DNA from: Nocardioides alcanivorans
GTDB taxonomy: Bacteria; Actinomycetota; Actinomycetes; Propionibacteriales; Nocardioidaceae
DNA: 64,000 bases
Direction: 5' to 3'
Assembly: GCF_021555175.1 (NCBI RefSeq)
Contig: NZ_JAKGRW010000044.1
Location: 1 to 64,000, forward strand
Below, one piece after another: positions 1 to 64,000 of this stretch. The translations under genes were made by a program, and so were the position numbers. The notes beneath the pieces were generated by a model, which was not told where the DNA came from, did no database searches, and saw only the letters and a list, made by a program, of their open reading frames with translations. Position 1 is the stretch's first letter. The number at the start of each line of letters is the position of its first letter.

Positions 1-23
1 TGAATCGCACTGGGTTTCGTTCC
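1..23 (+). repeat. IS3 left terminal inverted repeat
   Basis: Begins TGAATCGCACTGGG and is the exact reverse complement of 1294-1316 over 23 bp. It is the presumed transposase binding and cleavage end. Confidence 0.93.
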
Positions 24-38
24 GCTTGATCAGTCAGG

Positions 39-359
39 ATGGGAACGATGGCCAGGTATACGAACGAGATGCGTGAGCGGGCAGTGCGGATGGTCGCTGA
101 GGTCCGCCCGGAGCACCCGCACGAGACGGCAGCGTTGCGGCACGTCGCGGGGTTGCTGGGGATGAACGTCGAGACCCTGCGGCTGTGGGTCCACCGTGCT
201 GAGGTCGACGCCGGGAAGCGGCCCGGGACCACGACGGATGAGGCGGAGGAGATCAAGCGCCTCAAGCGTGAGGTAGCCGAGCTCCGCAGGGCGAACGAGA
301 TCTTGAAGTCCGCCTCAGTGTTTTTCGCCAAGGAACTCGACCGCCCCACGACGAGATGA
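39..359 (+). CDS. IS3-family transposase OrfA (HTH protein)
   Basis: This 106-residue protein recognises the element's ends and is the N-terminal half of the OrfAB transposase. It has a helix-turn-helix region at residues 20-60 (RHVAGLLGMNVETLRLWVH) and a leucine-zipper-like coiled coil near residues 68-92 (EEIKRLKREVAELRRANEIL), the normal IS3 OrfA layout. The stop TGA at 357-359 overlaps the orfB ATG at 356. A T5 run at 321-325 could support the -1 slip that fuses OrfA to OrfB. Length and composition are typical, with no sign of decay. Confidence 0.92.
   Translation: MGTMARYTNEMRERAVRMVAEVRPEHPHETAALRHVAGLLGMNVETLRLWVHRAEVDAGKRPGTTTDEAEEIKRLKREVAELRRANEILKSASVFFAKELDRPTTR
321..327 (+). other. 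Candidate -1 ribosomal frameshift site in the IS3 element
   Basis: The sequence TTTTTCG lies 30 bp before the orfA stop. The orfB frame is open through this point, reading back from ATG 356 without a stop, so a -1 slip here would yield a fused OrfAB transposase. This follows the known IS3-family mechanism; the exact slip position is inferred. Confidence 0.5.
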
Positions 360-1294
360 TCCGCTACATCGACGAGCACAAGGATCAGTTCGGGGTCGAG
401 GCCATCTGCCGGGTGCTGCGTCCGGCAGTTCGTGGGTTCATCACCTCCCGTGGCTACCGGGCCGCGAAGACCAGAGCCCCGTCGGCGCGGTCGTTGAAGG
501 ACGAGTTGCTGGTGCCGGAGATCGCCCGGTTGCACGTCGAGAACTACGGCGTCTACGGGGTCCGGAAGATGCACGCCCTGATGCGACGCCAGGGCTGGGA
601 GATCGGTCGCGATCAGACCGCTCGGCTGATGAAACTCGCCGACGTTCGTGGGGTGAAGCGGTCGAAGAAGGTGTTCACCACGAAGCCGGATCCGGCGGCG
701 GTGAAGCCGGCCGACTTGGTCCAACGGCGCTTCCACGCGCCCGCGCCGCGGCGGCTATGGGTTGCCGACATCACCTACGTCGCGACCTGGTCGGGGTTCG
801 CCTACGTGGCGTTCGTGACCGACGTCTACTCACGCCGGATCGTCGGGTGGAACGTCGCCGCGACGTTGAAGGCCGACATCCTCCCCTTGCAGGCGCTCGA
901 CATGGCCGCGTGGGACGCAAAGCGCGAGGGCGCGGTCGATCTGACCGGGCTGGTCCATCACGCCGACCACGGCTCGAACTACCTCTCGATCGTCTACACC
1001 GACCGAATCGGCGAACTCGGCGCGAAGCCCTCCACGGGCACCGTCGGCGACTCCTTCGATAACGCGCTGGCCGAGGCCGTCAACGGGCTCTACAAGACCG
1101 AACTCATCAGACGGCGCGGGCCGTGGCGCACGATCGAGCAGGTCGAGCTCGCGACGCTGGAGTACGTGTGGTGGTGGAACAACCAACGCCTTCACGGGGA
1201 GCTCGACATGCGCACCCCGCTCGAGGTCGAGGCCGCGTACTACGCTGCCCAAGAATCATCCCGGCCAGCACTCGCTGTCCAAGGGAACGCATAG
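356..1294 (+). CDS. IS3-family transposase OrfB (DDE integrase core)
   Basis: This 312-residue protein is the catalytic part of the IS3 transposase. It has an HTH_21-like segment (residues 55-110, NYGVYGVRKMHALMRRQGW) followed by an rve-type RNase H fold. The DDE residues are visible: D in WVADITY, D in HHADHGSNY, and E in NALAEAVNGLYKTEL. The C-terminal WWNNQRLHGEL is the usual family ending. The TAG stop at 1292-1294 uses the first base of the right terminal repeat, so coding sequence fills the element to its edge. It is probably translated both as an OrfAB fusion and from its own ATG. Confidence 0.94.
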   Translation: MIRYIDEHKDQFGVEAICRVLRPAVRGFITSRGYRAAKTRAPSARSLKDELLVPEIARLHVENYGVYGVRKMHALMRRQGWEIGRDQTARLMKLADVRGVKRSKKVFTTKPDPAAVKPADLVQRRFHAPAPRRLWVADITYVATWSGFAYVAFVTDVYSRRIVGWNVAATLKADILPLQALDMAAWDAKREGAVDLTGLVHHADHGSNYLSIVYTDRIGELGAKPSTGTVGDSFDNALAEAVNGLYKTELIRRRGPWRTIEQVELATLEYVWWWNNQRLHGELDMRTPLEVEAAYYAAQESSRPALAVQGNA

Positions 1295-1316
1295 GAACGA
1301 AACCCAGTGCGATTCA
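1294..1316 (+). repeat. IS3 right terminal inverted repeat
   Basis: Exact reverse complement of 1-23. Its last three bases, TCA at 1314-1316, read as a TGA stop on the minus strand and end the interrupted host gene next to it. Confidence 0.93.
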
Positions 1317-2018
1317 ACTCGCTTCGGACCAGGTCTTCACCTCCACTGCCAAGTCGCACACACGAGGGTTTGCCGGCTTCTTTGGCGGATGGACCTGAAA
1401 CCGACGTACCCGGCGGTATCCAACTTCGGGGTCCAGGACCACCTCAGAGTCAGATGGCCACACCTCCAGACCATTCCGCATGAACGGCCCCGGAACGTCC
1501 TTCAGCACCACAACCGTGTCGCGATGTCCGTGTTCCGCCTCCCACGCCTCTATCGCAGCCGGCCATTGTTCGAATGCACGGATACGCCGTTCCAGTTCCC
1601 GTTGCACTTCACAGCCAACCTCTGCACCTTTCCGAAGTCGCTCATTTTCTCCGAGGTAAGCCTTGAACCTGGGGTGTTCGGGTATTTCGCGGCGTGCGTT
1701 CACGACCAAGTCGGCGGCACGCTGCTGGTAAGGCAGTTTGTAGAGAGGATCCACCCGGTCTCCGCAGCGAACAAACCACGCTTCGGCGGCATGCTCACCA
1801 AGTCTGCCGACTACCTGGCGCCGCAACGAGGGTCTGCCGTAGGTGCCAGCGTGATGTCGCGCGGCATCGTACGCCGCGAAAGCCCGAGGCAAGGGCTCGC
1901 CCTGATCAGCAGATTGTTCTCGCCAATCAACGGGGCTATCGGCAGTCAGGACTTCCATCCAAGCCTTCCGCACATCCTCAGCGGATATTTCGACGGAGGT
2001 TATCGAAGATCGATCCAC
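1314..2018 (-). pseudogene. Hypothetical protein, 3' end cut off by IS3
   Basis: The reading frame gives 234 residues starting MDRSSITSVEISAEDV. It is rich in charged residues and free of obvious low complexity, so I prefer it to the opposite-strand frame. I do not recognise the family. The last residues CDLAVEVKTW contain an ExK pattern of the kind seen in PD-(D/E)XK nucleases, which would fit the restriction genes beside it, but a single short motif is weak evidence. The stop codon is supplied by the terminal bases of the IS3 element, so the original protein was longer and its true C-terminus lies beyond the element, outside this window. Confidence 0.55.
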
Positions 2019-2129
2019 GCATGCATCCTGACAGCATCAGTTGTCTGCTGGTTCGTCACACACGGATGCGCTGCTTGTAGGCGGATCTCCACGACCGTCG
2101 AAGCAATTCGCTTGGTCCCATGCGCACCC

Positions 2130-2875
2130 TCAGAGTGCGTCCTGCAGTCGGCTCACGCCGAGTTGGACGTAGCCGTTCAAGTCTTCCGCGTCAACGGTGC
2201 CACCCAAAGAGAAGGCTGTGGTGACAACCTGGCCACGCCCGATCCGCACGATGACGAAGTCGCCCACGTACTCGAAGGAGAAGCCACTGCTCTCGATCGG
2301 CATCGTGACGCGGAAAGCAACGCTCTCGTCCCCGTGCTGTTCGAAGGACAACTCGTTAACGGTGACCTCGCCGAGCTCGAGATCCTCGTCTTCGGCACCA
2401 TCCTCCATGACCTTCTGCATCGACTTCGCCATGCAGTTTCGGTACTCCGGCCGACTGGTGACCTCGAATGCCTCCGCGAGCCAAGTTTCATCCCCGGCTA
2501 CGCCGACCGTGTTTGAGATCTCGACGTCGTCGGGTGAGGTGAAGTCCGGAGAGTTCGCAGTCGCGTTGCTGTCGTCATACAGCTGGTCGTAGGGCACGCC
2601 GACGCAGGTCGCAATCTCCTTCTTTCCCTCATCGTCGTCGTCGTCCTCGTCCTTGGCCGGTTGGGCCTCCCAACCGGCGGGGAAGTCGGACAGCTGCAGG
2701 AGCGCGGTCTCGGCGATCTTTTGGTCTTCGAAGTTCGGCTCGACATCAGCCCTCAGAGTCGGCGAAGAGAGCTTTCCCCCTCGCGGGCACGATCGGGGTC
2801 GGAATCCGCGTTGTTTCCTCCGCAGGCTGAGTACGCCAGGAGGGCCGCGAGGATGAGGGCTGGCAACCGTTTCAT
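2130..2875 (-). pseudogene. Secreted lipoprotein, signal peptide and mature part in different frames
   Basis: Starting at ATG 2875 the minus strand encodes a lipoprotein signal, MKRLPALILAALLAYSAC followed by GGNNADS, with the lipobox cysteine at residue 18. That frame stops after about 40 codons. The mature part continues in another frame (NFEDQKIAETALLQLSDFPAGWEAQ, acidic linker, then a beta-rich domain ending GVSRLQDAL). One extra G in the run complementary to 2776-2780 would join the two frames. The LSDFPAGW motif is common in actinobacterial lipoproteins of unknown role. It is either a real loss of export or a homopolymer error. It is divergent from the type ISP gene. Confidence 0.6.
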
Positions 2876-2974
2876 GTGCAGCAAAGTAGGTCATGGCCCC
2901 GACACACGCTCGCCGATCGGACCAATCCCACCCGAACCGATACACCCGGACACCGCGTGCGAGAAGATGCCGGG

Positions 2975-5900
2975 GTGCCGACCACGATCCATGACCTTCT
3001 TGACCAGTTGCGCTCCACCGCCCTCGACGAGCGGGACAAGGGTGACCGGTTCGAGAGGCTGGTCCGTTCCTACCTGCTGACCGACCCGGAATGGACGGCA
3101 AAGTTCTCCGACGTCTGGCTGTGGTCGGACTGGGAGGGACGCCCCGCCGGGGTGCCGGACATCGGCGTGGATCTGGTCGCTGCCAACCGCGACAGTGACA
3201 CATTCAGCGCGATCCAGTGCAAGTTCTACGACGAGGGCCAGAAGGTCTCCAAGGCCCACATCGACTCCTTCCTCGCGGCCACGATGCGCCCGGAGTTCCA
3301 GATCACCACGCGGTACGTGTTCGACACCTCCGCCGGGTGGACCGGCAACGTCGAGAAGGAAGTACAAGGGGTCGTCCAACGTGTCGACATCGGCTACCTC
3401 GACGACGCAGCCATCGACTGGGACCAATTCCGGTGGGAGACCCCTGAAGTAGTTGTCCCGACCGGCGCAAAGGAACTGTTCCCGCACCAAGCCCGCGCTC
3501 TGGAGAACGTCCGTGCCGGGTTCAACGCCCACAACCGCGGCAAGCTGATCATGGCCTGCGGCACCGGCAAGACCTTCACCTCCCTGCGTATCGCCGAGGA
3601 CCTGGTCGGCGAGGGAGGTTCGGTGCTGTTCTTGGTGCCCTCGATCCAACTGTTGTCGCAGTCGCTGCGCGAATGGATGGCGAACACAACCCTCAGCATT
3701 CGCCCGTTCGCGGTCTGCTCCGACGTCCGGGTGGGCCGCCAGAACAGCGATGACGCCGACATGTCAACCATCGACCTCACCGAACCGGCCACCACCGACG
3801 CCACCACGCTGCTGGCCCGGATGAGCGTCGGCAAGTACGCCCAGCCGCGAATGACCGTGGTCTTCTCCACCTATCAGTCGATCGACGTCATCATCGAAGC
3901 CCAGAAGCAGGGGCTGGCCGCCTTCGACCTGGTCGTCTGCGACGAGGCACACCGCACAACCGGCGCCACCTTGGCCGGCCAGGACGACTCCGCGTTCGTG
4001 AAGGTCCACGATGCTCAGGCGCTGCGCGCGGCAAAGCGGCTGTACATGACCGCCACTCCCAGGGTGTTCGGTGACGAAGTCAAAGCACGGGCCAAGGACG
4101 CCGACGCAGTTCTGGCCGACATGGGCGACGAAACCATCTACGGCCCCGAGTTCCATCGTCTCGGGTTCGGCGACGCCGTCGAGATCGGCCGGCTCACCGA
4201 CTACAAGGTGCTGGTGCTGGCCGTCGACGAGCAGTACGTCGCGGACAACTTCCAACAGGCCATGGCTGAGTCGGGCGAGATCAAACTGGACGACGCCGCA
4301 AAACTGATCGGCTGCTGGAACGGGCTGGCGAAAAACTTCGGCCCCACCGACGCCCTCGGCCACGACACCGGCACCGTCAACCGCGCACCGATGCGCACCG
4401 CGGTCGCCTTCGCCAAGGACATCCGCTCCTCCAAGGCCGCCACCGCAGCCTTCCCACCGCTGGTCGACCGCGCAATCATCGACCTCCCCGACGCCCGGAC
4501 CCCGCTGAAGGTCGAGGCACGCCACGTCGACGGCACCATGCGGATCAGCGAACGCAACGCCCATCTCGCCTGGCTCAAGTCCAATCCCTCCGACACGACG
4601 TGCCGCATTCTCACCAACGCCAAGTGCCTCTCCGAAGGCGTCGACGTGCCCGCTCTCGACGCGGTGCTGTTCCTCACCCCACGCGGCTCACAGGTCGACG
4701 TCGTGCAGTCCGTTGGGCGGGTGATGCGCAAGGCGCCCGGCAAGGAGCTCGGCTACATCATCTTGCCCGTCGTGGTCCCCTCTGGAGTCGCACCCGAGGT
4801 TGCTTTGGCAGACAACGAGCGTTACAAGGTCGTGTGGCAAGTCCTCCAAGCCCTGCGCTCCCACGACGAGCGTTTCCACGCCCTGGTCAACAAGATCGAA
4901 CTGAACAAGGCAAAGCCGACCGACAAGCTCGAAATCATCTCCATCACCACGCCCGTAGGCGACGGAGACCGCGACGGGGCCACCCCGCAGGAGGGCAAGG
5001 AGTACGCCCAAGGCGACACCACCCAAGCGTTCATGGAGTTCGCCACCGAGGCATTCCGCGACGCCATGTACGCCCGTATCGTCAAGAAGGTCGGCGAACG
5101 CCGCTACTGGGAGACCTGGGCCAAGGACGTCGCCGACATTGCAGCCGCTCACGTCACTCGTATCAACGGTCTCCTCGCCGACGTGAACTCGCCCCAGTCA
5201 GCCGAGTTCGAAGTGTTCCTCGCCGGCCTACGCGCCAACTTGAACGACAACATCTCCCGCGCTGAGGCGGTCGACATGTTGGCCCAGCACATGGTCACCC
5301 GGCCGATCTTCGAAGCGCTGTTCGACGGCTACGACTTTGCGACCACCAACCCCGTCGCCAAGATCATGGAACTGATGCTCGCCAGCCTCGACGAGCATCC
5401 CCTCGGCGCAGAGAACCAGACCCTCGAGGGGTTCTACGACTCTGTGCGCCGCAGGGTCGCCGGCGTCGACAACGCCGAAGGCAAGCAACGCATCCTCGTC
5501 GAGCTCTACGACAAGTTCTTCGCCGTCGCGTTCAAGAAAACCGTCGACAAACTCGGCATCGTCTACACCCCCATCGAGATCGTCGACTTCATCCTGCGCT
5601 CCGCTGACGCAGTGCTGCGCCAGGAGTTTGGCCAGGGCCTGACCGATGAGGGCGTGACGATTCTCGACCCCTTCACCGGCACCGGCACCTTCCTCGTCCG
5701 ACTCCTCCAGTCCGGGCTAATCGAGCCGCACGACCTGGCGCGCAAGTACGCAACCGAGATGTACGCCTCCGAGATCCTGCTACTGGCCTACTACATCGCC
5801 TGCGTCAACATCGAGCAGACCTACGCCGAGCAGATCGCCGCCATTGACCCGACGCAGGCAGCGGAGCCGTTCAACGGCCTGATCCTCACCGACACGTTCC

Positions 5901-7777
5901 AGTCCTGGGAACCCCATGACAGAACAGATGACGAACTCTTCGTCGAGAACAACGCCCGCCTACAGCGGCTCAAGAACCTCGACATCACCGTCATCGTCGG
6001 CAACCCGCCCTACTCATCCGGACAAGACTCCGCCAACGACAACAACGCCAACGAGTCCTACCCCGCTTTGGATGCAGAGATCCGCGACACGTACGCGAAA
6101 CTCTCCACGGCCACCAACAAGAACTCGCTCTACGACTCCTACATCCGCGCCATCAAGTGGGCCACGCTGCGGATCAAGGACCGCGGGGTCATCGCGTTCG
6201 TCACCAACGGCGGCTTCCTCGACTCCAACACTGCCGACGGCATGCGAAAGACCTTGGCGGACGAGTTCAGCGCCATCCACATCTACAACCTGCGCGGCAA
6301 CCAACGCACCGCCGGCGAACAGTCCCGCAAGGAAGGCGGCAAGGTCTTCGGGGCAGGCAGCCGGGCCACGGTGGCGATCACGGTGCTCGTCAAAGACCCT
6401 GGCGCGACCGGCCCAACCAAAGTCCACTACAGCGAGGTGGGCGACTATCTCACCCGTGAGGAAAAGCTGGGCCAGGTCGCAGATAGCATCGACGTCACGA
6501 GGCTGGCGACGCTTGAGATTGAGCCGAACGAACACGGGGATTGGATCAACCAGCGGCGTGAAGACTTCGGCAATTTCCCGACTTTGTCTGCGGTCTTCGG
6601 CACCACGGCATACGGAGTGCTGACGTCCAGAGATTCGTGGGTGTATCAGTCTTCCGAAGCCGACTTGCTATCCAACGTCAAGGCATTTCTCAAAGCATTT
6701 CATGAGTCGGTCGCCACGGAGCAACGCGTCATGGATTCGCGGCGCATGAGTTGGTCTGAGTCCCTCGAGAAGGCCTGGGGCCAGCGACGGAGTCCAGCCT
6801 TGGATCCGAGCCAAGTACGCGTGGCGCTCTATCGGCCGTTCTTCCGGCAGTTCCTGTACTACGACGGTCTTCTGATCCATCGGCGGGGAGTCACACCCCG
6901 GTTGGCGCCAGTGCCGGAGGTCCGCAACCCCGGCTACTACGTACTGAACCCCGGGGCGGCGAAACCATTCAGCCTAGTCATGACCGAGATCGTCCCAGAT
7001 GTCGCCTTGTTCGGCTCGAACTCTGGTCAATGGTGCACGCGCTACAGCTACGAACGCGTCGACGACTCCGGAATGTTGGATCTCGGAGACAGCGAGGAAG
7101 TCATCGACGGCTACCGACGGATCGACAACATCACAGATGACGCGCTCGCCCGATTCCAGGCCGCGTACCCCGGCCAAGCGATCTCCAAGGACGACATCTT
7201 CTTCTACGTCTACGGGCTGCTGCACTCAACGGAGTACCGCGAGACCTACGCAGCCGACCTGAGGAAGATGCTGCCGCGCATCCCGATGGTCCGTGACTTC
7301 GCGCGCTTCGCTGAAGCGGGGCGGCGCCTGTCCGATCTGCATGTGGGCTACGAGGCCGTTGGGCCGTATCCCCTCGAGGGCCTCGACGTGGAGCCGACTG
7401 GTGACCCGTATGACTTCTTCGCGGTGGGCGACAAGAAGATGAGGTTCGCAAAGCCCACTGCGGAGCAGAAGGCGGCGGGCGAGCGGCATGACCGCACGGT
7501 GATTTACTACAACGACCGGATCACGCTGTCAGGGATTCCCGACGACGCGTACCGCTACATGCTGGGCAGCAGGTCGGCGATCGAGTGGATCATCGACCGG
7601 TATTACGTGAAGACCGACAAGAAGTCCGGGATCGTGAACGATCCGAACGACTGGTCGCGTGAGGTGGGCGATCCTCGCTACATCGTGGACCTGTTGGCCC
7701 GGATTGTGACGGTGAGTGTGGAGACGCTGAAGATCGTCGACGGTCTGCCGCCGTTGGACATCATTGAAGGTGCCTGA
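2975..7777 (+). CDS. Type ISP restriction-modification enzyme (nuclease-helicase-methyltransferase)
   Basis: A single polypeptide of about 1600 residues that should both methylate adenine in its target and cut unmodified foreign DNA after translocation, like LlaGI and LlaBIII. In order: Mrr-like nuclease (residues 1-130; D near 62, QCK at 81-83), SF2 helicase (Walker A ACGTGKT near 195, DEAH near 323), N6-adenine methyltransferase (FTGTGTF near 898, NPPY near 1010) and a C-terminal target-recognition region. All key motifs look intact. I chose GTG 2975, giving VPTTIHDLLDQL, because family members start with this helix; the frame is open from ATG 2876, which would overlap the divergent lipoprotein start. 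The stop overlaps the next gene. Confidence 0.93.
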   Translation: MPTTIHDLLDQLRSTALDERDKGDRFERLVRSYLLTDPEWTAKFSDVWLWSDWEGRPAGVPDIGVDLVAANRDSDTFSAIQCKFYDEGQKVSKAHIDSFLAATMRPEFQITTRYVFDTSAGWTGNVEKEVQGVVQRVDIGYLDDAAIDWDQFRWETPEVVVPTGAKELFPHQARALENVRAGFNAHNRGKLIMACGTGKTFTSLRIAEDLVGEGGSVLFLVPSIQLLSQSLREWMANTTLSIRPFAVCSDVRVGRQNSDDADMSTIDLTEPATTDATTLLARMSVGKYAQPRMTVVFSTYQSIDVIIEAQKQGLAAFDLVVCDEAHRTTGATLAGQDDSAFVKVHDAQALRAAKRLYMTATPRVFGDEVKARAKDADAVLADMGDETIYGPEFHRLGFGDAVEIGRLTDYKVLVLAVDEQYVADNFQQAMAESGEIKLDDAAKLIGCWNGLAKNFGPTDALGHDTGTVNRAPMRTAVAFAKDIRSSKAATAAFPPLVDRAIIDLPDARTPLKVEARHVDGTMRISERNAHLAWLKSNPSDTTCRILTNAKCLSEGVDVPALDAVLFLTPRGSQVDVVQSVGRVMRKAPGKELGYIILPVVVPSGVAPEVALADNERYKVVWQVLQALRSHDERFHALVNKIELNKAKPTDKLEIISITTPVGDGDRDGATPQEGKEYAQGDTTQAFMEFATEAFRDAMYARIVKKVGERRYWETWAKDVADIAAAHVTRINGLLADVNSPQSAEFEVFLAGLRANLNDNISRAEAVDMLAQHMVTRPIFEALFDGYDFATTNPVAKIMELMLASLDEHPLGAENQTLEGFYDSVRRRVAGVDNAEGKQRILVELYDKFFAVAFKKTVDKLGIVYTPIEIVDFILRSADAVLRQEFGQGLTDEGVTILDPFTGTGTFLVRLLQSGLIEPHDLARKYATEMYASEILLLAYYIACVNIEQTYAEQIAAIDPTQAAEPFNGLILTDTFQSWEPHDRTDDELFVENNARLQRLKNLDITVIVGNPPYSSGQDSANDNNANESYPALDAEIRDTYAKLSTATNKNSLYDSYIRAIKWATLRIKDRGVIAFVTNGGFLDSNTADGMRKTLADEFSAIHIYNLRGNQRTAGEQSRKEGGKVFGAGSRATVAITVLVKDPGATGPTKVHYSEVGDYLTREEKLGQVADSIDVTRLATLEIEPNEHGDWINQRREDFGNFPTLSAVFGTTAYGVLTSRDSWVYQSSEADLLSNVKAFLKAFHESVATEQRVMDSRRMSWSESLEKAWGQRRSPALDPSQVRVALYRPFFRQFLYYDGLLIHRRGVTPRLAPVPEVRNPGYYVLNPGAAKPFSLVMTEIVPDVALFGSNSGQWCTRYSYERVDDSGMLDLGDSEEVIDGYRRIDNITDDALARFQAAYPGQAISKDDIFFYVYGLLHSTEYRETYAADLRKMLPRIPMVRDFARFAEAGRRLSDLHVGYEAVGPYPLEGLDVEPTGDPYDFFAVGDKKMRFAKPTAEQKAAGERHDRTVIYYNDRITLSGIPDDAYRYMLGSRSAIEWIIDRYYVKTDKKSGIVNDPNDWSREVGDPRYIVDLLARIVTVSVETLKIVDGLPPLDIIEGA

Positions 7778-8559
7778 TGAGCGCCCCGTTGGACGGTGGG
7801 GAGTTGGCGGTGTTCGATCGGCGCGCGGAGGTCGAGGCCCTGCTGAGAGAGGACACCACGCTGTTGGGCCGCTACTGGGGCTATCTCCAGGAGGACCTGC
7901 CCAAGGAACAGATGGCTGAGCGTGAGGCCATCGAGACGACGGGTTGGACGAGCAACTATGCCTTCCTGCTCTCGGTAGTTCGCGATGGTGAGGTCACCAC
8001 GAAGCCGTCGGTGGCGCGCGGAGCTGCGGGACGGCTGCGGGCGTGGTTGCGCAGCAAGCCGCTGAGTGAGCAGTTGCGTGAGGAGTTCACGAAGCAGGAG
8101 CGGGTGCTGGCCGCGGTTGCTGAGGACCGGGTGGCCCAGGCGAGCGAGGATGAGGAAGCACACCGTTCGACGGTGGAAGCCGAGAGCGCCAACGTCCCCG
8201 GGATCTACGTCTACACGTTGCCGCACTACCTGCGTCATCCATACGAACCGGACACCGGCCGGACCTTGCTGAAGGTGGGGCACTCCGCGGTGGATGCAGT
8301 TCACCGTGCCGGCGCGCAATCACGGTTCACCGCGTTGCCGGAGGATCCGGTGTTGTTGCGGGTCTACCCGTGTGCGCAGTCGTTGGTTGTGGAGCGGCGG
8401 TTCCATGCGTGGCTGGAGGACGCCGATCACCAGAGGCCGCGTTCGACGCGCGCTGGGCGCGAGTGGTTCGTGACCTCGACGAAGTTTCTGGACCGGGTTG
8501 CGAGGGTGATGGACCTTGAGGTGCAGGTGGTGAACGAGCTCGACGGATTCTTGGAGTGA
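7777..8559 (+). CDS. GIY-YIG / T5orf172-type protein coupled to the type ISP enzyme
   Basis: This 260-residue protein overlaps the type ISP stop (TGATG), so the two are translationally coupled. Residues 1-130 are helical and charged with no recognised domain. Residues 142-235 match a GIY-YIG-like fold: GIYVY (142-146), KVGHS (166-170) in the YIG position, an arginine at 183, a candidate catalytic glutamate in VVERRFH (206) and GREWF (228-231). Nicking activity is possible; so is a degenerate, structural role. The coupling suggests it works with the restriction enzyme, for example in cleavage or damage processing. That role is inferred. Confidence 0.75.
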   Translation: MSAPLDGGELAVFDRRAEVEALLREDTTLLGRYWGYLQEDLPKEQMAEREAIETTGWTSNYAFLLSVVRDGEVTTKPSVARGAAGRLRAWLRSKPLSEQLREEFTKQERVLAAVAEDRVAQASEDEEAHRSTVEAESANVPGIYVYTLPHYLRHPYEPDTGRTLLKVGHSAVDAVHRAGAQSRFTALPEDPVLLRVYPCAQSLVVERRFHAWLEDADHQRPRSTRAGREWFVTSTKFLDRVARVMDLEVQVVNELDGFLE

Positions 8560-8781
8560 GCGGGCCTCCTCCAGTCGCCTGCTCACACCTCGAGAGTTGT
8601 GCCATCCCGCCCGCCGCAAGCTACGCCCCTGCGGGGTGCACTGTGCCCCACGCGTTGGTGCTCCTCGTTCCCTAGCTCTGGCTAGGAGCTGCGGAGCGCC
8701 TGTTCAGCACCGGCCCAAATCCTGCTGGGGAACTTCGACAAGAAGTGCTCCGGCGGTTCCCGAGTCCGGCACGATGTCAGG

Positions 8782-9357
8782 GTGGATGTCTCTGGCGATG
8801 ACTTGGTGCCGATGCTGGTGGATTGGAACTACCGCCAAGCCGAGCAGCGGCTGAGGTTCCAGGCGGATTCGGTCGACCTTGCCGAGGCGCGCGACCTGAT
8901 TCTGTATCGGTGCTTGGCGCCCGAGGTAGAGCTGCCGGTCTTGCAGGAGGGCGTCCCAACGTCGTATGGCACCCCAGTGCCGTGGGTGGCCGCGCCGGCG
9001 ATCGAACGTCCAGTGCTTGAGTTGTTGAGAGGTCCCAAGAGCACCTTTTTCAGCGTGGCTCGCGAGGGCCAGGTGTTCCCGAACTTCGTCAAAGGTTTCC
9101 ATCTACGCAATCGGCGGATTCCAGTCGCGGGGTTGAGCCCGTTGCTCGACCACTTCGCGGAGCGTCTGCAGGATCATCGACGAAGCGACGGTGGTCGTCT
9201 CCAGTTCGCGAGCACTCGCCTGTTTGAAGGTGAGTTCCTCCGGGCGGGGTGTGGGCGATGCGGGCACCTGCTGGGGTTTGTCGTGGATGAGGGTCGGGAT
9301 CCTGACCTCGGTTCAGCGGTCCTCTTCAGTAGCCTCAAGGCACCGTGTCACGACTGA
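8782..9357 (+). CDS. Hypothetical protein
   Basis: A GTG start at 8782 gives 191 residues (VDVSGDDLVPMLVDWNYR). I do not recognise it. The sequence is of ordinary globular composition, with an acidic and aromatic first half and a CGRCGH pair of cysteines near residue 155 that could bind metal. The opposite strand is also open, but its product is less protein-like. It lies 220 bp after the GIY-YIG gene on the same strand, in the accessory region, and may be cargo of the same defence cluster. Confidence 0.45.
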   Translation: MDVSGDDLVPMLVDWNYRQAEQRLRFQADSVDLAEARDLILYRCLAPEVELPVLQEGVPTSYGTPVPWVAAPAIERPVLELLRGPKSTFFSVAREGQVFPNFVKGFHLRNRRIPVAGLSPLLDHFAERLQDHRRSDGGRLQFASTRLFEGEFLRAGCGRCGHLLGFVVDEGRDPDLGSAVLFSSLKAPCHD

Positions 9358-9726
9358 TCAAATGTGGCCGGTGGAGGCACGTTCAACGTTGTGCCGCCTC
9401 GCTTGACGCCGCTCCTCGCGATCTCCGGACATCCCGGGGCGGTTCAGACCTCGGCTTGCTGTTTCACCAGCATGTTGGCCCATGCCCCGCGGTGCTTGCA
9501 GGTGAACCCGAGACGAGGCGGGGCGGGCGACTGCGTATCACCTCCTTCTTGTCGCCTGCCCGACTCGCTTCGTTACTTCACGGGGCTGCGTGTTCTGTTG
9601 AGTTGTCAAGATGCCTGCCGAACCGGGATCTGGTTCGTGCGGATGCCCGGCGATGAGCATCAACGTCCGGCGAGGTGATCCGGAGCGCAATCCCTGCCAT
9701 CACGGCCGGCACGCACGCGCGGAGGA
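9358..9726. other. Stretch without a convincing gene
   Basis: About 370 bp between the rightward hypothetical gene and the terminator of the leftward gene. Short frames are open on both strands, but their products are Pro/Arg/Cys-rich and have no clear ribosome binding site. A 12-bp word, TTGAGTTGTCAA at 9598-9609, recurs exactly at 14970-14981 next to the 5' end of ssrA. This may be remnant or regulatory DNA; nothing more can be supported. Confidence 0.4.
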
Positions 9727-9751
9727 GTCGGAGAGCCCATGGCTCTCCGAC
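9727..9751 (-). terminator. Hairpin terminator after the leftward hypothetical gene
   Basis: Perfect 11-bp stem (GTCGGAGAGCC / GGCTCTCCGAC) with a 3-nt loop, 14 bp beyond the stop of the leftward gene at 9766. There is no long U tract, as is common in actinobacteria. Confidence 0.6.
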
Positions 9752-9765
9752 CCCTCGTGCCTAGT

Positions 9766-10173
9766 TCACGACGCCTCGGCGATCACCCGCATCGCCCACG
9801 CGTACTCGGTGGGCAGCGCGTCGGGGATCGACTTGGCGCGTTGGCACATCAGGCAGTGCGTCGGCGGCACATGTGGAGCGATGTGCAGCAGGGACGCCTC
9901 CCATGCGGCCATTCGGTCGAGGAGGGCAGCCCCCTCGTGGACACCGGTGAGGATGGCTGTCTCGGTGGCTTCGAGCAGTTCCAGGAGCTCTTCGCACTCG
10001 GGCAGATTGCCTCCGAGCGTGCCGTGGGCAGTGGCCATCGCGCATTGGCGGATGAGCTCCACCCAGTTGCGGATGAGCACCACCTCCGCGGCGAACGACC
10101 GGACCGTGCGCCCGACGGGGGCGGTGTAGGTCACACCCGAGGCGACGGGCTGTGACGGCTGGTTCTTCATCAT
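9766..10173 (-). CDS. Hypothetical protein, small helical
   Basis: Encodes 135 residues from MMKNQPSQPVASGVTY. It is predicted largely helical (WVELIRQCAMATAH, CEELLELLEATETAI), with a THCLMCQR cysteine pair near residue 108. I do not recognise a family. It is divergent from the recombinase-like gene across about 200 bp and is followed by a good hairpin. Position and orientation suggest a component or regulator of the neighbouring recombinase-like/transposase unit, but nothing in the protein proves this. Confidence 0.6.
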   Translation of the reverse strand: MMKNQPSQPVASGVTYTAPVGRTVRSFAAEVVLIRNWVELIRQCAMATAHGTLGGNLPECEELLELLEATETAILTGVHEGAALLDRMAAWEASLLHIAPHVPPTHCLMCQRAKSIPDALPTEYAWAMRVIAEAS

Positions 10174-10371
10174 GTGGCTCCAGCTGGCTCACCGCAGCAC
10201 CGGGGCCGGGTGCCCCGACGTCTGCGGGGGTCTGAATCGTTTGTGACCCGACCCCGACAGTCGGTGCTGTTCGTGGCCCCACAAGAGGAAGGTCGAACCG
10301 GCATCGGTGCGCATTGCACGGAGGGGTGGCAGTGATTGGCGCTGCCCGAGCCACTCGGGACCGTCCGTCGC

Positions 10372-12432
10372 GTGAGCAAGCAGAAGCAGACCCAGAACAC
10401 GGTCCCCTCGACCCGCCCCACCGCGAAGGCTTGGCACGACCGCGCCACGGGCGACCTCAGCACCTGGGCGGAGGGATACAACCCCAGCAGCGAGCGCGCC
10501 GCGGCCGTCTGGACGACGCACCGAGACCACCTCGCGCCCTGGATCTCGGCCGCGCCGGCCGCCGGTGTCACCGAAGCGCGACGCATCGCCAGCGCCGTCC
10601 TGGAACTCCTGGCGTGGTCACTGCCGCTCGTCAACGACCTCGATGAGGCGATGTCCGAGGACTCCCTCCAGCGGTTCGTGCGGGCAAACCCCACCAGTCT
10701 CGGAGATGGCGCCCTTGGCAACATCCGCGGTCGCGTACGCCGCGTCCTGAAGGCCCGCGCCGCGCTCGACGCCGGACACTCCACGCACGAGGCCGAGAAC
10801 AGCAAGGCATCGGAGACCACGAACCGTCGGCCGAGCACGGCTGACGAGTCCGCGTCCACCCGCCCGCTCCCGCCCGTCTACACCGCGGAGGTCTGGTCCC
10901 TGCTGACGACGGCCGCGGAGGACGACGCAGTCCTTGCTGCGTCCCTCCAGAGCCCGGTCGGCCTGAGCACCACTGCGTGGACACACGCACGAGCGGTCGC
11001 CAAGGAACTGGGGGTCGACCTGACCAAGGCGCAGGTGCGGCGAACCCAGCACGTGCACGCGCTCAGCCACCCGATGGCCGCCCCTCTGTCGGCGGCGCTG
11101 CACGGGCTCGGAGCGACTCGCCGCACCGCCACCGAAGCAGCCCTCCTGCTGCCGACGGTCGACCAGGCGGTCTACCGCGAGATCTTGCGCGAAGGGACAG
11201 CCCCCGCGGCCGGAACGAGCAAAGACGATGCAGCTCTCCGCGGCGACTGCACCAGGACGTCACGGCAGCACAGTGAGGACCACCTCGGCACGACCGAGAT
11301 CGAGGCACCCGTCCACCCCGCACCCGGAGGTTCGTCCACCGTGTCCACTAACCCGCACCACGCGTCACCTGAGAAATCCCACCCTGAAAACGGAACCCAG
11401 CCGGCCGCTCCGGCACGCCGCCGCCGAAAGCCCTCGGCCCGCCAGATGCGCTTGGCCGTAGCCGCGGCCAACGCCGAGCGTGAGACCAGGGCAGCGTCGC
11501 TGCCGGAGTCCATGCGGACCTACATCCGCGAGAATTACATCTCTCTCGAAGCGGACGTCCGCCCGCACTGGGCCCAGCTCAAGGGTGCTGTCGAGGCCAC
11601 CTTGGCTGCCTCGTCGGTGCGTGGGGAAGACAGCATGCGCAAGCACGTGACCCACCTGGCCTACTTCTTTCACTGGGCACGCACTGTCGCACTCCCGCTG
11701 GAGCCCTCGACCCTCACCCGCACTAACGTCGGCCGTTACGACAGCGAAGTGCTGGTCGACGCTGGCGGTTCGACGCGCCAGACACGGCGTTCCCGCTTGA
11801 TGGCGATGGCCGATCAGATCCACCCCGAAGATGCACCGGTCAAGGGGCCGCCCCTGGCTCACCGCAGCGTCGCCCCGCCGTACAGCCTGTCGGAGATGGC
11901 GGTCATCCGACGGGTGGCGCAGGTGCAGCCCACGAGGCAGCTGGTGCGTCAGATGTGCTTGCTGGTCGGCCTCGGCGCAGGCGCAGGCATCGACTCCACC
12001 GACATCAAGCGTCTACGGGAGAGCGACGTGACAGACCACGGCCCGGACACGGGCATCGAGGTCCACGTCACCAACCTCCGCCGCAGCAAGGACAACACCG
12101 AGAAGCGCAATCAGCGCACCGTGTGGGTCCTGCGCGAGTACGAGGACATGGTCCGCATCGGACTCGAGGGAGCCAAACGAGGACATCTCCTGCTCGGCCG
12201 GGACGCGGAACGCGCCAACGTGGCCGCCAGCGTCTTCGCGCGTGCCGTGCTGAGCAAGGAGGTGCCGGAGCTCGCGCAGGCGCGTCTGCGTTCCACGTGG
12301 CTGGCCACCCACCTGCAGCGCACCACTCCCCTCAACGTCCTGCTGCAGGCAGCCGGACTGACGACAGCCCGGACCCTCGTCGACCTCCTGGAACACCTGC
12401 CGAAGAGCGCGGACGCAGCCGTTCTCCGCTGA
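10372..12432 (+). CDS. Tyrosine-recombinase-like protein lacking catalytic residues
   Basis: About 686 residues from GTG 10372 (VSKQKQTQNTV); a TTG at 10336 would add 12. The first 350 residues are unrecognised and Ala/Thr-rich. A core-binding-like helical region (MRKHVTHLAYFFHWARTVAL) precedes a segment laid out like the catalytic domain of phage integrases. At box I, where TGLR is expected, the sequence is VGLGAGAGIDSTDIKRLR. At box II (LRSTWLATHL) only one arginine remains. The Gly-His and the nucleophilic tyrosine positions are absent (LTTARTLVDLLEHL). It is therefore probably DNA-binding but not a recombinase. It lies 91 bp before a DDE transposase and upstream of ssrA. Confidence 0.65.
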   Translation: MSKQKQTQNTVPSTRPTAKAWHDRATGDLSTWAEGYNPSSERAAAVWTTHRDHLAPWISAAPAAGVTEARRIASAVLELLAWSLPLVNDLDEAMSEDSLQRFVRANPTSLGDGALGNIRGRVRRVLKARAALDAGHSTHEAENSKASETTNRRPSTADESASTRPLPPVYTAEVWSLLTTAAEDDAVLAASLQSPVGLSTTAWTHARAVAKELGVDLTKAQVRRTQHVHALSHPMAAPLSAALHGLGATRRTATEAALLLPTVDQAVYREILREGTAPAAGTSKDDAALRGDCTRTSRQHSEDHLGTTEIEAPVHPAPGGSSTVSTNPHHASPEKSHPENGTQPAAPARRRRKPSARQMRLAVAAANAERETRAASLPESMRTYIRENYISLEADVRPHWAQLKGAVEATLAASSVRGEDSMRKHVTHLAYFFHWARTVALPLEPSTLTRTNVGRYDSEVLVDAGGSTRQTRRSRLMAMADQIHPEDAPVKGPPLAHRSVAPPYSLSEMAVIRRVAQVQPTRQLVRQMCLLVGLGAGAGIDSTDIKRLRESDVTDHGPDTGIEVHVTNLRRSKDNTEKRNQRTVWVLREYEDMVRIGLEGAKRGHLLLGRDAERANVAASVFARAVLSKEVPELAQARLRSTWLATHLQRTTPLNVLLQAAGLTTARTLVDLLEHLPKSADAAVLR

Positions 12433-12523
12433 CGGCTGGCTGGCGGGTGCGGCGATTGGCATCCACATCACCGGTCCTCACGGTCCCGGTCGTCCTTCAA
12501 CCAAGACGACAGGAACAGAACCC

Positions 12524-14455
12524 ATGTCCAGCCCGACCCCTACCGACGACTCGAACTTCGCAGAGGGAATCAACCCCACCCTCGCGCCGCTCATCGCGAC
12601 GCACGACACCAAGGAGGCCAAGATCTCCGCCACGATCTCCGCCAAGATTCGTCTCCACCCCAACCTGCTTGCGCAGCTCGACGCTGCCTTCCTCCGCCAC
12701 CACTGGCTCGTGAAGTCCACCGGCGTCGGCGAGCTCCTGGACCGCCACTGCCGTAGCTCGAACCGCGGCCGCAAGAAGCAGGGACTGGACGGCGCCCTCT
12801 ACTACGCCCTCCAGCTGACCGCGGTCTTCACCACCGGGCAGGCCACTGTCGAGCAGATGTACGTCATCGCGCACTCCCTGCCCCTCGATACCCGGGTGAA
12901 GTTCAAGATCGTGGTCTACGAGAACAAGAAGAAGGTCCGCGAGCTCACCCGCAAGCAGCTGTACACGATGACCGAGGGCCTCGGGAAGAACCTCTCCTAC
13001 ACCACCGACTGCCTCACCGACACGGAGCGGCGAAGCCTCCAAGAGGAGGACCAGAAGGCGCTGCTTCGAGAGCGGCAGGCCGAGCGGCACGCGGTGGTGA
13101 ACGACATCGTCACCCGGCTGTTGACGGGAACGCATCTCATCGACGTCGGGCACGGCACCTACGCCATCGACGACACCAGCATCTGGGCCTGGTCCAAGGC
13201 CCCACGCGGCTCTCGACACCAAGAGGGCGGCCAGGACCGTCCCCTCACCGACGAGGACAACACCCAGGCGCTCCCGCGCGACGCCTCCATCCAGGAGCCG
13301 TACGTCCAGGTGGCACCGGACATCCTCGCGGCGGCTGGCGAAGAGGCCGAGCGACGCAATCCAGCTTCGTGGCTCTGTCCTGACGCCGCCTGGGGTGGGA
13401 AGACCGCCAAGAGCGGGGCGCAGATCGGGATCTACGGTTACAAGGCCCACGTCGTCGTGAACACCAACGACCCCGCTCGCAAGGTCCCGCTGCCCGTCCT
13501 CATCCAGGCGCTCGAGCTCACTCCCGCAAACGCCGACATCGTCGAGGTGTCTCTGCGGCTCGTGGACCAGATCCGGGAGCGGGCCCCGTTCGTCCGTCTC
13601 ATCGGTGACCGTCACTACGGCTACAAGCGCTACGACCGGTGGGCCATGGAGCTCTGGCGGCGCCGGGTCCACCAGGTCCTCGACCTGCGCGTCGACAAGC
13701 CCGGGGCCATGGACCAGTACGGCTCGAAGGTGCTCGACGGCCGCCCGCACTGCCCCGGCATGGCGCCCCACCTCGAGGCGTTGACTCCCTCAGACGACCC
13801 CACGGAGCAGGCTGAATTCCGGAACCAGATTGCCTACCGGGAGAAGTTCGCCCTGCGCATGGTCAAGGGCCCCCTGGCATCACCCACGACGACGGCTGCG
13901 GGTGAGGACGACCCCAAAGTGGGTGTCACCCGCTGGCAGTGCCCTGCGGTCGCCGGCACCGTGGGCTGCCCCCTGCGTCAGGGCACCGTGGTTTTGGCGC
14001 GACAGGTCGGAGCTCCCGTGGTTCCCAACCCTCCGCAGGCAGAGGCCCGGGAGCAACTGCCTGCCTGCTGCACCCAGCAGACGATCCAGATCGAGGCCGG
14101 TACGCCGATGAAGTACCTGCAAGAGGACTACTGGGGCAGCGAGCAGTGGGAGCTCGCCTACGCCCTGCGTTCGGCCGTCGAGGCGGTCTTCGGCAACATC
14201 AAGAACCGCGGCACTGAGGACGTACGGCGCGGGTTCGTCCAGGTCGTCGGCCTGCCGCTCGTCACGCTGGCGGTCGCTGCGGCAGCCGCCTGCTACAACA
14301 TCCGCATCCTCGAGAAGCACAGCCGCGAGTCCGGCGAACGGATCAACAGCGCGCTGATGAACCACCCCCTCGACGGGGAGGTCATCGAAAGCCTGATCCT
14401 CCGCGGGGACGAGGTCTTCGAGCACGTCGAGCGACTCGAGCAGACGGCCGCCTGA
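12524..14455 (+). CDS. DDE transposase, IS1182/IS4-like
   Basis: This 643-residue protein has the three acidic residues of a DDE transposase: D in TYAIDDTSIWAW (near 223), D in LIGDRHYGY (near 361), and E in LRSAVEAVFGNIKNRG (near 558), the last being the usual C-terminal signature of IS1182/IS4-like enzymes. A Cys-containing insert (CPAVAGTVGCPL, ACC) lies between the second D and the E. The start MSSPTPTDD follows the recombinase-like gene by 91 bp on the same strand, so the two may form one unit. I could not find matching terminal inverted repeats around the pair, so the element's edges are undefined. Confidence 0.75.
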   Translation: MSSPTPTDDSNFAEGINPTLAPLIATHDTKEAKISATISAKIRLHPNLLAQLDAAFLRHHWLVKSTGVGELLDRHCRSSNRGRKKQGLDGALYYALQLTAVFTTGQATVEQMYVIAHSLPLDTRVKFKIVVYENKKKVRELTRKQLYTMTEGLGKNLSYTTDCLTDTERRSLQEEDQKALLRERQAERHAVVNDIVTRLLTGTHLIDVGHGTYAIDDTSIWAWSKAPRGSRHQEGGQDRPLTDEDNTQALPRDASIQEPYVQVAPDILAAAGEEAERRNPASWLCPDAAWGGKTAKSGAQIGIYGYKAHVVVNTNDPARKVPLPVLIQALELTPANADIVEVSLRLVDQIRERAPFVRLIGDRHYGYKRYDRWAMELWRRRVHQVLDLRVDKPGAMDQYGSKVLDGRPHCPGMAPHLEALTPSDDPTEQAEFRNQIAYREKFALRMVKGPLASPTTTAAGEDDPKVGVTRWQCPAVAGTVGCPLRQGTVVLARQVGAPVVPNPPQAEAREQLPACCTQQTIQIEAGTPMKYLQEDYWGSEQWELAYALRSAVEAVFGNIKNRGTEDVRRGFVQVVGLPLVTLAVAAAAACYNIRILEKHSRESGERINSALMNHPLDGEVIESLILRGDEVFEHVERLEQTAA

Positions 14456-14470
14456 GGACTCTTGACCCGA

Positions 14471-14516
14471 CAACGAGAGGGCCCCAACCACGACCGTGGT
14501 TGGGGCCCTCTCGTTG
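14471..14516. terminator. Perfect 22-bp stem terminator between the transposase and ssrA
   Basis: Arms 14471-14492 and 14495-14516 are perfectly complementary over 22 bp (core GGGCCCCAACCACG) with a 2-nt centre. It lies 15 bp after the transposase stop and, on the other strand, downstream of ssrA, so it can serve both convergent genes. T-rich sequence follows on the plus strand. Confidence 0.85.
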
Positions 14517-14540
14517 TTCTGCTGGGACTGTTGGAGGTCT

Positions 14541-14574
14541 CCCGAGCAGTCCCTAATTCGGGAAACTGTTCGGG
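14541..14574. repeat. Imperfect inverted repeat 25 bp from the ssrA 3' end
   Basis: Arms CCCGAGCAGT (14541-14550) and ACTGTTCGGG (14565-14574) are inverted with one mismatch over 14 bp of spacer. A related word, GGGACTGTTGG, starts just upstream at 14524. It may be the ssrA terminator or binding sites next to an integration site; the sequence does not decide. Confidence 0.45.
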
Positions 14575-14598
14575 CCCATTTTGGGAAAGCCCTCGGCG

Positions 14599-14967
14599 TG
14601 GAGCTGGCGGGAATCGAACCCGCGTCCTAAAGCGCAGTGCCAGGTCTTCTCCGGGTGCAGTCTGCGATGTCGTCTTCTCAGTCCCGGCGCTCGCACAGAC
14701 ACGTCGCCGACAGACTCAGTCACGGAAAAGTCCCGATCACCCTCCGTGACACGGAGTGATCAGCAAGTCTCCTAAATGAGGCCTGGGTCCGGGACGGAGA
14801 CGGATGCCCGGTCAGACCCTTCGATCACCGCAATCAGGCGGCGAGAGCGAAGTCGTTGCGCTTAGCGTTGGCAACTATTGGTTTCCAGCGATCGTTTACG
14901 AGATGACGCTGGCTTCTCGACCCGCTTCCCCTGGGACGTACGTCCCCAGTCGAAACCGATCAGCCCC
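14599..14967 (-). ncRNA. ssrA: Transfer-messenger RNA (tmRNA)
   Basis: tmRNA rescues stalled ribosomes together with SmpB, which is encoded 5 kb away. The 5' end GGGGCTG (complement of 14961-14967) pairs with CAGCTCC at the 3' end (one G-U pair) to form the acceptor stem. The tRNA-like T arm GGTTCGATTCCCGCC is clear, and the 5' domain begins GGGGCTGATCGGTTTCGACTG, as in other actinobacteria. The CCA end is not encoded. The tag frame at 14834-14872 codes for ANAKRNDFALAA. Genes to the left of the 3' end are accessory, as expected where ssrA serves as an integration site. Confidence 0.96.
14834..14872 (-). other. tmRNA proteolysis tag reading frame
   Basis: Encodes ANAKRNDFALAA followed by TGA. 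The LAA end is the degradation signal recognised by ClpXP-type proteases. Confidence 0.95.
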
Positions 14968-15065
14968 TCTTGAGTTGTCAAACAAACTGCTCTCGCAGTC
15001 TACGGGGTGCAACACAGCGGGCGCGACCGGTATTCCGGCCACGCCCGCCGTGCGGAGCTGAAGGA

Positions 15066-15473
15066 TCAGCGCATCGTGATGGTGCGGCTCTTCTTCGCCT
15101 TCTTGCCGACCTGCTTGACGGTCAACTTGAACTTGTCCTTGCCCGCGGTGTTGGGACGGGTGCGGTCGATGTCGACGACGTCGCCGTCGTCATCGCGGTC
15201 GGCGCGCCAGGTGCCCTTGGCGATCTTCTTGCCGTTGTGCTTCAGCACCACCTTCCACCTGGTGCCCGGCTTGGCGTCGTCGACGTCCACGTCGATGTCG
15301 TAGCGGCCATCGTCCAGGTCCACGCTGAAGTCGACGTCAGCACTGGCCACCCGGAAGTTGCGCTCCTTCTCAGGGCCGTCCGCGTGGGCCGGGGCCGAGA
15401 GCATGCCCAAGGCACCGGCGGTCAGGGCGCCAGCGGCAACGAGGGCGGTTGCGGTCTTGCGAATGCGGGACAT
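15066..15473 (-). CDS. Secreted hypothetical protein
   Basis: From ATG 15473, with AGGAG upstream, the product is 135 residues. It has a clear signal peptide: MSRIRKTATALVAAG, then a hydrophobic stretch, then cleavage at SAPAHA-DG. The mature part is a small beta-rich domain with an Asp-rich segment (VDFSVDLDDGRYDIDVDVDD) and a Lys-rich end (VKQVGKKAKKSRTITMR). The acidic repeats might bind calcium, but this is a guess. It is transcribed toward ssrA, with a GC-rich inverted repeat (GCGGGCG/CGCCCGC) after its stop. Confidence 0.8.
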   Translation of the reverse strand: MSRIRKTATALVAAGALTAGALGMLSAPAHADGPEKERNFRVASADVDFSVDLDDGRYDIDVDVDDAKPGTRWKVVLKHNGKKIAKGTWRADRDDDGDVVDIDRTRPNTAGKDKFKLTVKQVGKKAKKSRTITMR

Positions 15474-15677
15474 TTCGGTCTCCTCCGAGTTGTGGTGTCC
15501 GTTTCGGGATGTGCACCACCTTCGGCCGTCGCCGTGAGACGACCGTGACAACCGGATGAGAACCCTCTCACCCGGGACCGGCTGGGCTCCCGGCCAGTGG
15601 CATTCCCCTGGGTTTGGGTGCAAGTTGATGGCGGAATACAACCAAAGACGTGTCCTGACTCACACCTGGAGACCCTT

Positions 15678-17279
15678 GTGGCGCTGACCATCGCCGACCT
15701 CTTCGAGCACGTCGTGGACGTGTGCCCCGACCGCACCGCGCTCATCATCGGGGACGAGCGGCTCACGTACGCCGAGCTCGAGGCCCGCAGCAACGCCTTC
15801 GCCCACCACTTGCTCGAGCAGGACATCCGCACCGGCGACCACGTCGGCCTCATGGCCCGCAACGTCACCGACCACGTCGTCGCGATGCTCGCGATCTTCA
15901 AGATCCGCGCTGTGCCGATCAACATCAACTACCGCTACGTGCCGGCAGAACTCTCCTACCTCCTCGACAACTCCGGCATGGTCGCGCTCATCCACGAACG
16001 GCAGTACACGCCCGTGCTCACCGAAGCCCTCGGAGAGCGCACCTTGCGTGCCGTGACGGTGATCGAGGACGACACGACCCACGTGCCGACGTACCCCACG
16101 ACCGCGTGGGCGGAAGCAATGGCGGGCCAGTCCACCGATCGCGACTTCGAGGAGCGCTCCGCCGACGACATCTACATCGTCTACACGGGCGGCACCACCG
16201 GCTATCCGAAGGGAGTGATGTGGCGACACGAGGACGTGTGGCGCACCCTCGGAGGCGGCATCGACTTCGCCACCGGCGAGCGGCTGCACGAGCACAGCCA
16301 GTCACAACTGGCTGCTGCGACCGCGCACCCGCTGACCTGCATGCACCTCGGACCGATCATGCACGCCAACGGCCAGTGGGGCCTGCTGCTGCGGCTCTTC
16401 GGCGGCCACACCAACGTGCTGCTCCCCCGCTTCGACCCGGCGGAGATCTGGCAGACACTCGAGCGCGAGCGGGTGCAGACGATCTCGATGATCGGTGATG
16501 CCATGGCCCGCCCGCTCATCGAGGAGCACGACCGCGGTGAGTACGACGCGCGCACTCTGGCCGTCGTCACCAGCGCGGCAGCCATCCTCTCGACGGAGGT
16601 GAAGCAACGTTGGCTCCGCTCCTTCCCGGACCTCACCCTGATCGACATCATCGGCGCCTCCGAGACCGGCTTCACCGGCAACGGGACGGTCTCCCCCGAC
16701 GGCACCGACCGTGGCACCCTCGTCAAGATCGGCCCCGAGACCGCGGTCGTCGACGAACAGCATCGCCTGCTCGACCCCGACACCGACATCGGCGCCGTCG
16801 GCCTGATGGCCCGCAGCGGCAGCATCCCCATCGGCTACCTGGGCGACCCGGAGAAGACTGCCCGCACCTTCCTCGAGATCGACGGCACCAGGTACGCCGT
16901 CCCCGGCGACTGGGTGCGCATCGAACCAGGGCGCCACCTCACCCTGCTGGGCCGCGGGTCCGGATGCATCAACACGGGCGGCGAGAAGGTATATCCCGAG
17001 GAGGTCGAGGTGGCCCTCAAGGCGCACCCCGGGGTCTATGACGCCTTGGTGTTCGCCCTCCCCGACCCGCGTTTCGGTCAGCAGGTCGCCGCCGTCGTCG
17101 AGCCGCGCCCCGGCGTCGAACTCGACCTGGAGGAGGTGCGCGCCCACCTGCGCGGTCACATCTCCGGCTACAAGATCCCCCGCACGATGCTCTCCGTGGA
17201 CAGGGTCCCCCGCCATGTCACCGGCAAGGCCGACTACCGAACGGCGCAGGATCTCGCGGCGCCGCAGGTCCCGGCCTGA
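15678..17279 (+). CDS. Acyl-CoA synthetase, FadD19-like
   Basis: This enzyme activates a carboxylic acid to its CoA thioester via an acyl-adenylate. The 533-residue product from GTG 15678 (GGAG 8 bp upstream) has the AMP-binding P-loop YTGGTTGYPKGVMWR, the IGASETGF motif, GDWVRIE and GRGSGCINTGGEKVYPEEVE, and a C-terminal lysine in VTGKADYR. Overall wording resembles mycobacterial FadD19, an enzyme of steroid side-chain degradation. A steroid substrate is plausible but not shown. It is followed 16 bp later by two crotonase genes, so the three probably form one lipid-catabolic operon. Confidence 0.9.
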   Translation: MALTIADLFEHVVDVCPDRTALIIGDERLTYAELEARSNAFAHHLLEQDIRTGDHVGLMARNVTDHVVAMLAIFKIRAVPININYRYVPAELSYLLDNSGMVALIHERQYTPVLTEALGERTLRAVTVIEDDTTHVPTYPTTAWAEAMAGQSTDRDFEERSADDIYIVYTGGTTGYPKGVMWRHEDVWRTLGGGIDFATGERLHEHSQSQLAAATAHPLTCMHLGPIMHANGQWGLLLRLFGGHTNVLLPRFDPAEIWQTLERERVQTISMIGDAMARPLIEEHDRGEYDARTLAVVTSAAAILSTEVKQRWLRSFPDLTLIDIIGASETGFTGNGTVSPDGTDRGTLVKIGPETAVVDEQHRLLDPDTDIGAVGLMARSGSIPIGYLGDPEKTARTFLEIDGTRYAVPGDWVRIEPGRHLTLLGRGSGCINTGGEKVYPEEVEVALKAHPGVYDALVFALPDPRFGQQVAAVVEPRPGVELDLEEVRAHLRGHISGYKIPRTMLSVDRVPRHVTGKADYRTAQDLAAPQVPA

Positions 17280-17295
17280 GAGCGGGTGGGTAGCG

Positions 17296-18099
17296 ATGGA
17301 CTTCGTCCTGATCGACCGGCCCGTGCCCTCCGTCGCCGTCGTCACCATGAATCGGCCGGAGCGGATGAATGCCATGGCGTTCGACGTGATGGTGCCGGTG
17401 CGCGACACGTTGCGCGAGATCGGCAACGACAACAGCATCAGAGCCGTGGTGCTGACCGGCGCGGGGGACGGGTTCAGCGCCGGGGCCGACCAGAAGTCCG
17501 CGGGCAGGCCGCCGCACACCGAGGGACTCACGCGGCCGACGTACGCCCTGCGCAGCCTGGAAGTGCTCGAGGACGTCATCCTCACGCTGCGTCGACTGCA
17601 CCAGCCCGTGATCGCAGCCGTCAACGGCGCCGCCATCGGGGGCGGCCTCTGTCTGGCGCTCGCCTGCGACGTCCGGATCGCCTCCGACGCCGCCTACTTC
17701 CGGGCAGCCGGCATCAACAACGGACTGACCGCGAGTGAGCTGGGCCTGAGCTACCTGCTCCCCCGCACCGTGGGCCTGAGCCACGCCGCCGACATCATGC
17801 TGACCGGGCGGGACGTGCCGGCCGAGGAGGCCCTGCGGATCGGGCTCGTCTCCCGCCTTGTCGATCCGGTGGTCGACGAGGCGGTCGCGATGGGTGAGCG
17901 GATGGCGGAACTGTCGCTGCCGGGCATCGAGCTCACCAAGCGCTCCCTGCAGGCCGGTGTCGCCGCCACCTCGTTGGAGAACTACATGCCCAGCGAAGGT
18001 TTGGGGCAGCTCTACCTGCGGCTGCTCACCGACAACTTCGAGGAGGCCACCTTGGCCCGCAACGAGGGACGCAAGCCGGTCTTCCGCGACGACCGCTGA
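17296..18099 (+). CDS. Enoyl-CoA hydratase/isomerase, EchA12-like
   Basis: This 267-residue crotonase hydrates or isomerises an enoyl-CoA. Visible family marks are NRPERMNAM, the CoA-binding SAGADQKSAG, the oxyanion loop NGAAIGGGLCLALACD, and the glutamate of LTASELGLSYLLPR. It strongly resembles mycobacterial EchA12. The start ATG 17296 lies 16 bp after the synthetase stop. Together with the preceding synthetase and following crotonase it suggests beta-oxidation of one specific acid. Confidence 0.9.
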   Translation: MDFVLIDRPVPSVAVVTMNRPERMNAMAFDVMVPVRDTLREIGNDNSIRAVVLTGAGDGFSAGADQKSAGRPPHTEGLTRPTYALRSLEVLEDVILTLRRLHQPVIAAVNGAAIGGGLCLALACDVRIASDAAYFRAAGINNGLTASELGLSYLLPRTVGLSHAADIMLTGRDVPAEEALRIGLVSRLVDPVVDEAVAMGERMAELSLPGIELTKRSLQAGVAATSLENYMPSEGLGQLYLRLLTDNFEEATLARNEGRKPVFRDDR

Positions 18100-18158
18100 C
18101 CCGGCAGGCTGGGCACAGGGTCGCCCGCTCGGGGCGACATGCTGACGAGGAGCTGACT

Positions 18159-18929
18159 GTGAGCACGACGGAGCACGGGATCCGGCTGGAGGTTGCCGAG
18201 GACGGAATCGCGTCGGTGACGCTGGACCGGCCCGCCAAGAAGAACGCCCTCGACCGAGTGATGTTCGACGGGATCGAGTCGACCATCGCCGAACTCAGGC
18301 AACGCGACGACGTGCGCGTGGTGGTGCTCCGCGGCGCCGGAGGCACGTTCTGCGCCGGCATCGACCTCGCCTTCCTCGGAAGCAACACGGAGGCACTCGA
18401 CCTGGCGCCTCGTACCCACGGCATCGCCAACTACTTCCAACACGTGTGCTGGGGCTGGCGCGAGCTGCCGGTGCCGGTGATCGCGGCGATCGACGGTGTC
18501 TGTTTCGGCGGCGGTATGCAGGTCGCGGCGGGCGCAGACATCCGGATCGCGGCGCCGGACGCCCGACTCGCGGTCATGGAGGCACGATGGGGTTTGGTGC
18601 CCGACATGGCCGGCTTCCCGCTGCTGCGCGGCGTGGTGCGCCCCGACGTGCTGCGCGAGCTGGTCTACACCGGACGGGAGGTCAGCGGCACGGACGCCGT
18701 CGCGCTGGGCCTGGCCACGCGTACGGCGGCCGACCCTCATGCTGCCGCGCTCGAGCTCGCCCATGACATCGCCGAGCGGAGTGTTGCCGGGGTGCGTGCC
18801 GCCAAGCGCCTACTGGGCCTGGCGATCGACGAGGCGGTGGCGGTGGAACCACTGCTGGTGGCCGAATCGGTCGAGCAGGAGGCGCTGCTGCGCTCCCCGG
18901 AGTTCATGGCTCGGCTGACCGGACGCTGA
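18159..18929 (+). CDS. Enoyl-CoA hydratase/isomerase family protein
   Basis: A second crotonase of 256 residues, starting at GTG 18159 with GAGGAG 7 bp upstream. It has LDRPAKKNALD, the FCAGIDLAFLG CoA loop, the oxyanion loop DGVCFGGGMQVAAGADIRIA, and MEARWGLVPDMAG in the active-site region. The last two acidic positions resemble delta3,5-delta2,4-dienoyl-CoA isomerases, so isomerase activity is as likely as hydratase. It lies 59 bp downstream of the EchA12-like gene and is probably cotranscribed with it. Confidence 0.88.
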   Translation: MSTTEHGIRLEVAEDGIASVTLDRPAKKNALDRVMFDGIESTIAELRQRDDVRVVVLRGAGGTFCAGIDLAFLGSNTEALDLAPRTHGIANYFQHVCWGWRELPVPVIAAIDGVCFGGGMQVAAGADIRIAAPDARLAVMEARWGLVPDMAGFPLLRGVVRPDVLRELVYTGREVSGTDAVALGLATRTAADPHAAALELAHDIAERSVAGVRAAKRLLGLAIDEAVAVEPLLVAESVEQEALLRSPEFMARLTGR

Positions 18930-18952
18930 CTCGAGTCAGCCCACCTGCCTGC

Positions 18953-19843
18953 TCAATCGCCGAAGAGTGCTGCGGCGTTGCCCCACAGCACTGCTCGCAG
19001 CCAGGCGTCGTCGATGCCCTGGTGCCGGTCGGTCAGCGCAGTCAGCACGTCGATCTGCTCGGACCAGGCGTAGGGGATGTTGGGGAAGTCGGAACCCAGC
19101 AGCACCTTGTCGCGCAGGGCCGCCAGCCGCGGCAACAGGTCGCCCGGGAACTCACCGCCCATCTCGTTGAAGAAGCTCGTGAACGCCATCGTGGTGTCGA
19201 GCCGTACATGCTCGTGGCGTTCGGCCATCGTCAGGAAGTCTTCGTACTCCGGCGCCCCGAGATGCGCGATCACCAGCGGCAGCGTCGGGTGCCGGTGCAG
19301 CAGCTCCGCCACCGGTTGCGGTCCGGTGAACTCCGTGCCCACCGGTCCGGACCCGGCGTGGAGGATCACCGGGGTGCCGGCGTCGGCGATCAGTCCCCAT
19401 GCCTTGTCGAGCAGTGGGTCGGTGACATGGAAGGCACCGACCTGGACATGCACCTTCCAGAGCTGCACGCCCTCTGCGAGCCGCGTGGCGACGTACTCCG
19501 CCGCCTCGGGCTCGGGATAGAAGGTGCCGCACCGCAGGGCAGCGGGAAACCGCTGCGCGAATCCGACGGACCACTCGTTGAGGAAGTCCGCCATGCCGGG
19601 CTTGTGGGCATAGGTGAGCTGCGAGAAGCGCTTGACGCCGAATCCCTCCAGGGTGGCGACGAGCTCGTCGTCGGTGCCGCGGTACTTGATCGGCCAGGGG
19701 CGCCCGATCAACGGCCCGGCGGTCTCGAAGACCGCACGCACCTTGGTGCCCATCGGCTCCGGGTAGAAGTGCGTGTGCACGTCGAAGACACCGGGGATGC
19801 CGAGGGTCTCGACGAGCTCACGCACCGGAGCGGGCTCCGTCAT
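18953..19843 (-). CDS. Amidohydrolase (TIM-barrel metal hydrolase)
   Basis: A 296-residue protein of the amidohydrolase_2 family, which includes decarboxylases and hydrolases of ring acids. The metal-binding motif [10 protein letters not shown] sits near residue 20; later ligands are in [15 protein letters not shown] and [12 protein letters not shown] 19843 overlaps the smpB stop (ATGA), so translation is coupled to smpB. Substrate is unknown. The gene converges on the crotonase gene with 23 bp between stops. Confidence 0.85.
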
Positions 19844-20316
19844 CGCATGCCCTTGAGGCGGCGACCGATCTCCTGCTCCTTCTCGCGGTTGGCCTGCCGC
19901 TCGGCGATCGTGTGCCGCTTGTCCCACTGCTTCTTGCCTCGGGCCAGCGCGATCTCGACCTTGGCCCGGCCGTCCTTGAAGTAGAGCGAGAGCGGGATGA
20001 GCGTGTAGCCCTTCTCCACCAGCTTCTTCTCGATCTTGTTGATCTCGACTCGGTTGAGGAGCAGCTTCCTCTTGCGTCGCGACATGTGGTTGGTCCACGT
20101 GCCCTGGCTGTATTCGGGGATGTGCACGTTGTGCAGCCAGGCCTCGCCGCCATCGATCTCACCGAACCCGTCGACCAGGTTGGCGCGACCAGCCCGCAAC
20201 GACTTCACCTCGGTGCCGACCAGGACGAGCCCGGCCTCCCAGGTGTCGTCGATGTGGTAGTCGTGGCGCGCCTTCTTGTTCTGGGCGATCACCTTCGTGC
20301 CCTGCTCCCTGACCAT
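19840..20316 (-). CDS. smpB: SsrA-binding protein SmpB
   Basis: SmpB binds the tRNA-like part of tmRNA and delivers it to stalled ribosomes. The 158-residue protein has the typical core ([54 protein letters not shown]) and the basic tail [16 protein letters not shown]. Length matches the family. It follows the M23 peptidase gene by 57 bp in the usual actinobacterial order ftsE-ftsX-peptidase-smpB. Its RNA partner ssrA is 5 kb away on the same strand. Confidence 0.97.
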
Positions 20317-20372
20317 GGGCCAAGTCTCTCAGGTGTGGCAACCGGAATTCACCGGAGGCTCGGGCGCGAAGT

Positions 20373-21644
20373 TCAGAGCCAGTTCATCGGGTTGACCGGG
20401 GAGCCGTTGACCATCACCGTGAAGTGGAGGTGGCAGCCGGTCGACCAGCCGGTGGTGCCGACGTAGCCGATGACCTGACCACGCTTGACCTTCTGGCCGA
20501 CGCTGACGGTGTAGTTCGACGCGTGGTTGTAGATCGAGGCCAGACCGACGCCCTTGACGTTGCCGTGGTCGAGGATCAGGCGGTTGCCCCAGGCGGTCTG
20601 GAAGTACTCGGAGATCACGGTGCCGTCGGCGGTGGCGAGGAGCGGCGCTCCGCAGCCGCCGGTGCCGAAGTCGGTGCCGTCGTGGAGGCTGCGATAGCCA
20701 TAGATCGGGTGCGTCCGCATGCCGTACGACGAGGTGACGTAGCCGCCCTTGACCGGGTAGCTGAGGAATCCGCCCGAGTTGTTCGCGGTGGTGCGGGACG
20801 TGTTGCCGTTCTGCTTCCTGGCACGCTCACGCAGCATCCGCTCGATCCGCTTCTGGTCCGCCTCGAGTGCTCGCAACGTCTTGGCGTCGCGGGCCCTGAC
20901 CTTCTCAGCCCTGCGCGTCGCATCGCGACTGTCGGACACGAGCTCGGCGACGGAGGCCTTCTCTGCCGCAGCCTGCGCCTCGAGCTTCTTCATGAGCTCG
21001 AGATTGGCTGCAGCTTCCTGGCGACGCACCTTCACGTCGTCACGCTGCTCCTTGACCTCGTCGCGTCGTACGCCGAGCAGCACCTCGGCAGCCTCCAGTT
21101 CGGCCAGCTGGGTGTCCTGCTCCTGGAGCGAGTCCCGGGTTGCTGCCTGGACCCTGGCCACGTCGCCGAGGTCCTCGGCGTTGAGGAGCGCCGCGAAGCC
21201 CTCCATCGTGGGATCGCCAGCTTCGTAGGCGTCGGCGAACATGCGATCGACGTTGCCCTGCTGGTCACGCACGTCCTGACGACCGGACTTCAGGTCGGCA
21301 ACGGCCTGCGTGAGGTCGGCCTCGGCCTGGACCAGCTCCGCCTGCATCTTCTGGTCGAGCACCCGGGCGGTGTCGAGCTTGCCGCGGGTACTGGCCAGCT
21401 TGCTCCGCGCCGCGGCGAGCTGCGCCTGCGAACGCTCCAGGTGCTTGGTGGCGCGACGCAGCGCGGCGCTGGAGTGCTCGAGGTCGTCGTGAGCGTGCTC
21501 GAGCTCCTTCTTGACCTCGCGCTGCTTGTCCTTGAGGTCGTCGGCGAACGCGAGCGGGGCGAGGGCGACGCCGAGGACCGTCAGGATGGCCGCGAAAAGG
21601 GCCACCGTCCGGTGCCGACGCTCGCTGGGGAAGAGGCGAGCCAC
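20373..21644 (-). CDS. M23 family peptidase with coiled coil, downstream of ftsEX
   Basis: A 423-residue exported peptidoglycan peptidase. There is a signal peptide (RTVALFAAILTVLGVALAPLAFA), a long coiled coil (about residues 35-270, rich in Lys/Glu/Asp/Arg heptads) and a LytM domain at the C-terminus. The zinc ligands HDGTDFG and HLHF are present, so it should be active, unlike EnvC-type activators. Position 55 bp after ftsX suggests it is the cell-wall hydrolase controlled by FtsEX through its coiled coil. Confidence 0.92.
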   Translation of the reverse strand: MARLFPSERRHRTVALFAAILTVLGVALAPLAFADDLKDKQREVKKELEHAHDDLEHSSAALRRATKHLERSQAQLAAARSKLASTRGKLDTARVLDQKMQAELVQAEADLTQAVADLKSGRQDVRDQQGNVDRMFADAYEAGDPTMEGFAALLNAEDLGDVARVQAATRDSLQEQDTQLAELEAAEVLLGVRRDEVKEQRDDVKVRRQEAAANLELMKKLEAQAAAEKASVAELVSDSRDATRRAEKVRARDAKTLRALEADQKRIERMLRERARKQNGNTSRTTANNSGGFLSYPVKGGYVTSSYGMRTHPIYGYRSLHDGTDFGTGGCGAPLLATADGTVISEYFQTAWGNRLILDHGNVKGVGLASIYNHASNYTVSVGQKVKRGQVIGYVGTTGWSTGCHLHFTVMVNGSPVNPMNWL

Positions 21645-21698
21645 GGGTGAGACCTTTGTGTCCGGGGAAGTGAACGCCTTGACGTTAGACCACGACGG

Positions 21699-22595
21699 TC
21701 AGACTTTGAGGTATTTCCTCGTCAGTACGAGTGTCGGAAGCACCGTGAGCAGCGGACCGATGATCGCGAGCCAGCCGACTGCGCCCAGGTAGTCGGCCGA
21801 ATCGACCCATGGCATGAAGCGCAGGCTGTCGGAGAGCCGATCATGCACACCGAACCTCATGAACGCTCCCAGGGCACCGGCGGCGAGCGCGACTCCGATC
21901 ACCGCAGTCACCAGTGCCTCCAGCAGGAAGGGCAGCGAGATGTAGAGGCTCGAGGCACCGACCAGCCGCATGATGCCGATCTCCCGCCGGCGGGCGAAGG
22001 CCGCCAGGCGGATCGTGTTGGCCACCAACAGCAGCGCCGCCAGGATCAGGAACCCGCCGATCGCGAGGGAGCCGTACTTGAACGCGTTGATCGTCGAATA
22101 GATCGGGTCGAGGATCTTCTTGGCGGTGAAGACCGAATGCACACCGGGAAGCGTCTGGACGGAGCTGACCACGCTGTCGTAGTCGCGCGGGTCCTTGAGG
22201 GTCACCCAGATCGAGGAGTGCATCGCGTCGGGCGAAGAGATCCGGAAGTTGTCGCCCATGAGCTCCTTGGAGCGGTCGAAGGCAACCTGCTGCGACTCCT
22301 CGTACCAGCTCTTGACGTGACCGTTGTCCTCGATCGCGTCCACGATCGCGGCCTTCTCGGCGTCGGAGACTGCACCGACACAACCGACCTCGCCGCGGGC
22401 ACCGTTGCAGAGATAGATCGTCGCCTGGAGCTTGGAACCGAAGTAGTCCTCGGTCTTCTGCGCCTGCGAGTTGAGCAGGATGCCGAGCCCGACGAGGGTC
22501 AGGGAGACGAAGAGGGTCAGCACCACCGCGATGTGCATCGTGAGGTTGCGGCGCAACCCCTGGCGGAGCTCGGAAAAGACGTGTCGAAGCTGCAT
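21699..22595 (-). CDS. ftsX: Cell division protein FtsX (permease-like)
   Basis: A 298-residue membrane protein that, with the FtsE ATPase, transmits a signal to a periplasmic wall hydrolase. It begins MQLRHVFSELRQGLRRN, has one N-terminal membrane helix, an extracellular domain with two cysteines (LCNGARGEVGC), then three C-terminal helices with the FtsX signature RREIGIMRLVGAS. The start is 5 bp after the ftsE stop. Length is normal. Confidence 0.96.
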   Translation of the reverse strand: MQLRHVFSELRQGLRRNLTMHIAVVLTLFVSLTLVGLGILLNSQAQKTEDYFGSKLQATIYLCNGARGEVGCVGAVSDAEKAAIVDAIEDNGHVKSWYEESQQVAFDRSKELMGDNFRISSPDAMHSSIWVTLKDPRDYDSVVSSVQTLPGVHSVFTAKKILDPIYSTINAFKYGSLAIGGFLILAALLLVANTIRLAAFARRREIGIMRLVGASSLYISLPFLLEALVTAVIGVALAAGALGAFMRFGVHDRLSDSLRFMPWVDSADYLGAVGWLAIIGPLLTVLPTLVLTRKYLKV

Positions 22596-22600
22596 GTCTC

Positions 22601-23289
22601 TCAGTTCTGGTTGCCGTAGATGCCACTGGACTCGTCGCGCACGACGTGGCCGTCCTCGAGCTCGATGACCCGCTTGCGCATCTGGTCGACGATGCTCGCG
22701 TCGTGGGTGGCCATGAGCACGGTGGTGCCGGTCCGGTTGATCCGGTCCAGCAGCTTCATGATCCCGATCGAGGAGGTCGGGTCGAGGTTTCCGGTGGGCT
22801 CGTCGGCGATGAGGATCTTGGGACGATTGACGAAGGCCCGAGCAAGGGCGACTCGTTGCTGTTCTCCGCCGGAGAGCTCGTCGGGCAGGCGGTCGGCCTT
22901 GCCCTCGAGGCCGACCAGCTCCAGCGTCTCGGGAACGAGCTTGTCGATCTGCGAACGCGACTTGCCGATCACCTGCAGGGCGAAGCCGACGTTCTCGGCA
23001 ACGGTCTTGTTCTGCAGCAGCCGGAAGTCCTGGAAGACGGTGCCGATCTGGCGGCGCAGCCGCGGCACCTTCCACGAGGCGAGGCGATTGATCTCCTTGC
23101 CGGCGACGTGCACCTTGCCCGAGGTCGGGCGGTACTCGCGGAGGATGAGCCGCAGGAAGGTCGACTTGCCGGAGCCCGACTGGCCGACGAGGAAGACGAA
23201 CTCCCCTTCTCGATGTCGACCGACACCTCCTCAAGGGCGGCTCGGGTCTGTCCCGGGTAGGTCTTGACAACCTTTTCGAAGCGGATCAC
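22601..23289 (-). CDS. ftsE: Cell division ATP-binding protein FtsE, broken by a one-base deletion
   Basis: FtsE is the ABC ATPase partner of FtsX. From GTG 23289 the frame reads [20 protein letters not shown] up to IEKG, then shifts. Restoring one C in the run 23203-23206 gives [15 protein letters not shown], the Walker A motif, and the downstream frame continues intact: Q loop VFQDFRLL, signature [14 protein letters not shown], Walker [10 protein letters not shown], and H loop ATHD. The rebuilt length, about 229 residues, is exact for FtsE. As ftsE is normally single-copy and important, a sequencing error is more likely than a real mutation. Confidence 0.93.
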
Positions 23290-23381
23290 TGGACGGAGTT
23301 TAGTGGTCGCGGCCAAGGGCGCGGGGAGGCAGGCCGTGCGCGTGGTGCCTGCCGCCGACCGGTCCCCGTAGGCTGCTGTTC

Positions 23382-23963
23382 GTGTCCCGGCCACTCCCCC
23401 TGCTCATCGCCGCCGCGCTCGCCCTCACCCTCGGCGCGTGCTCCGGATCCGACGAGCCCGACTCCGAGACACCGCTGCCCACGATCGAGTCGGCCCGCAA
23501 TGCCGAACTCCCGGTGCGCCCGGGTGACTTCTGCGAACGGATCGACGAGCGTGCCGTCGAGGCCGTCGTCGGGGAGGAGCCGGAGAGCGCCCACTACGGC
23601 AACGGCGAGAAGGCCGAGATCGCCCCCGGCGTCACCGACGTCGCCCACGAGTTCGGCTGCGTCTTCACCTCGACCACGGGCAGCCAGGCCCGCGCCTGGG
23701 TGGCTGTCCCCCCGGTGACGGCAGCACAGGCCGCGAAGATCGCGCCCGGCAGGAAGTGCACCGACGCAGGTGTCGGACTCGGCGAGCCCGGATTCGCCGC
23801 GACGTGTACGACGAAGCACGGCACCACGACGACGCTTGCGGGCCTCTACACCGACACCTGGTTCGGCTGCTCGCTCACCGAGCAGGAGCCGACCACCACC
23901 ACGACGGAACGGCTGGAGCGGTGGTGCGCGGCCGCCGTACAGGCAGCAGCGACAGCCGACTGA
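23382..23963 (+). CDS. Putative lipoprotein
   Basis: A 193-residue product from GTG 23382 with a lipoprotein signal ([19 protein letters not shown]; lipobox LGAC, cysteine near residue 20). The mature part contains several cysteines (DFCERID, FGCVFTS, RKCTD, ATCTT, FGCSL, RWCAA) that may pair in disulfides, as in the DUF3558-like actinobacterial lipoproteins. It is inserted on the opposite strand between prfB and ftsE, which are usually adjacent. Function unknown. Confidence 0.82.
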
Positions 23964-23980
23964 GCGTCACCCGCGAGGGA

Positions 23981-25099
23981 TCAGTTGGCCTCGGCCTTGT
24001 CGGCGCCACGACGCCACCGGATGCCGGCCTCGAGGAAGTCACCGAGGTCACCGTCGAAGACCGACTGCGGGTTGCCGGACTCGAAGCCGGTGCGCAGGTC
24101 CTTGACGACCTGGTAGGGGTTGAGCACGTAGTTGCGCATCTGGTCACCCCAGCTGGCCTGCACGTCCCCGCGCATCTCGTCGAGGTGGGCCTTCTCCTCG
24201 GCCTTCTTGAGCGCGAGCAGCTTGGCCTTGAGGACGACCATGGCGCTGGCCTTGTTCTGCAGCTGGCTCTTCTCGTTCTGGCAGCTGACCACCGTCCCGG
24301 TCGGGATGTGGGTCAGGCGGACCGCCGAGTCGGTGGTGTTGACCGACTGGCCGCCCGGGCCACCCGAGCGGTAGACATCGACGCGGATCTCCTCGTCGGG
24401 CACGTCGATCTCATCGGTCTGCTCGAGCACGGGCACGACCTCCACGGCCGCGAAGCTGGTCTGGCGACGGCCCTGGTTGTCGAAGGGGCTGATCCGCACG
24501 AGGCGGTGGGTGCCGGCCTCCACCGAGAGGGTGCCGTAGGCGTAGGGGGCCTTCACAGCGAAGGTCGCCGACTTGATGCCGGCCTCCTCTGCGTAGGAGG
24601 TGTCGTAGACCTCGACGGGGTAGTCGTGCTGCTCTGCCCAGCGCACATACATGCGCATGAGCATCTCGGCGAAGTCGGCAGCATCGACGCCACCCGCACC
24701 GGAACGAATGGTCACGAGCGCCTCGCGGGCGTCGTACTCACCCGACAGGAGGGTGCGGACCTCCAGCGCCTCGACGGACTTGCGGATACGTGCCAGCTCC
24801 GCCTCGGCCTCCTCCAAGGAGTCGGCGTCGCCCTCCTCCTGGCCGAGCTCGACGAGGATGCCGAGGTCTTCGATGCGCTCCTCCAGCGAGGTGAAGCGCT
24901 CGAGCTCCCCGTTGAGGGTGGAGAGACGGCCGGTGACGCGTTGTGCGTTCTCCTGGTTGTCCCAGAGGTCTGGGGCACCAACCTGGTCCTCGAGGTCATC
25001 GATCTCGACGCGCATGGCGTCGACGTCGAGCACCTGCTCGATCGTCTTCATCGTTGCGCGGAGTTGCTTGATCTCTTGGTCGAAGTCTGGGCCAGCCAC
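23981..25099 (-). CDS. prfB: Peptide chain release factor 2
   Basis: RF2 terminates translation at UGA and UAA. The 372-residue protein has the SPF tripeptide that reads the stop codon ([15 protein letters not shown]) and the catalytic GGQ loop ([18 protein letters not shown]). The N-terminal coiled coil is complete. The start GTG 25099 gives [14 protein letters not shown]. The gene is a single open frame, so the programmed +1 frameshift used in E. coli is absent. Confidence 0.96.
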
Positions 25100-25168
25100 A
25101 GACGCAAGGCTACCGGCTGGTGGCTGGGAGCACGCCACAGGTTTGCCCGCGCTGGTTGACTCGCCCTT

Positions 25169-25945
25169 GTGAGCACTCCTTCCAGTGGCGCCGGGCGCCC
25201 CCAGCGCCCGCCCCGTCCCGTCATCGAACTGACCGTCCAGAGCACCGAGCAGCTCTCCCCGCACCTGGTGCGCCTGGTCGCAGGCGGCCCCGGCTTCTCT
25301 GCCTTCGTCGACAACGGCAAGACCGACAAGTACGTGAAGATCCGTTTCCCCGAGCACGACGTGACGCGCACCTACACCGTGCGGCACGTCGACGGCGTGG
25401 CTCGCACGATCACCCTCGACTTCGTCGTGCACGGCGACGAGGGCATCGCCGGGCCGTGGGCAGCCAACGCGAAGCCCGGCGACCCGATCACCTTCGTCGG
25501 CCCCGGCGGCGCCTTCGTGCCGGACCCGACTGCCGACGTACACCTGTTTGCGGGCGACGCCTCCGCACTCCCCGCGATCGGAGCTGCACTGGAGGCACTG
25601 CCCGCCGACGCGCGCGGAGTCGCCCACCTGGTGGTCGAGGACGAGTCCGAGGTCCTGGAGCTGGCCGCGCCCGTTGGCGTGGAGCTACGTTGGCACTTCC
25701 ACTCCCCGGCCGGGAGCAACCCCGACGTGCTCGCCGAGGCGATCGCCGCCGCACCGTGGCCCCAGGGGCGGGTCCAGGTGTTCGCCCACGGCGAGCGGGA
25801 GTCGATGAAGGCGATCCGCGCCGTACTCAAGGAACGCGACGTCGCCCGCGAGGACCTCTCACTGTCGGGCTACTGGGCCCACGGACGTACCGAGGACCGT
25901 TTCCAGGCGGAGAAGAAGGAGCCGATCGGCCAGATCCCCGACTGA
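25169..25945 (+). CDS. Siderophore-interacting / ferric reductase family protein
   Basis: A 258-residue FAD-dependent reductase of the ViuB family, expected to release iron from siderophores in the cytoplasm. Family marks: the FAD-binding [41 protein letters not shown], and the C-terminal [21 protein letters not shown] 25169 is divergent from prfB. There is no siderophore cluster nearby. Confidence 0.9.
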
Positions 25946-25972
25946 GCAACGGGTTCGGTCGACCGACCCACG

Positions 25973-26857
25973 TCAACCGGTCTGCCGCTGCGCGTGCGGC
26001 ATCGGACATCCGCCACCCGGAAAGGTGCCCAGCTCCTCGATCCGGTAGCCGTCGGGATAGCTGCGGATGCGTGGGTGGTCGAGTGCGGTCCGCTGCCGGC
26101 GACGGGCGGGGAGCAGGCCGGCGAACCGGCCACGCAGGGCGAGACCGGCCCGGCTCAGTCGCACGAACCACGACGGCGGGCGTGCGTAGCCGAACGCCTC
26201 GAGCAGCGGCTCGTCCATGAGCGCTCGGCTGAAGAGCTCGACCAGCCGACGCAGCGGCCGCGGATAGAAGGTCAGCATCAGGGCGAGGGTCGCGTCGGCG
26301 ACGCGACGACCGCCCGCGTCGTACCCGAAGTGCTCGGCCTCGTAGGAGTCCATGAGGTCGGCGAAGCCCTCGTAGGTCTCCGGGATGTTGCGGATGCCCA
26401 TGTGGGTGCCGAGCTCGCGGTAGTAGTTGACGCTGGCGCGGAGCTCCTGACTGCTCAGGGGGCGCTTGGCGTAGTCGTCCATCCATCTCTTCGGCACCAC
26501 CACGAAGGTCGAGAGAACGTAGCGCATCTCGTGGTCGGGGATGTCGTAGCTGCGGTGCATCTGGTTGATCCGACGGATCGCGGCGCGGGCCTCGGGGTGG
26601 TCGAAGCCGAGCAGGCTGGGCGGTTCCAGCAGCAGAACCGTGTCGTCATAGCGCTTCTGGGTCTCGTCACCGAAGGCACGCGTCTCGTCGAGGAGCGCAC
26701 CGATCCCCGGCACCGCATAGGTGCGGAAGAGCGCAAAGCTGAGCGCCTGGAGCATGTCCCACTGGAACTCCATGACCGACAGGTTGCGATAGATCTCGAC
26801 GAAGTCGCGGTCCGCGTCGAGACGCTCATTGACCTTGCGCCAGTGATCTCGCTTCAT
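25973..26857 (-). CDS. MpaB-like oxygenase, DUF2236 family
   Basis: About 294 residues from ATG 26857 (MKRDHWRKVNERLDADRDF). The family includes latex-clearing protein and mycophenolate oxygenase MpaB, which carry a heme b. Histidines of the conserved core are visible (MHRSYDIPDHEMRYVLSTFVV, FGYDAGGRR). The first in-frame GTG at 26881 falls inside a palindrome that looks like the repressor site, which is why I prefer 26857. It is divergent from a TetR gene that probably controls it. Confidence 0.85.
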   Translation of the reverse strand: MKRDHWRKVNERLDADRDFVEIYRNLSVMEFQWDMLQALSFALFRTYAVPGIGALLDETRAFGDETQKRYDDTVLLLEPPSLLGFDHPEARAAIRRINQMHRSYDIPDHEMRYVLSTFVVVPKRWMDDYAKRPLSSQELRASVNYYRELGTHMGIRNIPETYEGFADLMDSYEAEHFGYDAGGRRVADATLALMLTFYPRPLRRLVELFSRALMDEPLLEAFGYARPPSWFVRLSRAGLALRGRFAGLLPARRRQRTALDHPRIRSYPDGYRIEELGTFPGGGCPMPHAQRQTG

Positions 26858-26875
26858 GCCCACCGAGATTAGAGT

Positions 26876-26900
26876 GGACACTCCAGTTTGTAAAGTGTCC
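26876..26900. promoter_or_regulatory. Probable TetR operator between the DUF2236 oxygenase and tetR
   Basis: GGACACT (26876-26882) and AGTGTCC (26894-26900) form an inverted repeat with an 11-nt spacer, in the short divergent interval, ending 2 bp before the tetR start. Spacing and position fit an autoregulating TetR repressor. Confidence 0.7.
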
Positions 26901-26902
26901 CC

Positions 26903-27510
26903 GTGCGCACCCCTTCGCAGAGCCGCAGCGCCGCCTCGGCCGACCGCATGCTCGAGGCCACTCGCGCGCTCCTCGAGGAGGGCGGGATGGCGGCGGTGAC
27001 CATCAACGCGGTCGCCTCACGTGCGGGTACGTCGAACGGGTCGCTCTATCACCGCTTCGGTGACCGGACCGGCCTGCTGCTGGCGGCGCAGCAGCGCGGG
27101 TTCGACGAGATCACCGCCGAGACCGCCGAGGCGTTCGCCCTCGCCGACCGGGCGCTGGCCGGCGGGGTCACCCGCGAGGAGGTCGCCGGCGCCCTCGCTG
27201 CCGCCGCCCTGTCGATCTTCCGCACCCACCACGGGTCCCTGCGCGCCTTCCTCGTCGACGCCATCGGACAATCGGTCTTCGAGGAGCCCAACGACGTCTT
27301 CCTGCACGCCCTCGCGGTCCGGGTCACTGCCTGGTTGCGCGAGCACCTCGGAGCGAGCGAGACCGCGGCCGAGGCCACCTGGCGGGTGCTCTTCTCCCTC
27401 GGCGCGGCTCGTGCCCTGCTCGACGACGACCGGGTCTCCCCACCCCGCTCGATGACGGTGAGCTCGCCTCGGCCGTCGCCCGAGCCGTCCTCGCCATCGC
27501 CGCTCACTGA
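26903..27510 (+). CDS. TetR family regulator, C-terminus frame-shifted
   Basis: About 203 residues when repaired. The N-terminal HTH is clear (MLEATRALLEEGGMAAVTI, ASRAGTSNGSLYHRFGDR). After LLDDDRVS the as-read frame turns into Pro/Ser/Arg-rich sequence running to 27898. Adding one C in the runs 27438-27446 gives LDDGELASAVARAVLAIAAH and a stop at 27508-27510, a normal family ending. It is divergent from the DUF2236 oxygenase with an operator-like palindrome between them. Confidence 0.85.
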
Positions 27511-27518
27511 CCCGCGAC

Positions 27519-27584
27519 GTCGCTCTCATTGCGCCACGAAGTCGCTCTCGTTGCGCCACGAAGTCGCTCTCGTTGCGCGACCCG
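27519..27584. repeat. Three tandem copies of a 22-bp unit
   Basis: The unit GTCGCTCTCGTTGCGCCACG plus AA repeats with a 22-bp period at 27519, 27541 and 27563. The second differs from the first by one base, and the third diverges at its last six bases. It lies just after the repaired tetR stop and 130 bp before cpaF. Function unknown; there are no spacers, so it is not a CRISPR array. Confidence 0.8.
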
Positions 27585-27713
27585 GCAAGTGCCGTCGTAC
27601 GTCGCGAACGACCGCAGGCGCTGTCCACAGGCCTGCTGCAGACCATGGACAAACACACATCGGTCGAACCACACTGTCTCGGCAAGATCCGATTTCTCGG
27701 GAGGATCGGTGCA

Positions 27714-28964
27714 ATGTCGGTTGTTGGCGACGCGCCCAAGGGCGTGGTGGCGGTGCTGGACGCGCGCCTGCGCGACCGGGTACGACGCGCGGGTCTCGAC
27801 CCCCAGGCGCAAGCCGAATCGGTGCGCGCCATCGCGGAGCAGGTCGTCGGCGAGCACGATCGGCTGAGCCTCACCGGGCAGGTCACCACGCTCGCTGATC
27901 CGGCTGCCGTGGTCACCGAGCTGGTGGCCCGCGTCGCGGGATTCGGACCGCTGCAGGCCTACCTCGAGGATCCAACGATCGAAGAGGTGTGGGTGAACGA
28001 GCCCAGCAGGGTCTTCGTCGCCCGCGACGGCAAGCACGAGCTCACCAACACCGTCCTGACACCGGAGGAGGTGGACGAGCTCGTCGAGCGCATGTTGAAG
28101 AGCAGCGGCCGGCGCGTCGACGTCTCGCAGCCCTTCGTCGACGCGCTGCTGCCCGACGGCCATCGCCTCCACGTCGCCCTGGCCGGGATCGCGCGCGGCT
28201 TCACCGCCGTCAACATCCGCAAGCACACGATGCGGGCCGCCAACCTGGACACGTTGGTGGAGCTGGGCACGCTCACTGACGGCGCCGCGGCCTTCCTCAG
28301 GGCATCGGTGCGCGCTGGGCTCAACCTGCTCGTCACCGGCTCAACCCAGAGCGGGAAGACAACCATGCTGAACTGCCTGGCCGAAGCCATCCCCGGCGGC
28401 GAGCGGGTGATCTCCGCTGAAGAAGTCTTCGAGCTGCGGTTCGCCCACCCCGACTGGGTCGCCCTGCAGACCAGGCAGGCCGGGCTCGAAGGCACTGGCG
28501 AGGTCCGGCTGCGCGACCTCGTCAAGGAGAGCCTGAGGATGCGCCCCAACCGCATCATCGTCGGCGAGGTGCGGGCAGAGGAGTGCCTGGACCTGCTGCT
28601 TGCCCTGAACGCCGGCCTGCCCGGCATGTGCACGCTGCATGCCAACTCCGCACGGGAGGCGCTGGTCAAGATGTGCGCCCTCCCGCTCCTGGCCGGAGAG
28701 AACATCAGCTCCACCTTCGTGCAGCCCACGGTCGCCTCGACCGTCGACCTGGTCGTCCACCTCACGCTCGATCGCGACGGTTCCCGCAAGGTGGCCGAGA
28801 TCGTCGCGGTCCCGGGGAGGTCCGAGCAGGGGGTGATCGAGACCGAGGTGGTCTTCGAGCGGGCGCACGACACACTCGTACGCCGAAGTGGGATGCCGCC
28901 ACGGCCGGAACGCTTCGACCGCATCGGGATCGACGTCCACACCCTGCTCAACGGAACGCTCTGA
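27714..28964 (+). CDS. Tad pilus secretion ATPase CpaF/TadA
   Basis: The motor ATPase of the Tad/Flp pilus assembly system, about 416 residues from ATG 27714 (GGAGG 9 bp upstream). It has GFGPLQAYLEDPTIEEVWVN, Walker A TGSTQSGKTTM, the Asp-box-like LRMRPNRIIVGEVRAEE and the His box GMCTLHANSAREAL. The stop overlaps the tadB start (TGATG), marking the start of the tad operon. Confidence 0.93.
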   Translation: MSVVGDAPKGVVAVLDARLRDRVRRAGLDPQAQAESVRAIAEQVVGEHDRLSLTGQVTTLADPAAVVTELVARVAGFGPLQAYLEDPTIEEVWVNEPSRVFVARDGKHELTNTVLTPEEVDELVERMLKSSGRRVDVSQPFVDALLPDGHRLHVALAGIARGFTAVNIRKHTMRAANLDTLVELGTLTDGAAAFLRASVRAGLNLLVTGSTQSGKTTMLNCLAEAIPGGERVISAEEVFELRFAHPDWVALQTRQAGLEGTGEVRLRDLVKESLRMRPNRIIVGEVRAEECLDLLLALNAGLPGMCTLHANSAREALVKMCALPLLAGENISSTFVQPTVASTVDLVVHLTLDRDGSRKVAEIVAVPGRSEQGVIETEVVFERAHDTLVRRSGMPPRPERFDRIGIDVHTLLNGTL

Positions 28965-29814
28965 TGGGCGCGGCGGTCGGACTCGTGGCAGGCGTCGGGA
29001 TCCTGCTGATCTGGCTTGCCTGCAGCGTGCCGCGTGCGGGCGCCGGGACCGCACGGCGGTCCCGCCTCTCCGAGCTGCTCGCTCGTGCCGGGCTCACCGG
29101 CAGCCGGCCACGGGACCTGGTCGCGGCCTGTTGCATCGCCGCGATCATCGTGTTCGTCGCCATGCAGGCCCTCACCGGAACCCCGCCGATCGCGGTGGTC
29201 TTCGCCGCAATCGCCGGCTGGCTCCCCTCGCCTGGGTCTCCGGCCGGGCTCGCCGCCGCCAACGTGAGCTCGCACGGATCTGGCCGGAGGTCGTCGACAA
29301 CCTGGCTTCCGGCGTACGCGCTGGCCTGTCGCTGCCGGAAGCCGTGTCGGCGCTGGCCAGCCGTGGGCCCGAGACGCTGCGGCCGACGTTCTCGCACTTC
29401 GCCCGGAACTACCAGGTGCTGGGTCGGTTCGAGGTGGCCCTGGACGTACTCAAGGACGACCTGGCCGACCCGGTCGGAGATCGGGTGGTGGAGGGCCTGC
29501 GGGTGGCCCGGGCAGTCGGCGGCGGCGATCTCGGTCGGCTGCTTCGCAACCTCTCCAGCCACCTGCGTGACGACGAACGGGTGCGATCCGAACTCGAGTC
29601 GCGGCAGTCGTGGGCCGTGAATGCAGCCCGGCTGGCAGTGGCGGCGCCTTGGGCGGTGTTGCTGATGATGAGCACGCAGACCGACGCGGTGGACGCGTTC
29701 GGCACCCCAGGGGGCGTGGTCGTGCTCCTGGTCGCGGCCGCCTGTTGCGTCGTGGCCTATGCGGTGATGATGCGGATCGGACGCCTCCCGGCGGAGCGAC
29801 GGGTGCTCGCATGA
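28964..29814 (+). CDS. Tad pilus membrane platform protein TadB, one-base frameshift
   Basis: TadB, with TadC, forms the inner-membrane platform of the Tad system. ATG 28964 overlaps the cpaF stop. The first 87 residues carry two membrane helices (VGLVAGVGILLIWLACSV; IAAIIVFVAMQALTG). At 29224-29227 one C is missing from a run; adding it gives GWLPLAWVSGRARRRQREL and joins the T2SSF domain (ARIWPEVVDNLASGVRAGLS) that ends with two more helices. Repaired length is about 283 residues. Confidence 0.88.
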
Positions 29815-30848
29815 GCTCGGCAGCGTTGGGCGGGCTGGCCGGCGGCATGGCCTCCGTGGGAGCCCTCGTGGTGCTGCGGGTGCTGACCCTGACCAGACGG
29901 ATCGATCCCGGCACCCGGATCTGGCCCTACCTGCGGGACCTCCCGGGCGTGGCGCAGCGGTTGGCGGTCGATCCCCACTCACCGTCGCCTCCCATGGCGC
30001 GGGTCATGCGTTGGGCGGCGGACCGGGTCGACGCGGTGGTCGGGGGCGCTCCATCCGTACGTCGACGCCTGGCTCGATCGGGCAGCGACCAAACGGTCCA
30101 TGACTTCCGCATCGAGCAGGTCGCGTGGGGGCTGACGTCCTTCACGACCATGGCATTGCTGTCGATCGTGCGGGCGTCGTCCGGAGACGGGACCGTCCTC
30201 GGTTCTGCCCTGCTCTGCCTGACCGCCTTTGCCTTCGGAGTCCTGCTGCGCGACAACCGGCTGACCGCCCGGGTGCGCAAGCGAGAGCGCCGGGTGCTCG
30301 AGGAGCTGCCGGCCATCTCCGAACTGCTGGCGCTGAGCCTGGCGGCCGGAGAAGGGCCGGCGGCCGCGCTGGACCGGGTCGTACGCCGCAGCACCGGCGC
30401 GCTGTCAGCCGACCTGGCAGGCGTGTTGGCCGAGGTGCGCACCGGCATGCCGGTGGCGCAGGCATTCGACGACCTCGCCAGCGCCACCGGCGTGCCCGAA
30501 GTCCGCAGGTTCGCCGAGTCGATCGCGACCGCCGTGGAGCGCGGCACACCGCTTGCCGACGTACTCCACGCGCAGGCGGGAGACGTGCGCGAGGCCAGAC
30601 GGCGCGAACTGATCGAGACGGGTGCACGCAAGGAGGTCGCGATGATGGTGCCGGTCGTGTTCCTGGTCCTTCCGGCGACCGTCCTCGTCGCCTTCTGGCC
30701 GGGGGTCGTGGGGTTGATGCTCCTATGTCTTGTCAAGCCGCGTCGCAGAGGTCTTCTTGAGGTGGTTTTCTGCTGCTGGTCTCAGCGATTGTGGGCAGTA
30801 GGCAGCGGTAGACCTGTCGGGCGAGGTATCGCTTCAGGCAGCGCATGA
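29811..30848 (+). CDS. Tad pilus membrane platform protein TadC, tail altered by IS110
   Basis: The second platform protein, starting ATG 29811 and overlapping the tadB stop (ATGA). It contains the T2SSF domain (ERRVLEELPAISELLALSLAAGEGPA, VRTGMPVAQAFDDLA) and terminal helices (VAMMVPVVFLVLPATVLVAF). The natural end is probably FWPGVVGLMLL-stop: the IS110 element entered at the CTCCTATG stop region, so the frame now runs 40 residues into the element (CLVKPRRRGLLEV...). The core is whole, so function may survive. Effects on downstream tad genes through polarity are possible. Confidence 0.88.
   Translation: MSSAALGGLAGGMASVGALVVLRVLTLTRRIDPGTRIWPYLRDLPGVAQRLAVDPHSPSPPMARVMRWAADRVDAVVGGAPSVRRRLARSGSDQTVHDFRIEQVAWGLTSFTTMALLSIVRASSGDGTVLGSALLCLTAFAFGVLLRDNRLTARVRKRERRVLEELPAISELLALSLAAGEGPAAALDRVVRRSTGALSADLAGVLAEVRTGMPVAQAFDDLASATGVPEVRRFAESIATAVERGTPLADVLHAQAGDVREARRRELIETGARKEVAMMVPVVFLVLPATVLVAFWPGVVGLMLLCLVKPRRRGLLEVVFCCWSQRLWAVGSGRPVGRGIASGSA
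30717..30727 (+). repeat. Left copy of the 11-bp direct repeat flanking IS110
   Basis: ATGCTCCTATG, identical to 31933-31943. It lies at the tadC stop region. For IS110 elements such repeats reflect similarity of the target and the element end. Confidence 0.85.
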
Positions 30849-31932
30849 TCTCGGGCTTGGTCTTGCCCTCGGCGGTGCGTCGCGCAACGTAGATCTTGGT
30901 CGGCTCGTGCCAATGCATCCGCGTGACGACGGCCCGGTGCAGGGCTGCGTTGGCTCGGCGGTCACCGCCGCGGTTGAGCCGGTAACGCGTCGTCTTTCCC
31001 GACGAGGCGGGCACGGGGTTCGTACCGCACAGGGCCGCGAACGCGGCCTCGCTGCGCAGCCGGTCGGGGTTGTCCCCCGCGGCGAGCAGCAGTGCTGCGG
31101 CCGTGTCTGGGCCGACGCCGGTGAGCTCGACGAGCGTGGGCGCGACAGCGGCTGTGAGGCGATCCAGATGCTCGCGGAGCTCCTTGGCCTCGGCTCGCAG
31201 TGTGAGGGCGCGACGAGCCAGCAGCCGTAGAGCGTGTTTGGCGGCCGACAGGGGTGTGGTGAGGTCGCCTGGTCGCAGTGCGGCGCACCGCTCCAACAAT
31301 CTGGCCAGACCCAGATCGGTAAGTGATTCGCGCAGTTCGTCTGGGGCGGTGACCAGGACGGCCTTGAGCTGGTTGACCGCCTGTGTCTGCGCTTTGACCG
31401 CGGAGTCGCGGGTCATCTTGAGCATGCGGATGACCTCGACTTGGTCATCACCGTTCTTGGGGGTGCCGGTCGCGGTACCGGCCAGCACGGCCCTCGCGGC
31501 GGACTCGGCGTCGATGGGGTCGGACTTGCCCTTGCGGTGACGGGTGCTGCGGTCAGGCCGATTGACCTCGACGACACGCTCGCCGCAGCGACGCAGGTAG
31601 CGGGCGAGCCCCGCTCCGTAGGAGCCGGTGCCTTCGATTCCGAACGCTTCGACCTGTCCCAGGTCGTAGGCCCATCGGCGTAGTTGCTCATAGCCGGCAG
31701 CGGTGGCCGGGGTGGCCAGTTCGGCCACCCAGCGGCCCAGCGCATTCAGCGCTACGGCGACGTGCGAGTCCTTGTGGGTGTCGACCCCGATCGTGACGGT
31801 GTTGGCGGGCGTGGTGGTGACGTCAGTGGTGGTAGCAGGCATGCTGGTGATGGCCTTCTCTCGCTGGCAGGCGGGTATGGGTCACCGCCGGTCGGGCGGG
31901 CGGACACGACTGCGACGAGGCTCAGTAAAGCC
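30728..31932 (-). mobile_element. IS110-family insertion sequence
   Basis: A single transposase gene (30733-31842) with about 90 bp of noncoding sequence on its 5' side and almost none on its 3' side, bounded by an 11-bp direct repeat. IS110 elements move by a DEDD recombinase guided by a bridge RNA encoded in the noncoding end. Here that end is short, so the right boundary could lie further right, although the repeat and the restored tadC stop support 31932. Confidence 0.85.
30733..31842 (-). CDS. IS110-family DEDD transposase
   Basis: A 369-residue recombinase. The N-terminal RuvC-like DEDD domain shows D in TIGVDTHKDSHVA, E in GIEGTGSYG and D residues in KGKSDPIDAESAARA. The C-terminal transposase_20 domain has the helix-hairpin-helix-like ELTGVGPDTAAALL and the serine region NPVPASSGKTTRYRLNRGGD. 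The gene is intact and lies opposite to the tad operon it interrupts. Confidence 0.95.
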   Translation of the reverse strand: MPATTTDVTTTPANTVTIGVDTHKDSHVAVALNALGRWVAELATPATAAGYEQLRRWAYDLGQVEAFGIEGTGSYGAGLARYLRRCGERVVEVNRPDRSTRHRKGKSDPIDAESAARAVLAGTATGTPKNGDDQVEVIRMLKMTRDSAVKAQTQAVNQLKAVLVTAPDELRESLTDLGLARLLERCAALRPGDLTTPLSAAKHALRLLARRALTLRAEAKELREHLDRLTAAVAPTLVELTGVGPDTAAALLLAAGDNPDRLRSEAAFAALCGTNPVPASSGKTTRYRLNRGGDRRANAALHRAVVTRMHWHEPTKIYVARRTAEGKTKPEIMRCLKRYLARQVYRCLLPTIAETSSRKPPQEDLCDAA

Positions 31933-31943
31933 ATGCTCCTATG
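31933..31943 (+). repeat. Right copy of the 11-bp direct repeat flanking IS110
   Basis: ATGCTCCTATG, followed by AGG. Joining left flank to right flank through one copy restores CTC CTA TGA, that is, tadC ending in Leu-Leu-stop. Confidence 0.85.
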
Positions 31944-32119
31944 AGGTCACTGCCCGCCAGACCGGTGGTTTGGTCGTCCCCACCAGCCGGGTCGACAGAT
32001 CAACCCAAAGGCACCCGGGGGCCGGTCGTTAGATGGGTCAGACCCGGCCGGTGGCGACACATTCATACTCGCAGTCGTTCGTGACGAACTGAGTCAGGAG
32101 CACCAGAAAGGAATCTCGG

Positions 32120-32308
32120 GTGAAGAACAGATATTGGTTGCTGGGGATGCGATTCGTCGCTCCACCGGACGATGACGAGCGTGGCGACGTACCCGGTTGG
32201 GTCCTCGTGACGGTCATGACGGCGGGCCTGGTGGGCGGCTTGTGGGAGTTCGCCGACGGGCGGCTCAGTTCGATGCTCGGCAATGCGCTGTCGAAGGTCG
32301 GCGGCTAG
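32120..32308 (+). CDS. Flp-type pilin
   Basis: The 62-residue pilus subunit starts at GTG 32120 with AAAGGA upstream. After a short leader (MKNRYWLLGMRFVAPPDDDE) comes RGDVPGWVLVTVMTAGLVGG, a hydrophobic helix typical of actinobacterial Flp pilins, and a polar tail. It is 176 bp downstream of the IS110 right end, so the pilin may rely on its own promoter or be affected by the insertion. Confidence 0.85.
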   Translation: MKNRYWLLGMRFVAPPDDDERGDVPGWVLVTVMTAGLVGGLWEFADGRLSSMLGNALSKVGG

Positions 32309-32681
32309 CCGACGCGAAGACGGAGCGGCAGTCGTCGACTTCGTCCTCGTGACCGTGATCCTCGTGCCGCTGGTGCTCGGCATCGTCCACCTGGCGCTGG
32401 TGCTGCACGTCCGCAACACGCTTGTCGCCGCCGCGTCCGAAGCGGCACGCCACGCCGCCGTGGCCGACGCGGAGCCCGGCGCGGGCCAACGATATGCGCG
32501 CGACCACGTGACGGGTGCCCTGTCGGGCCGGTTCGCCCACGACATCACGCAGCGGACCACGAGCCTGCGCGGCGCACCGGCAGTCGAGATCACCATCAGA
32601 GCGGAGGTGCCGCCACTGGGGTTGTGGGGGCCCGGCGTGGAGCTCACCGTCTCCGGGCACGCGATCCGGGAGCAGCCGTGA
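32283..32681 (+). CDS. TadE-like pseudopilin
   Basis: A 132-residue minor pilin-like protein with a basic N-terminus followed by DGAAVVDFVLVTVILVPLVLG, the TadE signature helix (E/D five residues into the helix). The rest is a small extracellular domain. It overlaps the pilin gene by 26 bp and the next gene by 4 bp. Confidence 0.88.
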   Translation: MRCRRSAASRREDGAAVVDFVLVTVILVPLVLGIVHLALVLHVRNTLVAAASEAARHAAVADAEPGAGQRYARDHVTGALSGRFAHDITQRTTSLRGAPAVEITIRAEVPPLGLWGPGVELTVSGHAIREQP

Positions 32682-33108
32682 AGCCGCACGACGAGGCCGG
32701 CAATGCCGTCGTCGAGTTCATCTGGCTCGGCATCTTGCTGATGGTCCCGTTGGTCTACATCCTCATCGCCGTGTTCGACGTGCAGCGCGGCGCGTTCGGG
32801 GTGAGTGCCGCCGCCCGAGCTGCCGGGCGTGCCTACACCCTCGCCGACAGCGTGGGCGAGGCCGAACGGCGTGCACGCGAAGCAGCGCGCGTGGCCCTGG
32901 CCGATCAGGGACTCGACGAGCCCTTCTCGCTGCACATCGAGTGCGCGCCGGAGCCGTGCCTCTCCCCGGTTCGGTCACCACGGTGCGGATCAGCACGCAG
33001 GTCACGCTGCCGCTGATGCCCACCGCCCTGGGCGACGGCAAGCCCAGCTTCAAGGTCGAGTCCGTGCACCGCGTCCCACGGGGCACGTACGTCGAGGCTC
33101 ACCGATGA
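32678..33108 (+). CDS. Second TadE-like pseudopilin, one-base frameshift
   Basis: GTG 32678 overlaps the preceding stop (GTGA). The protein begins VKPHDEAGNAVVEFIWLGIL with the TadE helix. At 32964-32967 one C is missing; with it the frame reads LSPGSVTTVRISTQVTLPLM and ends EAHR at 33108, the stop overlapping the next ATG. Repaired length is about 143 residues. Confidence 0.85.
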
Positions 33109-33530
33109 CCAGTGAGCGCGGCTCGATCACACCTCTCGTGATCGGATTCGCAACTGTTCTGGTGCTGCTGGTCGGCGTCGTCATCGACGCCTCGGCCGCC
33201 TATCTGCAACGGCAGTCCTTGGACAACCTCGCCGACGGCGCAGCGCTCAGCGGCGCCAACGAGGTCCGTGGGTCGGCAGTCTTCAGCCAAGGTCTCGACG
33301 GGGACCTGGCGCCGTTGGCCACCGATCTCGCCAGGTCCGCGGTCCACGACTACCTTCGAGACACCGGGGCCTTGCACACGCATCGCGGCCTGCAGGTGGC
33401 AGTGACGGTCCGGAACCGCACGATCGTCGTCTCCCTCACGGCTCCCCTCGACCTGCCGATCAAGGTCGGCGACCTGACCTCAGGGCGCGTCGGATCCCGG
33501 GGAGCCGCCGTGGTGCAGGTCGGACGGTGA
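33105..33530 (+). CDS. TadG-like pilus assembly protein (Flp locus)
   Basis: A 141-residue protein starting MTSERGSITPLVIGFATVLV, with a single membrane helix and the QRQSLDNLADGAALSGA segment typical of TadG/Rv3654c-like proteins. ATG overlaps the preceding stop, so the four genes from the pilin onward form one coupled unit. Confidence 0.87.
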   Translation: MTSERGSITPLVIGFATVLVLLVGVVIDASAAYLQRQSLDNLADGAALSGANEVRGSAVFSQGLDGDLAPLATDLARSAVHDYLRDTGALHTHRGLQVAVTVRNRTIVVSLTAPLDLPIKVGDLTSGRVGSRGAAVVQVGR

Positions 33531-33553
33531 TCCGCATGTGACAGCATCGCCCC

Positions 33554-34581
33554 GTGGCCAGTCGCGTCGTCCTGCACATCGGACTGATGAAGTCCGGCAC
33601 GTCCTATCTGCAGGCCCGCCTGCTCGCCAACCATGAGCAGCTGGCCGGGCGCGGCATCTTCTATCCCACCCCGTGGCAACGCCAGGTCTCGGCCGTCAAG
33701 CAACTGATCGGACGCGACCGGATCGGGCTCGCGCCGGCTGCCGGATGGGAGAAACTGGCCGCCGACATCACCAAGCACCAGGGCTCCGTGCTGCTGAGCA
33801 TGGAGTTCCTCGCCGCAGCAGCACCCGGGACATCCAGCGCCTTGCGGACGACCTCGCCGCCACCGGCGACCCACGCGTCGACGTGGTGATGACCGTGCGT
33901 GACCTCGGTCGTGGCGTGCCGGCGATGTGGCAGGAGAACCTGAAGAGCGGGGGCAGCAGCCACTGGGCCGACTACCTGACGTCCGTCGAGCAGAACAAGG
34001 GAAAACCCGGCCGCCTCTTCTGGCGGCAACAGGCGGCCGCACGCATCGCCCGCAACTGGGCGCGTGTCTTCGGCCCCGGTCATGTCACCGTGGTGACGGT
34101 GCCCGCGGCAGGAACGCCGGCGTCGGTGCTGTGGGACCGCTTCCGCACCGCCACCGCGCTCGACCTGCCGGACGTGGAGCCCTTGCCGGCTGCCAACCAG
34201 TCCCTCGGCGCGGCATCGTGCCTGGTGCTCCGCGAAGCCAACGAACGAGTCCGAGCCTCAGGTGCGGACTGGGAGCTGCGCGGGACCATCAAGCGCAAGC
34301 TCGCCAAGCAGGTGCTCGCCCGACACCGTGACCGCGAGACTCCGCTCGGTTTCGTCCCGCCCCCGTGGCTGCACGACCGCGCCGCAACGACTCGCTCGAG
34401 GCTTGAGGCCCTGGACGTTGCCGTCGTCGGTGACCTCGCAGAGCTGGAGCCACGAACGGTGCCCGGCACGGACCCGTCGACCGTGCCGATCGCCGAGCAG
34501 CACGAGGCTGCGCTCTGGGCGATCGGCGAACTCATGACGGCTGCGCTCAACACCGAAGCCGAGCGGATCCGCAGCACGTAG
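33554..34581 (+). CDS. Sulfotransferase-like protein, one-base frameshift
   Basis: GTG 33554 gives VASRVVLHIGLMKSGTSYLQ, matching the PAPS 5'-phosphosulfate loop of sulfotransferases. The first frame ends in low-complexity sequence after FLAAAAP. One added base at 33824-33829 continues as RDIQRLADDLAATGDPRVDVVMTVRD, with RNWARVFGPGHVTVVTVP and a normal end at 34581. Repaired length is about 342 residues. Acceptor unknown. It follows the tad genes by 23 bp. Confidence 0.8.
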
Positions 34582-34637
34582 CCCCGGAACGAAGCAGGAA
34601 GCGTGACCTGTGGTGTGACTCCGGTTACCCTCCGGGC

Positions 34638-36158
34638 ATGACGAACCCCCGTGACAACACTGTTGACACCATCGTCCGCCGCAGCGCAGGTCGACACCCG
34701 GATCGCGCAGCGCTGATCTTCGGCGAGCGGCGCTGGAGCTATGCGGAGCTGGACGCGGGGATCACCCGAGCTGCGGCGTACCTGCGCTCGCTCGGGCTCA
34801 CCAAGGGCGACCGGGTCGCGACGGTCGGTGCCAACTCCGATGCCTACGTGCTGGCCTTCCTCGGGTGCGCCCGCGCCGGACTGGTGCACGTGCCGGTGAA
34901 CTATGCGTTGACCGGGCGCGAGCTCAGCTACCTGATCGGCGACTCCGGCGCCCGCATCGCACTCGTCGATCCCGACCTCCGCGCCGGCGTCGAGAGCATC
35001 CGCGATGAGACCGCGCTCGAGCAGATCATCACCTTGCACGGTGAGGACGGCAGCGCCCTGGATGCGTGGCGCTCCGGTGATGTGCCCGTGGTCGAGACCG
35101 ACCACGAGGACACCGACCTGGTGCAGTTGCTCTACACCTCAGGCACCACCTCCGCGCCCAAGGGCGCGATGATGACCCACCGCGCCCTCATGCACGAATA
35201 CGTCTCGTCGGTCATTGCCCTTGACCTCTCCGCAGATGACGATCCGCTGCACTGCATGCCGCTCTATCACTCGGCACAGATGCATGTCTTCCTCCTCCCA
35301 CACCTCATGGTCGGCGCCACGAGCCATCTCCTGCCACGTCCCGACGTCGCCGAACTGCTCCGTCGTACCGCGGAGAACCGGCACCGCTCGCTCTTCCTCG
35401 CTCCCACCGTCTGGGTACCGCTGGCCAACCATCCCGACTTCGAGACGACCGACCTGAGCTCGCTCCGCAAGGCCTACTACGGCGCCTCGATCATGCCGGT
35501 GCCGGTGCGCCAGCGACTCTCGGAGCGGCTGCCCGAGCTCGGCTTCTACAACTGCTTCGGGCAGTCGGAGATCGGCCCGCTCGCCACGGTGCTGCGACCC
35601 GAGGAGCACGAGCAACGCCCCGAGTCCTGCGGCCGCGCAATCACCTTCGTGGAGACCCGCGTCGTCGACGAGGCCGGCACCGACGTCGCAGCCGGCGAGC
35701 CCGGCGAAGTGCTCTATCGGTCGCCGCAACTGTGTGTCGGCTACTGGAACAAGCCCGAGGAGACAGAGAAGGCGTTCAAGGGCGGCTGGTTCCACTCCGG
35801 AGACATGGTCACTCGCGATGAGGAGGGCTACATCACCGTGGTCGACCGCATCAAGGACGTCATCAACACCGGCGGTGTCCTCGTTGCCTCCCGTGAGGTC
35901 GAGGACGCGATCTACACCTACGACGGTGTCGCCGAGGTCGCGGTGATCGCCACTCCCGACGAGAAATGGATCGAGGCCGTCACCGCGGTCGTCGTGGTCA
36001 AGGAGGGGTACGTCGTGGAGGAGGCCGCGCTCATCGCGCACCTTCGCAGCACACTGGCTGCGTACAAGCTGCCCAAGAAGGTCCACGTCGTCGACGAGTT
36101 GCCGCGCAACCAGAGCGGCAAGCTGCTCAAGCGAGAGCTGCGCGACCAGTTCAACTGA
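34638..36158 (+). CDS. Fatty-acyl-CoA synthetase (FadD family)
   Basis: A 506-residue adenylate-forming enzyme. It has YTSGTTSAPKGAMMTH, the GQSEIG motif, GGWFHSGDMVTRDEEGY, VDRIKDVINTGG and the C-terminal lysine in RNQSGKLLKRELR. C-terminal sequence resembles mycobacterial FadD13. It stands alone with its own promoter region; the substrate is not evident. Confidence 0.9.
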   Translation: MTNPRDNTVDTIVRRSAGRHPDRAALIFGERRWSYAELDAGITRAAAYLRSLGLTKGDRVATVGANSDAYVLAFLGCARAGLVHVPVNYALTGRELSYLIGDSGARIALVDPDLRAGVESIRDETALEQIITLHGEDGSALDAWRSGDVPVVETDHEDTDLVQLLYTSGTTSAPKGAMMTHRALMHEYVSSVIALDLSADDDPLHCMPLYHSAQMHVFLLPHLMVGATSHLLPRPDVAELLRRTAENRHRSLFLAPTVWVPLANHPDFETTDLSSLRKAYYGASIMPVPVRQRLSERLPELGFYNCFGQSEIGPLATVLRPEEHEQRPESCGRAITFVETRVVDEAGTDVAAGEPGEVLYRSPQLCVGYWNKPEETEKAFKGGWFHSGDMVTRDEEGYITVVDRIKDVINTGGVLVASREVEDAIYTYDGVAEVAVIATPDEKWIEAVTAVVVVKEGYVVEEAALIAHLRSTLAAYKLPKKVHVVDELPRNQSGKLLKRELRDQFN

Positions 36159-36193
36159 CGCCCAACAACCGCGAGCTCGCCGCGCAACGAGTG

Positions 36194-36676
36194 CTACTTC
36201 GTGAAGCGGTCAGTGGTCCTGCCGAGCAGGCGGACGGGACCGTCGCCGACCTCGGCCAGCCGGTCGCCCGGATTGGCGAGGGCACAGGACCGCATCGAGA
36301 GGCAACCGCATCCGATGCAGTCATCGAGCGTGTCGCGCAACTTCTCCAGCTGGGTGATCCGGGCGTTGAGCTGGGCTCGCCACGCCCGCGACAGCCTCGA
36401 CCAGTCGGCCTTGTTGGGGCTGCGTCCTTCGGGCAAGGTGGCCAACGCAGCACGGATCTCGGCGAGCGGGATGCCGACACCTTGTGAGACCCGGACGAAG
36501 GAGATCCGGCGCAGCACGTCACGGTGGTAGCGACGCTGGTTGCCTGCCGTCCTCGTGCTCGTGATCAGACCTTCGCGCTCGTAGAAGTGCAGGGCCGACA
36601 CCGCGACACCGGAACGCTCGGCGACCTCACCCGGGGTCATGTCGTGCGAGCGCAGCTCTCGATTCGCGTCGACCAT
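36194..36676 (-). CDS. soxR: Redox-sensitive activator SoxR (MerR family)
   Basis: About 160 residues. The N-terminal MerR HTH ([20 protein letters not shown]) is followed by a coiled coil and a [2Fe-2S] site [12 protein letters not shown] with the C-x2-C-x-C-x5-C spacing of SoxR. Actinobacterial SoxR proteins respond to redox-cycling compounds. I chose ATG 36676 ([12 protein letters not shown]) because it puts the HTH at the usual distance; ATG 36709 and 36640 are also possible. It is divergent from an oxidoreductase gene with a perfect SoxR box between them. Confidence 0.92.
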
Positions 36677-36745
36677 GACCACAACATTAGGTGAGGTTTC
36701 TGCCATCACGAGGCCAGTGCCGGAAGAAAATGGGACGAGGCATTG

Positions 36746-36765
36746 ACCTCAACTTAAGTTGAGGT
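36746..36765. promoter_or_regulatory. SoxR box within the oxidoreductase promoter
   Basis: ACCTCAACTTAAGTTGAGGT is a perfect 20-bp palindrome matching the known SoxR operator. TTGACC overlaps its left edge as a -35 element, and the -10 would fall after its right edge, the long spacing used by MerR-type activators. It controls the gene at 36780 and perhaps soxR. Confidence 0.9.
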
Positions 36766-36779
36766 TGTCGGATGGGGTC

Positions 36780-37736
36780 ATGCACGCAATCAGACACAGT
36801 GAATTCGGCCCCGCCGACGTCCTCCACCTCGAGACCCTGCCTGACCTCTCCCCTGCTCCCGGCCAGCTCCGCATCGCCGTCGAGGCGGCCGGAGTGCACC
36901 TGCTCGACACCTCGATCCGCGCAGGAGAGTCCTTCGGCGCCGGCACGGCGCCCGAACTCCCGATGATCCCCGGCCGCGAAGTCGCCGGCGTCGTCGACGA
37001 GATCGGCAACGACGTCGATGCGTCGTGGCTCGGACGCCGCGTGGTCGCCCACCTCGGATTCGCCAGTGGCGGGTACGCCGACCAGGCGGTCGTCGACGCG
37101 AGTCGGGCCCACGTCGTACCGGACGGCCTGGACGCACCGACCGCCGTGGCCGCGATCGGCACCGGGCGCACCGCCACGGCCATCCTGGAGTTCGCCAAGC
37201 TCACGTCCGACGACGTCGTCCTGGTCACCTCCGCAGCCGGCGGCATGGGCCTGCTCTTCCTGCAGGGCGCTGCCGCCGTCGGCGCTCGGACCGTGGCGCT
37301 GGCCGGCGGCCCCGACAAGGTGCAGCTCGCGCACCGCTTCGGCGCCACCCTCGCCCTCGACCACCGTTCGCAGGAGTGGCGACAGCGTCTCCACGAGCTG
37401 GGTGACCCCACCGTCGTCCTGGACGGCGTCGCCGGCCCCATCGGACTGGCCCTCTACCGGAGTCTCGCGCCCGGCGGGCGCCTGATCCGCTTCGGCTGGT
37501 CGTCCGGCGAACCGAACGACTACGACGATCCCGACCGGCCGGTGGTCGATGTCCTCGGGCCGCCCATCATGGCGCGCCTCGCCGAGTTCGAACGTGCGGC
37601 ACTCGCCGCCGCCGCCGACGGGTCGCGGGTGCCGTACGTCGGCACCACCGTCCCGCTCGCGGACGCAGCCGCCGCCCACCGCGCCCTGGAGACGAGCGCG
37701 TCGGTCGGCAAGGTCGTGCTGGTGGTCGAGCGGTGA
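36780..37736 (+). CDS. Zinc-free quinone oxidoreductase (MDR superfamily)
   Basis: A 318-residue NADPH-dependent dehydrogenase of the QOR type: VEAAGVHLLDTSIRAG, PGREVAGVVDEIG, and the Rossmann motif VTSAAGGMGLLFLQGA. The catalytic zinc ligands of alcohol dehydrogenases are absent. ATG 36780 lies 15 bp after a SoxR box, so it is a predicted SoxR target that may detoxify quinones. It overlaps the MFS gene by 4 bp. Confidence 0.9.
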   Translation: MHAIRHSEFGPADVLHLETLPDLSPAPGQLRIAVEAAGVHLLDTSIRAGESFGAGTAPELPMIPGREVAGVVDEIGNDVDASWLGRRVVAHLGFASGGYADQAVVDASRAHVVPDGLDAPTAVAAIGTGRTATAILEFAKLTSDDVVLVTSAAGGMGLLFLQGAAAVGARTVALAGGPDKVQLAHRFGATLALDHRSQEWRQRLHELGDPTVVLDGVAGPIGLALYRSLAPGGRLIRFGWSSGEPNDYDDPDRPVVDVLGPPIMARLAEFERAALAAAADGSRVPYVGTTVPLADAAAAHRALETSASVGKVVLVVER

Positions 37737-39076
37737 CCGCCCTGCTCGATGCCGCGGTGCCCTCACCGTGGCGTGGCCGTCATGGGCGCACCACCGTCGG
37801 CGTCTTCTCCCTCTCCTTCCTCTTCGCATTCGAGGCCCTGGCCGTCTCCACCGTGATGCCGGAGATCGCCCGCGAACTCGATGGCCTCCGCTGGTACGCC
37901 GTCGCCTTCGCCGGCCCGCTCGCCGCGTCGGTCATCGCCTTGACCACGGCTGGCCCTGCCGCGGACCGACTCGGGCCAGGGCCGGTGCTCGCGGCGCGGC
38001 CTGGTGATCTTCTGCGCGGGCGTCGTACTCGCCGGACTCGCCCCCTCGATGCCGCTCTTCGTCGCAGGCCGCCTGGTCCACGGCTACGGCGGAGGCGTGC
38101 TCGGGGTCGCGCTCTACGTGGTGATCGCGCAGGCCTACCCCGAGGCGATGCGACCGCGTCTCTTCGCCATCCTCACCATGGCCTGGGTGCTGCCCGCACT
38201 CGTCGGGCCACTCTTCGCCGCACAGGTGGCCGACGCCTTCGGTTGGCGCTGGGTCTTCCTCGGGGTGCCGGTGCTGGCGGTGGCCTCGTGGCTCCTCGTC
38301 GCCGACGCACCGTCACGGCCGGGGAAGGCCGAGGCGCAGCGCGGGCGCCTGCAGTGGCGCTCGTCGCCGCCGGAGGCGCACTCTGCATCAGCCTGGCCGG
38401 CCAGCAGGTGGTCCCGTGGTGGCCGGCCCTCGTGCCTGTCGGCGTGGTCGCCATCCTGGTGGCCGGCCAGCGACTCCTGCCCGTCGGTTCGTGGCGCCTG
38501 GGCCCCGGCCTTCCCGCCGTCCTCGGGTCCCGGGCAGCCATCGGCACGGCCATCGCCGCAGCCGAGGTCTACGTTCCGCTGCTGCTGGTGCTCGAACGCG
38601 GGCTCACCCTGACCCAAGCCGGCTGGGTGTTGACCGTCGGTGCCGTGACCTGGTGCGCGGGAGCCGTCCTCGCAGCCCGATGGCCCCTGCTCGCCGACGA
38701 GGCAGGTCGGGTCAGGATCGGCGCCGTGCTCGTGGCCACCGGGGTCGGCGGGTTCTCGACCGTGGCGATCGCCGACGTACCGCTCGTCCTCCCCGTGGCT
38801 GCATGGGGTGTCGCCGGCCTGGGCATCGGCATGGCCTTCTCCACCCTGTCGGTCCTGGCCCTCGCCACGGCTGAGCCGGGGGCGGAGGGGCGCACGTCGT
38901 CGGCCCTCCAGCTCAACGACCAACTCGCCATGGGGGCTGCCATCGCCCTCAGCGGCGTCGTCTTCGCGGCCTTCGCCGACTCCGCCCCCGCGGCTGCTGC
39001 CACCGGTCTGGTGCTGACTGCTGCCACGGTCGGCGCACTGGCACTGGTGCCGGCGAGCCGACTGGGCGGCGAGTGA
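37733..39076 (+). CDS. MFS transporter, two compensating frame breaks
   Basis: Probably a drug-efflux permease regulated with the oxidoreductase by SoxR. It begins MTALLDAAVPSPWRGRHG and has helices from VGVFSLSFLFAFEALAV. An extra base within 37991-38001 moves the reading into a second frame (LVIFCAGVVLAGLAPSMPLF, AGRLVHGYGGG); a lost base within 38341-38357 restores the first frame (VALVAAGGALCISLAGQQVV), which runs cleanly to 39076. All three parts are transporter-like, so the repaired gene is full length (about 447 residues, 12-14 helices). Confidence 0.83.
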   Translation: MTALLDAAVPSPWRGRHGRTTVGVFSLSFLFAFEALAVSTVMPEIARELDGLRWYAVAFAGPLAASVIALTTAGPAADRLGPGPVLAARPGDLLRGRRTRRTRPLDAALRRRPPGPRLRRRRARGRALRGDRAGLPRGDATASLRHPHHGLGAARTRRATLRRTGGRRLRLALGLPRGAGAGGGLVAPRRRRTVTAGEGRGAARAPAVALVAAGGALCISLAGQQVVPWWPALVPVGVVAILVAGQRLLPVGSWRLGPGLPAVLGSRAAIGTAIAAAEVYVPLLLVLERGLTLTQAGWVLTVGAVTWCAGAVLAARWPLLADEAGRVRIGAVLVATGVGGFSTVAIADVPLVLPVAAWGVAGLGIGMAFSTLSVLALATAEPGAEGRTSSALQLNDQLAMGAAIALSGVVFAAFADSAPAAAATGLVLTAATVGALALVPASRLGGE

Positions 39077-39137
39077 CGAGGAGGCACCCGGCAGAATGTG
39101 CGAGCCCCAATCGCCCGTAACGTCCGAAGGCACCTTC

Positions 39138-39680
39138 ATGACCAGCGAAACCAAGGCTGTCGACCCGCAGTCCAACCCCCTTGCCAAAGTCATCGGCTCC
39201 ACGATCTTCGTGAGTCGTTGGCTGCAGGCTCCGCTCTACCTCGGCCTGATCGTCGCCCAGGGCGTCTACGTCGCACTCTTCTGGAAGGACCTGGTCCACC
39301 TCATCCAGGACTTCAACCATCTCGGCGAGGAGGACATCATGCTGATCGTCCTCGGCCTGGTCGACGTGGTGATGATCGCCAACCTGCTGATCATGGTGAT
39401 CATCGGCGGCTACGAGACCTTCGTCTCCCGGATCAACATGCGCGGCCACCCCGACGAGCCCGAGTGGCTCTCGCACGTGAACCCCAACGTGCTCAAGGTG
39501 AAGCTGGCGATGTCGATCATCGGGATCTCCTCGATCCATCTCCTGAAGACCTTCATCGAGGCCAGCCACATCGACCCCGAGGTCATGAAGTGGCAGACGA
39601 TCATCCACATGGCCTTCATCGCCTCCGCGATCGGACTCGCGTGGATCGACAAGCTCAGCCCCAACAACCCCGAGCACTGA
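39138..39680 (+). CDS. YqhA / UPF0114 family membrane protein
   Basis: A 180-residue protein of the TIGR00645 family with three to four helices (APLYLGLIVAQGVYVALFW, DIMLIVLGLVDVVMIANLLIM, LKVKLAMSIIGISSIHLLK). The conserved GGYETFVSRI is present. ATG 39138 has AAGG upstream. The family's role is unknown. Confidence 0.9.
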   Translation: MTSETKAVDPQSNPLAKVIGSTIFVSRWLQAPLYLGLIVAQGVYVALFWKDLVHLIQDFNHLGEEDIMLIVLGLVDVVMIANLLIMVIIGGYETFVSRINMRGHPDEPEWLSHVNPNVLKVKLAMSIIGISSIHLLKTFIEASHIDPEVMKWQTIIHMAFIASAIGLAWIDKLSPNNPEH

Positions 39681-39710
39681 CCGACGCTTCGGCACGTGCC
39701 CCGGGTCGAA

Positions 39711-41531
39711 TCAGCTGGGCGGCAGCACGACCGTCCAGCTGATCGCCTTGCTGCTCGGGGCTCCCGCCGTCGCCGAGACGGCAGCGACCGGTCCCGATGG
39801 CATCGTGAGTCGCCCACCTGCCACCGAGGTCACCAGGCCGCCGCCACTGCCCTGCGTGGCGGCGCGCTCGGTCACTCCGGAGGGCAGGCTCCAGCCGTGC
39901 GGTGCGGAGACCTTGTCGACCCACACCCAGAGCAGGGCGCTCCCGGCCGTCGCCACGGTCGAAGCAGGCGCCACGTGCTGGGCCGTCGTCGCCGTCTCCG
40001 CCCGCCCCACGGCCATCGGGACGCCGGCGCCCCGGTGGGCCACGAGGTGCGTGGCGGTCTTGGAGTAGTCGTCCAGTACCACCTGCACCGTGCTTCCCGC
40101 GGAGCTCGCGGTCGCCTCGCGCGTGAGCACCCACGACCGCATCTGGGTGCCTGCGGATACCTCACCCACGCTGGCCCAACCGGCCGGCGCGGTGAGGAGA
40201 GGCAGCCCTGTTGGTGGTGACGGTCAGCACCAACCGGTCCCCCGGCTGCACAGCCGCTGGCACCGTGACCGTCGGCCGTTGGGTGTTGGCGTTCTGACTC
40301 GCGGCGCCGACGTACGCCACCTCCGCGCTCGCATCCGGATCCGGATCCGGGTCGGGGTCGGGGTCTGGATCGGGATCCGCGCCACCCACGAGCACCACCG
40401 AGTAGGCGGCTCCCCGCCTCCTGCCTTGCTGGCTCCGCTCACTCCGGGTACGACGACTGCTTGCGTCCGATCCGTCGTCGTGCCGTCCCCGAGCTGTCCG
40501 GCACCGTTCTCGCCCCAAGCCCTGACCCTCCCATCAGCCAGCACCGCGATTCCGTGGTCGCGGCCGGAGGCGATCGAGACAGCATCGGAGACCCCCGTGA
40601 CCCGCACCGGACGGGTGCGCTGTGTGGTCGTGCCGTCGCCCAGGTTGGCACGGTAGTTGCGCCCCCATGACCACACCTGGCCGTCGGCGTCCCGAGCGTA
40701 GGAGTGGTGGGCCCCGGCGATCACCTCGACCATGCCGGTCGCGACCACCTGTTGCGGGGCGAGCCGGTCCGTGGCGGCACCGGCATCGCCGAGCCCCAGC
40801 TGGGCGTAGTCATTGGAGCCCCACGACCACACGCTCCCGTCACTGCGCACCGCAAGTCCATGGTCGCGGCCACCCGCCACGTCGACCACCTCGGTCAGCG
40901 CGCCGACCCGCACCGGCGTCAGCCGGCGGACGGTGGTGCCGTCCCCCAGTTGACCCTCGTCGTTGCGGCCCCAACCGACCACGGTGCCGTCGGCCCGGAT
41001 CGCATAGGCCATGTCCCGGCCACCCGCGATGTCGACGGCATTCGTGAGGCCGGACACCTTGACCGGGGTCCGCCGCAGCGTCGTCGTACCGTCGCCGAGC
41101 TGCCCGTCCGAGTTGAAGCCCCAGCTCCAGACCGAGCCGTCGGCACCCAGCGCCATCGAATGGTTGTGACCGGTCTCCACGGCGACGATCCCGCTCAGCC
41201 CGGCAACCTGAACGGGGGTACTGCGGTTGGCACTTCCGCCGATGCCCAGCTGTCCGTGCTGGTTGCTTCCCCAGGTCCAGACCGTGCCGTCGGCCCGCAG
41301 CGCGACCACGTGCTCACGCCCACCGTGCAGGTCGACGACGTCGTCGAGATCGACCTCAGCGGGCGCCGGCCGAGAGGCGGTCCCGCCGGTGCCGAGCTCC
41401 CCGTAGGAATTCGCTCCCCACGTCCACGCTGCGCCCGGCGGCGCGGCCGCGCCGCCCGCGGTCGGCGCGACGACCGCCAGGAACCCCACCGACAGGAGTG
41501 CGGCGCCGAGCGCCTTGGCGAACACCTGCAT
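39711..41531 (-). CDS. Secreted RCC1-repeat protein with a C-terminal beta domain, two frameshifts
   Basis: ATG 41531, with GGAGGTG upstream, starts a signal peptide (MQVFAKALGAALLSVGF...). Seven RCC1 repeats (WTWGANSYGELG, WTWGSNQHGQLG and so on) make a complete seven-bladed propeller. One G must be restored at 40412-40415 to continue into AAYSVVLVGGADPDPD, a Pro-Asp linker, and then VAYVGAASQNANTQRP. A second break near 40194-40207 leads to LTAPAGWASVGEVSAGTQM and the end TVVLPPS at 39711. The last ~190 residues match the C-terminal domains of the two large proteins at 46-52 kb. Probably an exported binding protein. Confidence 0.83.
40332..40378. repeat. Hexanucleotide repeat coding for a Pro-Asp linker
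   Basis: Imperfect tandem copies of (GGATCC/GGGTCG) in the RCC1 gene, coding for alternating Asp and Pro between the propeller and the C-terminal domain. Likely prone to length variation. Confidence 0.75.
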
Positions 41532-41653
41532 GGAGCACCTCCGCGCTCGAATCCAGTCATCCCGAGGGGGCCAGTCGAGCGTAGAGCGCAACGACAGGCA
41601 CCGCTTCGCGCATTGTGGGGAAAACCGGGACCGCCCGCTTCGGCGGGTCGGGT

Positions 41654-41869
41654 TCAGTCCTCGCGGTGCTCGTGGCGCGCCCTGCGCGCGGCATCCTGGA
41701 TCTCGAAGAGCTCGGTCGCCAGACCACCGACGGTGCGGGCGACGTCACGTGCTGCGCCCACGACGACGCCACCGACCTGGGAGACCGCGTTGATCGTGGC
41801 CTCGACGGAGTCCTGCACGGCGTCCTTGCGGATCTCGGCGCTGCTGATGCGGTCACGTTCATTGCTCAT
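41654..41869 (-). CDS. Small hypothetical protein
   Basis: 71 residues from ATG 41869 with GGAGG 6 bp upstream. The product (MSNERDRISSAEIRKDAVQD...) is helical with a Gly/Val centre (VSQVGGVVVGAARDVARTVG) and a charged end. I do not recognise it. It lies just downstream of the desaturase on the same strand. Confidence 0.65.
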   Translation of the reverse strand: MSNERDRISSAEIRKDAVQDSVEATINAVSQVGGVVVGAARDVARTVGGLATELFEIQDAARRARHEHRED

Positions 41870-41916
41870 GGTGCCTCCAGTGTCGGCCACGGCAGGGCGC
41901 TGCGACAAGCCCGTCC

Positions 41917-43080
41917 TCAGGCAGCAGCCGGCATCTGGGCCGGAGCAGGCGACGTACGGGGCTGCTTGCGCCACGGAAGCCGGTCCGGCAGGGCGAGCCG
42001 AACGATCTTGCGGGCCACGCTACCGAGCTGCTTGTGCAGCGGCCCGGTGTTGTAGGGCAGCCCGTAGCGCTCGCAGATCTCCTGCACCTCGGCCGCGATC
42101 TCCGGGTAGCGGCGCGCTGGGATGTCCGGGAAGAGATGGTGCTCGATCTGGTGACTGAGGTTGCCGCTCATCACGTGGAACAGCCTGCTTCCGGTGATGT
42201 TGGCCGATCCGAGCAGCTGCCGGTAGTACCACCCGCCGCGGGTCTCCTCCTGGGTCTCCTCGATGGTGAAGGTGGAGACACCCGCCGGGAAGTGGCCACA
42301 GAAGATGATGTTGAAGGCCCACAGGTTGCGGATCAGGTTGGCCGTCGCGTTGCCCGCCAGCGTGGACAGGAAGAACGGCCCGGTGAGGGCTGGGAAGACG
42401 ACGTAGTCCTTGAGCGCCTGATTGCGGATCTTGCGGATCAGGCCAGCGTGCAGGTGCTTGGTCTCCGCCCAGCTCTTCTCACCGGCGAAGATCCGGTCGA
42501 CCTCGAGGTCGTGCAAGGCAACGCCCCACTCGAAGAGCACCATGAGTGCAAGTGCATAGACGGGGTTGCCGAGGTAGTAGGGCTTCCACTCCTGCTCGGG
42601 ATCCATCCGCAAGATGCCGTAACCAATGTCGCGGTCCATGTCGAGGATGTTGGTGTAGGTGTGGTGGATGTAGTTGTGGGAGTACTTCCACTGGTCGCTC
42701 GGGCAGACGTTGTCCCACTCGAACATGCGCGAGCTCAGACCGGGGTCGCCCATCCAGTCGTACTGCCCGTGCATCACGTTGTGGCCGATCTCCATGTTGT
42801 CGAGGATCTTCGCCACGCTGAGGGTCGCGACCGCGAGCGGCCAGGCCGGCGGCAGGTAGAAGAGCGCCCGGCCGGCGATCTCGAGACCGCGCTGGGTCTT
42901 GACGACGTTGCGGATGTAGCTGGCGTCCTCCTCACCGAGATCGGCGATGACCCGTTGCCGGATCGCGTCCATCTCAGCGCCGAACGCCTCCAACTGCTCA
43001 GCACTCAGCAGGAACTTTCCCGATCCATCCGTCTTCTCGGACGTCTTCGTCGTTTCAGACTTTCCGATTAATTTGCTCAT
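41917..43080 (-). CDS. Acyl-lipid/acyl-CoA desaturase (DesA3-like)
   Basis: A 387-residue membrane diiron enzyme that introduces a double bond into a fatty acyl chain. Three histidine boxes are intact: GHNVMHGQYDWM, HNYIHHTYTN and HQIEHHLFPD; the Q-x2-HH third box is typical of the DesA3/front-end group. It follows the reductase gene, its electron donor, by 94 bp, an interval filled by a long inverted repeat. The order matches the desC-desB pair of Pseudomonas and the Rv3230c-desA3 pair of mycobacteria. Confidence 0.93.
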   Translation of the reverse strand: MSKLIGKSETTKTSEKTDGSGKFLLSAEQLEAFGAEMDAIRQRVIADLGEEDASYIRNVVKTQRGLEIAGRALFYLPPAWPLAVATLSVAKILDNMEIGHNVMHGQYDWMGDPGLSSRMFEWDNVCPSDQWKYSHNYIHHTYTNILDMDRDIGYGILRMDPEQEWKPYYLGNPVYALALMVLFEWGVALHDLEVDRIFAGEKSWAETKHLHAGLIRKIRNQALKDYVVFPALTGPFFLSTLAGNATANLIRNLWAFNIIFCGHFPAGVSTFTIEETQEETRGGWYYRQLLGSANITGSRLFHVMSGNLSHQIEHHLFPDIPARRYPEIAAEVQEICERYGLPYNTGPLHKQLGSVARKIVRLALPDRLPWRKQPRTSPAPAQMPAAA

Positions 43081-43097
43081 TTCAATGATCCATTTCC

Positions 43098-43160
43098 GGA
43101 TCGTCCCTAACAGATTTGTAGTTTTCGACCGAGAATCTACAAAAATGTTAGGGACGATCC
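43098..43160 (-). promoter_or_regulatory. Long inverted repeat between reductase and desaturase genes
   Basis: Arms 43098-43121 and 43137-43160 are complementary over 24 bp with two mismatches (outer 15 bp perfect, GGATCGTCCCTAACA) around a 15-nt loop. It sits 18 bp before the desaturase start and 14 bp after the reductase stop. It may act as an attenuator, an RNA-stability element or a repressor site for separate desaturase control. Confidence 0.8.
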
Positions 43161-43174
43161 ACTCGTGTGGGAGG

Positions 43175-44272
43175 TCAAAGGACGACGGAGCAGTCGCCGT
43201 CGGGGGCGGAGACGCAGATGCGGATCTGCTCGTCGGGAAGGGAGGAGGTCTCTCCGGTGAGGACGTTGCGCACCGTCCCTTCGGTCTTGATGGCGGTGCA
43301 GGAGAAGCAGATGCCCATCCGGCAGCCGAACTCGGGACGGAGGCCGAGGGCCTCGGCCTGCTCGAGCAGGTTCGCCCCGGTGTTGACGGCGGCCTTGCCG
43401 CTGCGGGTGAAGCTCACTTCTCCGCCAACGTCTCCGGCGGAGGCCCGCGGCGGCTTGAACCACTCGACGTTGAGTTGTGGGGATGGCGCGCCATCGGGGT
43501 CGGCAGGATCGACATAGGCGGCGCGCACCGCATCCACCAAGGGCTGCGGCCCGCACACCCACGTCGGCACGTCGCGGTAGCCGGGGACCACCCGGCCGAG
43601 CCACGCGGGGCTGAGCGCGGGGTCGCCGAGCTCGGGGTGCAGCAGGTGCAGGTCGATGCCGTAGCCGGCCCGCGCGATCTCGGCCAGCTCGTCGGCGAAG
43701 ATCTGGTGCGCCGGCGACTGCGCGTAGTGGAGGAAGGTGACCCGGCCCCGGTGGGTGCGTCGCTGCAGGGTGCGCAGCATCGACATCACCGGCGTGATGC
43801 CGGAGCCACCGGAGATCAGGAGCAGGTGGTCGGGAAGCCGATCGGGCAGCACGAACCCGCCCTGCGCCTGCGACAGGTGCACCACCAGGCCGGGCTCGGC
43901 ACTGACCAGGTGCTTCGAGACCTGACCGTCGGGGTTCGCCCGGACCGTGATCGTGAAACGGTCGCCAGCCCCGGACTCGGCACTGGAGAGCGAGAAGACC
44001 CGAGTGGCGCGCCGGGCGCCCGGCAGGTCGACGCCGACCTGCACATGCTGGCCGGCGCGGTGCCCCCGCCAGGTGGAGGTGGGTTGCAGCGTGAGCGTCG
44101 CGACCGGCGGATGCCCCGGCACCTCGACCTCGCGACGTACCTCGACGACGCGGGCCCGTACCTCACGCGCCGCCCACATCGGGTTGACCAGCTCCAGGTA
44201 GCGATCCACTCCGTGCGGGGAGGCGAGCGCTTCGACCACGCGAGAACGGATCAGGGTCTGGGCGATGCTCAT
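43175..44272 (-). CDS. Ferredoxin-NAD(P) reductase partner of the desaturase
   Basis: A 365-residue electron-transfer protein: FAD site RVFSLSSAESG, NAD(P) site GGSGITPVMSML, and a C-terminal plant-type [2Fe-2S] domain (FGCRMGICFSC, last cysteine in RICVSAPDG). It resembles mycobacterial Rv3230c, the redox partner of DesA3. It is divergent from a TetR gene, with operator-like palindromes at both starts. Confidence 0.92.
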   Translation of the reverse strand: MSIAQTLIRSRVVEALASPHGVDRYLELVNPMWAAREVRARVVEVRREVEVPGHPPVATLTLQPTSTWRGHRAGQHVQVGVDLPGARRATRVFSLSSAESGAGDRFTITVRANPDGQVSKHLVSAEPGLVVHLSQAQGGFVLPDRLPDHLLLISGGSGITPVMSMLRTLQRRTHRGRVTFLHYAQSPAHQIFADELAEIARAGYGIDLHLLHPELGDPALSPAWLGRVVPGYRDVPTWVCGPQPLVDAVRAAYVDPADPDGAPSPQLNVEWFKPPRASAGDVGGEVSFTRSGKAAVNTGANLLEQAEALGLRPEFGCRMGICFSCTAIKTEGTVRNVLTGETSSLPDEQIRICVSAPDGDCSVVL

Positions 44273-44292
44273 GGCGACACACCCTCTCGGAA

Positions 44293-44316
44293 TTCAGTGA
44301 ACATCTGTACACCGAA
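44293..44316. promoter_or_regulatory. TetR operator 1, at the reductase promoter
   Basis: TTC-n-GTG-n-ACA-nn-TGT-n-CAC-n-GAA, a 24-bp palindrome with 9 of 12 pairs matched, 21 bp upstream of the reductase start. It resembles DesT-type sites. Confidence 0.78.
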
Positions 44317-44369
44317 AATCTCCCAAGGGTCACCGCGTCCCGTCAACCGGATCGGTGCGTGACCTCCAA

Positions 44370-44393
44370 CACGGTGCACAGTCGTGCACTGAA
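44370..44393. promoter_or_regulatory. TetR operator 2, at the tetR promoter
   Basis: A second copy of the pattern (CGGTGCACAGTCGTGCAC followed by TGAA), 34 bp upstream of the tetR start. It suggests autoregulation. Confidence 0.72.
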
Positions 44394-44426
44394 AACAGAA
44401 CGACGGCGCCGCCTAGACTGCTGACC

Positions 44427-45061
44427 GTGACCCCGACCCCCGCCGCCGAGAGCCGACAGGAGAAGAAGGACCGCACCCGGCGTTCCATCCTCGACACCGC
44501 GCTCGACCTGCTCGCCGACAGCTCGTTCGGCGCACTCTCGCTGCGGCAACTGACCAAGGCCGTCGGCATCGTGCCGACCGCCTTCTACCGTCACTTCACC
44601 ACGCTCGACGAGCTCGGCCTCGCCCTGGTCGATGAGTCGTTCGTCAGCCTGCGGACGGTGCTGTCCGACGTACGACGTGAGGAGCTCTCCCCCGACACGC
44701 TCATCGACGTCTCGGTCGGTGTGCTCACCGACCATCTGGCGGCCGACGTGCGGCACTTCCGCTTCCTGTGCCGCGAGCGCTACGGCGGAGTGGCCGCCGT
44801 GAGCGAGGCGATCCGCCACGAACTGCAGCTCTTCGAGCGAGAGCTCGCCCGCGACCTTGCCCGGATGCCGGACCTGGCTCCGTGGGGTGCCCGGGACCTG
44901 GCACTGCTGGCCGGGCTCTTCGTCAACCTCATGGTGTCGGCCGCCGGCGAGTTCGTGAGCAGCGACGACCCTCGCGCCCGCGCCCGGATCAGCGAGACCC
45001 TGCGACACCAGGCCCGCATGGCGGTCGTCGGCGCCGCAGGGTGGACCCCCTCAGCGAGTGA
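44427..45061 (+). CDS. TetR regulator of the desaturase operon (DesT/FabR-like)
   Basis: GTG 44427 gives about 211 residues. HTH: TALDLLADSSFGALSLRQLT, VGIVPTAFYRHFTTLDELG. The LRQLTKAVGIVPTAFYRHF sequence is close to DesT/FabR, which sense acyl-CoA saturation. As read, the frame runs on to 45209 into the LuxR gene. One extra C in the run 45046-45050 would end it at GWTPLSE-stop (45061), a more normal length. It is divergent from the reductase-desaturase pair, as desT is in Pseudomonas. Confidence 0.85.
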
Positions 45062-45116
45062 TCAGCGGCTCAGGGACGAGCGACCTCGCGGGGCGGACAC
45101 AGAATTCCTCTCCCGG

Positions 45117-45848
45117 TCAGTCCTGGTGGTGGTTGCTCGGGGTCAGGTCGAGCGACTGCTGCAGGATCGCCACCGCGGCCAGCTGCGAAGGCACCTCGAG
45201 CTTGCGTAACACCGCCCGCACCTGACTGCGCACCGTGTCGACCGAGACCCCACTCCGCTCGGCGACCTCCGTGACGGACGCACCTTGGCGCAGTTCCTCG
45301 AGCACCTGACTCTCACGTGGGCTGAGGAGCTCCAGCCTGGCCAACACCAGTTCATGCTCGGTCGACCACTCCTGCCACCCCGACACGAGTCGCTCCCGTT
45401 CCCCCGCGCTGTGCAACGACTTGCCGGAGGTGATCCACTCGATGGCGGTCTCCAACTCGTCGAGGCTCACCGTCACCGGCTTCACCCCGCGAGCTCCCGC
45501 CTGCAGCACCGCGCCCCAGTGCGGGCCCTCACGCACCCCGGTGAGCACCAGCCACGGCAGCCCCGGCAGCGCGGCAAGCAGACGCAGCGCCCGCCCGGTG
45601 TGGGTCCGGTCGATCCGCTCGTGGATGAGCAGGGCGACACTCACCCCGGGCCCCCAGCCGCGGATCATCTTTCGCGGGTCCTCGAGCTGGCGGGGCAACT
45701 CGAACGCCCCGGTGAGGTAGCCCCGGGTGGCCAGGGCCGCACTCACCGCCTGCGCCGTGAGCAGCTGGTCACCGATGATCGCCACCCGGGTCGGCAACCC
45801 CCGCGGCACCGGGACCCAGCCACGACTGAGACGCCCCATCACCACCAC
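45117..45848 (-). CDS. LuxR-family regulator with a degenerate receiver domain
   Basis: A 243-residue protein. The C-terminal HTH is typical (LSPRESQVLEELRQGASVTE, ERSGVSVDTVRSQVRAVLRK). The N-terminal ~130 residues have the fold of a response-regulator receiver (VAIIGDQLLTAQAVSAALAT; WLVLTG; GARGVKPV with the conserved Lys), but the phosphoacceptor position reads VALLIHERID, without aspartate. It is therefore probably controlled by something other than phosphorylation. It is the first gene of the polysaccharide region and may regulate it. Confidence 0.87.
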   Translation of the reverse strand: MVVMGRLSRGWVPVPRGLPTRVAIIGDQLLTAQAVSAALATRGYLTGAFELPRQLEDPRKMIRGWGPGVSVALLIHERIDRTHTGRALRLLAALPGLPWLVLTGVREGPHWGAVLQAGARGVKPVTVSLDELETAIEWITSGKSLHSAGERERLVSGWQEWSTEHELVLARLELLSPRESQVLEELRQGASVTEVAERSGVSVDTVRSQVRAVLRKLEVPSQLAAVAILQQSLDLTPSNHHQD

Positions 45849-45869
45849 CCCCGCACCGGTGGTTGCGCA

Positions 45870-46712
45870 TCACCGGACATCGAAGTGCACCTCGTCGAGC
45901 ACCCCGTTGAACTGGTCGCTGGAAGACGTCGGCACCGTGCCGTCGGCGAGCACCTTGGCGCCGATGCCGAACGGCGTGGTCAGCGGGAAGTCGAGAGCCC
46001 CGGTGCTCCCGGTCTCGGTGACGGTGCCCCGTGACTCACCCGTCGTCGCGTCCAGCATCTCCAGGGTCACCTCCTTGCCGACCCGGCTGCACCGCACCGA
46101 CACCCAGGTGTCCCGACGGACCGGCCCGGTCCACTTCGCGACCACCTCGCCGTCGGTGCCGGCGATCCGGCACGAGGGCACCCCGTGGTCGACCTGGATC
46201 TTGAGCTGCTGCTCGTCGGCGAAGAGCCCTCGTTGCACCAGGTTGTCGCCATTGTCGGAGTCCTCGCCGTCAGACACGGCATCGAGCATGAAGGTGACCC
46301 CGAAGGTGAAGTCACGTTTCCCGGGCGACAGGTCTCCCTCCGTCTCGTCCCAGACCAGGAGCGCGGCGGCCGGAGCGCTGGCGGTGCCGTCGTACGCCGG
46401 GAAGCGGGCCGCGCCGTCACCGCTGGGTCCCGGTGCCAGGCGGATGCGTCCGGCGTGCACGGTGGAGATCTCCGTGCGCACGGGAGTGGAACCGGCATTG
46501 ACTGCCTCGGGAAGGAGGGTGCCGAACTCCGCCGTCACCCGATCGAAGTCGATCAGGAGTTGGGTCGTGGCACCCGGCGTCGAGGTCACCGTTGCGCTCG
46601 TGGCCGGGTCCGGTGCGGGTGTGGAGGATGCGGGCCCCTGGAGGAACCCGCATCCCGACAGCACCAGGAGCACGGGAAGGAGGATCGGCGGCGGCATCAT
46701 CGTCTTCTCCAT
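45870..46712 (-). CDS. Secreted lipoprotein with a concanavalin-like domain
   Basis: 280 residues. Signal: MMPPPILLPVLLVLSGC, lipobox LSGC. After a Pro/Thr/Ser linker, a LamG/ConA-like domain follows (FDRVTAEFGTLLPEA, DFTFGVTFMLDAVSD, DNLVQRGLF, QLKIQVDHGVPSCRIAG, GVLDEVHFDVR). This is the design of polysaccharide-binding or lyase-like proteins in glycan gene clusters. It lies 13 bp downstream of the large PKD protein. Confidence 0.83.
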   Translation of the reverse strand: MEKTMMPPPILLPVLLVLSGCGFLQGPASSTPAPDPATSATVTSTPGATTQLLIDFDRVTAEFGTLLPEAVNAGSTPVRTEISTVHAGRIRLAPGPSGDGAARFPAYDGTASAPAAALLVWDETEGDLSPGKRDFTFGVTFMLDAVSDGEDSDNGDNLVQRGLFADEQQLKIQVDHGVPSCRIAGTDGEVVAKWTGPVRRDTWVSVRCSRVGKEVTLEMLDATTGESRGTVTETGSTGALDFPLTTPFGIGAKVLADGTVPTSSSDQFNGVLDEVHFDVR

Positions 46713-46725
46713 CCCGCGTGCACCT

Positions 46726-49551
46726 TCAGCCCAGGCCCAGCACGACGCTGAACATCACGACACGACTCGTCGCCGGATCGATCACCGCGACCGCGCCGCC
46801 CTGGCTGGCCGCCTGACCGTTGCTGTCGACGGCAAGTGCATAGATGCCGCCGCCACCACTGCCGCTCGAACTCGTCCGGACGGCGCTGCCTGCGGGTGCC
46901 GTCCAGCTGCTGTCGCTCGACGACTTCGCCGCCCAGTAGGTGTGCAGCCACGTGCCGGCGGGCGCCGAGACGGTGGGTGCGGTGTGGCTGGTGGCGTTGG
47001 CCAGGGTCACCCCAATGGCGCTGTCGACGACGGCGCTCGTGCCCCCGTCACCCCGGTAGGCCGTGACGCTGAGGTCCGCCTTCGCGATGGCGGACAGATT
47101 CACGTTCACCTGGGCACCCGCGTCGGCGGCGGTCGCCTGACGAGTCCACAGCCGGCCCTGCACGTTGTTGGCCGAGTACGACTCCAGCTGGGTCCAACCA
47201 GCGGGGTCGGAGATGCTGGGACCGGTCGTGTTCGCCACCAGTTCGAGCAGCAGGGTGTCGCCCGCCTGGACGCTACCGGGGATGGTGACCCGCTGCGCGG
47301 TGGCGTTGCGGTTGTCGGAGTTGGCTCCGACGAACGAGAGCGCCGGCTCGGGCGCCTCGGTGAGCGTGACCGTCTGGCTGCTCGCACCGGTTGCCGAGTC
47401 GTCGTCGGTCACGGTCAGGGTCACCGTGCGTTGTCCGGCCCCGGCGTAGGTGTGGCTGACCACCGCTCCGTTCGCGGTCGTGCCGTCACCGAAGTTCCAC
47501 TGGCGGTTGACGATCTGCCCGTCGGGGTCGGTGCTCGCCGAGGAGTCGAACGTGCACGACAGGTAGGTGCAGTCAGCAGTGAAGGACGCCTGCGGTGCCT
47601 GGTTGGGCCCAGATCCCTGGCCACTGGCGTTCTGGAAGAGGAAACGTGCGTTGCCCGCCCAGGTGATGCCGTCCACCCCGGGTCCCGAGCGGATCGTCGC
47701 GGTGCCCGCCACCGGCCGGCCGGACTGGTCGCCCTGGGCCCAGGTCATCCGACGCAGGTTGCCGTCGGGAGTGGTCCAGTAGAGCTCGCTGCCGGTCCCG
47801 AACATGCTCCGCACCTGGGCGAAGTCGATGCCGGAGACGTTGTTGGATGCCACCAGACGCTTGGCTCCCACGACGCCGCTCTCCGCGGTGAAGTAGCGGT
47901 AGAAGAGCTGATTGCTGTTGTTGAGCGTGAAGTAGACCCGACCGGAGTCGTAGAAGAGGCCTGTCATCCGGGAGAGGTCGGAACGCCAGTCCGTGAAGGT
48001 CACGACCTGTTCACTCGCATTGACAGCTTCGGCAGCCCCGAGCGTGGTGCCGTCGAAGCTCCGGCGGACGAACGTGCTGTCGGACTGGGCCAGGTAGAGC
48101 CACCCGTTGAGCATGAAGGCACCGCGCACGTTGCCCCAGTTGATGCCGCTGGTGGGCACGCTCTGCGCCGCCCCCACGGTCGAGGTGGTGATCGGCACCC
48201 GCGACAGCGCACCGCTCGTGACGGCGTAGAGGTCGTTGGGCAGCTGCGGGGTCCGCACGGCCGGGAAGCTGACGCCGTCGGGACGCATCCGCGCGATCCG
48301 GCTCTTCAGCTGCCAAGCGCCGATCCGGTCGGTGTCGGATGCGACCCACAGGCCCTGTGGGGTGTCGAGGAAGTCGAAGACCCCCACCCCCTTGGTACGG
48401 CCGGGGTTCCACGAGTACGGGAGGCCGTTGATCGGGTCGAGCGCCGCGATCCCCTCACGAGCAACGGCGCCCTGGCCGGCCCGGTCACCGGCGAACGCGT
48501 TGTTCTGCCACCGGAAGTGACCGCCCACGTAGACGACCGCATCGGTGACCTCGACGCCGTACGTCGTGTCGCCGCCGGTGTAGTTGACCCATGAGGGCTG
48601 GACGGCGGAGCCGCTCGCGTCGGTCTCGAAGCGAGCGGTCGTGTCACACGGTCCGTTGCTGCCTCCGTAGGCCCCGGTGGTGGAGACGACGAAGAACTCG
48701 CCACTGGGCGCGAAGTCGACGTCACGCATGTAGGAGTCGAAGGACTGGGAACACGCCTGCGTGTAGAAGTTGGTGACGAGGCTTGCCGGAGCAGCGGCAC
48801 CACCACTGGTGTCGAGCACGGTCAGCTGGTGGTTGACGACGCCGTCGACGGTGTGGAAGTTGCCCACCGCCACCAGGCGGTCACCGTCCGGTGAGATGTC
48901 GAACTTGAGCACCTGGGTGTTGCCGTCGTTGTGGTTGCCCGCGAGCGTCATCCCCATGAACGTGGTCCGGGCGCCCGTGGTGGGGTCGAGGGTCGCTAGG
49001 GCACGCTGCGCCTTCCCTCCCACGTGGGTGAAGGCACCCCCGATCCACAGCCGCCCGTCGGCCAGGCCAGCGTCGCGGATCTGTCCCGTGACGGCTCCGG
49101 CGTCGAAGGTCGAGACGACCGAACCGTCGGAGATCCGGATCCGGGCGATGCGGTTGCGGGCCACTCCGGAGATGCTGGTGAAGTTGCCGGCGACATAGAC
49201 CGTCTCGCCGTCCCCCGCGTCCACGACCTTCTGCACGACCCCGTTGGGGTTCGGGGTGAAGCCCGTGCGGATCTGTCCCGTGTCGGCGTCGAAGGCAAGC
49301 AGGTTGGAGCGGGTGAGCTCCGTCGTCGAGCCGTCGTTGCGTGCCTTCGAGAACGTGCCCCCGAGGAGCATCGTGTTGCCGACCTTCGTCACCGAGAACA
49401 CCCGGCCGTCGAGGACATGTGGCGTGCCGCTGGCGGCCACTTGGCTCACCAGCTGTCCCGCCGGAGATGAATCCGCGCCAGCCGGCACGGCTGCGAGCGC
49501 TGGCACCAGGAGGGCACACAGCGCTCCTACCAACACGGGGATCTTGCGCAT
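46726..49551 (-). CDS. Large secreted repeat protein with PKD domain and C-terminal beta domain
   Basis: 941 residues from ATG 49551 (MRKIPVLVGALCALLVPALA, signal peptide to GADS). Residues 30-620 are propeller-like repeats (VFSVTKVGNTMLLGGTFSKA, NTVYVAGNF-type, GRLWIGGAFTHVGG). A PKD domain follows (RQWNFGDGTTANGAVVSHTY). The last ~190 residues (FVGANSDNRNATAQRVTIPG, PAGWTQLESYSANN, WTRQATAADAG) are shared with the RCC1 protein at 39.7 kb. A hairpin CCTACGTT/AACGTAGG lies 40 bp upstream. Probably a surface adhesin or glycan-binding protein. Paralogous to the next gene. Confidence 0.85.
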   Translation of the reverse strand: MRKIPVLVGALCALLVPALAAVPAGADSSPAGQLVSQVAASGTPHVLDGRVFSVTKVGNTMLLGGTFSKARNDGSTTELTRSNLLAFDADTGQIRTGFTPNPNGVVQKVVDAGDGETVYVAGNFTSISGVARNRIARIRISDGSVVSTFDAGAVTGQIRDAGLADGRLWIGGAFTHVGGKAQRALATLDPTTGARTTFMGMTLAGNHNDGNTQVLKFDISPDGDRLVAVGNFHTVDGVVNHQLTVLDTSGGAAAPASLVTNFYTQACSQSFDSYMRDVDFAPSGEFFVVSTTGAYGGSNGPCDTTARFETDASGSAVQPSWVNYTGGDTTYGVEVTDAVVYVGGHFRWQNNAFAGDRAGQGAVAREGIAALDPINGLPYSWNPGRTKGVGVFDFLDTPQGLWVASDTDRIGAWQLKSRIARMRPDGVSFPAVRTPQLPNDLYAVTSGALSRVPITTSTVGAAQSVPTSGINWGNVRGAFMLNGWLYLAQSDSTFVRRSFDGTTLGAAEAVNASEQVVTFTDWRSDLSRMTGLFYDSGRVYFTLNNSNQLFYRYFTAESGVVGAKRLVASNNVSGIDFAQVRSMFGTGSELYWTTPDGNLRRMTWAQGDQSGRPVAGTATIRSGPGVDGITWAGNARFLFQNASGQGSGPNQAPQASFTADCTYLSCTFDSSASTDPDGQIVNRQWNFGDGTTANGAVVSHTYAGAGQRTVTLTVTDDDSATGASSQTVTLTEAPEPALSFVGANSDNRNATAQRVTIPGSVQAGDTLLLELVANTTGPSISDPAGWTQLESYSANNVQGRLWTRQATAADAGAQVNVNLSAIAKADLSVTAYRGDGGTSAVVDSAIGVTLANATSHTAPTVSAPAGTWLHTYWAAKSSSDSSWTAPAGSAVRTSSSGSGGGGIYALAVDSNGQAASQGGAVAVIDPATSRVVMFSVVLGLG

Positions 49552-49696
49552 GACAGGGGTTTTCCTTTCACCGTCGCATTGGCCCGAGTCCCTACGTTCG
49601 ACAACGTAGGAGGCCGGTGCGGTGACCGCAGCGGGTGCAGCCGAACATCCCTCATTTCGATGAGCGACCGGCGCCTCGCGGCCGGCTCGACGACCC

Positions 49697-52226
49697 CTAT
49701 CGGCGTCCGATGACGACGGCCGAGTCGACCGTGCGGGACGCACCTCGCACCTCTGCCTTGCTCGTCTTCATCGCGCCGACCGGCACGGGACCGTTGCTGT
49801 CGACCACCTGCACCGCAGGCCCGGGACTGGCCGCGAGGCGCCGGACGGTCGAGCGCGGCGTGCTCTTCCAGCGCACCTTCGCCTTGCCGACCGAGGCAAC
49901 GAACCGCACCACCCAACTGCCGTAGCGTGCGACCGGGCGCGGTGGCTTGGTGCCGCGAGCCCTTCCGGAGCTGGAGGCCTTGGCCGTCAGCGCCGCCAGG
50001 GTCGTGTCGGGCGAGCGGTAGGCGATCAGGGTCACTCGGACCTGGCCCTTGCCCGGGGTCCTGACCCGCACCTTGGGCGGTTTCTCCCCGGCGCGCAGGG
50101 TCCGGCTCCAGACCGCCACGCGCAACCCCGACTTGTTGACCCGTTGCACCTGGCGCCACCCGGAACCCTTTGCCAGCTTGGGCTTGCGCTCCCCCGCCGC
50201 GTGCACGAGCAGCAGGTCACCGGAGCGCACGCTGGCTGGAGCCTGAACCGCCACCTTGCGCCCGCTGCGCCGCTTGCTGACGGTGCTCCCCACCTGCTGC
50301 ACGGTGTAGGCGGAGACCCCACTGGCGTCCGGCCAGGGGCCGGCACCGTCACCCTCCTGGAGGACGAACTGCACCGCGCCCCGGCCGGTCGGCACCTTGC
50401 TCCCCGCGACGGCGACGGACTGCGCCAGGTTGGGGCTGCTCCACCGCGGGTGGCGCACCCAGGGAGCACTGCGGGTCGTGCCGTCGGCAGTCAGCCAGTG
50501 GAGGCGGTCGCCGGCCAGATACATGCCCCGCATCGAGGCGTACGGCGCCCCGGCGCCGCCCGTGTCGACGGCCACCCGTTCGGCACCCACCACCCCGCCC
50601 GCCGGCGAGAACCCCCGTGACCACAGGCGGTTGTCGCCTGTGAGCGTGTAGTAGACCCGGCCGCGGTCGTAGACCAGTCCGGTGATCCGTCGGAGTTCGT
50701 CACGCCACTGCGCCAGGGGCACCAGGGCGTCCGACGCATTGGCCGCCTGGGCCGGGCCGAGCGTGTCACCGTCGAAGCTGCTGCGCAGCAGGACCGGGTC
50801 GGCCGCGACGTGGAAGAGCTCCCCATCGAGGGAGAAGGCAGCCCTGATCCCGTCCAGCGCTGGTCCTGGTCCGGTCTCACCGAGTGCCCCGGTCGCGGCT
50901 TCCCGGCGCAGGCCAGTCCCGATGAGGGTGCCGGGCAACGGTGCTCCCGACGACGTGGCGAGGACCCGTCCGACAGGTCGCATCCGCGCGATCCTGCCCT
51001 TCAGCTGCCAGTTGATCCGATCGGTGTCGGAGCCGACCCACAGGCCCTCGTCGGTGGCCAGCAGGTCGAACACCCCCACCCTCGGGTGCGGCCCGGGTCC
51101 CATGGCAGGGGCAGGCCGTTGAAGGGGTCGAGCGCGGCAATCCCCGACCGGGGCACCGCCCCGGGAGCCGGACGATTGGCACCGTACGGGTTGTTCAGCC
51201 ACCGGAAGTGGCCTCCCACGTAGACCGCGCCCCGGGCGACGGTGACCGCGGTCATCGTGTCGCCGCCGGTCCGAGCGAGCCACGTGGGCACGGTGGCGCC
51301 GGCCTGGGTCTCGAACCGAGCTGCGGTGTCACACGGCCGGCCCGGGCCCCCGACCCCACCGGTCGTGACCGCCACGAACCAGGATCCACCGGGTTCGAAC
51401 GCGACGTCGCGCAGATAGGTGGTGTTCTTGCCCGAGCAGGTGTCGGCATAGAAGTTCGTGCGGAAGGTCGCGACCTTTGCGGTGCTCGCACCGATGTCGA
51501 GCACCGCCAGTTGACGGCGCGCCGCGCCGCCCACCGTGCGGAAGTTGCCGACCAGCGCGAGCCGATCACCGGCGGCCGTGGCATCGATCGCGAGCACCTG
51601 GGTCGTGCCGCCGTGGTGCTGACCGGCGAGCGGGAGCGCCATGTGTCGCGTGGGTGCGCCCGTCGCGGGGTCGATCGTCGCCAGCGCCTTCTGGGCGCGG
51701 GAGCCCACGTGGGTGAAGGCACCGGCGATCCAGAGCCTGTTGCGGACCAGGGCCAGGTCGCGGACCTCGCCGGTCACCTTGCCGGCGTTGAAGCCCGCCA
51801 CCAGCGACCCGTCGGCGACCCGCACGCGAGCGACGTTGCGCCGTGTTCCCCCGCAACCTTGTCGAAGTGGCCGGCGACGAAGACCGTGGTGCCGTCGCCG
51901 GCATCGAGCACGGAGTTCACCGGGCCGTCGGCGGACGTCGCGAAGCCCCGCACCACCCGACCCGTGACCGCATCGAAGGCCACCAGGTTGCGGCGGGTGA
52001 GCACCGTGCCCGTCGTGTTGTCACGCACCTTGGTGAACTCACCGCCGAGCACGACGGTGCCGTCGACCACGGTCACCGAGTTCACCCGCCCGTCGAGCAC
52101 GTCCGGGGTGTCCTTGACGGCCACCTCCCCGTAGAGCTCGTCGATGGCCGGCTCCGGTTCAGCCGTCGCCGGACTGAGCGTGGCCAGCACCATCGTGACT
52201 GCGAGCACGACAACGCGGATCCCCAT
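49697..52226 (-). CDS. Large secreted repeat protein, paralogue of its neighbour, two frameshifts
   Basis: From ATG 52226 (MGIRVVVLAVTMVLATLSPA, signal peptide) the same repeats appear (VNSVTVVDGTVVLGGEFTKV, TVFVAGHFDKVAG). One G must be restored at 51848-51852 to enter RRNVARVRVADGSLVAGFNA, and another at 51079-51081 to enter GVGVFDLLATDEGLWVGSDT; the rest runs to 49697. Repaired length is about 843 residues. There is no PKD domain; the Arg/Lys-rich C-terminal domain (VAVQAPASVRSGDLLLVHAA, VAVWSRTLRAGE) aligns with the shared C-terminal domain. Divergent from the ligase gene. Confidence 0.82.
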
Positions 52227-52353
52227 GACACACACCTCCATGCTGGCGGTCCCCCTCCAGCAGGCGCCCAACCTAGGTGCCCGATTCGTCGCGGGGCTCG
52301 GCCGACGCAGACAGATCACCCATTTTGGTGACGTCGCGTTCCTGCGGAACGCG

Positions 52354-53639
52354 TTGGCTGGAGCCGTGCAGCCCGGACGTGTCGCCCCAGCCCAGCCTGC
52401 GCCGGCAACGGGCCGGTCGCTGGCCGTGCTGCTGCTCGGCTATCCGCTGTGGTGGGCCCTCGGTGTGGCGGCACTGCTACCGCTGCTGGTCGCCGCCGTG
52501 CTGGTGCGCGACCTGGTGCGCCGACGCGGGCCACTCCACCTCCCGGCCGGGGCCGTGCCGTGGTTGCTCTTCCTGTGCTGCGTCGTCGCCGGAGTGTTCC
52601 TGCTCGCCAGCGACGCTCCGGGCGCTGTCGCGGGCGGCTTCGGCTCGGGCAGGCTCATGGTCTTCGGCTACCGGCTGGGTTGGTACCTGACGTGCACCGT
52701 CGTGGCGGTGTGGCTGGTCAACAGCTCCCGGGAACGACTGCCGGACCGCCGCGTGCACGGCTGGATCGCCGCACTCTGCCTGATCACCGTCTGCGGTGGC
52801 CTGGTCGGCATGATGTGGCCGGCGTTGGAGTTCACCGCGCCGATCGAGTGGGTGCTGCCCGGCGCTCTACGGTCCAATGGTTTCGTCACCACCCTCGTGC
52901 ACCCGGAGGTGGCCGACGTGCAGTCGGTGCTGGGCACCGCGGAGGCACGTCCCAAGGCCCCGTTCGCCTTCACCAACACCTGGGGCAGCGTGCTCGCCCT
53001 CTCCCTGGTGTACGCCGTCGCCTGGGCCCTGATCGGAGCACGACGGCTGTGGGCACGGGTGGCGGTCACGATGCTGGTCCTGGCCGCCTTGGTGCCTGCC
53101 GTGCACTCCCTCAACCGTGGGCTGTGGGCCTGCCTCCTGTTGACGGCCGTCGGTGGCACCCTGCTGGCGGTGCTCCGGGGCCACGGACGCGCCGTACTGG
53201 TGGGCGGACTCGCCGCCGGACTGGTCGGTGCCGTGCTGCTGGGGCCTTTGCTCTCCGTGGTCGGGCAACGCTTCGAGAACCAGCACAGCAACGACCGGCG
53301 CGGCAGCCTCGCCTCGGCGACCGTCGACTCGGTGACCACCGGTTCCCCGGTGCTCGGCTTCGGCAGCACCCGCGACGTGCAGGGCAGCTTCTCCTCGATC
53401 GCTGGCGGCTCCACCCCCGACTGCCCGGCGTGCGGGGTACCCCGCTGGGCACCCAGGGACACCTGTGGCTGGTGCTCTTCTCCCAGGGCTGGCTCGGCCT
53501 GGCACTCTTCCTCAGCACCTTGGCCTGCGCCCTCGCCCGCAGCTGGCGCTGCCGCACCCCCAACGAGACCTTGGCCACCTTCGTGCTGGCCGCGTTCATC
53601 GTGCAGCTCTTCGTCTATGACACCCTCGGGCTCCCCTGA
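52354..53639 (+). CDS. O-antigen ligase/polymerase-like membrane protein, one-base frameshift
   Basis: A multi-helix membrane protein of about 428 residues with Wzy/WaaL-like layout: successive helices, a large extracytoplasmic loop ([40 protein letters not shown]) and [14 protein letters not shown]. One C is missing at 53440-53443; adding it gives [20 protein letters not shown], the usual end of such proteins, with helices to 53639. The start is uncertain: TTG 52354 or GTG 52366 are possible. Its stop overlaps the next ATG. Confidence 0.78.
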
Positions 53640-54459
53640 TGCTGGTGGCGATCGCAGTCGGCCTGGTTGCCCGTGAGCAGCGCGAGGAGAAGCCGCTGGG
53701 AGCGGTGCGCACGGGTGGGCAGCTCGGCGAACGGGTGGTCGTGGCCGCGCCGATCACCTTGGCGCTGCTGCTGGTCGGCGGCGCCTCCGCGGCTCTGCTC
53801 TCCCACCAGTTCGCGCCGGCAGAGCACACCACCGAGGTACACGTGGCCCTCACACTCCCGCCGGACCCCTACTCCGTGCCGGCGGTCACCACGTTGGTGA
53901 ACGAGAGCCAGTTGACCCGCCGGGAGCTGCGAGTCACCCTCGACACCGAGGCCGCTCTCCTGCTCTCCGACCAGACGCTGCAGCATGCCGGGACCCACCC
54001 CACGGGGATCAGCCTGACCGCGCCGCCCCACACGCAGATCCTGCTGGTCACCGTGCAGGCTCCGGGTGCCGAGGAGTCGCGAGAACAGGCACTCTCCGTG
54101 GTGCACGCCTACCTCGAGGCGCGTCAGGCCTACGTCGCCGAACGCCGTACCGACCTGCTCACCCGGTTGCGTGAGGACCTGCGCGAGGTACTCCCCGCGA
54201 CCAGGCCAGTCAGGTCTTGATCAGCCGACTCACCACCGCCGACGCCCGTCTCCGTGCCGCCCCCGACGAGGTGGGTCGCGTGGTCGAGGTCGAGGAACCG
54301 CGGCCGGTGCCGAGTCGCCTGGCGATCAACGCCGCCAGTGGCGGCGCCCTCGGCATGCTCGCGGGCCTCGGCCTCAGCGCGGCCAGGCGTCGCCTGCCCG
54401 AAGACAAGCACCGACACCGCCGGGCACCTGCCGGCGGCACCCGGAGGAGTTCACGATGA
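53639..54459 (+). CDS. Wzz-like chain-length determinant protein, one-base frameshift
   Basis: ATG 53639 overlaps the ligase stop (TGATG). The first helix is VVVAAPITLALLLVGGASAA; then a periplasmic domain (EVHVALTLPPDPYSVPAVTT, ILLVTVQAPGAEESREQALS) and a coiled coil. One C missing at 54201-54202 separates this from QVLISRLTTADARLRAAPD, a second helix (LAINAASGGALGMLAGLGLS) and a basic tail. Two helices flanking a large external domain is the Wzz design. Repaired length is 273 residues. Confidence 0.78.
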
Positions 54460-55207
54460 CCACGAAGCACGTGCCGTCTCCCACGGCGGAGAAGCCGCCG
54501 GAGCCCAGGACCATCTGGGGCCGGTTGACGGTGGACCCGCTCGCGGTGCCGCTGAGCCGGCAGCTCGTGAAGCTCGACTGGGTCACCGCCAACCGGATCA
54601 CCGGCCTGGCCTTCGTGTTGGCACTGGGGCAGCCGCCTGCTTCGCCACGGGCCAGCTGCGCTGGGGCGGGGCGCTCTTCCTGGCCCGCTTCTTCTGCGAC
54701 TGTCTGGACGGCATGGTCGCCCGATCCCGGGGCACCTCCTCCGCACGCGGGGCGGCATTCGACATCTCCGTCGACGTGATCGGCACCCACCTCGCCGCCG
54801 CCGCGCTCGTCGGACGGCTGGCCGCCGACGGCGACCTCCCCGTGGCCGCCGCCGTGCTGCTGCTCGCCGTCCTCGGCATCCACAACTGGTCACTGGCCCA
54901 CCGCAAGGGTCTGGCGGGTCGGGCCGGCCTCGGCGGCGGAGGCTTCGACCACCGCTGGCGCCACCGACCGCGCGGGCTGCGGACCTGGCTGCGGTTCACG
55001 GAGCGGATGAACATGGTCGCCTTCCCGTGGGCGCTCGAGGTCGAGATCGTCGTGCTGGGCCTAGGCCCAACGCTGCTGCCTCGCGACCTCCTGCACTGGA
55101 CCGTGTGGTTCGGCTGCCTCGGCTGGGCGGTGGTGGCTGTGGTCTCGCTGATCCGGATCCGTGGCATCGCTACCGAGATCGACACCTCGAGGAGGAACCA
55201 TGCCTGA
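54456..55207 (+). CDS. CDP-alcohol phosphatidyltransferase family protein, one-base frameshift
   Basis: ATG 54456 has GGAGG upstream and overlaps the previous stop. It starts MTTKHVPSPTAEKPPEPRTI. One G missing at 54626-54629 restores LALGAAACFATGQLRWGGAL. The family signature is perfect: DCLDGMVAR, eight residues, then GAAFDISVD, i.e. D-x2-D-G-x2-A-R-x8-G-x3-D-x3-D. Several helices follow. In a polysaccharide cluster this enzyme may add a phosphoalcohol such as phosphoinositol or phosphoglycerol; the true substrate is unknown. Confidence 0.83.
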
Positions 55208-56095
55208 ACCCGTCGACGTCGTCGTCACGACCCGCAACCGTCCCGAGCTGCTCCGCGAGGCCCTGGCCGCGATCCGTGCCCAGGACCATGCCGGAGTGGT
55301 CACCACCCACGTGGTCTTCGACGGCTGCGCCGCAGACCACTCGGTGGCCGACAGCGATCCGATGCGCCCGGTGCGGGTCCTGACCAACCTGCGCACGCCG
55401 GGGCTCGCGGGCGGGCGCAACACAGGCATCGAAGCCGGCTCCGCGCCCTACGTCGCCTTCTGCGACGACGACGACCTCTGGCGCCCCGACAAGCTCAGCC
55501 GGCAGGTCCCGGAACTGGTCCGCGGCCACGACACCGTGGTCAGTGGCATCACCGTGGTCTACGCGGACCACGAGGTGGTGCGGATTCCCCGATCCGAGGA
55601 CCTCGAGCTCGCCACGCTCGTACGTCGCCGGGTGATGGAGGCGCACCCTCCACCGTCGTCGTACGACGCAGCGCACTGAGCGACATCGGCCTGGTCGACG
55701 AGGAGATCCCCGGCAGCTACGGGGAGGACTTCGACTGGATCATCCGCGCCGCACAGCACGGCCCCCTGGGGGTCGTCGCCGCGCCCCTGGTGAGGGTGCG
55801 TTGGGGCATGTCCCAGTTCTCCCAGGACTGGGACCTCATCGTGCGCGCCATCGACTACGGGTTGGACAAGCACCAGGTCTTCCGGGAGGACCCCGCCGCA
55901 CACGCCCGGTTGCTGGGACGGCGGGCCTTCGCCCTCGCGGCACTTCACCGCCGCGGGGCCCTCCGCTCCGCCGGCCACGCGATGCGCACTCGCCCGGCGG
56001 AGCCCCGGAGCTATCTCGCGGCAGCGGTGGCACTGCGCCTCGTCTCCGCCGAGCGGTTGATGCACCTGGCCCACCGCCGGGGCCACGGCATCTGA
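55200..56095 (+). CDS. Family 2 glycosyltransferase, one-base frameshift
   Basis: ATG 55200 overlaps the previous stop. GT2 (GT-A fold) marks: VDVVVTTRNRPELLREALAA, GGRNTGIEAG, and CDDDDLWRPDKL, with the DxD nucleotide-sugar site. One C missing at 55646-55648 continues as HPSTVVVRRSALSDIGLVDE, SYGEDFDWIIRAAQHG (the catalytic ED region) and ends HGI at 56095. Repaired length is about 298 residues. Confidence 0.85.
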
Positions 56096-56187
56096 CGCCG
56101 CTCTCCGGCCGGCGGACCTTGGGGGCAAGCACAGTTCCGGCCCGGTGTCTTGGCCGGGACCCACAAATACCCAATATTTCAGGGTGA

Positions 56188-56215
56188 GGATGCTGTGAGC
56201 ACTCTCACAGCATCC
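56188..56215 (+). terminator. Hairpin after the glycosyltransferase gene
   Basis: Perfect 12-bp stem (GGATGCTGTGAG / CTCACAGCATCC) with a CACT loop, followed by CCCCATTTTG, 90 bp after the GT2 stop. Probably a terminator separating the GT2 operon from the hydrolase gene. Confidence 0.7.
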
Positions 56216-56335
56216 CCCATTTTGAGTACCATGCGGTGATGTCTCGCCGGAAGATCCGTAGCCTCGCTTCCGCTGGGGAGCAAACGGCGTGGCCCATCGA
56301 TTCGGTCACGCCCCAACCGAGGTTGTGATTCTTTC

Positions 56336-57866
56336 GTGGCACCGCGACATGCTCTTCTGTCCCCTGCCCTGGTCGGAGCGGTCCTCGCACCGGCCCTCCT
56401 GTTCTCCTTCACGTCGGCCACCCCGCTGGCGGCGGCAGCACCCGTGACGAACGTCGCCAACGGCGGCTTCGAACGGGGCACGACGCACTGGTCGGCCCCC
56501 GGCTCGAAGGTCAAGCTCTCGAGCACCACCAGCAGCTGGAGCGGCAAGCGTGCGCTGAAGGCGACGGCCACCAAGCGCACCCCACTGCGGATCCGCAGCG
56601 AGCGTCCCGTGCGCCCCGGGACCGCCGACAAGCTCCGCTGGAGCATCCGCGTGAAGCCCAGCACGGCTCGCAAGGTGACCCTGGTGGTCGTCGAGCGCAC
56701 GGCGTCCGGTGCGAAGAAGAAGCACCGCACGAGCACGTGGGCGCCGGCCCGGACCTGGACCAAGGTGAACGTCACCACGAAGCAACGCGGCACCTCGTCC
56801 ACCTTCCGTCAGGTGCTGCGCACCAAGGGGCTGAAGCGCGGTCACGCCGTGGCCGTCGACGCTGCCAAGGTCAAGCAGGTAAGGAGCAACGGCAACCAGA
56901 GCACCCAGGACAAGCGCACCGGCACCCTCAGCAACGGCTGCAGCCACAGCAGCCGCGGCCTGCCCGAGTGCGGCGGCTACTTGGGCATGGCCTACGGGTC
57001 CAACTCCGACCCGGCCACACTCGAGTCCGAGATGGACGCCCAGATGGGCATCCGCCGCACCTACTACCGCGCCGACCAGGTCGCAGGAGCGGTACGCACC
57101 GCCAAGGCCGACCTGGCCAAGGGCCGGCTGCCCTGGGTCAGCTTCAAGTTCCCCCACAACTGGGACCAGATGAATGCGGGCAAGGGTGACGCCTGGGCCA
57201 GAGTCGTTGGCCAAGCAGTTCGCCGCGCTCGACGGCCCGGTCTGGCTGGCCTTCCACCACGAGCCGGAGAACGATGGCAACATCCAGACTTGGCGCAAGG
57301 TGCAGGAGCGGCTCGCGACGATCGTCCGCAACCAGGGCGACAACATCGCCTACACCGTGGTGCTCACCGGGTGGCACGAGTTCTACGGGACCGATGAGTT
57401 CTCGCTCGCCAAGATCTGGCCGCGTGGGGTGAAGGTCGACGTCGCCGGCTTCGACGTCTACAACTCCCACGGCGTCGTGAAGGACGGCAAGGAGCTGAAG
57501 GCGACCGACATGGACGGCGCCTACTTCGCCAAGATCCAGAAGTGGGCCAAGCAGGAAGGCGTCGCCTGGGGACTGGCCGAGACCGGTTTCTCCGACAAGG
57601 CCTTCGCCGAGGACCCCAACTGGATCAAGCGCACCCACAAGCAGCTCGTGGACCGCGACGGCGTGGCGTTCGCCTACTTCAACACCACCCTCAACAGCAT
57701 CTCGACCTGGCGCCTCGGCGAGGGCGCGAAGTGGGACAGCTTCCGCACCGCGGCCAAGAACACCCGCGGCTACCGCGTTCGTGACCAGTCGCGCCAGGCG
57801 GAGAGGAACACGTCGGCCCGAGGCGCGATGAACTCACCGCCCTCTCCTTCGGCGAGGACCAGATAA
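56336..57866 (+). CDS. Secreted glycoside-hydrolase-like protein, one-base frameshift
   Basis: GTG 56336 starts a signal peptide (ALLSPALVGAVLAPALLFSF; cleavage near ATPLAAAA). Residues 38-180 form a carbohydrate-binding-like beta domain (NGGFERGTTHWSAPGSKVKL). A TIM-barrel domain follows (GYLGMAYGSNSDPATLESEM), with the acid WLAFHHEPENDGN and the second glutamate in WGLAETGFSDK, as in GH26-like enzymes. An extra base near 57196-57206 breaks the frame at GDAWAR/SLAKQFAALDG. It ends at 57866, overlapping the convergent kinase gene by 97 bp. It may trim the exported glycan. Confidence 0.78.
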
Positions 57867-58947
57867 CGGGCGGCCATGGCTGCCAGGTAGAGCCCCGACG
57901 CGATCTCCGCGTCGGGGCTCTTGCCGACCACGGCGCGCCACACCGGCGCCGCGCGCCCCAAGGAACGGCGTACCGCGTCAGGAGTGGAGGCATCAGCGGT
58001 GTTGACCACGTGGTGCAGCGCATCGAGCCCGGCCGGCACCTCGGTCTCGAACCTCTCCCAGTCCCACAGGCTCAGTTGCCCCTGCGAGCGCGCCATGTTC
58101 CACGGCGTCCAGTCACCGTGCCAGGCCGAGAGCGGACCGGCCGGTCTCCGCCGGCCCGGACCAGCGTGGCCAGGCAGTCCAGCGCCGCCCCGCGACGGGC
58201 GGGGTCGGTCACCCCAGCAGACGCCCCCGCACCCGCTCCGTCCACGCCGTGTCGCCGAGCCTCTCGGCCGGCCGCCGAGACCTCCGTGAAGACCTTCATC
58301 TCCCGCACGGGGGTCGACTCCGATCACGTCGGCGGTGCCAGCGGTCCTGGGGCAGCTCCGGTCGCGAGCAGCAGCGGCATGCCGCGCCAGGTGCCGTGCC
58401 AGATCACCTCCGGCACCCGGATGCCGTGGTCGGGCAGCACGGCCACCTCGGCCAACGCCCGTGCCTCGGCGCGTACGTCGCCCCACACCACGGGCGACAG
58501 GCCCAGCTTCACGAAACCCCGGGTGGCCCCACGAGCCCCGAAGACCTCGATGACGGGCTTGCGATTGACCCGTGCGGTGCCGGTGGAGACGGCCAGCTGC
58601 ACCTCTTCACCCAGGAGCGAGCCGAGGAACTCGGCCAGGGACCCCTCCCCGGATCCGGTCACCCGGATCCGGTCGCGAGCGACCGACCCGAGGCCGAGCC
58701 GCAGGGCGCCGGAGAGGCCGAGCCGCAGTGCTGCCGCCTTCGGCCCCGCCGCAGCACTGGTGTGGCCCACCACACGAGCCGCCACCGAGCGGACACTGGG
58801 GACGGCCGTCTGCCGCCCGCCCGGCAACACCCAGAAGTGGCGGTCGCCCGGCGCGGCCTGCCCCGCTCCCCGAGTCACCTGCGCGTGCGGCCACAGCACG
58901 GCCATCGCGTCGATCAGCGAGGTGTCCTCCGCCGGCACCGCGCTCAC
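57770..58947 (-). CDS. Phosphotransferase-fold kinase (APH-like), several frame breaks
   Basis: GTG 58947, 1 bp after the preceding stop, gives VSAVPAEDTSLIDAMAVLWP. The N-lobe reads VNRKPVIEVFGARGATRGFV, and the C-lobe holds the Brenner motif HGDWTPWNMARSQGQLSLWD, typical of aminoglycoside phosphotransferase/choline kinase folds. Between them the frame is interrupted by TGA at 58324, an extra base near 58266-58273, a lost C at 58212-58215 and a lost base near 58136-58144. All pieces read as protein once repaired. It may phosphorylate a sugar or alcohol, but it could be a true pseudogene given the number of breaks. Confidence 0.65.
57889..57921. terminator. Terminator-like hairpin inside the kinase gene
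   Basis: Perfect 14-bp stem (AGAGCCCCGACGCG / CGCGTCGGGGCTCT) with a 5-nt loop, 23 bp after the hydrolase stop. It could end transcription of the convergent hydrolase gene while being coding sequence for the kinase. Confidence 0.6.
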
Positions 58948-58948
58948 G

Positions 58949-60264
58949 TCATGACTCCCGGACACAGGCGAAGAGATGCCTTCCGTAGTTGCCCGAGAAC
59001 GGCGGTCGGTCGTCACGATCGGGCCCCAGGTCGACGATGCGGTCGAAGCTGGTGTGCTGACGCAGGAATCGCTGGACGAAGGTGGTGTCCCACTCGGGGA
59101 GCGAGTCGCGGAACCACTTCTCGTGCGACTGCCCGGTGTCGATGAAGAGGACGCGCTCGGTGGCTCGGTCGAGGGCCTGCACCAGACCGACCGCGTCCGT
59201 CGTACCCCGGCCGAGTGCGAAGTGGTGCAGCAGGCTGAAGCAGGAGACCACGCCCCACGACCGGCCGGCGTGCTCGAGGAAGGCGATCGCCTCTCCGGTC
59301 GTGATCCGTTCCGGCGAGATGCCGTGGACCATGGCGGCCAGTTCCGGGGCGAGCGGGTCGCGTTCGACGCCCTCTGCGTCGAAGCCGAACTCCCCATGCG
59401 AGCCACGAACCAGCCGTAACAGCTGGCGACGTCCAGATAGCTGTCACCACCCAGCTCACCGCGTTGGCCGAGGAACGCCACCATCGCCTCCAGGCGGTCC
59501 CAGCAGGTCCGCACCGTCGGCCACTGCACGAGCTCGGGCGCGTCGATGGGCTGATAGAGCATCGGGTCGCCACCGATCCACGACATCTCGCGGAGCAGCT
59601 CCTGCAGCGGGGTGTCGACGCTCCACCGGTTGACCCGCACCAGCAGCTCCGTCTGGCCCCGGACCGCGGCCGCAGCGACCCGGTGGTGACCGTCGATCAC
59701 CTGGAAGCACGTCGAGTCCCGGACGGGCGCGACCTCGACGGGACGACCGGGCGGGGTGTGGTGGCGACCGAGCGGGCCGCCGACATCCTCCAGCAGGTCC
59801 TGGCGCGAGCGTTCCATGAACGCCCGGGCCACCCGGACGATCCCGGCGCTGTCGGTGGCGGTGAACCAGGTGCCGTCCAGCTGGATGCACGTGCGCGCCA
59901 GGTCCGCATAGGCGGTGCCGAGGATCTCCACGTCGGTGAGGGCTCGCTGCTCGGCCAGCCGCAGCAGCTCGGCGTGCGGGCCGTCCACCACCCGTCGCGA
60001 CGGCCACAGCGGATCGCCGGAACGCAGTGCGAACTCCGCCGGAGTCAACTTGTTCTGCCCGCCCAGGAGGAGTTGGTCCGGTGACACCGTCCGCAGTCCC
60101 TGCTGCCAGGTCAGCCGGGTCCGCAGACCGTCGCGCACCCCGCGCGGCATCGGCGTACGTTGCGCCACCCGGTAGGTGCGCTGCGCCAGCCGGTGACCGG
60201 CCTCGCGCGCGGCGCGGTTGAGCTGCTTGCCCTTGGGGTGGTGGGCCCAGGTGATCAGTGCCAT
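58949..60264 (-). CDS. SAM-dependent methyltransferase with a ParB-like motif, one-base frameshift
   Basis: From ATG 60264 (MALITWAHHPKGKQLN) the first ~210 residues contain a ParB/sulfiredoxin-like motif, FQVIDGHHRVAAAAVRGQTE. A Rossmann methyltransferase domain follows: LDVASCYGWFVARM (motif I). One G missing at 59392-59395 restores MGEFGFDAEGVERDPLAPEL (acidic residue at the end of strand 2), then VVSCFSLLHHFALGRG and the end FACVRES. Repaired length is about 438 residues. Fusion of these two parts is unusual. Lies between kinase and sulfotransferase genes. Confidence 0.8.
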
Positions 60265-60268
60265 GGGT

Positions 60269-61222
60269 TCAGCCTTCCTCGTGCCAGATGGGTGCGTGTC
60301 CGAGCCAGATGGAGAGTTCGTCGTCGTCCTCGGCGAACTCGGCGCGCAATCGCTTCCGCAGCCCAGGCTCGAGCCCGGCGCCGGGACGCGCGTTCCACGC
60401 CTCGACCTCACCGCAGTCCCAGGGATCCAGTCCCAACGACTCCTGGAGTCGCCGGAACTCCTTCTGCGGTTCGGCGAAGAAACGGTCGGCCTCGACCAGG
60501 TGCACCCGCTCGGGGCCCAGCACCTCGCGCAGCCGTCGCACCTGATGCGCGTAGTGACTGCGTCCCAGGTAGGCGTGGTGGCGATGACTGAAGCTGGTCG
60601 AGCCGGGGACGGCGACCAGACGTTCACCCTCGCCGGCGAGGCGTTCGGGCTCGCGCCGGACCGCCTCCTCGAAGTCGACGTCGTCGAAGCCCCGGGCGCG
60701 CTCGTGCCGGTGGGCCGAGTGCGCGCGCTCGACGGGGTCGCGCACCATCACGACCACCTGCACGCCGGGGAGGCAACGGGCGATCCGCTCCGCCGCCAAC
60801 GGGTGGAAAAGGTAGTAGCCGCTGCACTCGAAGCTGCGCGGAGGGCCACTGGTGAGCGACCGCGCAGACCAGCGCAGCGGGAAGTGGCCGGCGTACCAGC
60901 GCATCCCCCGGTGGAAGTCGTCGTCGAAGAATCCCGTCCCCTTCACCAGCGTCGGGCGCACCAGCTGCGGGTGCTCCTCGAGGAGTCGGAACAGGGTCGT
61001 GGTGCCGGCACGCTGGGCGCCGACGACGATGATGTCGGGTAGCAGCCGCCAACGGGCCGTCGCCATGCCCCAGGCCAGTCCCATCCTGCGGGCCGTACGA
61101 CGCAGCCCAGGTGGCAGCGCGTCCCTCACTCCGCGACTCCAGCGACGTGTCCTCTTCCCGTGGCCGACCGGAACGCTGCCTCGCTCCGTCACCTCGGCTG
61201 CCGTGTGTCCGGTCATCTCCAT
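60269..61222 (-). CDS. Sulfotransferase
   Basis: About 317 residues from ATG 61222, which overlaps the flippase stop region. The PAPS-binding P-loop is IIVVGAQRAGTTTLFRLLEE, and the 3'-phosphate site is VVMVRDPVERAHSAHRHE. A region ending HYAHQVRRLREVLGPERVHL is typical of bacterial carbohydrate sulfotransferases (heparan-sulfate type). Probably sulfates the glycan made by this cluster. Confidence 0.9.
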   Translation of the reverse strand: MEMTGHTAAEVTERGSVPVGHGKRTRRWSRGVRDALPPGLRRTARRMGLAWGMATARWRLLPDIIVVGAQRAGTTTLFRLLEEHPQLVRPTLVKGTGFFDDDFHRGMRWYAGHFPLRWSARSLTSGPPRSFECSGYYLFHPLAAERIARCLPGVQVVVMVRDPVERAHSAHRHERARGFDDVDFEEAVRREPERLAGEGERLVAVPGSTSFSHRHHAYLGRSHYAHQVRRLREVLGPERVHLVEADRFFAEPQKEFRRLQESLGLDPWDCGEVEAWNARPGAGLEPGLRKRLRAEFAEDDDELSIWLGHAPIWHEEG

Positions 61223-62763
61223 GCCTCTCGATCCCTCACTCCCAGTGCGGCCCATGCCTGGTCCAGGGCCAGGCCTTCACGCGCCCGATGGAGCGCCACC
61301 AGGTAGCCGGCGGCGCAGACCGCCAGTGCGAACACCAGCCAGAGACCGTCGATCCCCAGCACGGTGAAGAGCCAGCAGGGAACGCCGATCCCGATCACCG
61401 TCACGGACGCGGCGAGCACCGTCGTGCGGGAGACCGGATGGACGTGCAGGGAACGGCTCACCTGCCAGAAGGCCAGGCCGCACCTGACCATGACTGCGGC
61501 CGCCCAGGCGACGGCTGCACCGACGATCCCCCACACCGGCAGCAGGGCCAGGCAGAGCACGACGTCGACGACGAGCGCCGTCACGGCGTTCCCGGCACTG
61601 GCCAGGCTTCGTCCCGACATGAGCAGGACCGTGTCCACCGGCCCGGAGGCCACTGCCACGAGCATGGCGGCGGCCATCACCAGAACCACGAGGCGGGCCC
61701 CGTCGGAACCGGCAGCGTCACCGAAGATGCCCAGATAATGGGTCGAGAGCGCCATCACGCCCAGATACAGGGGCCAGGCGAGGACCATGTTCCACGCCGT
61801 CGACACCTGATAGACCTCGCGCAGCGTACGACGGTCGCCGGCAACCAGGATCTGGGTCAGCCGCGGCTGAAGCACCTGCTGCACGGCCTGAGTGGTCATC
61901 TGTCCGAGGGGAACGAAGCGGGTGGCGACGGTGTAGGCGGCGGCACCCGTCGGCGAGACGATCGCCGCGACCAACAAGATGTCGGCCCGCTGCATGCCGA
62001 TCTGGGCGAGCCGGGCCAGCCCGCGCAGCCAGGTGAAGCTCCAGAACTCCCGCCACAACGCTCGGCTCCCCCAACCGGCCGTGCGGAGGCCGTCGTGGCC
62101 ACGCCGGTGAAGCGTGCGCTTCAGCACCGCGACCCCGGCGATCGCGGCGAGCACGTGGGAGAGCGCCCAGGCCGCCGTGACACCGACCAGGCCCGCGTCG
62201 GCCACGACCGCGACCAGTACCAGCACCGGCTGTGACCCGGCCCTGAGCAGCCGATCGACCAGCGCGGTGCTGCGGATCTCGGTCAGGGCCCGGGCAGTGG
62301 CCAGGCACCCGTCGGCGAGCACCGCTGCGGGCAGGGCGACCAGGGCGATCCGCAACGCCAGCACGGCGTCGGTGTCCCAGCCGAGAGTGGCGCCGATCCG
62401 CCCCGCGGTCACCACTCCGGCCACCGCGACCAACGATGCGATGCCGACGCTGGCCGACAGGGCGCCCCGCACCGTGGCCAGGAGATCGGCGCTGTCCGCG
62501 GCGGCCTCGTGGCGCAGCAGGAAGCGGGCCAACCCGGTGTCGGTGCCGACCGCAGCAAGTCCTTGGAACAGCACGAACGCAGCGGTGATGGCGAAGAACG
62601 TGCCGGCGCCGTGCAGGGGCAGCCCGCGGGCCACCACGACGACCAGCAAGAAGCCCGCCGCACCGGCAACGACCGAACCCGCCAGGCCCAGCACTCCTCC
62701 GCGGGCGATCCCCGCCAGGTGCTGCTCGGTGTGCTCCGACCTGGCGCGCGTCGTGTGACTCAT
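61213..62763 (-). CDS. Wzx-like polysaccharide flippase (MOP superfamily)
   Basis: A 516-residue membrane protein with about 12-14 helices, beginning GGVLGLAGSVVAGAAGFLLV, the conserved first helix of Wzx/RfbX proteins. It should flip a lipid-linked oligosaccharide across the membrane. The frame is intact. The start overlaps the next gene's stop (ATGA) and its stop overlaps the sulfotransferase start. Confidence 0.9.
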   Translation of the reverse strand: MSHTTRARSEHTEQHLAGIARGGVLGLAGSVVAGAAGFLLVVVVARGLPLHGAGTFFAITAAFVLFQGLAAVGTDTGLARFLLRHEAAADSADLLATVRGALSASVGIASLVAVAGVVTAGRIGATLGWDTDAVLALRIALVALPAAVLADGCLATARALTEIRSTALVDRLLRAGSQPVLVLVAVVADAGLVGVTAAWALSHVLAAIAGVAVLKRTLHRRGHDGLRTAGWGSRALWREFWSFTWLRGLARLAQIGMQRADILLVAAIVSPTGAAAYTVATRFVPLGQMTTQAVQQVLQPRLTQILVAGDRRTLREVYQVSTAWNMVLAWPLYLGVMALSTHYLGIFGDAAGSDGARLVVLVMAAAMLVAVASGPVDTVLLMSGRSLASAGNAVTALVVDVVLCLALLPVWGIVGAAVAWAAAVMVRCGLAFWQVSRSLHVHPVSRTTVLAASVTVIGIGVPCWLFTVLGIDGLWLVFALAVCAAGYLVALHRAREGLALDQAWAALGVRDREAWR

Positions 62764-64000
62764 CGGGCGACCACCTCCGCCCGCGGCGCCCGGCGACGTA
62801 CGTCGTGGACCACTCCGACCGCAGCGGGTCCGGCGGCGGCAGCCTCCAACGCGAGGTCCAGATCGCGAGCCCTGGTGCTCCTGCCGACGGCCCGCACCAA
62901 CACGTGGTCGGCGTGGGCCAGCAGGAGCTCGCCGGGGGCTCCGGGCAACGTGGCTGCCGAGATCACGATGATCTCCGCCCGCTCGCGGAGGTCGGCCAGG
63001 AGATTGCCGAGCGCCGGCGAGGCAAGCAGGTCACCCCAGGGTTCGCGGAGCGGCTCGGTGGTGGGAGTGAGCGTGGCGAGGCACTCGCGTTCGGTGTGGA
63101 GCACCTCGTCGATGTCGGCCTTGCCGAGCAGGACCTCCTCGAGGCCGGGCGCCACCCGCACGTCCGCATCGGGGTCGGCCTCCTGAGGCGCGACCGGGGC
63201 GAGGCGCACGTGCACCGTCGTGAGGTGGGCGCGGGCGAACGCGGTGGCGAGGTCGTCGGCGAAGGCCGCCGCGAGCGGAGCGGCCTGGCCCGTCCCAGAC
63301 GGTTCGGCGAGCAGCAAGGTCAACGGACGATCGGGGTGGGCCAGGAGCAGCCGGGCACGCACGCCGTCCGGTGCGTCTGCGTGGCCGAGCACGTCGTGCC
63401 CAGCGGTGGTCAGGTCCAGGGCCGAGCCGACCGTACGCCCTCGGCGGAGCACCAAGGTGCCGAGGACGACTGCGACGCCCAGGACTCCGCCGACCGCGGC
63501 GCCGAGGAACGGGCGCCCCAGGAGTCCGGGCGCCGCCACCTGCGCCGGCGTCACCACCTGGCCGGGGTCCTCGCTGACGTAGCCCAGTGCCGCCAGCTCC
63601 GACTGGAGCTGCGAGACCTGGACTGCAGCCGCTGACACCTGCTGGTCGACCAGGATCCGCTCCGCCGAGTCCGGTTCCAGGCGTCGCTGCTGCCGGGTCA
63701 GCCCCGCCAACTCCCCGCGCGCCGTCCGCACCTCCTCACGCAGGTGGGCCCGCCGGTCGAACACAGCTGCCTTGGTGCGGGTCGCCCGGTAGTCGAGGAA
63801 CTCTGCGGCGAAGCTGTCGGCAACAACCACTGCCCTGGCCTCGTCCTCGTCCTCGACGGTGATGCGGAGCAACTGGGTGTTGGGCGGGACCTCCACGGAG
63901 ACACTGCTCTGGAGGCTCGTGATCTCGCCACCGGTCTCCGCTGCCACGACCCTGCTCACGGCGTCGGAGGTGACCAGGCGAGCCTCGGTCTCGAGGCTGA
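62760..64000 (-). CDS. Wzz/BY-kinase-like polysaccharide co-polymerase, partial
   Basis: The gene continues past the right edge; the frame is open to 64000. The visible N-terminal part is the periplasmic Wzz domain (ETEARLVTSDAVSRVVAAET, PPNTQLLRITVEDEDEARAV) and coiled coil, then a second helix (LGAAVGGVLGVAVVLGTLVL) and a cytoplasmic domain resembling a P-loop tyrosine kinase. The Walker A position reads LAEPSGTGQAAPLA, without the GKS/T, so kinase activity is doubtful. It may organise chain length with the flippase. Confidence 0.83.
   Translation of the reverse strand, partial: SLETEARLVTSDAVSRVVAAETGGEITSLQSSVSVEVPPNTQLLRITVEDEDEARAVVVADSFAAEFLDYRATRTKAAVFDRRAHLREEVRTARGELAGLTRQQRRLEPDSAERILVDQQVSAAAVQVSQLQSELAALGYVSEDPGQVVTPAQVAAPGLLGRPFLGAAVGGVLGVAVVLGTLVLRRGRTVGSALDLTTAGHDVLGHADAPDGVRARLLLAHPDRPLTLLLAEPSGTGQAAPLAAAFADDLATAFARAHLTTVHVRLAPVAPQEADPDADVRVAPGLEEVLLGKADIDEVLHTERECLATLTPTTEPLREPWGDLLASPALGNLLADLRERAEIIVISAATLPGAPGELLLAHADHVLVRAVGRSTRARDLDLALEAAAAGPAAVGVVHDVRRRAPRAEVVAR

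Follow-up and report, generated by a model that had tools for sequence, protein, structure and literature searches.

The window, i.e., the whole stretch of 64,000 nucleotides analyzed here, is located at positions 1 to 64,000 of contig NZ_JAKGRW010000044.1 from Nocardioides alcanivorans. Genes for a tyrosine recombinase (YR)-like protein and a DDE transposase were arranged in tandem next to ssrA, and the features of the locus were as follows.

2876..7777, plus strand: type ISP/IIG restriction-modification enzyme, probable cargo
7777..8559, plus strand: T5orf172-domain protein, probable cargo
10372..12432, plus strand: YR-like protein, predicted to be catalytically dead (YR profile match, Arg II alone kept); start at GTG 10372 (686 aa) or TTG 10336 (698 aa)
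10456..10851, plus strand: N-terminal part of the YR-like protein, similar to positions 43-171 of the YR-like profile, its core-binding half
11389..12426, plus strand: core-binding and catalytic-like domains of the YR-like protein; Arg II codon at 12289-12291 (R640)
12524..14455, plus strand: DDE transposase (DDE_Tnp_1, distantly IS1182-like, 643 aa); triad codons D216 (13169-13171), D362 (13607-13609), and E553 (14180-14182)
14470..14517, no strand: perfect 23-bp inverted repeat, terminator-like, 3' of the transposase
14553..14594: right element end, with terminal inverted repeat (TIR) GAGGGCTTTCCCAAAAT (minus-strand reading) and a second copy of a TTYCCCGAA-type motif
14595..14599: GGCGT, predicted as the 5-bp target site duplication (tmRNA acceptor from position 73)
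14598..14967, minus strand: ssrA (tmRNA), target gene

The two open reading frames were separated by 91 bp, and the element terminus was at position 14594; the pair thus ends at the 3' end of ssrA. The first-pass annotation had described an intact DDE transposase 91 bp after the YR-like gene and a pair terminating at ssrA, and both statements agreed with these coordinates and with the presence of the triad. The terminator-like repeat was the only strong inverted repeat in a repeat scan. Neither a left element end nor a left copy of GGCGT was found on the window contig, which begins at base 1, and the assignment of the genes at 2876..7777 and 7777..8559 as cargo is putative because this contig shows no left end. 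A candidate left end at window position 2767 (12-bp match) was rejected: it had no matching duplication, and the rest of the repeat was not matched.

Homology and catalytic residues of the two proteins

The YR-like protein of the window gave no direct match in Pfam, NCBIfam, PADLOC, or PHROGs. A profile of 20 YR-like sequences aligned with canonical YRs of the same genome at 96.9% probability (hhalign; E 1.5e-10), compared with 0.1% for a transposase profile used as a control, and archaeal XerA (4a8e) was the sole significant PDB match of an 8-sequence profile (E 1.1e-5). Furthermore, Pfam Phage_integrase was matched by 9 of the 20 members (E<=0.1), and all three relatives scanned against PHROGs (the window protein gave none) matched integrases. 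As judged from these profiles, the YR-like protein is a homologue of the tyrosine recombinase superfamily. The fold assignment rests on profile comparison because the AlphaFold2 model (pLDDT 36, pTM 0.22) had too little alignment depth, namely two sequences.

The catalytic columns of the YR-like rows were read off canonical YRs. Since D, T, A, R, L, and L occupied the recombinase columns R, K, H, R, H, and Y in the window protein, Arg II alone remains, and no Tyr followed it; the integrase-like layout with one catalytic arginine and no tyrosine, noted in the first reading of the locus, was therefore confirmed. Among 49 YR-like rows (one locus, L147/L163, being counted twice), none had the full set R-K-H-R-H/W-Y: Arg II was found in 49, Arg I in 11, the first His in 1, and the second His/Trp in 0. 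The Tyr column was loose, with two of five canonical YRs out of register, and loss of Tyr is not sure for every row because 24 of the 49 had a Tyr within two columns of the expected place; all of these 24 were without the second His/Trp. By their predicted catalytic set, the examined members of this family are not active tyrosine recombinases or integrases. The N-terminal core-binding-like part was a separate gene in three elements (G071, G068, and G316), in which upstream ORFs matched with E values of 9e-7 to 2e-4, and in the window protein this part is a possible tandem DNA-binding domain.

In the transposase, D216, D362, and E553 were invariant in an alignment of 13 sequences, including that of the window. 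The score against the IS1182 equivalog (NF033551; NCBIfam) was 45.3 bits, compared with a cut-off of 270, and the protein thus falls outside this family.

Distribution, target sites, and element ends

A survey of ~970 genomes gave 67 transposase rows, corresponding to 66 loci (L144 and L160 are one locus in two rows, and L160 belongs neither to the 40 near-complete nor to the 21 partial copies below). Counts cover matches with retrieved locus sequence, and leave out duplicates (L110, L111, L128, L131, L147, and L164) and weak loci (L138, L139, L151, L152, L153, L154/L165, L155, L156, L157, L161, and L162); among the weak loci, only L152, L157, and L162 showed a convergent tRNA. A YR-like gene was found just upstream of all 44 near-complete transposases, and a transposase adjoined the YR-like gene in 8/8 YR-query genomes, as expected from the proposed linkage of the two genes across genomes. 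The pair recurred throughout one bacterial phylum. No relatives were found in viral sequence scans, and a plasmid scan gave one weak match, from Streptomyces.

Forty near-complete copies had enough downstream sequence for a target count. A convergent tRNA/tmRNA 3' end lay at most 350 bp away in 28, and ssrA was reached across cargo in three more, so that the suggested position at tRNA/tmRNA genes held for 31/40; it failed for the remaining nine, where no tRNA or tmRNA was detected. An Rfam scan of ten loci without a detected tRNA revealed no other RNA target. Partial copies were found at convergent tRNA/tmRNA 3' ends in 17 of 21 cases, and 19 of the 22 tRNA/tmRNA genes in 1.2 Mb around elements were at an element or remnant end. 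Insertions occurred at many different tRNA/tmRNA genes, and the RNA gene sequence remained complete.

Element ends started ~5 bp past tRNA position 72. When 48 ends were read from 5 nt past this position, G occupied the first four bases in 30, 32, 38, and 32 ends, respectively, followed by a TTCACGAAA-type motif. The ends carried two motif copies, ~24 bp apart. In a leave-one-out register scan of these ends, the best register was 0 in 27/48 and within 1 nt in 42/48 (off 0 in 21/48). In 9 of the 17 elements scanned, the predicted 5-mer stood, without mismatch, before the TIR match that scored best across 33-53 kb of upstream sequence (uniquely best in eight, tied in G068), and G071 and G316 had homologous left ends with exact duplications. 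Elements with both ends located carried 5-bp duplications and TIRs, not att direct repeats of the tRNA 3' part. The gene to the left of the G053 element adjoined tRNA-Gly(CCC) in 10/10 best relatives and in 12/16 examined, which as an empty-site comparison speaks for insertion in one case, that of tRNA-Gly. The same comparison with two other flanking genes gave no tRNA/tmRNA beside FTHFS in 11 scanned loci and no tRNA in two scanned loci of AKR. Precise ends, 5-bp duplications, and the tRNA-Gly empty site therefore indicate a site-specific DDE transposon. The element, of which the window shows the right end only, is classed from its sequence features as a DDE transposon: the triad is present, and TIRs and duplications occur in relatives, in agreement with the transposon reading of the first-pass annotation.

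Several relatives of the element carried anti-virus restriction systems. The element of G005 (5.9 kb) contained the YR-like/transposase pair and small genes only. In the three smallest elements (G005, G234, and G285), the nine further ORFs (one list of ORFs of at least 90 aa with high GC3) matched glyoxalase, HTH, or ISL3 transposase in Pfam or had no match, and none was TniQ or an ATPase. Small helix-turn-helix genes were divergent to the YR-like gene: HTH_3 in G005 and G234, and a sub-threshold HTH_31 in G285.

Possible role of the YR-like protein in target choice

We propose that the pair serves as the transposition module of a site-specific DDE transposon, whose right end it occupies. The dead YR-like protein, probably descended from integrases with tRNA 3' ends as attachment sites, would act as a protein clamp on the RNA gene, at its T-arm/acceptor end; the bound protein would position the DDE transposase, the element would be joined between positions 72 and 77, and restriction-modification genes would move as cargo. 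This explanation as a whole is considered probable, and a role of the dead protein as target selector, for which TnsF is a precedent, is plausible. We have slightly better than even confidence in the broader claim that, in two-gene transposons across the phylum, a dead integrase directly guides a lone DDE transposase, without a helper ATPase, to the 72/73 step of tRNA/tmRNA genes, spreading restriction systems.

Covariation among natural pairs bears on the choice between the two proteins. Target similarity followed the transposase given YR (partial Mantel; r 0.23-0.25, p 0.002-0.004), and the reverse, YR given DDE, was not significant. The T-arm alone also followed the transposase (p 0.012 and 0.0085). 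In the sub-region tests, the duplication showed a weak signal for YR (p 0.012 in the undereplicated set, 0.18 after dereplication), and the others gave no signal for YR as target reader. YR and DDE distances were correlated (r 0.78), and the transposase alignment is less noisy in these tests because it is longer. The trees cannot assign the role, since those of YR and DDE imply almost equally many switches of target: 15 each by anticodon, and 11 and 13, respectively, by amino acid. In one pair, L130 and G285, the YR-like proteins were close (0.51), while the transposases (2.03) and target tRNAs differed. Overall, covariation leans towards the transposase as the correlate of the target. The inactive recombinase proposed in the first-pass annotation thus stood as to catalytic loss, but its choosing of the target in place of the transposase was not favored by the Mantel tests.

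These tests speak for a different division of labor, in which the YR-like protein would bind the element's own ends and aid transpososome assembly and the DDE transposase would recognize the tRNA/tmRNA end; the two motif copies at each end would suit such a bivalent binder. On the other hand, YR-family proteins are the usual recognizers of tRNA/tmRNA 3' ends, and TIR similarity was not significantly related to YR given DDE (p 0.15 and 0.11), the subterminal stretch following DDE (p 0.002 in the full set, 0.10 after dereplication). Eukaryotic Dada elements are DDE transposons able to target tRNA genes (PMC3706591), but TnsF, the published inactive YR of a DDE transposon, binds its target (PMC10293859). 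On balance, end binding appears rather unlikely.

A remnant of excision or cointegrate handling, or a transcriptional regulator, either of them outside target choice, is improbable: the divergent helix-turn-helix genes show that regulators occur in these elements, but the YR-like gene was kept in every near-complete element, Arg II was retained in every row despite wide divergence, and YR distances tracked those of the transposase. tRNA/tmRNA ends are also the classic insertion sites of genomic islands with a conventional integrase, and the pair could be incidental to such an island, placed at ssrA by an active integrase elsewhere. This reading is contradicted by the TIRs and 5-bp duplications in place of long att direct repeats, by the content of the G005 element, and by the phylum-wide recurrence of the pair, and we regard it as highly improbable.

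Significance and comparison with known systems

If the preferred explanation, guidance by the dead YR-like protein, is true, inactive integrases were put to use for reading DNA addresses outside the Tn7 group as well, and with far simpler machinery; the pair would then form a compact insertion system that is guided by protein and can be reprogrammed. Its precise landing site, sparing the RNA gene, would be of interest for gene insertion, and the rules of target choice are testable because natural pairs vary with different target tRNAs. Such elements would also account for a set of defense islands beside tRNA and ssrA genes for which an integrase offers no explanation.

IS1182 is the closest named transposase family; its cargo, partner, and target are unlike those of the present elements. 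Elements with both ends found did not show the combination of att direct repeats and active integrase that marks tRNA-integrating YR islands. Dada transposons strictly target tRNA/snRNA genes, but they are eukaryotic, have 6-7 bp duplications (5 bp here), and have no recombinase-like partner named in the abstract of PMC3706591.

The other comparisons are based on PMC10293859. The TnsD of CAST I-D also directs a DDE transposon downstream of a tRNA (tRNA-Leu), but insertion occurs ~30-33 nt downstream via TnsD and TnsC, compared with positions 73-77 here. Tsy elements use a YR-type protein for target choice outside Tn7, but move by active tyrosine recombinases, whereas a YR without the catalytic set accompanies a DDE enzyme here. 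The closest parallel in principle is TnsF of the Tn7-like Tn6022 (Faure et al. 2023), where an inactivated YR with tandem core-binding domains has been published as the target selector of a DDE transposon. Tn6022 has TniQ and tnsABC, whereas the present elements have one IS1182-like DDE transposase, and the three smallest have neither TniQ nor a TnsC-type ATPase; TnsF has N-terminal zinc fingers and a comM target, whereas the window protein has two cysteines in 686 aa and belongs to an element at ssrA, and is thus not a TnsF. The first-pass suggestion of an undescribed system therefore requires division: no description of the transposon family was found in the open-access literature, but the principle of an inactive-YR selector was known from TnsF, and the novelty lies in a DDE transposon with a two-gene module and no Tn7 helpers in view, in tRNA and tmRNA genes as its target, and in its range.

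Gene pair and neighbourhood

The window covers bases 1-64,000 of a contig of 67,211 bases, in which a tyrosine recombinase (YR)-like gene and a DDE transposase gene end beside the tmRNA gene (ssrA):

10372-12432, YR-like gene
12524-14455, DDE transposase gene (Pfam DDE_Tnp_1, E 8e-8)
14598-14967, minus strand, ssrA, adjoining the end of the pair

The transposase matched IS1182 only far below the cut-off, while its D, D and E residues were invariant in alignments of 8 and 13 sequences. With the YR-like protein as query, a search of 145 related genomes yielded 8, all 8 with the transposase adjoining. Profile matches to the transposase were found in 24/293 (order), 37/394 (class) and 22/296 (phylum) genomes, these sets overlapping and each including the window's own genome. 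Among 67 compiled rows (66 loci), all 44 with a near-complete transposase carried the YR-like gene upstream, and the co-occurrence across genomes named as a check in the first-pass annotation held.

A type ISP/IIG restriction-modification enzyme (1633 aa), followed directly by a T5orf172-domain protein, was encoded at 2876-8559. Type I restriction-modification genes were found in Nocardioides ferulae, the closest named relative found, and in G071, G068, and G077 (G and L numbers, and FER, denote relatives' genomes or loci bearing related elements); in G071 and G068, type I restriction genes lay in the stretch towards ssrA. For G077 and the window, we infer the cargo status of the restriction genes, since the left end was not found. 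The region 8782-9700 had few genes and short, odd frames, and is possibly decayed sequence separating cargo from the transposition module. An IS3-family transposase was located at 356-1294, close to the contig start, and the contig break there may be IS-related.

Integrase-like protein lacking the full catalytic set

The YR-like protein of the window had no direct naming match in any library scanned. Once relatives were added, its profile identified it as a YR homologue: XerA was the sole significant PDB match, Pfam Phage_integrase was matched by 9 of 20 family members at E up to 0.1, and comparison of the family profile with canonical YRs of the same genome gave 96.9% (0.1% for the transposase control). 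Catalytic columns were read by aligning 49 family rows (48 loci) with five canonical YRs. All 49 rows retained Arg II, 11 had Arg I, and a single row had the first His; the second His/Trp was found in none, the Tyr occupied its exact column in 1, and no row had the full set. The Tyr column was the weak spot of this alignment, with two of the five canonical YRs out of register; Tyr lay within 2 columns of the expected place in 24/49 rows, all 24 without the second His/Trp. The least degenerate row (G236) kept both Arg I and the first His, with a Tyr close by. The window protein had no Tyr after Arg II, and its earlier description as a catalytically dead integrase-like protein agreed with these results. 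A second core-binding-like stretch occurred in the N-terminal half; G071, G068, and G316 carry this stretch as a gene of its own. An AlphaFold2 model gave no usable fold.

Element ends and insertion sites

tRNA position 72 was placed from the acceptor stem alone, and the sequence was read from there away from the gene. From a start 5 nt past this position, bases 1-4 were G in 30, 32, 38, and 32 of 48 ends, respectively, followed by a TTCACGAAA-like motif with a second copy about 24 bp further in. When each end was scored against the others, the best register was 0 in 27/48, within 1 nt in 42/48, and further off in 6; some shifts reflect uncertain stems or decayed ends, such as G320, in which no end was recognisable. 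The 5 nt passed over in this reading are predicted to form the target duplication. In 17 elements, the upstream sequence was scanned for 20-bp matches to the right end, and the best-scoring match was preceded by the exact predicted 5-mer in nine (FER, G204, G053, G147, G005, G148, G234, G285, and G068; chance for a random 5-mer, 1 in 1,024); this match was uniquely best in eight and shared first place with one other in G068. G071 and G316 had left ends homologous with the G068 one, and exact duplications occurred there as well, although in neither element was this left end the top match. The scan found no left end in G077, G334, G163, G265, G268, or the window, whose contig begins at base 1. 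Of the 12 left ends read, not counting the window, 7 had a TGACCTG/CAGGTCA motif some 20-30 bp inside the end.

The terminal inverted repeats, short duplications, and DDE enzyme indicate transposition, not integrase recombination, in line with the earlier suggestion that the pair belongs to a transposon. The RNA gene remains complete, as its bases from position 73 onward are restored by the duplication. In G204 (L092, L071), the left flank was the right end of a different, G071-like element type at the same ssrA, so that two insertions had occurred at this one position and the elements are stacked there. The gene left of the G053 element adjoined tRNA-Gly in 10/10 best relatives (12 of 16 examined), as would be expected of an empty site.

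The proposed position at tRNA or tmRNA genes stood for most copies. Downstream sequence of 700 bp or more was available for 40 near-complete copies. Such a gene pointed towards 28 of these, its 3' end no more than 350 bp away, and in G071, G068, and G316 ssrA was reached 6.4-8.2 kb further on; nine had none (G266, G186, G096, G236, G309, L140, L121, L163, and G071b). By eye, the element end of L075 (G266) abutted an ATPase-like coding region, not a tRNA. Partial copies fitted such a target in 17/21 cases. The targets of 45 directly adjacent copies were tRNA-Leu (12), Ser (9), tmRNA (7), Ala (7), Gly (4), Met (2), Tyr (2), Val (1), and Lys (1), at distances of 76-312 bp (median 240). The 1.2 Mb surrounding the first elements contained 22 tRNA or tmRNA genes that were found, and 19 of them lay at an element or remnant end.

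Target reading and known systems

The natural role of a dead YR would be to read the tRNA end, and the YR-like protein as target selector is, with moderate confidence, the most likely reading. Covariation and tree evidence does not single it out. YR-like and transposase distances went together (r 0.78); in partial Mantel tests, target sequence was associated with the transposase once the YR was controlled for (p 0.002-0.004) and not with the YR once the transposase was controlled for (p 0.31-0.77), these distance tests being biased towards the transposase because its alignment is longer. Target changes numbered 15 on both the YR and DDE trees by anticodon, and 11 and 13, respectively, by amino acid. 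In sub-region tests, the T-arm followed the transposase, and nothing supported the YR as target reader beyond a weak signal in the duplicated bases, which disappeared after dereplication. The YR-like proteins of L130 and L078 (G285) were close, and the transposases, ends, and target tRNAs that go with them differed greatly, a natural module swap.

At about 5.9 kb, the G005 element was the smallest; besides the pair it contained a glyoxalase-like gene and two helix-turn-helix genes, and with this small gene set Tn7-kind helper ATPases seem unnecessary. Small helix-turn-helix genes were divergent to the YR-like gene in L020, L076, and L078 (G005, G234, and G285), matching Pfam HTH_3 in G005 and G234 and, below the cut-off, HTH_31 in G285.

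According to Faure et al. (2023, PMC10293859), TnsF is likewise a YR that has been inactivated; it has tandem core-binding domains and directs a Tn7-like transposon to comM, whereas Tsy uses active YRs and thereby differs from the family here, which lacks the full catalytic set. Eukaryotic DDE transposons target tRNA and snRNA genes, as described by Kojima and Jurka (2013, PMC3706591). In the open-access literature listings searched, nothing named the present bacterial family of paired YR-like and DDE proteins, and it is therefore regarded as a known kind in a new form.
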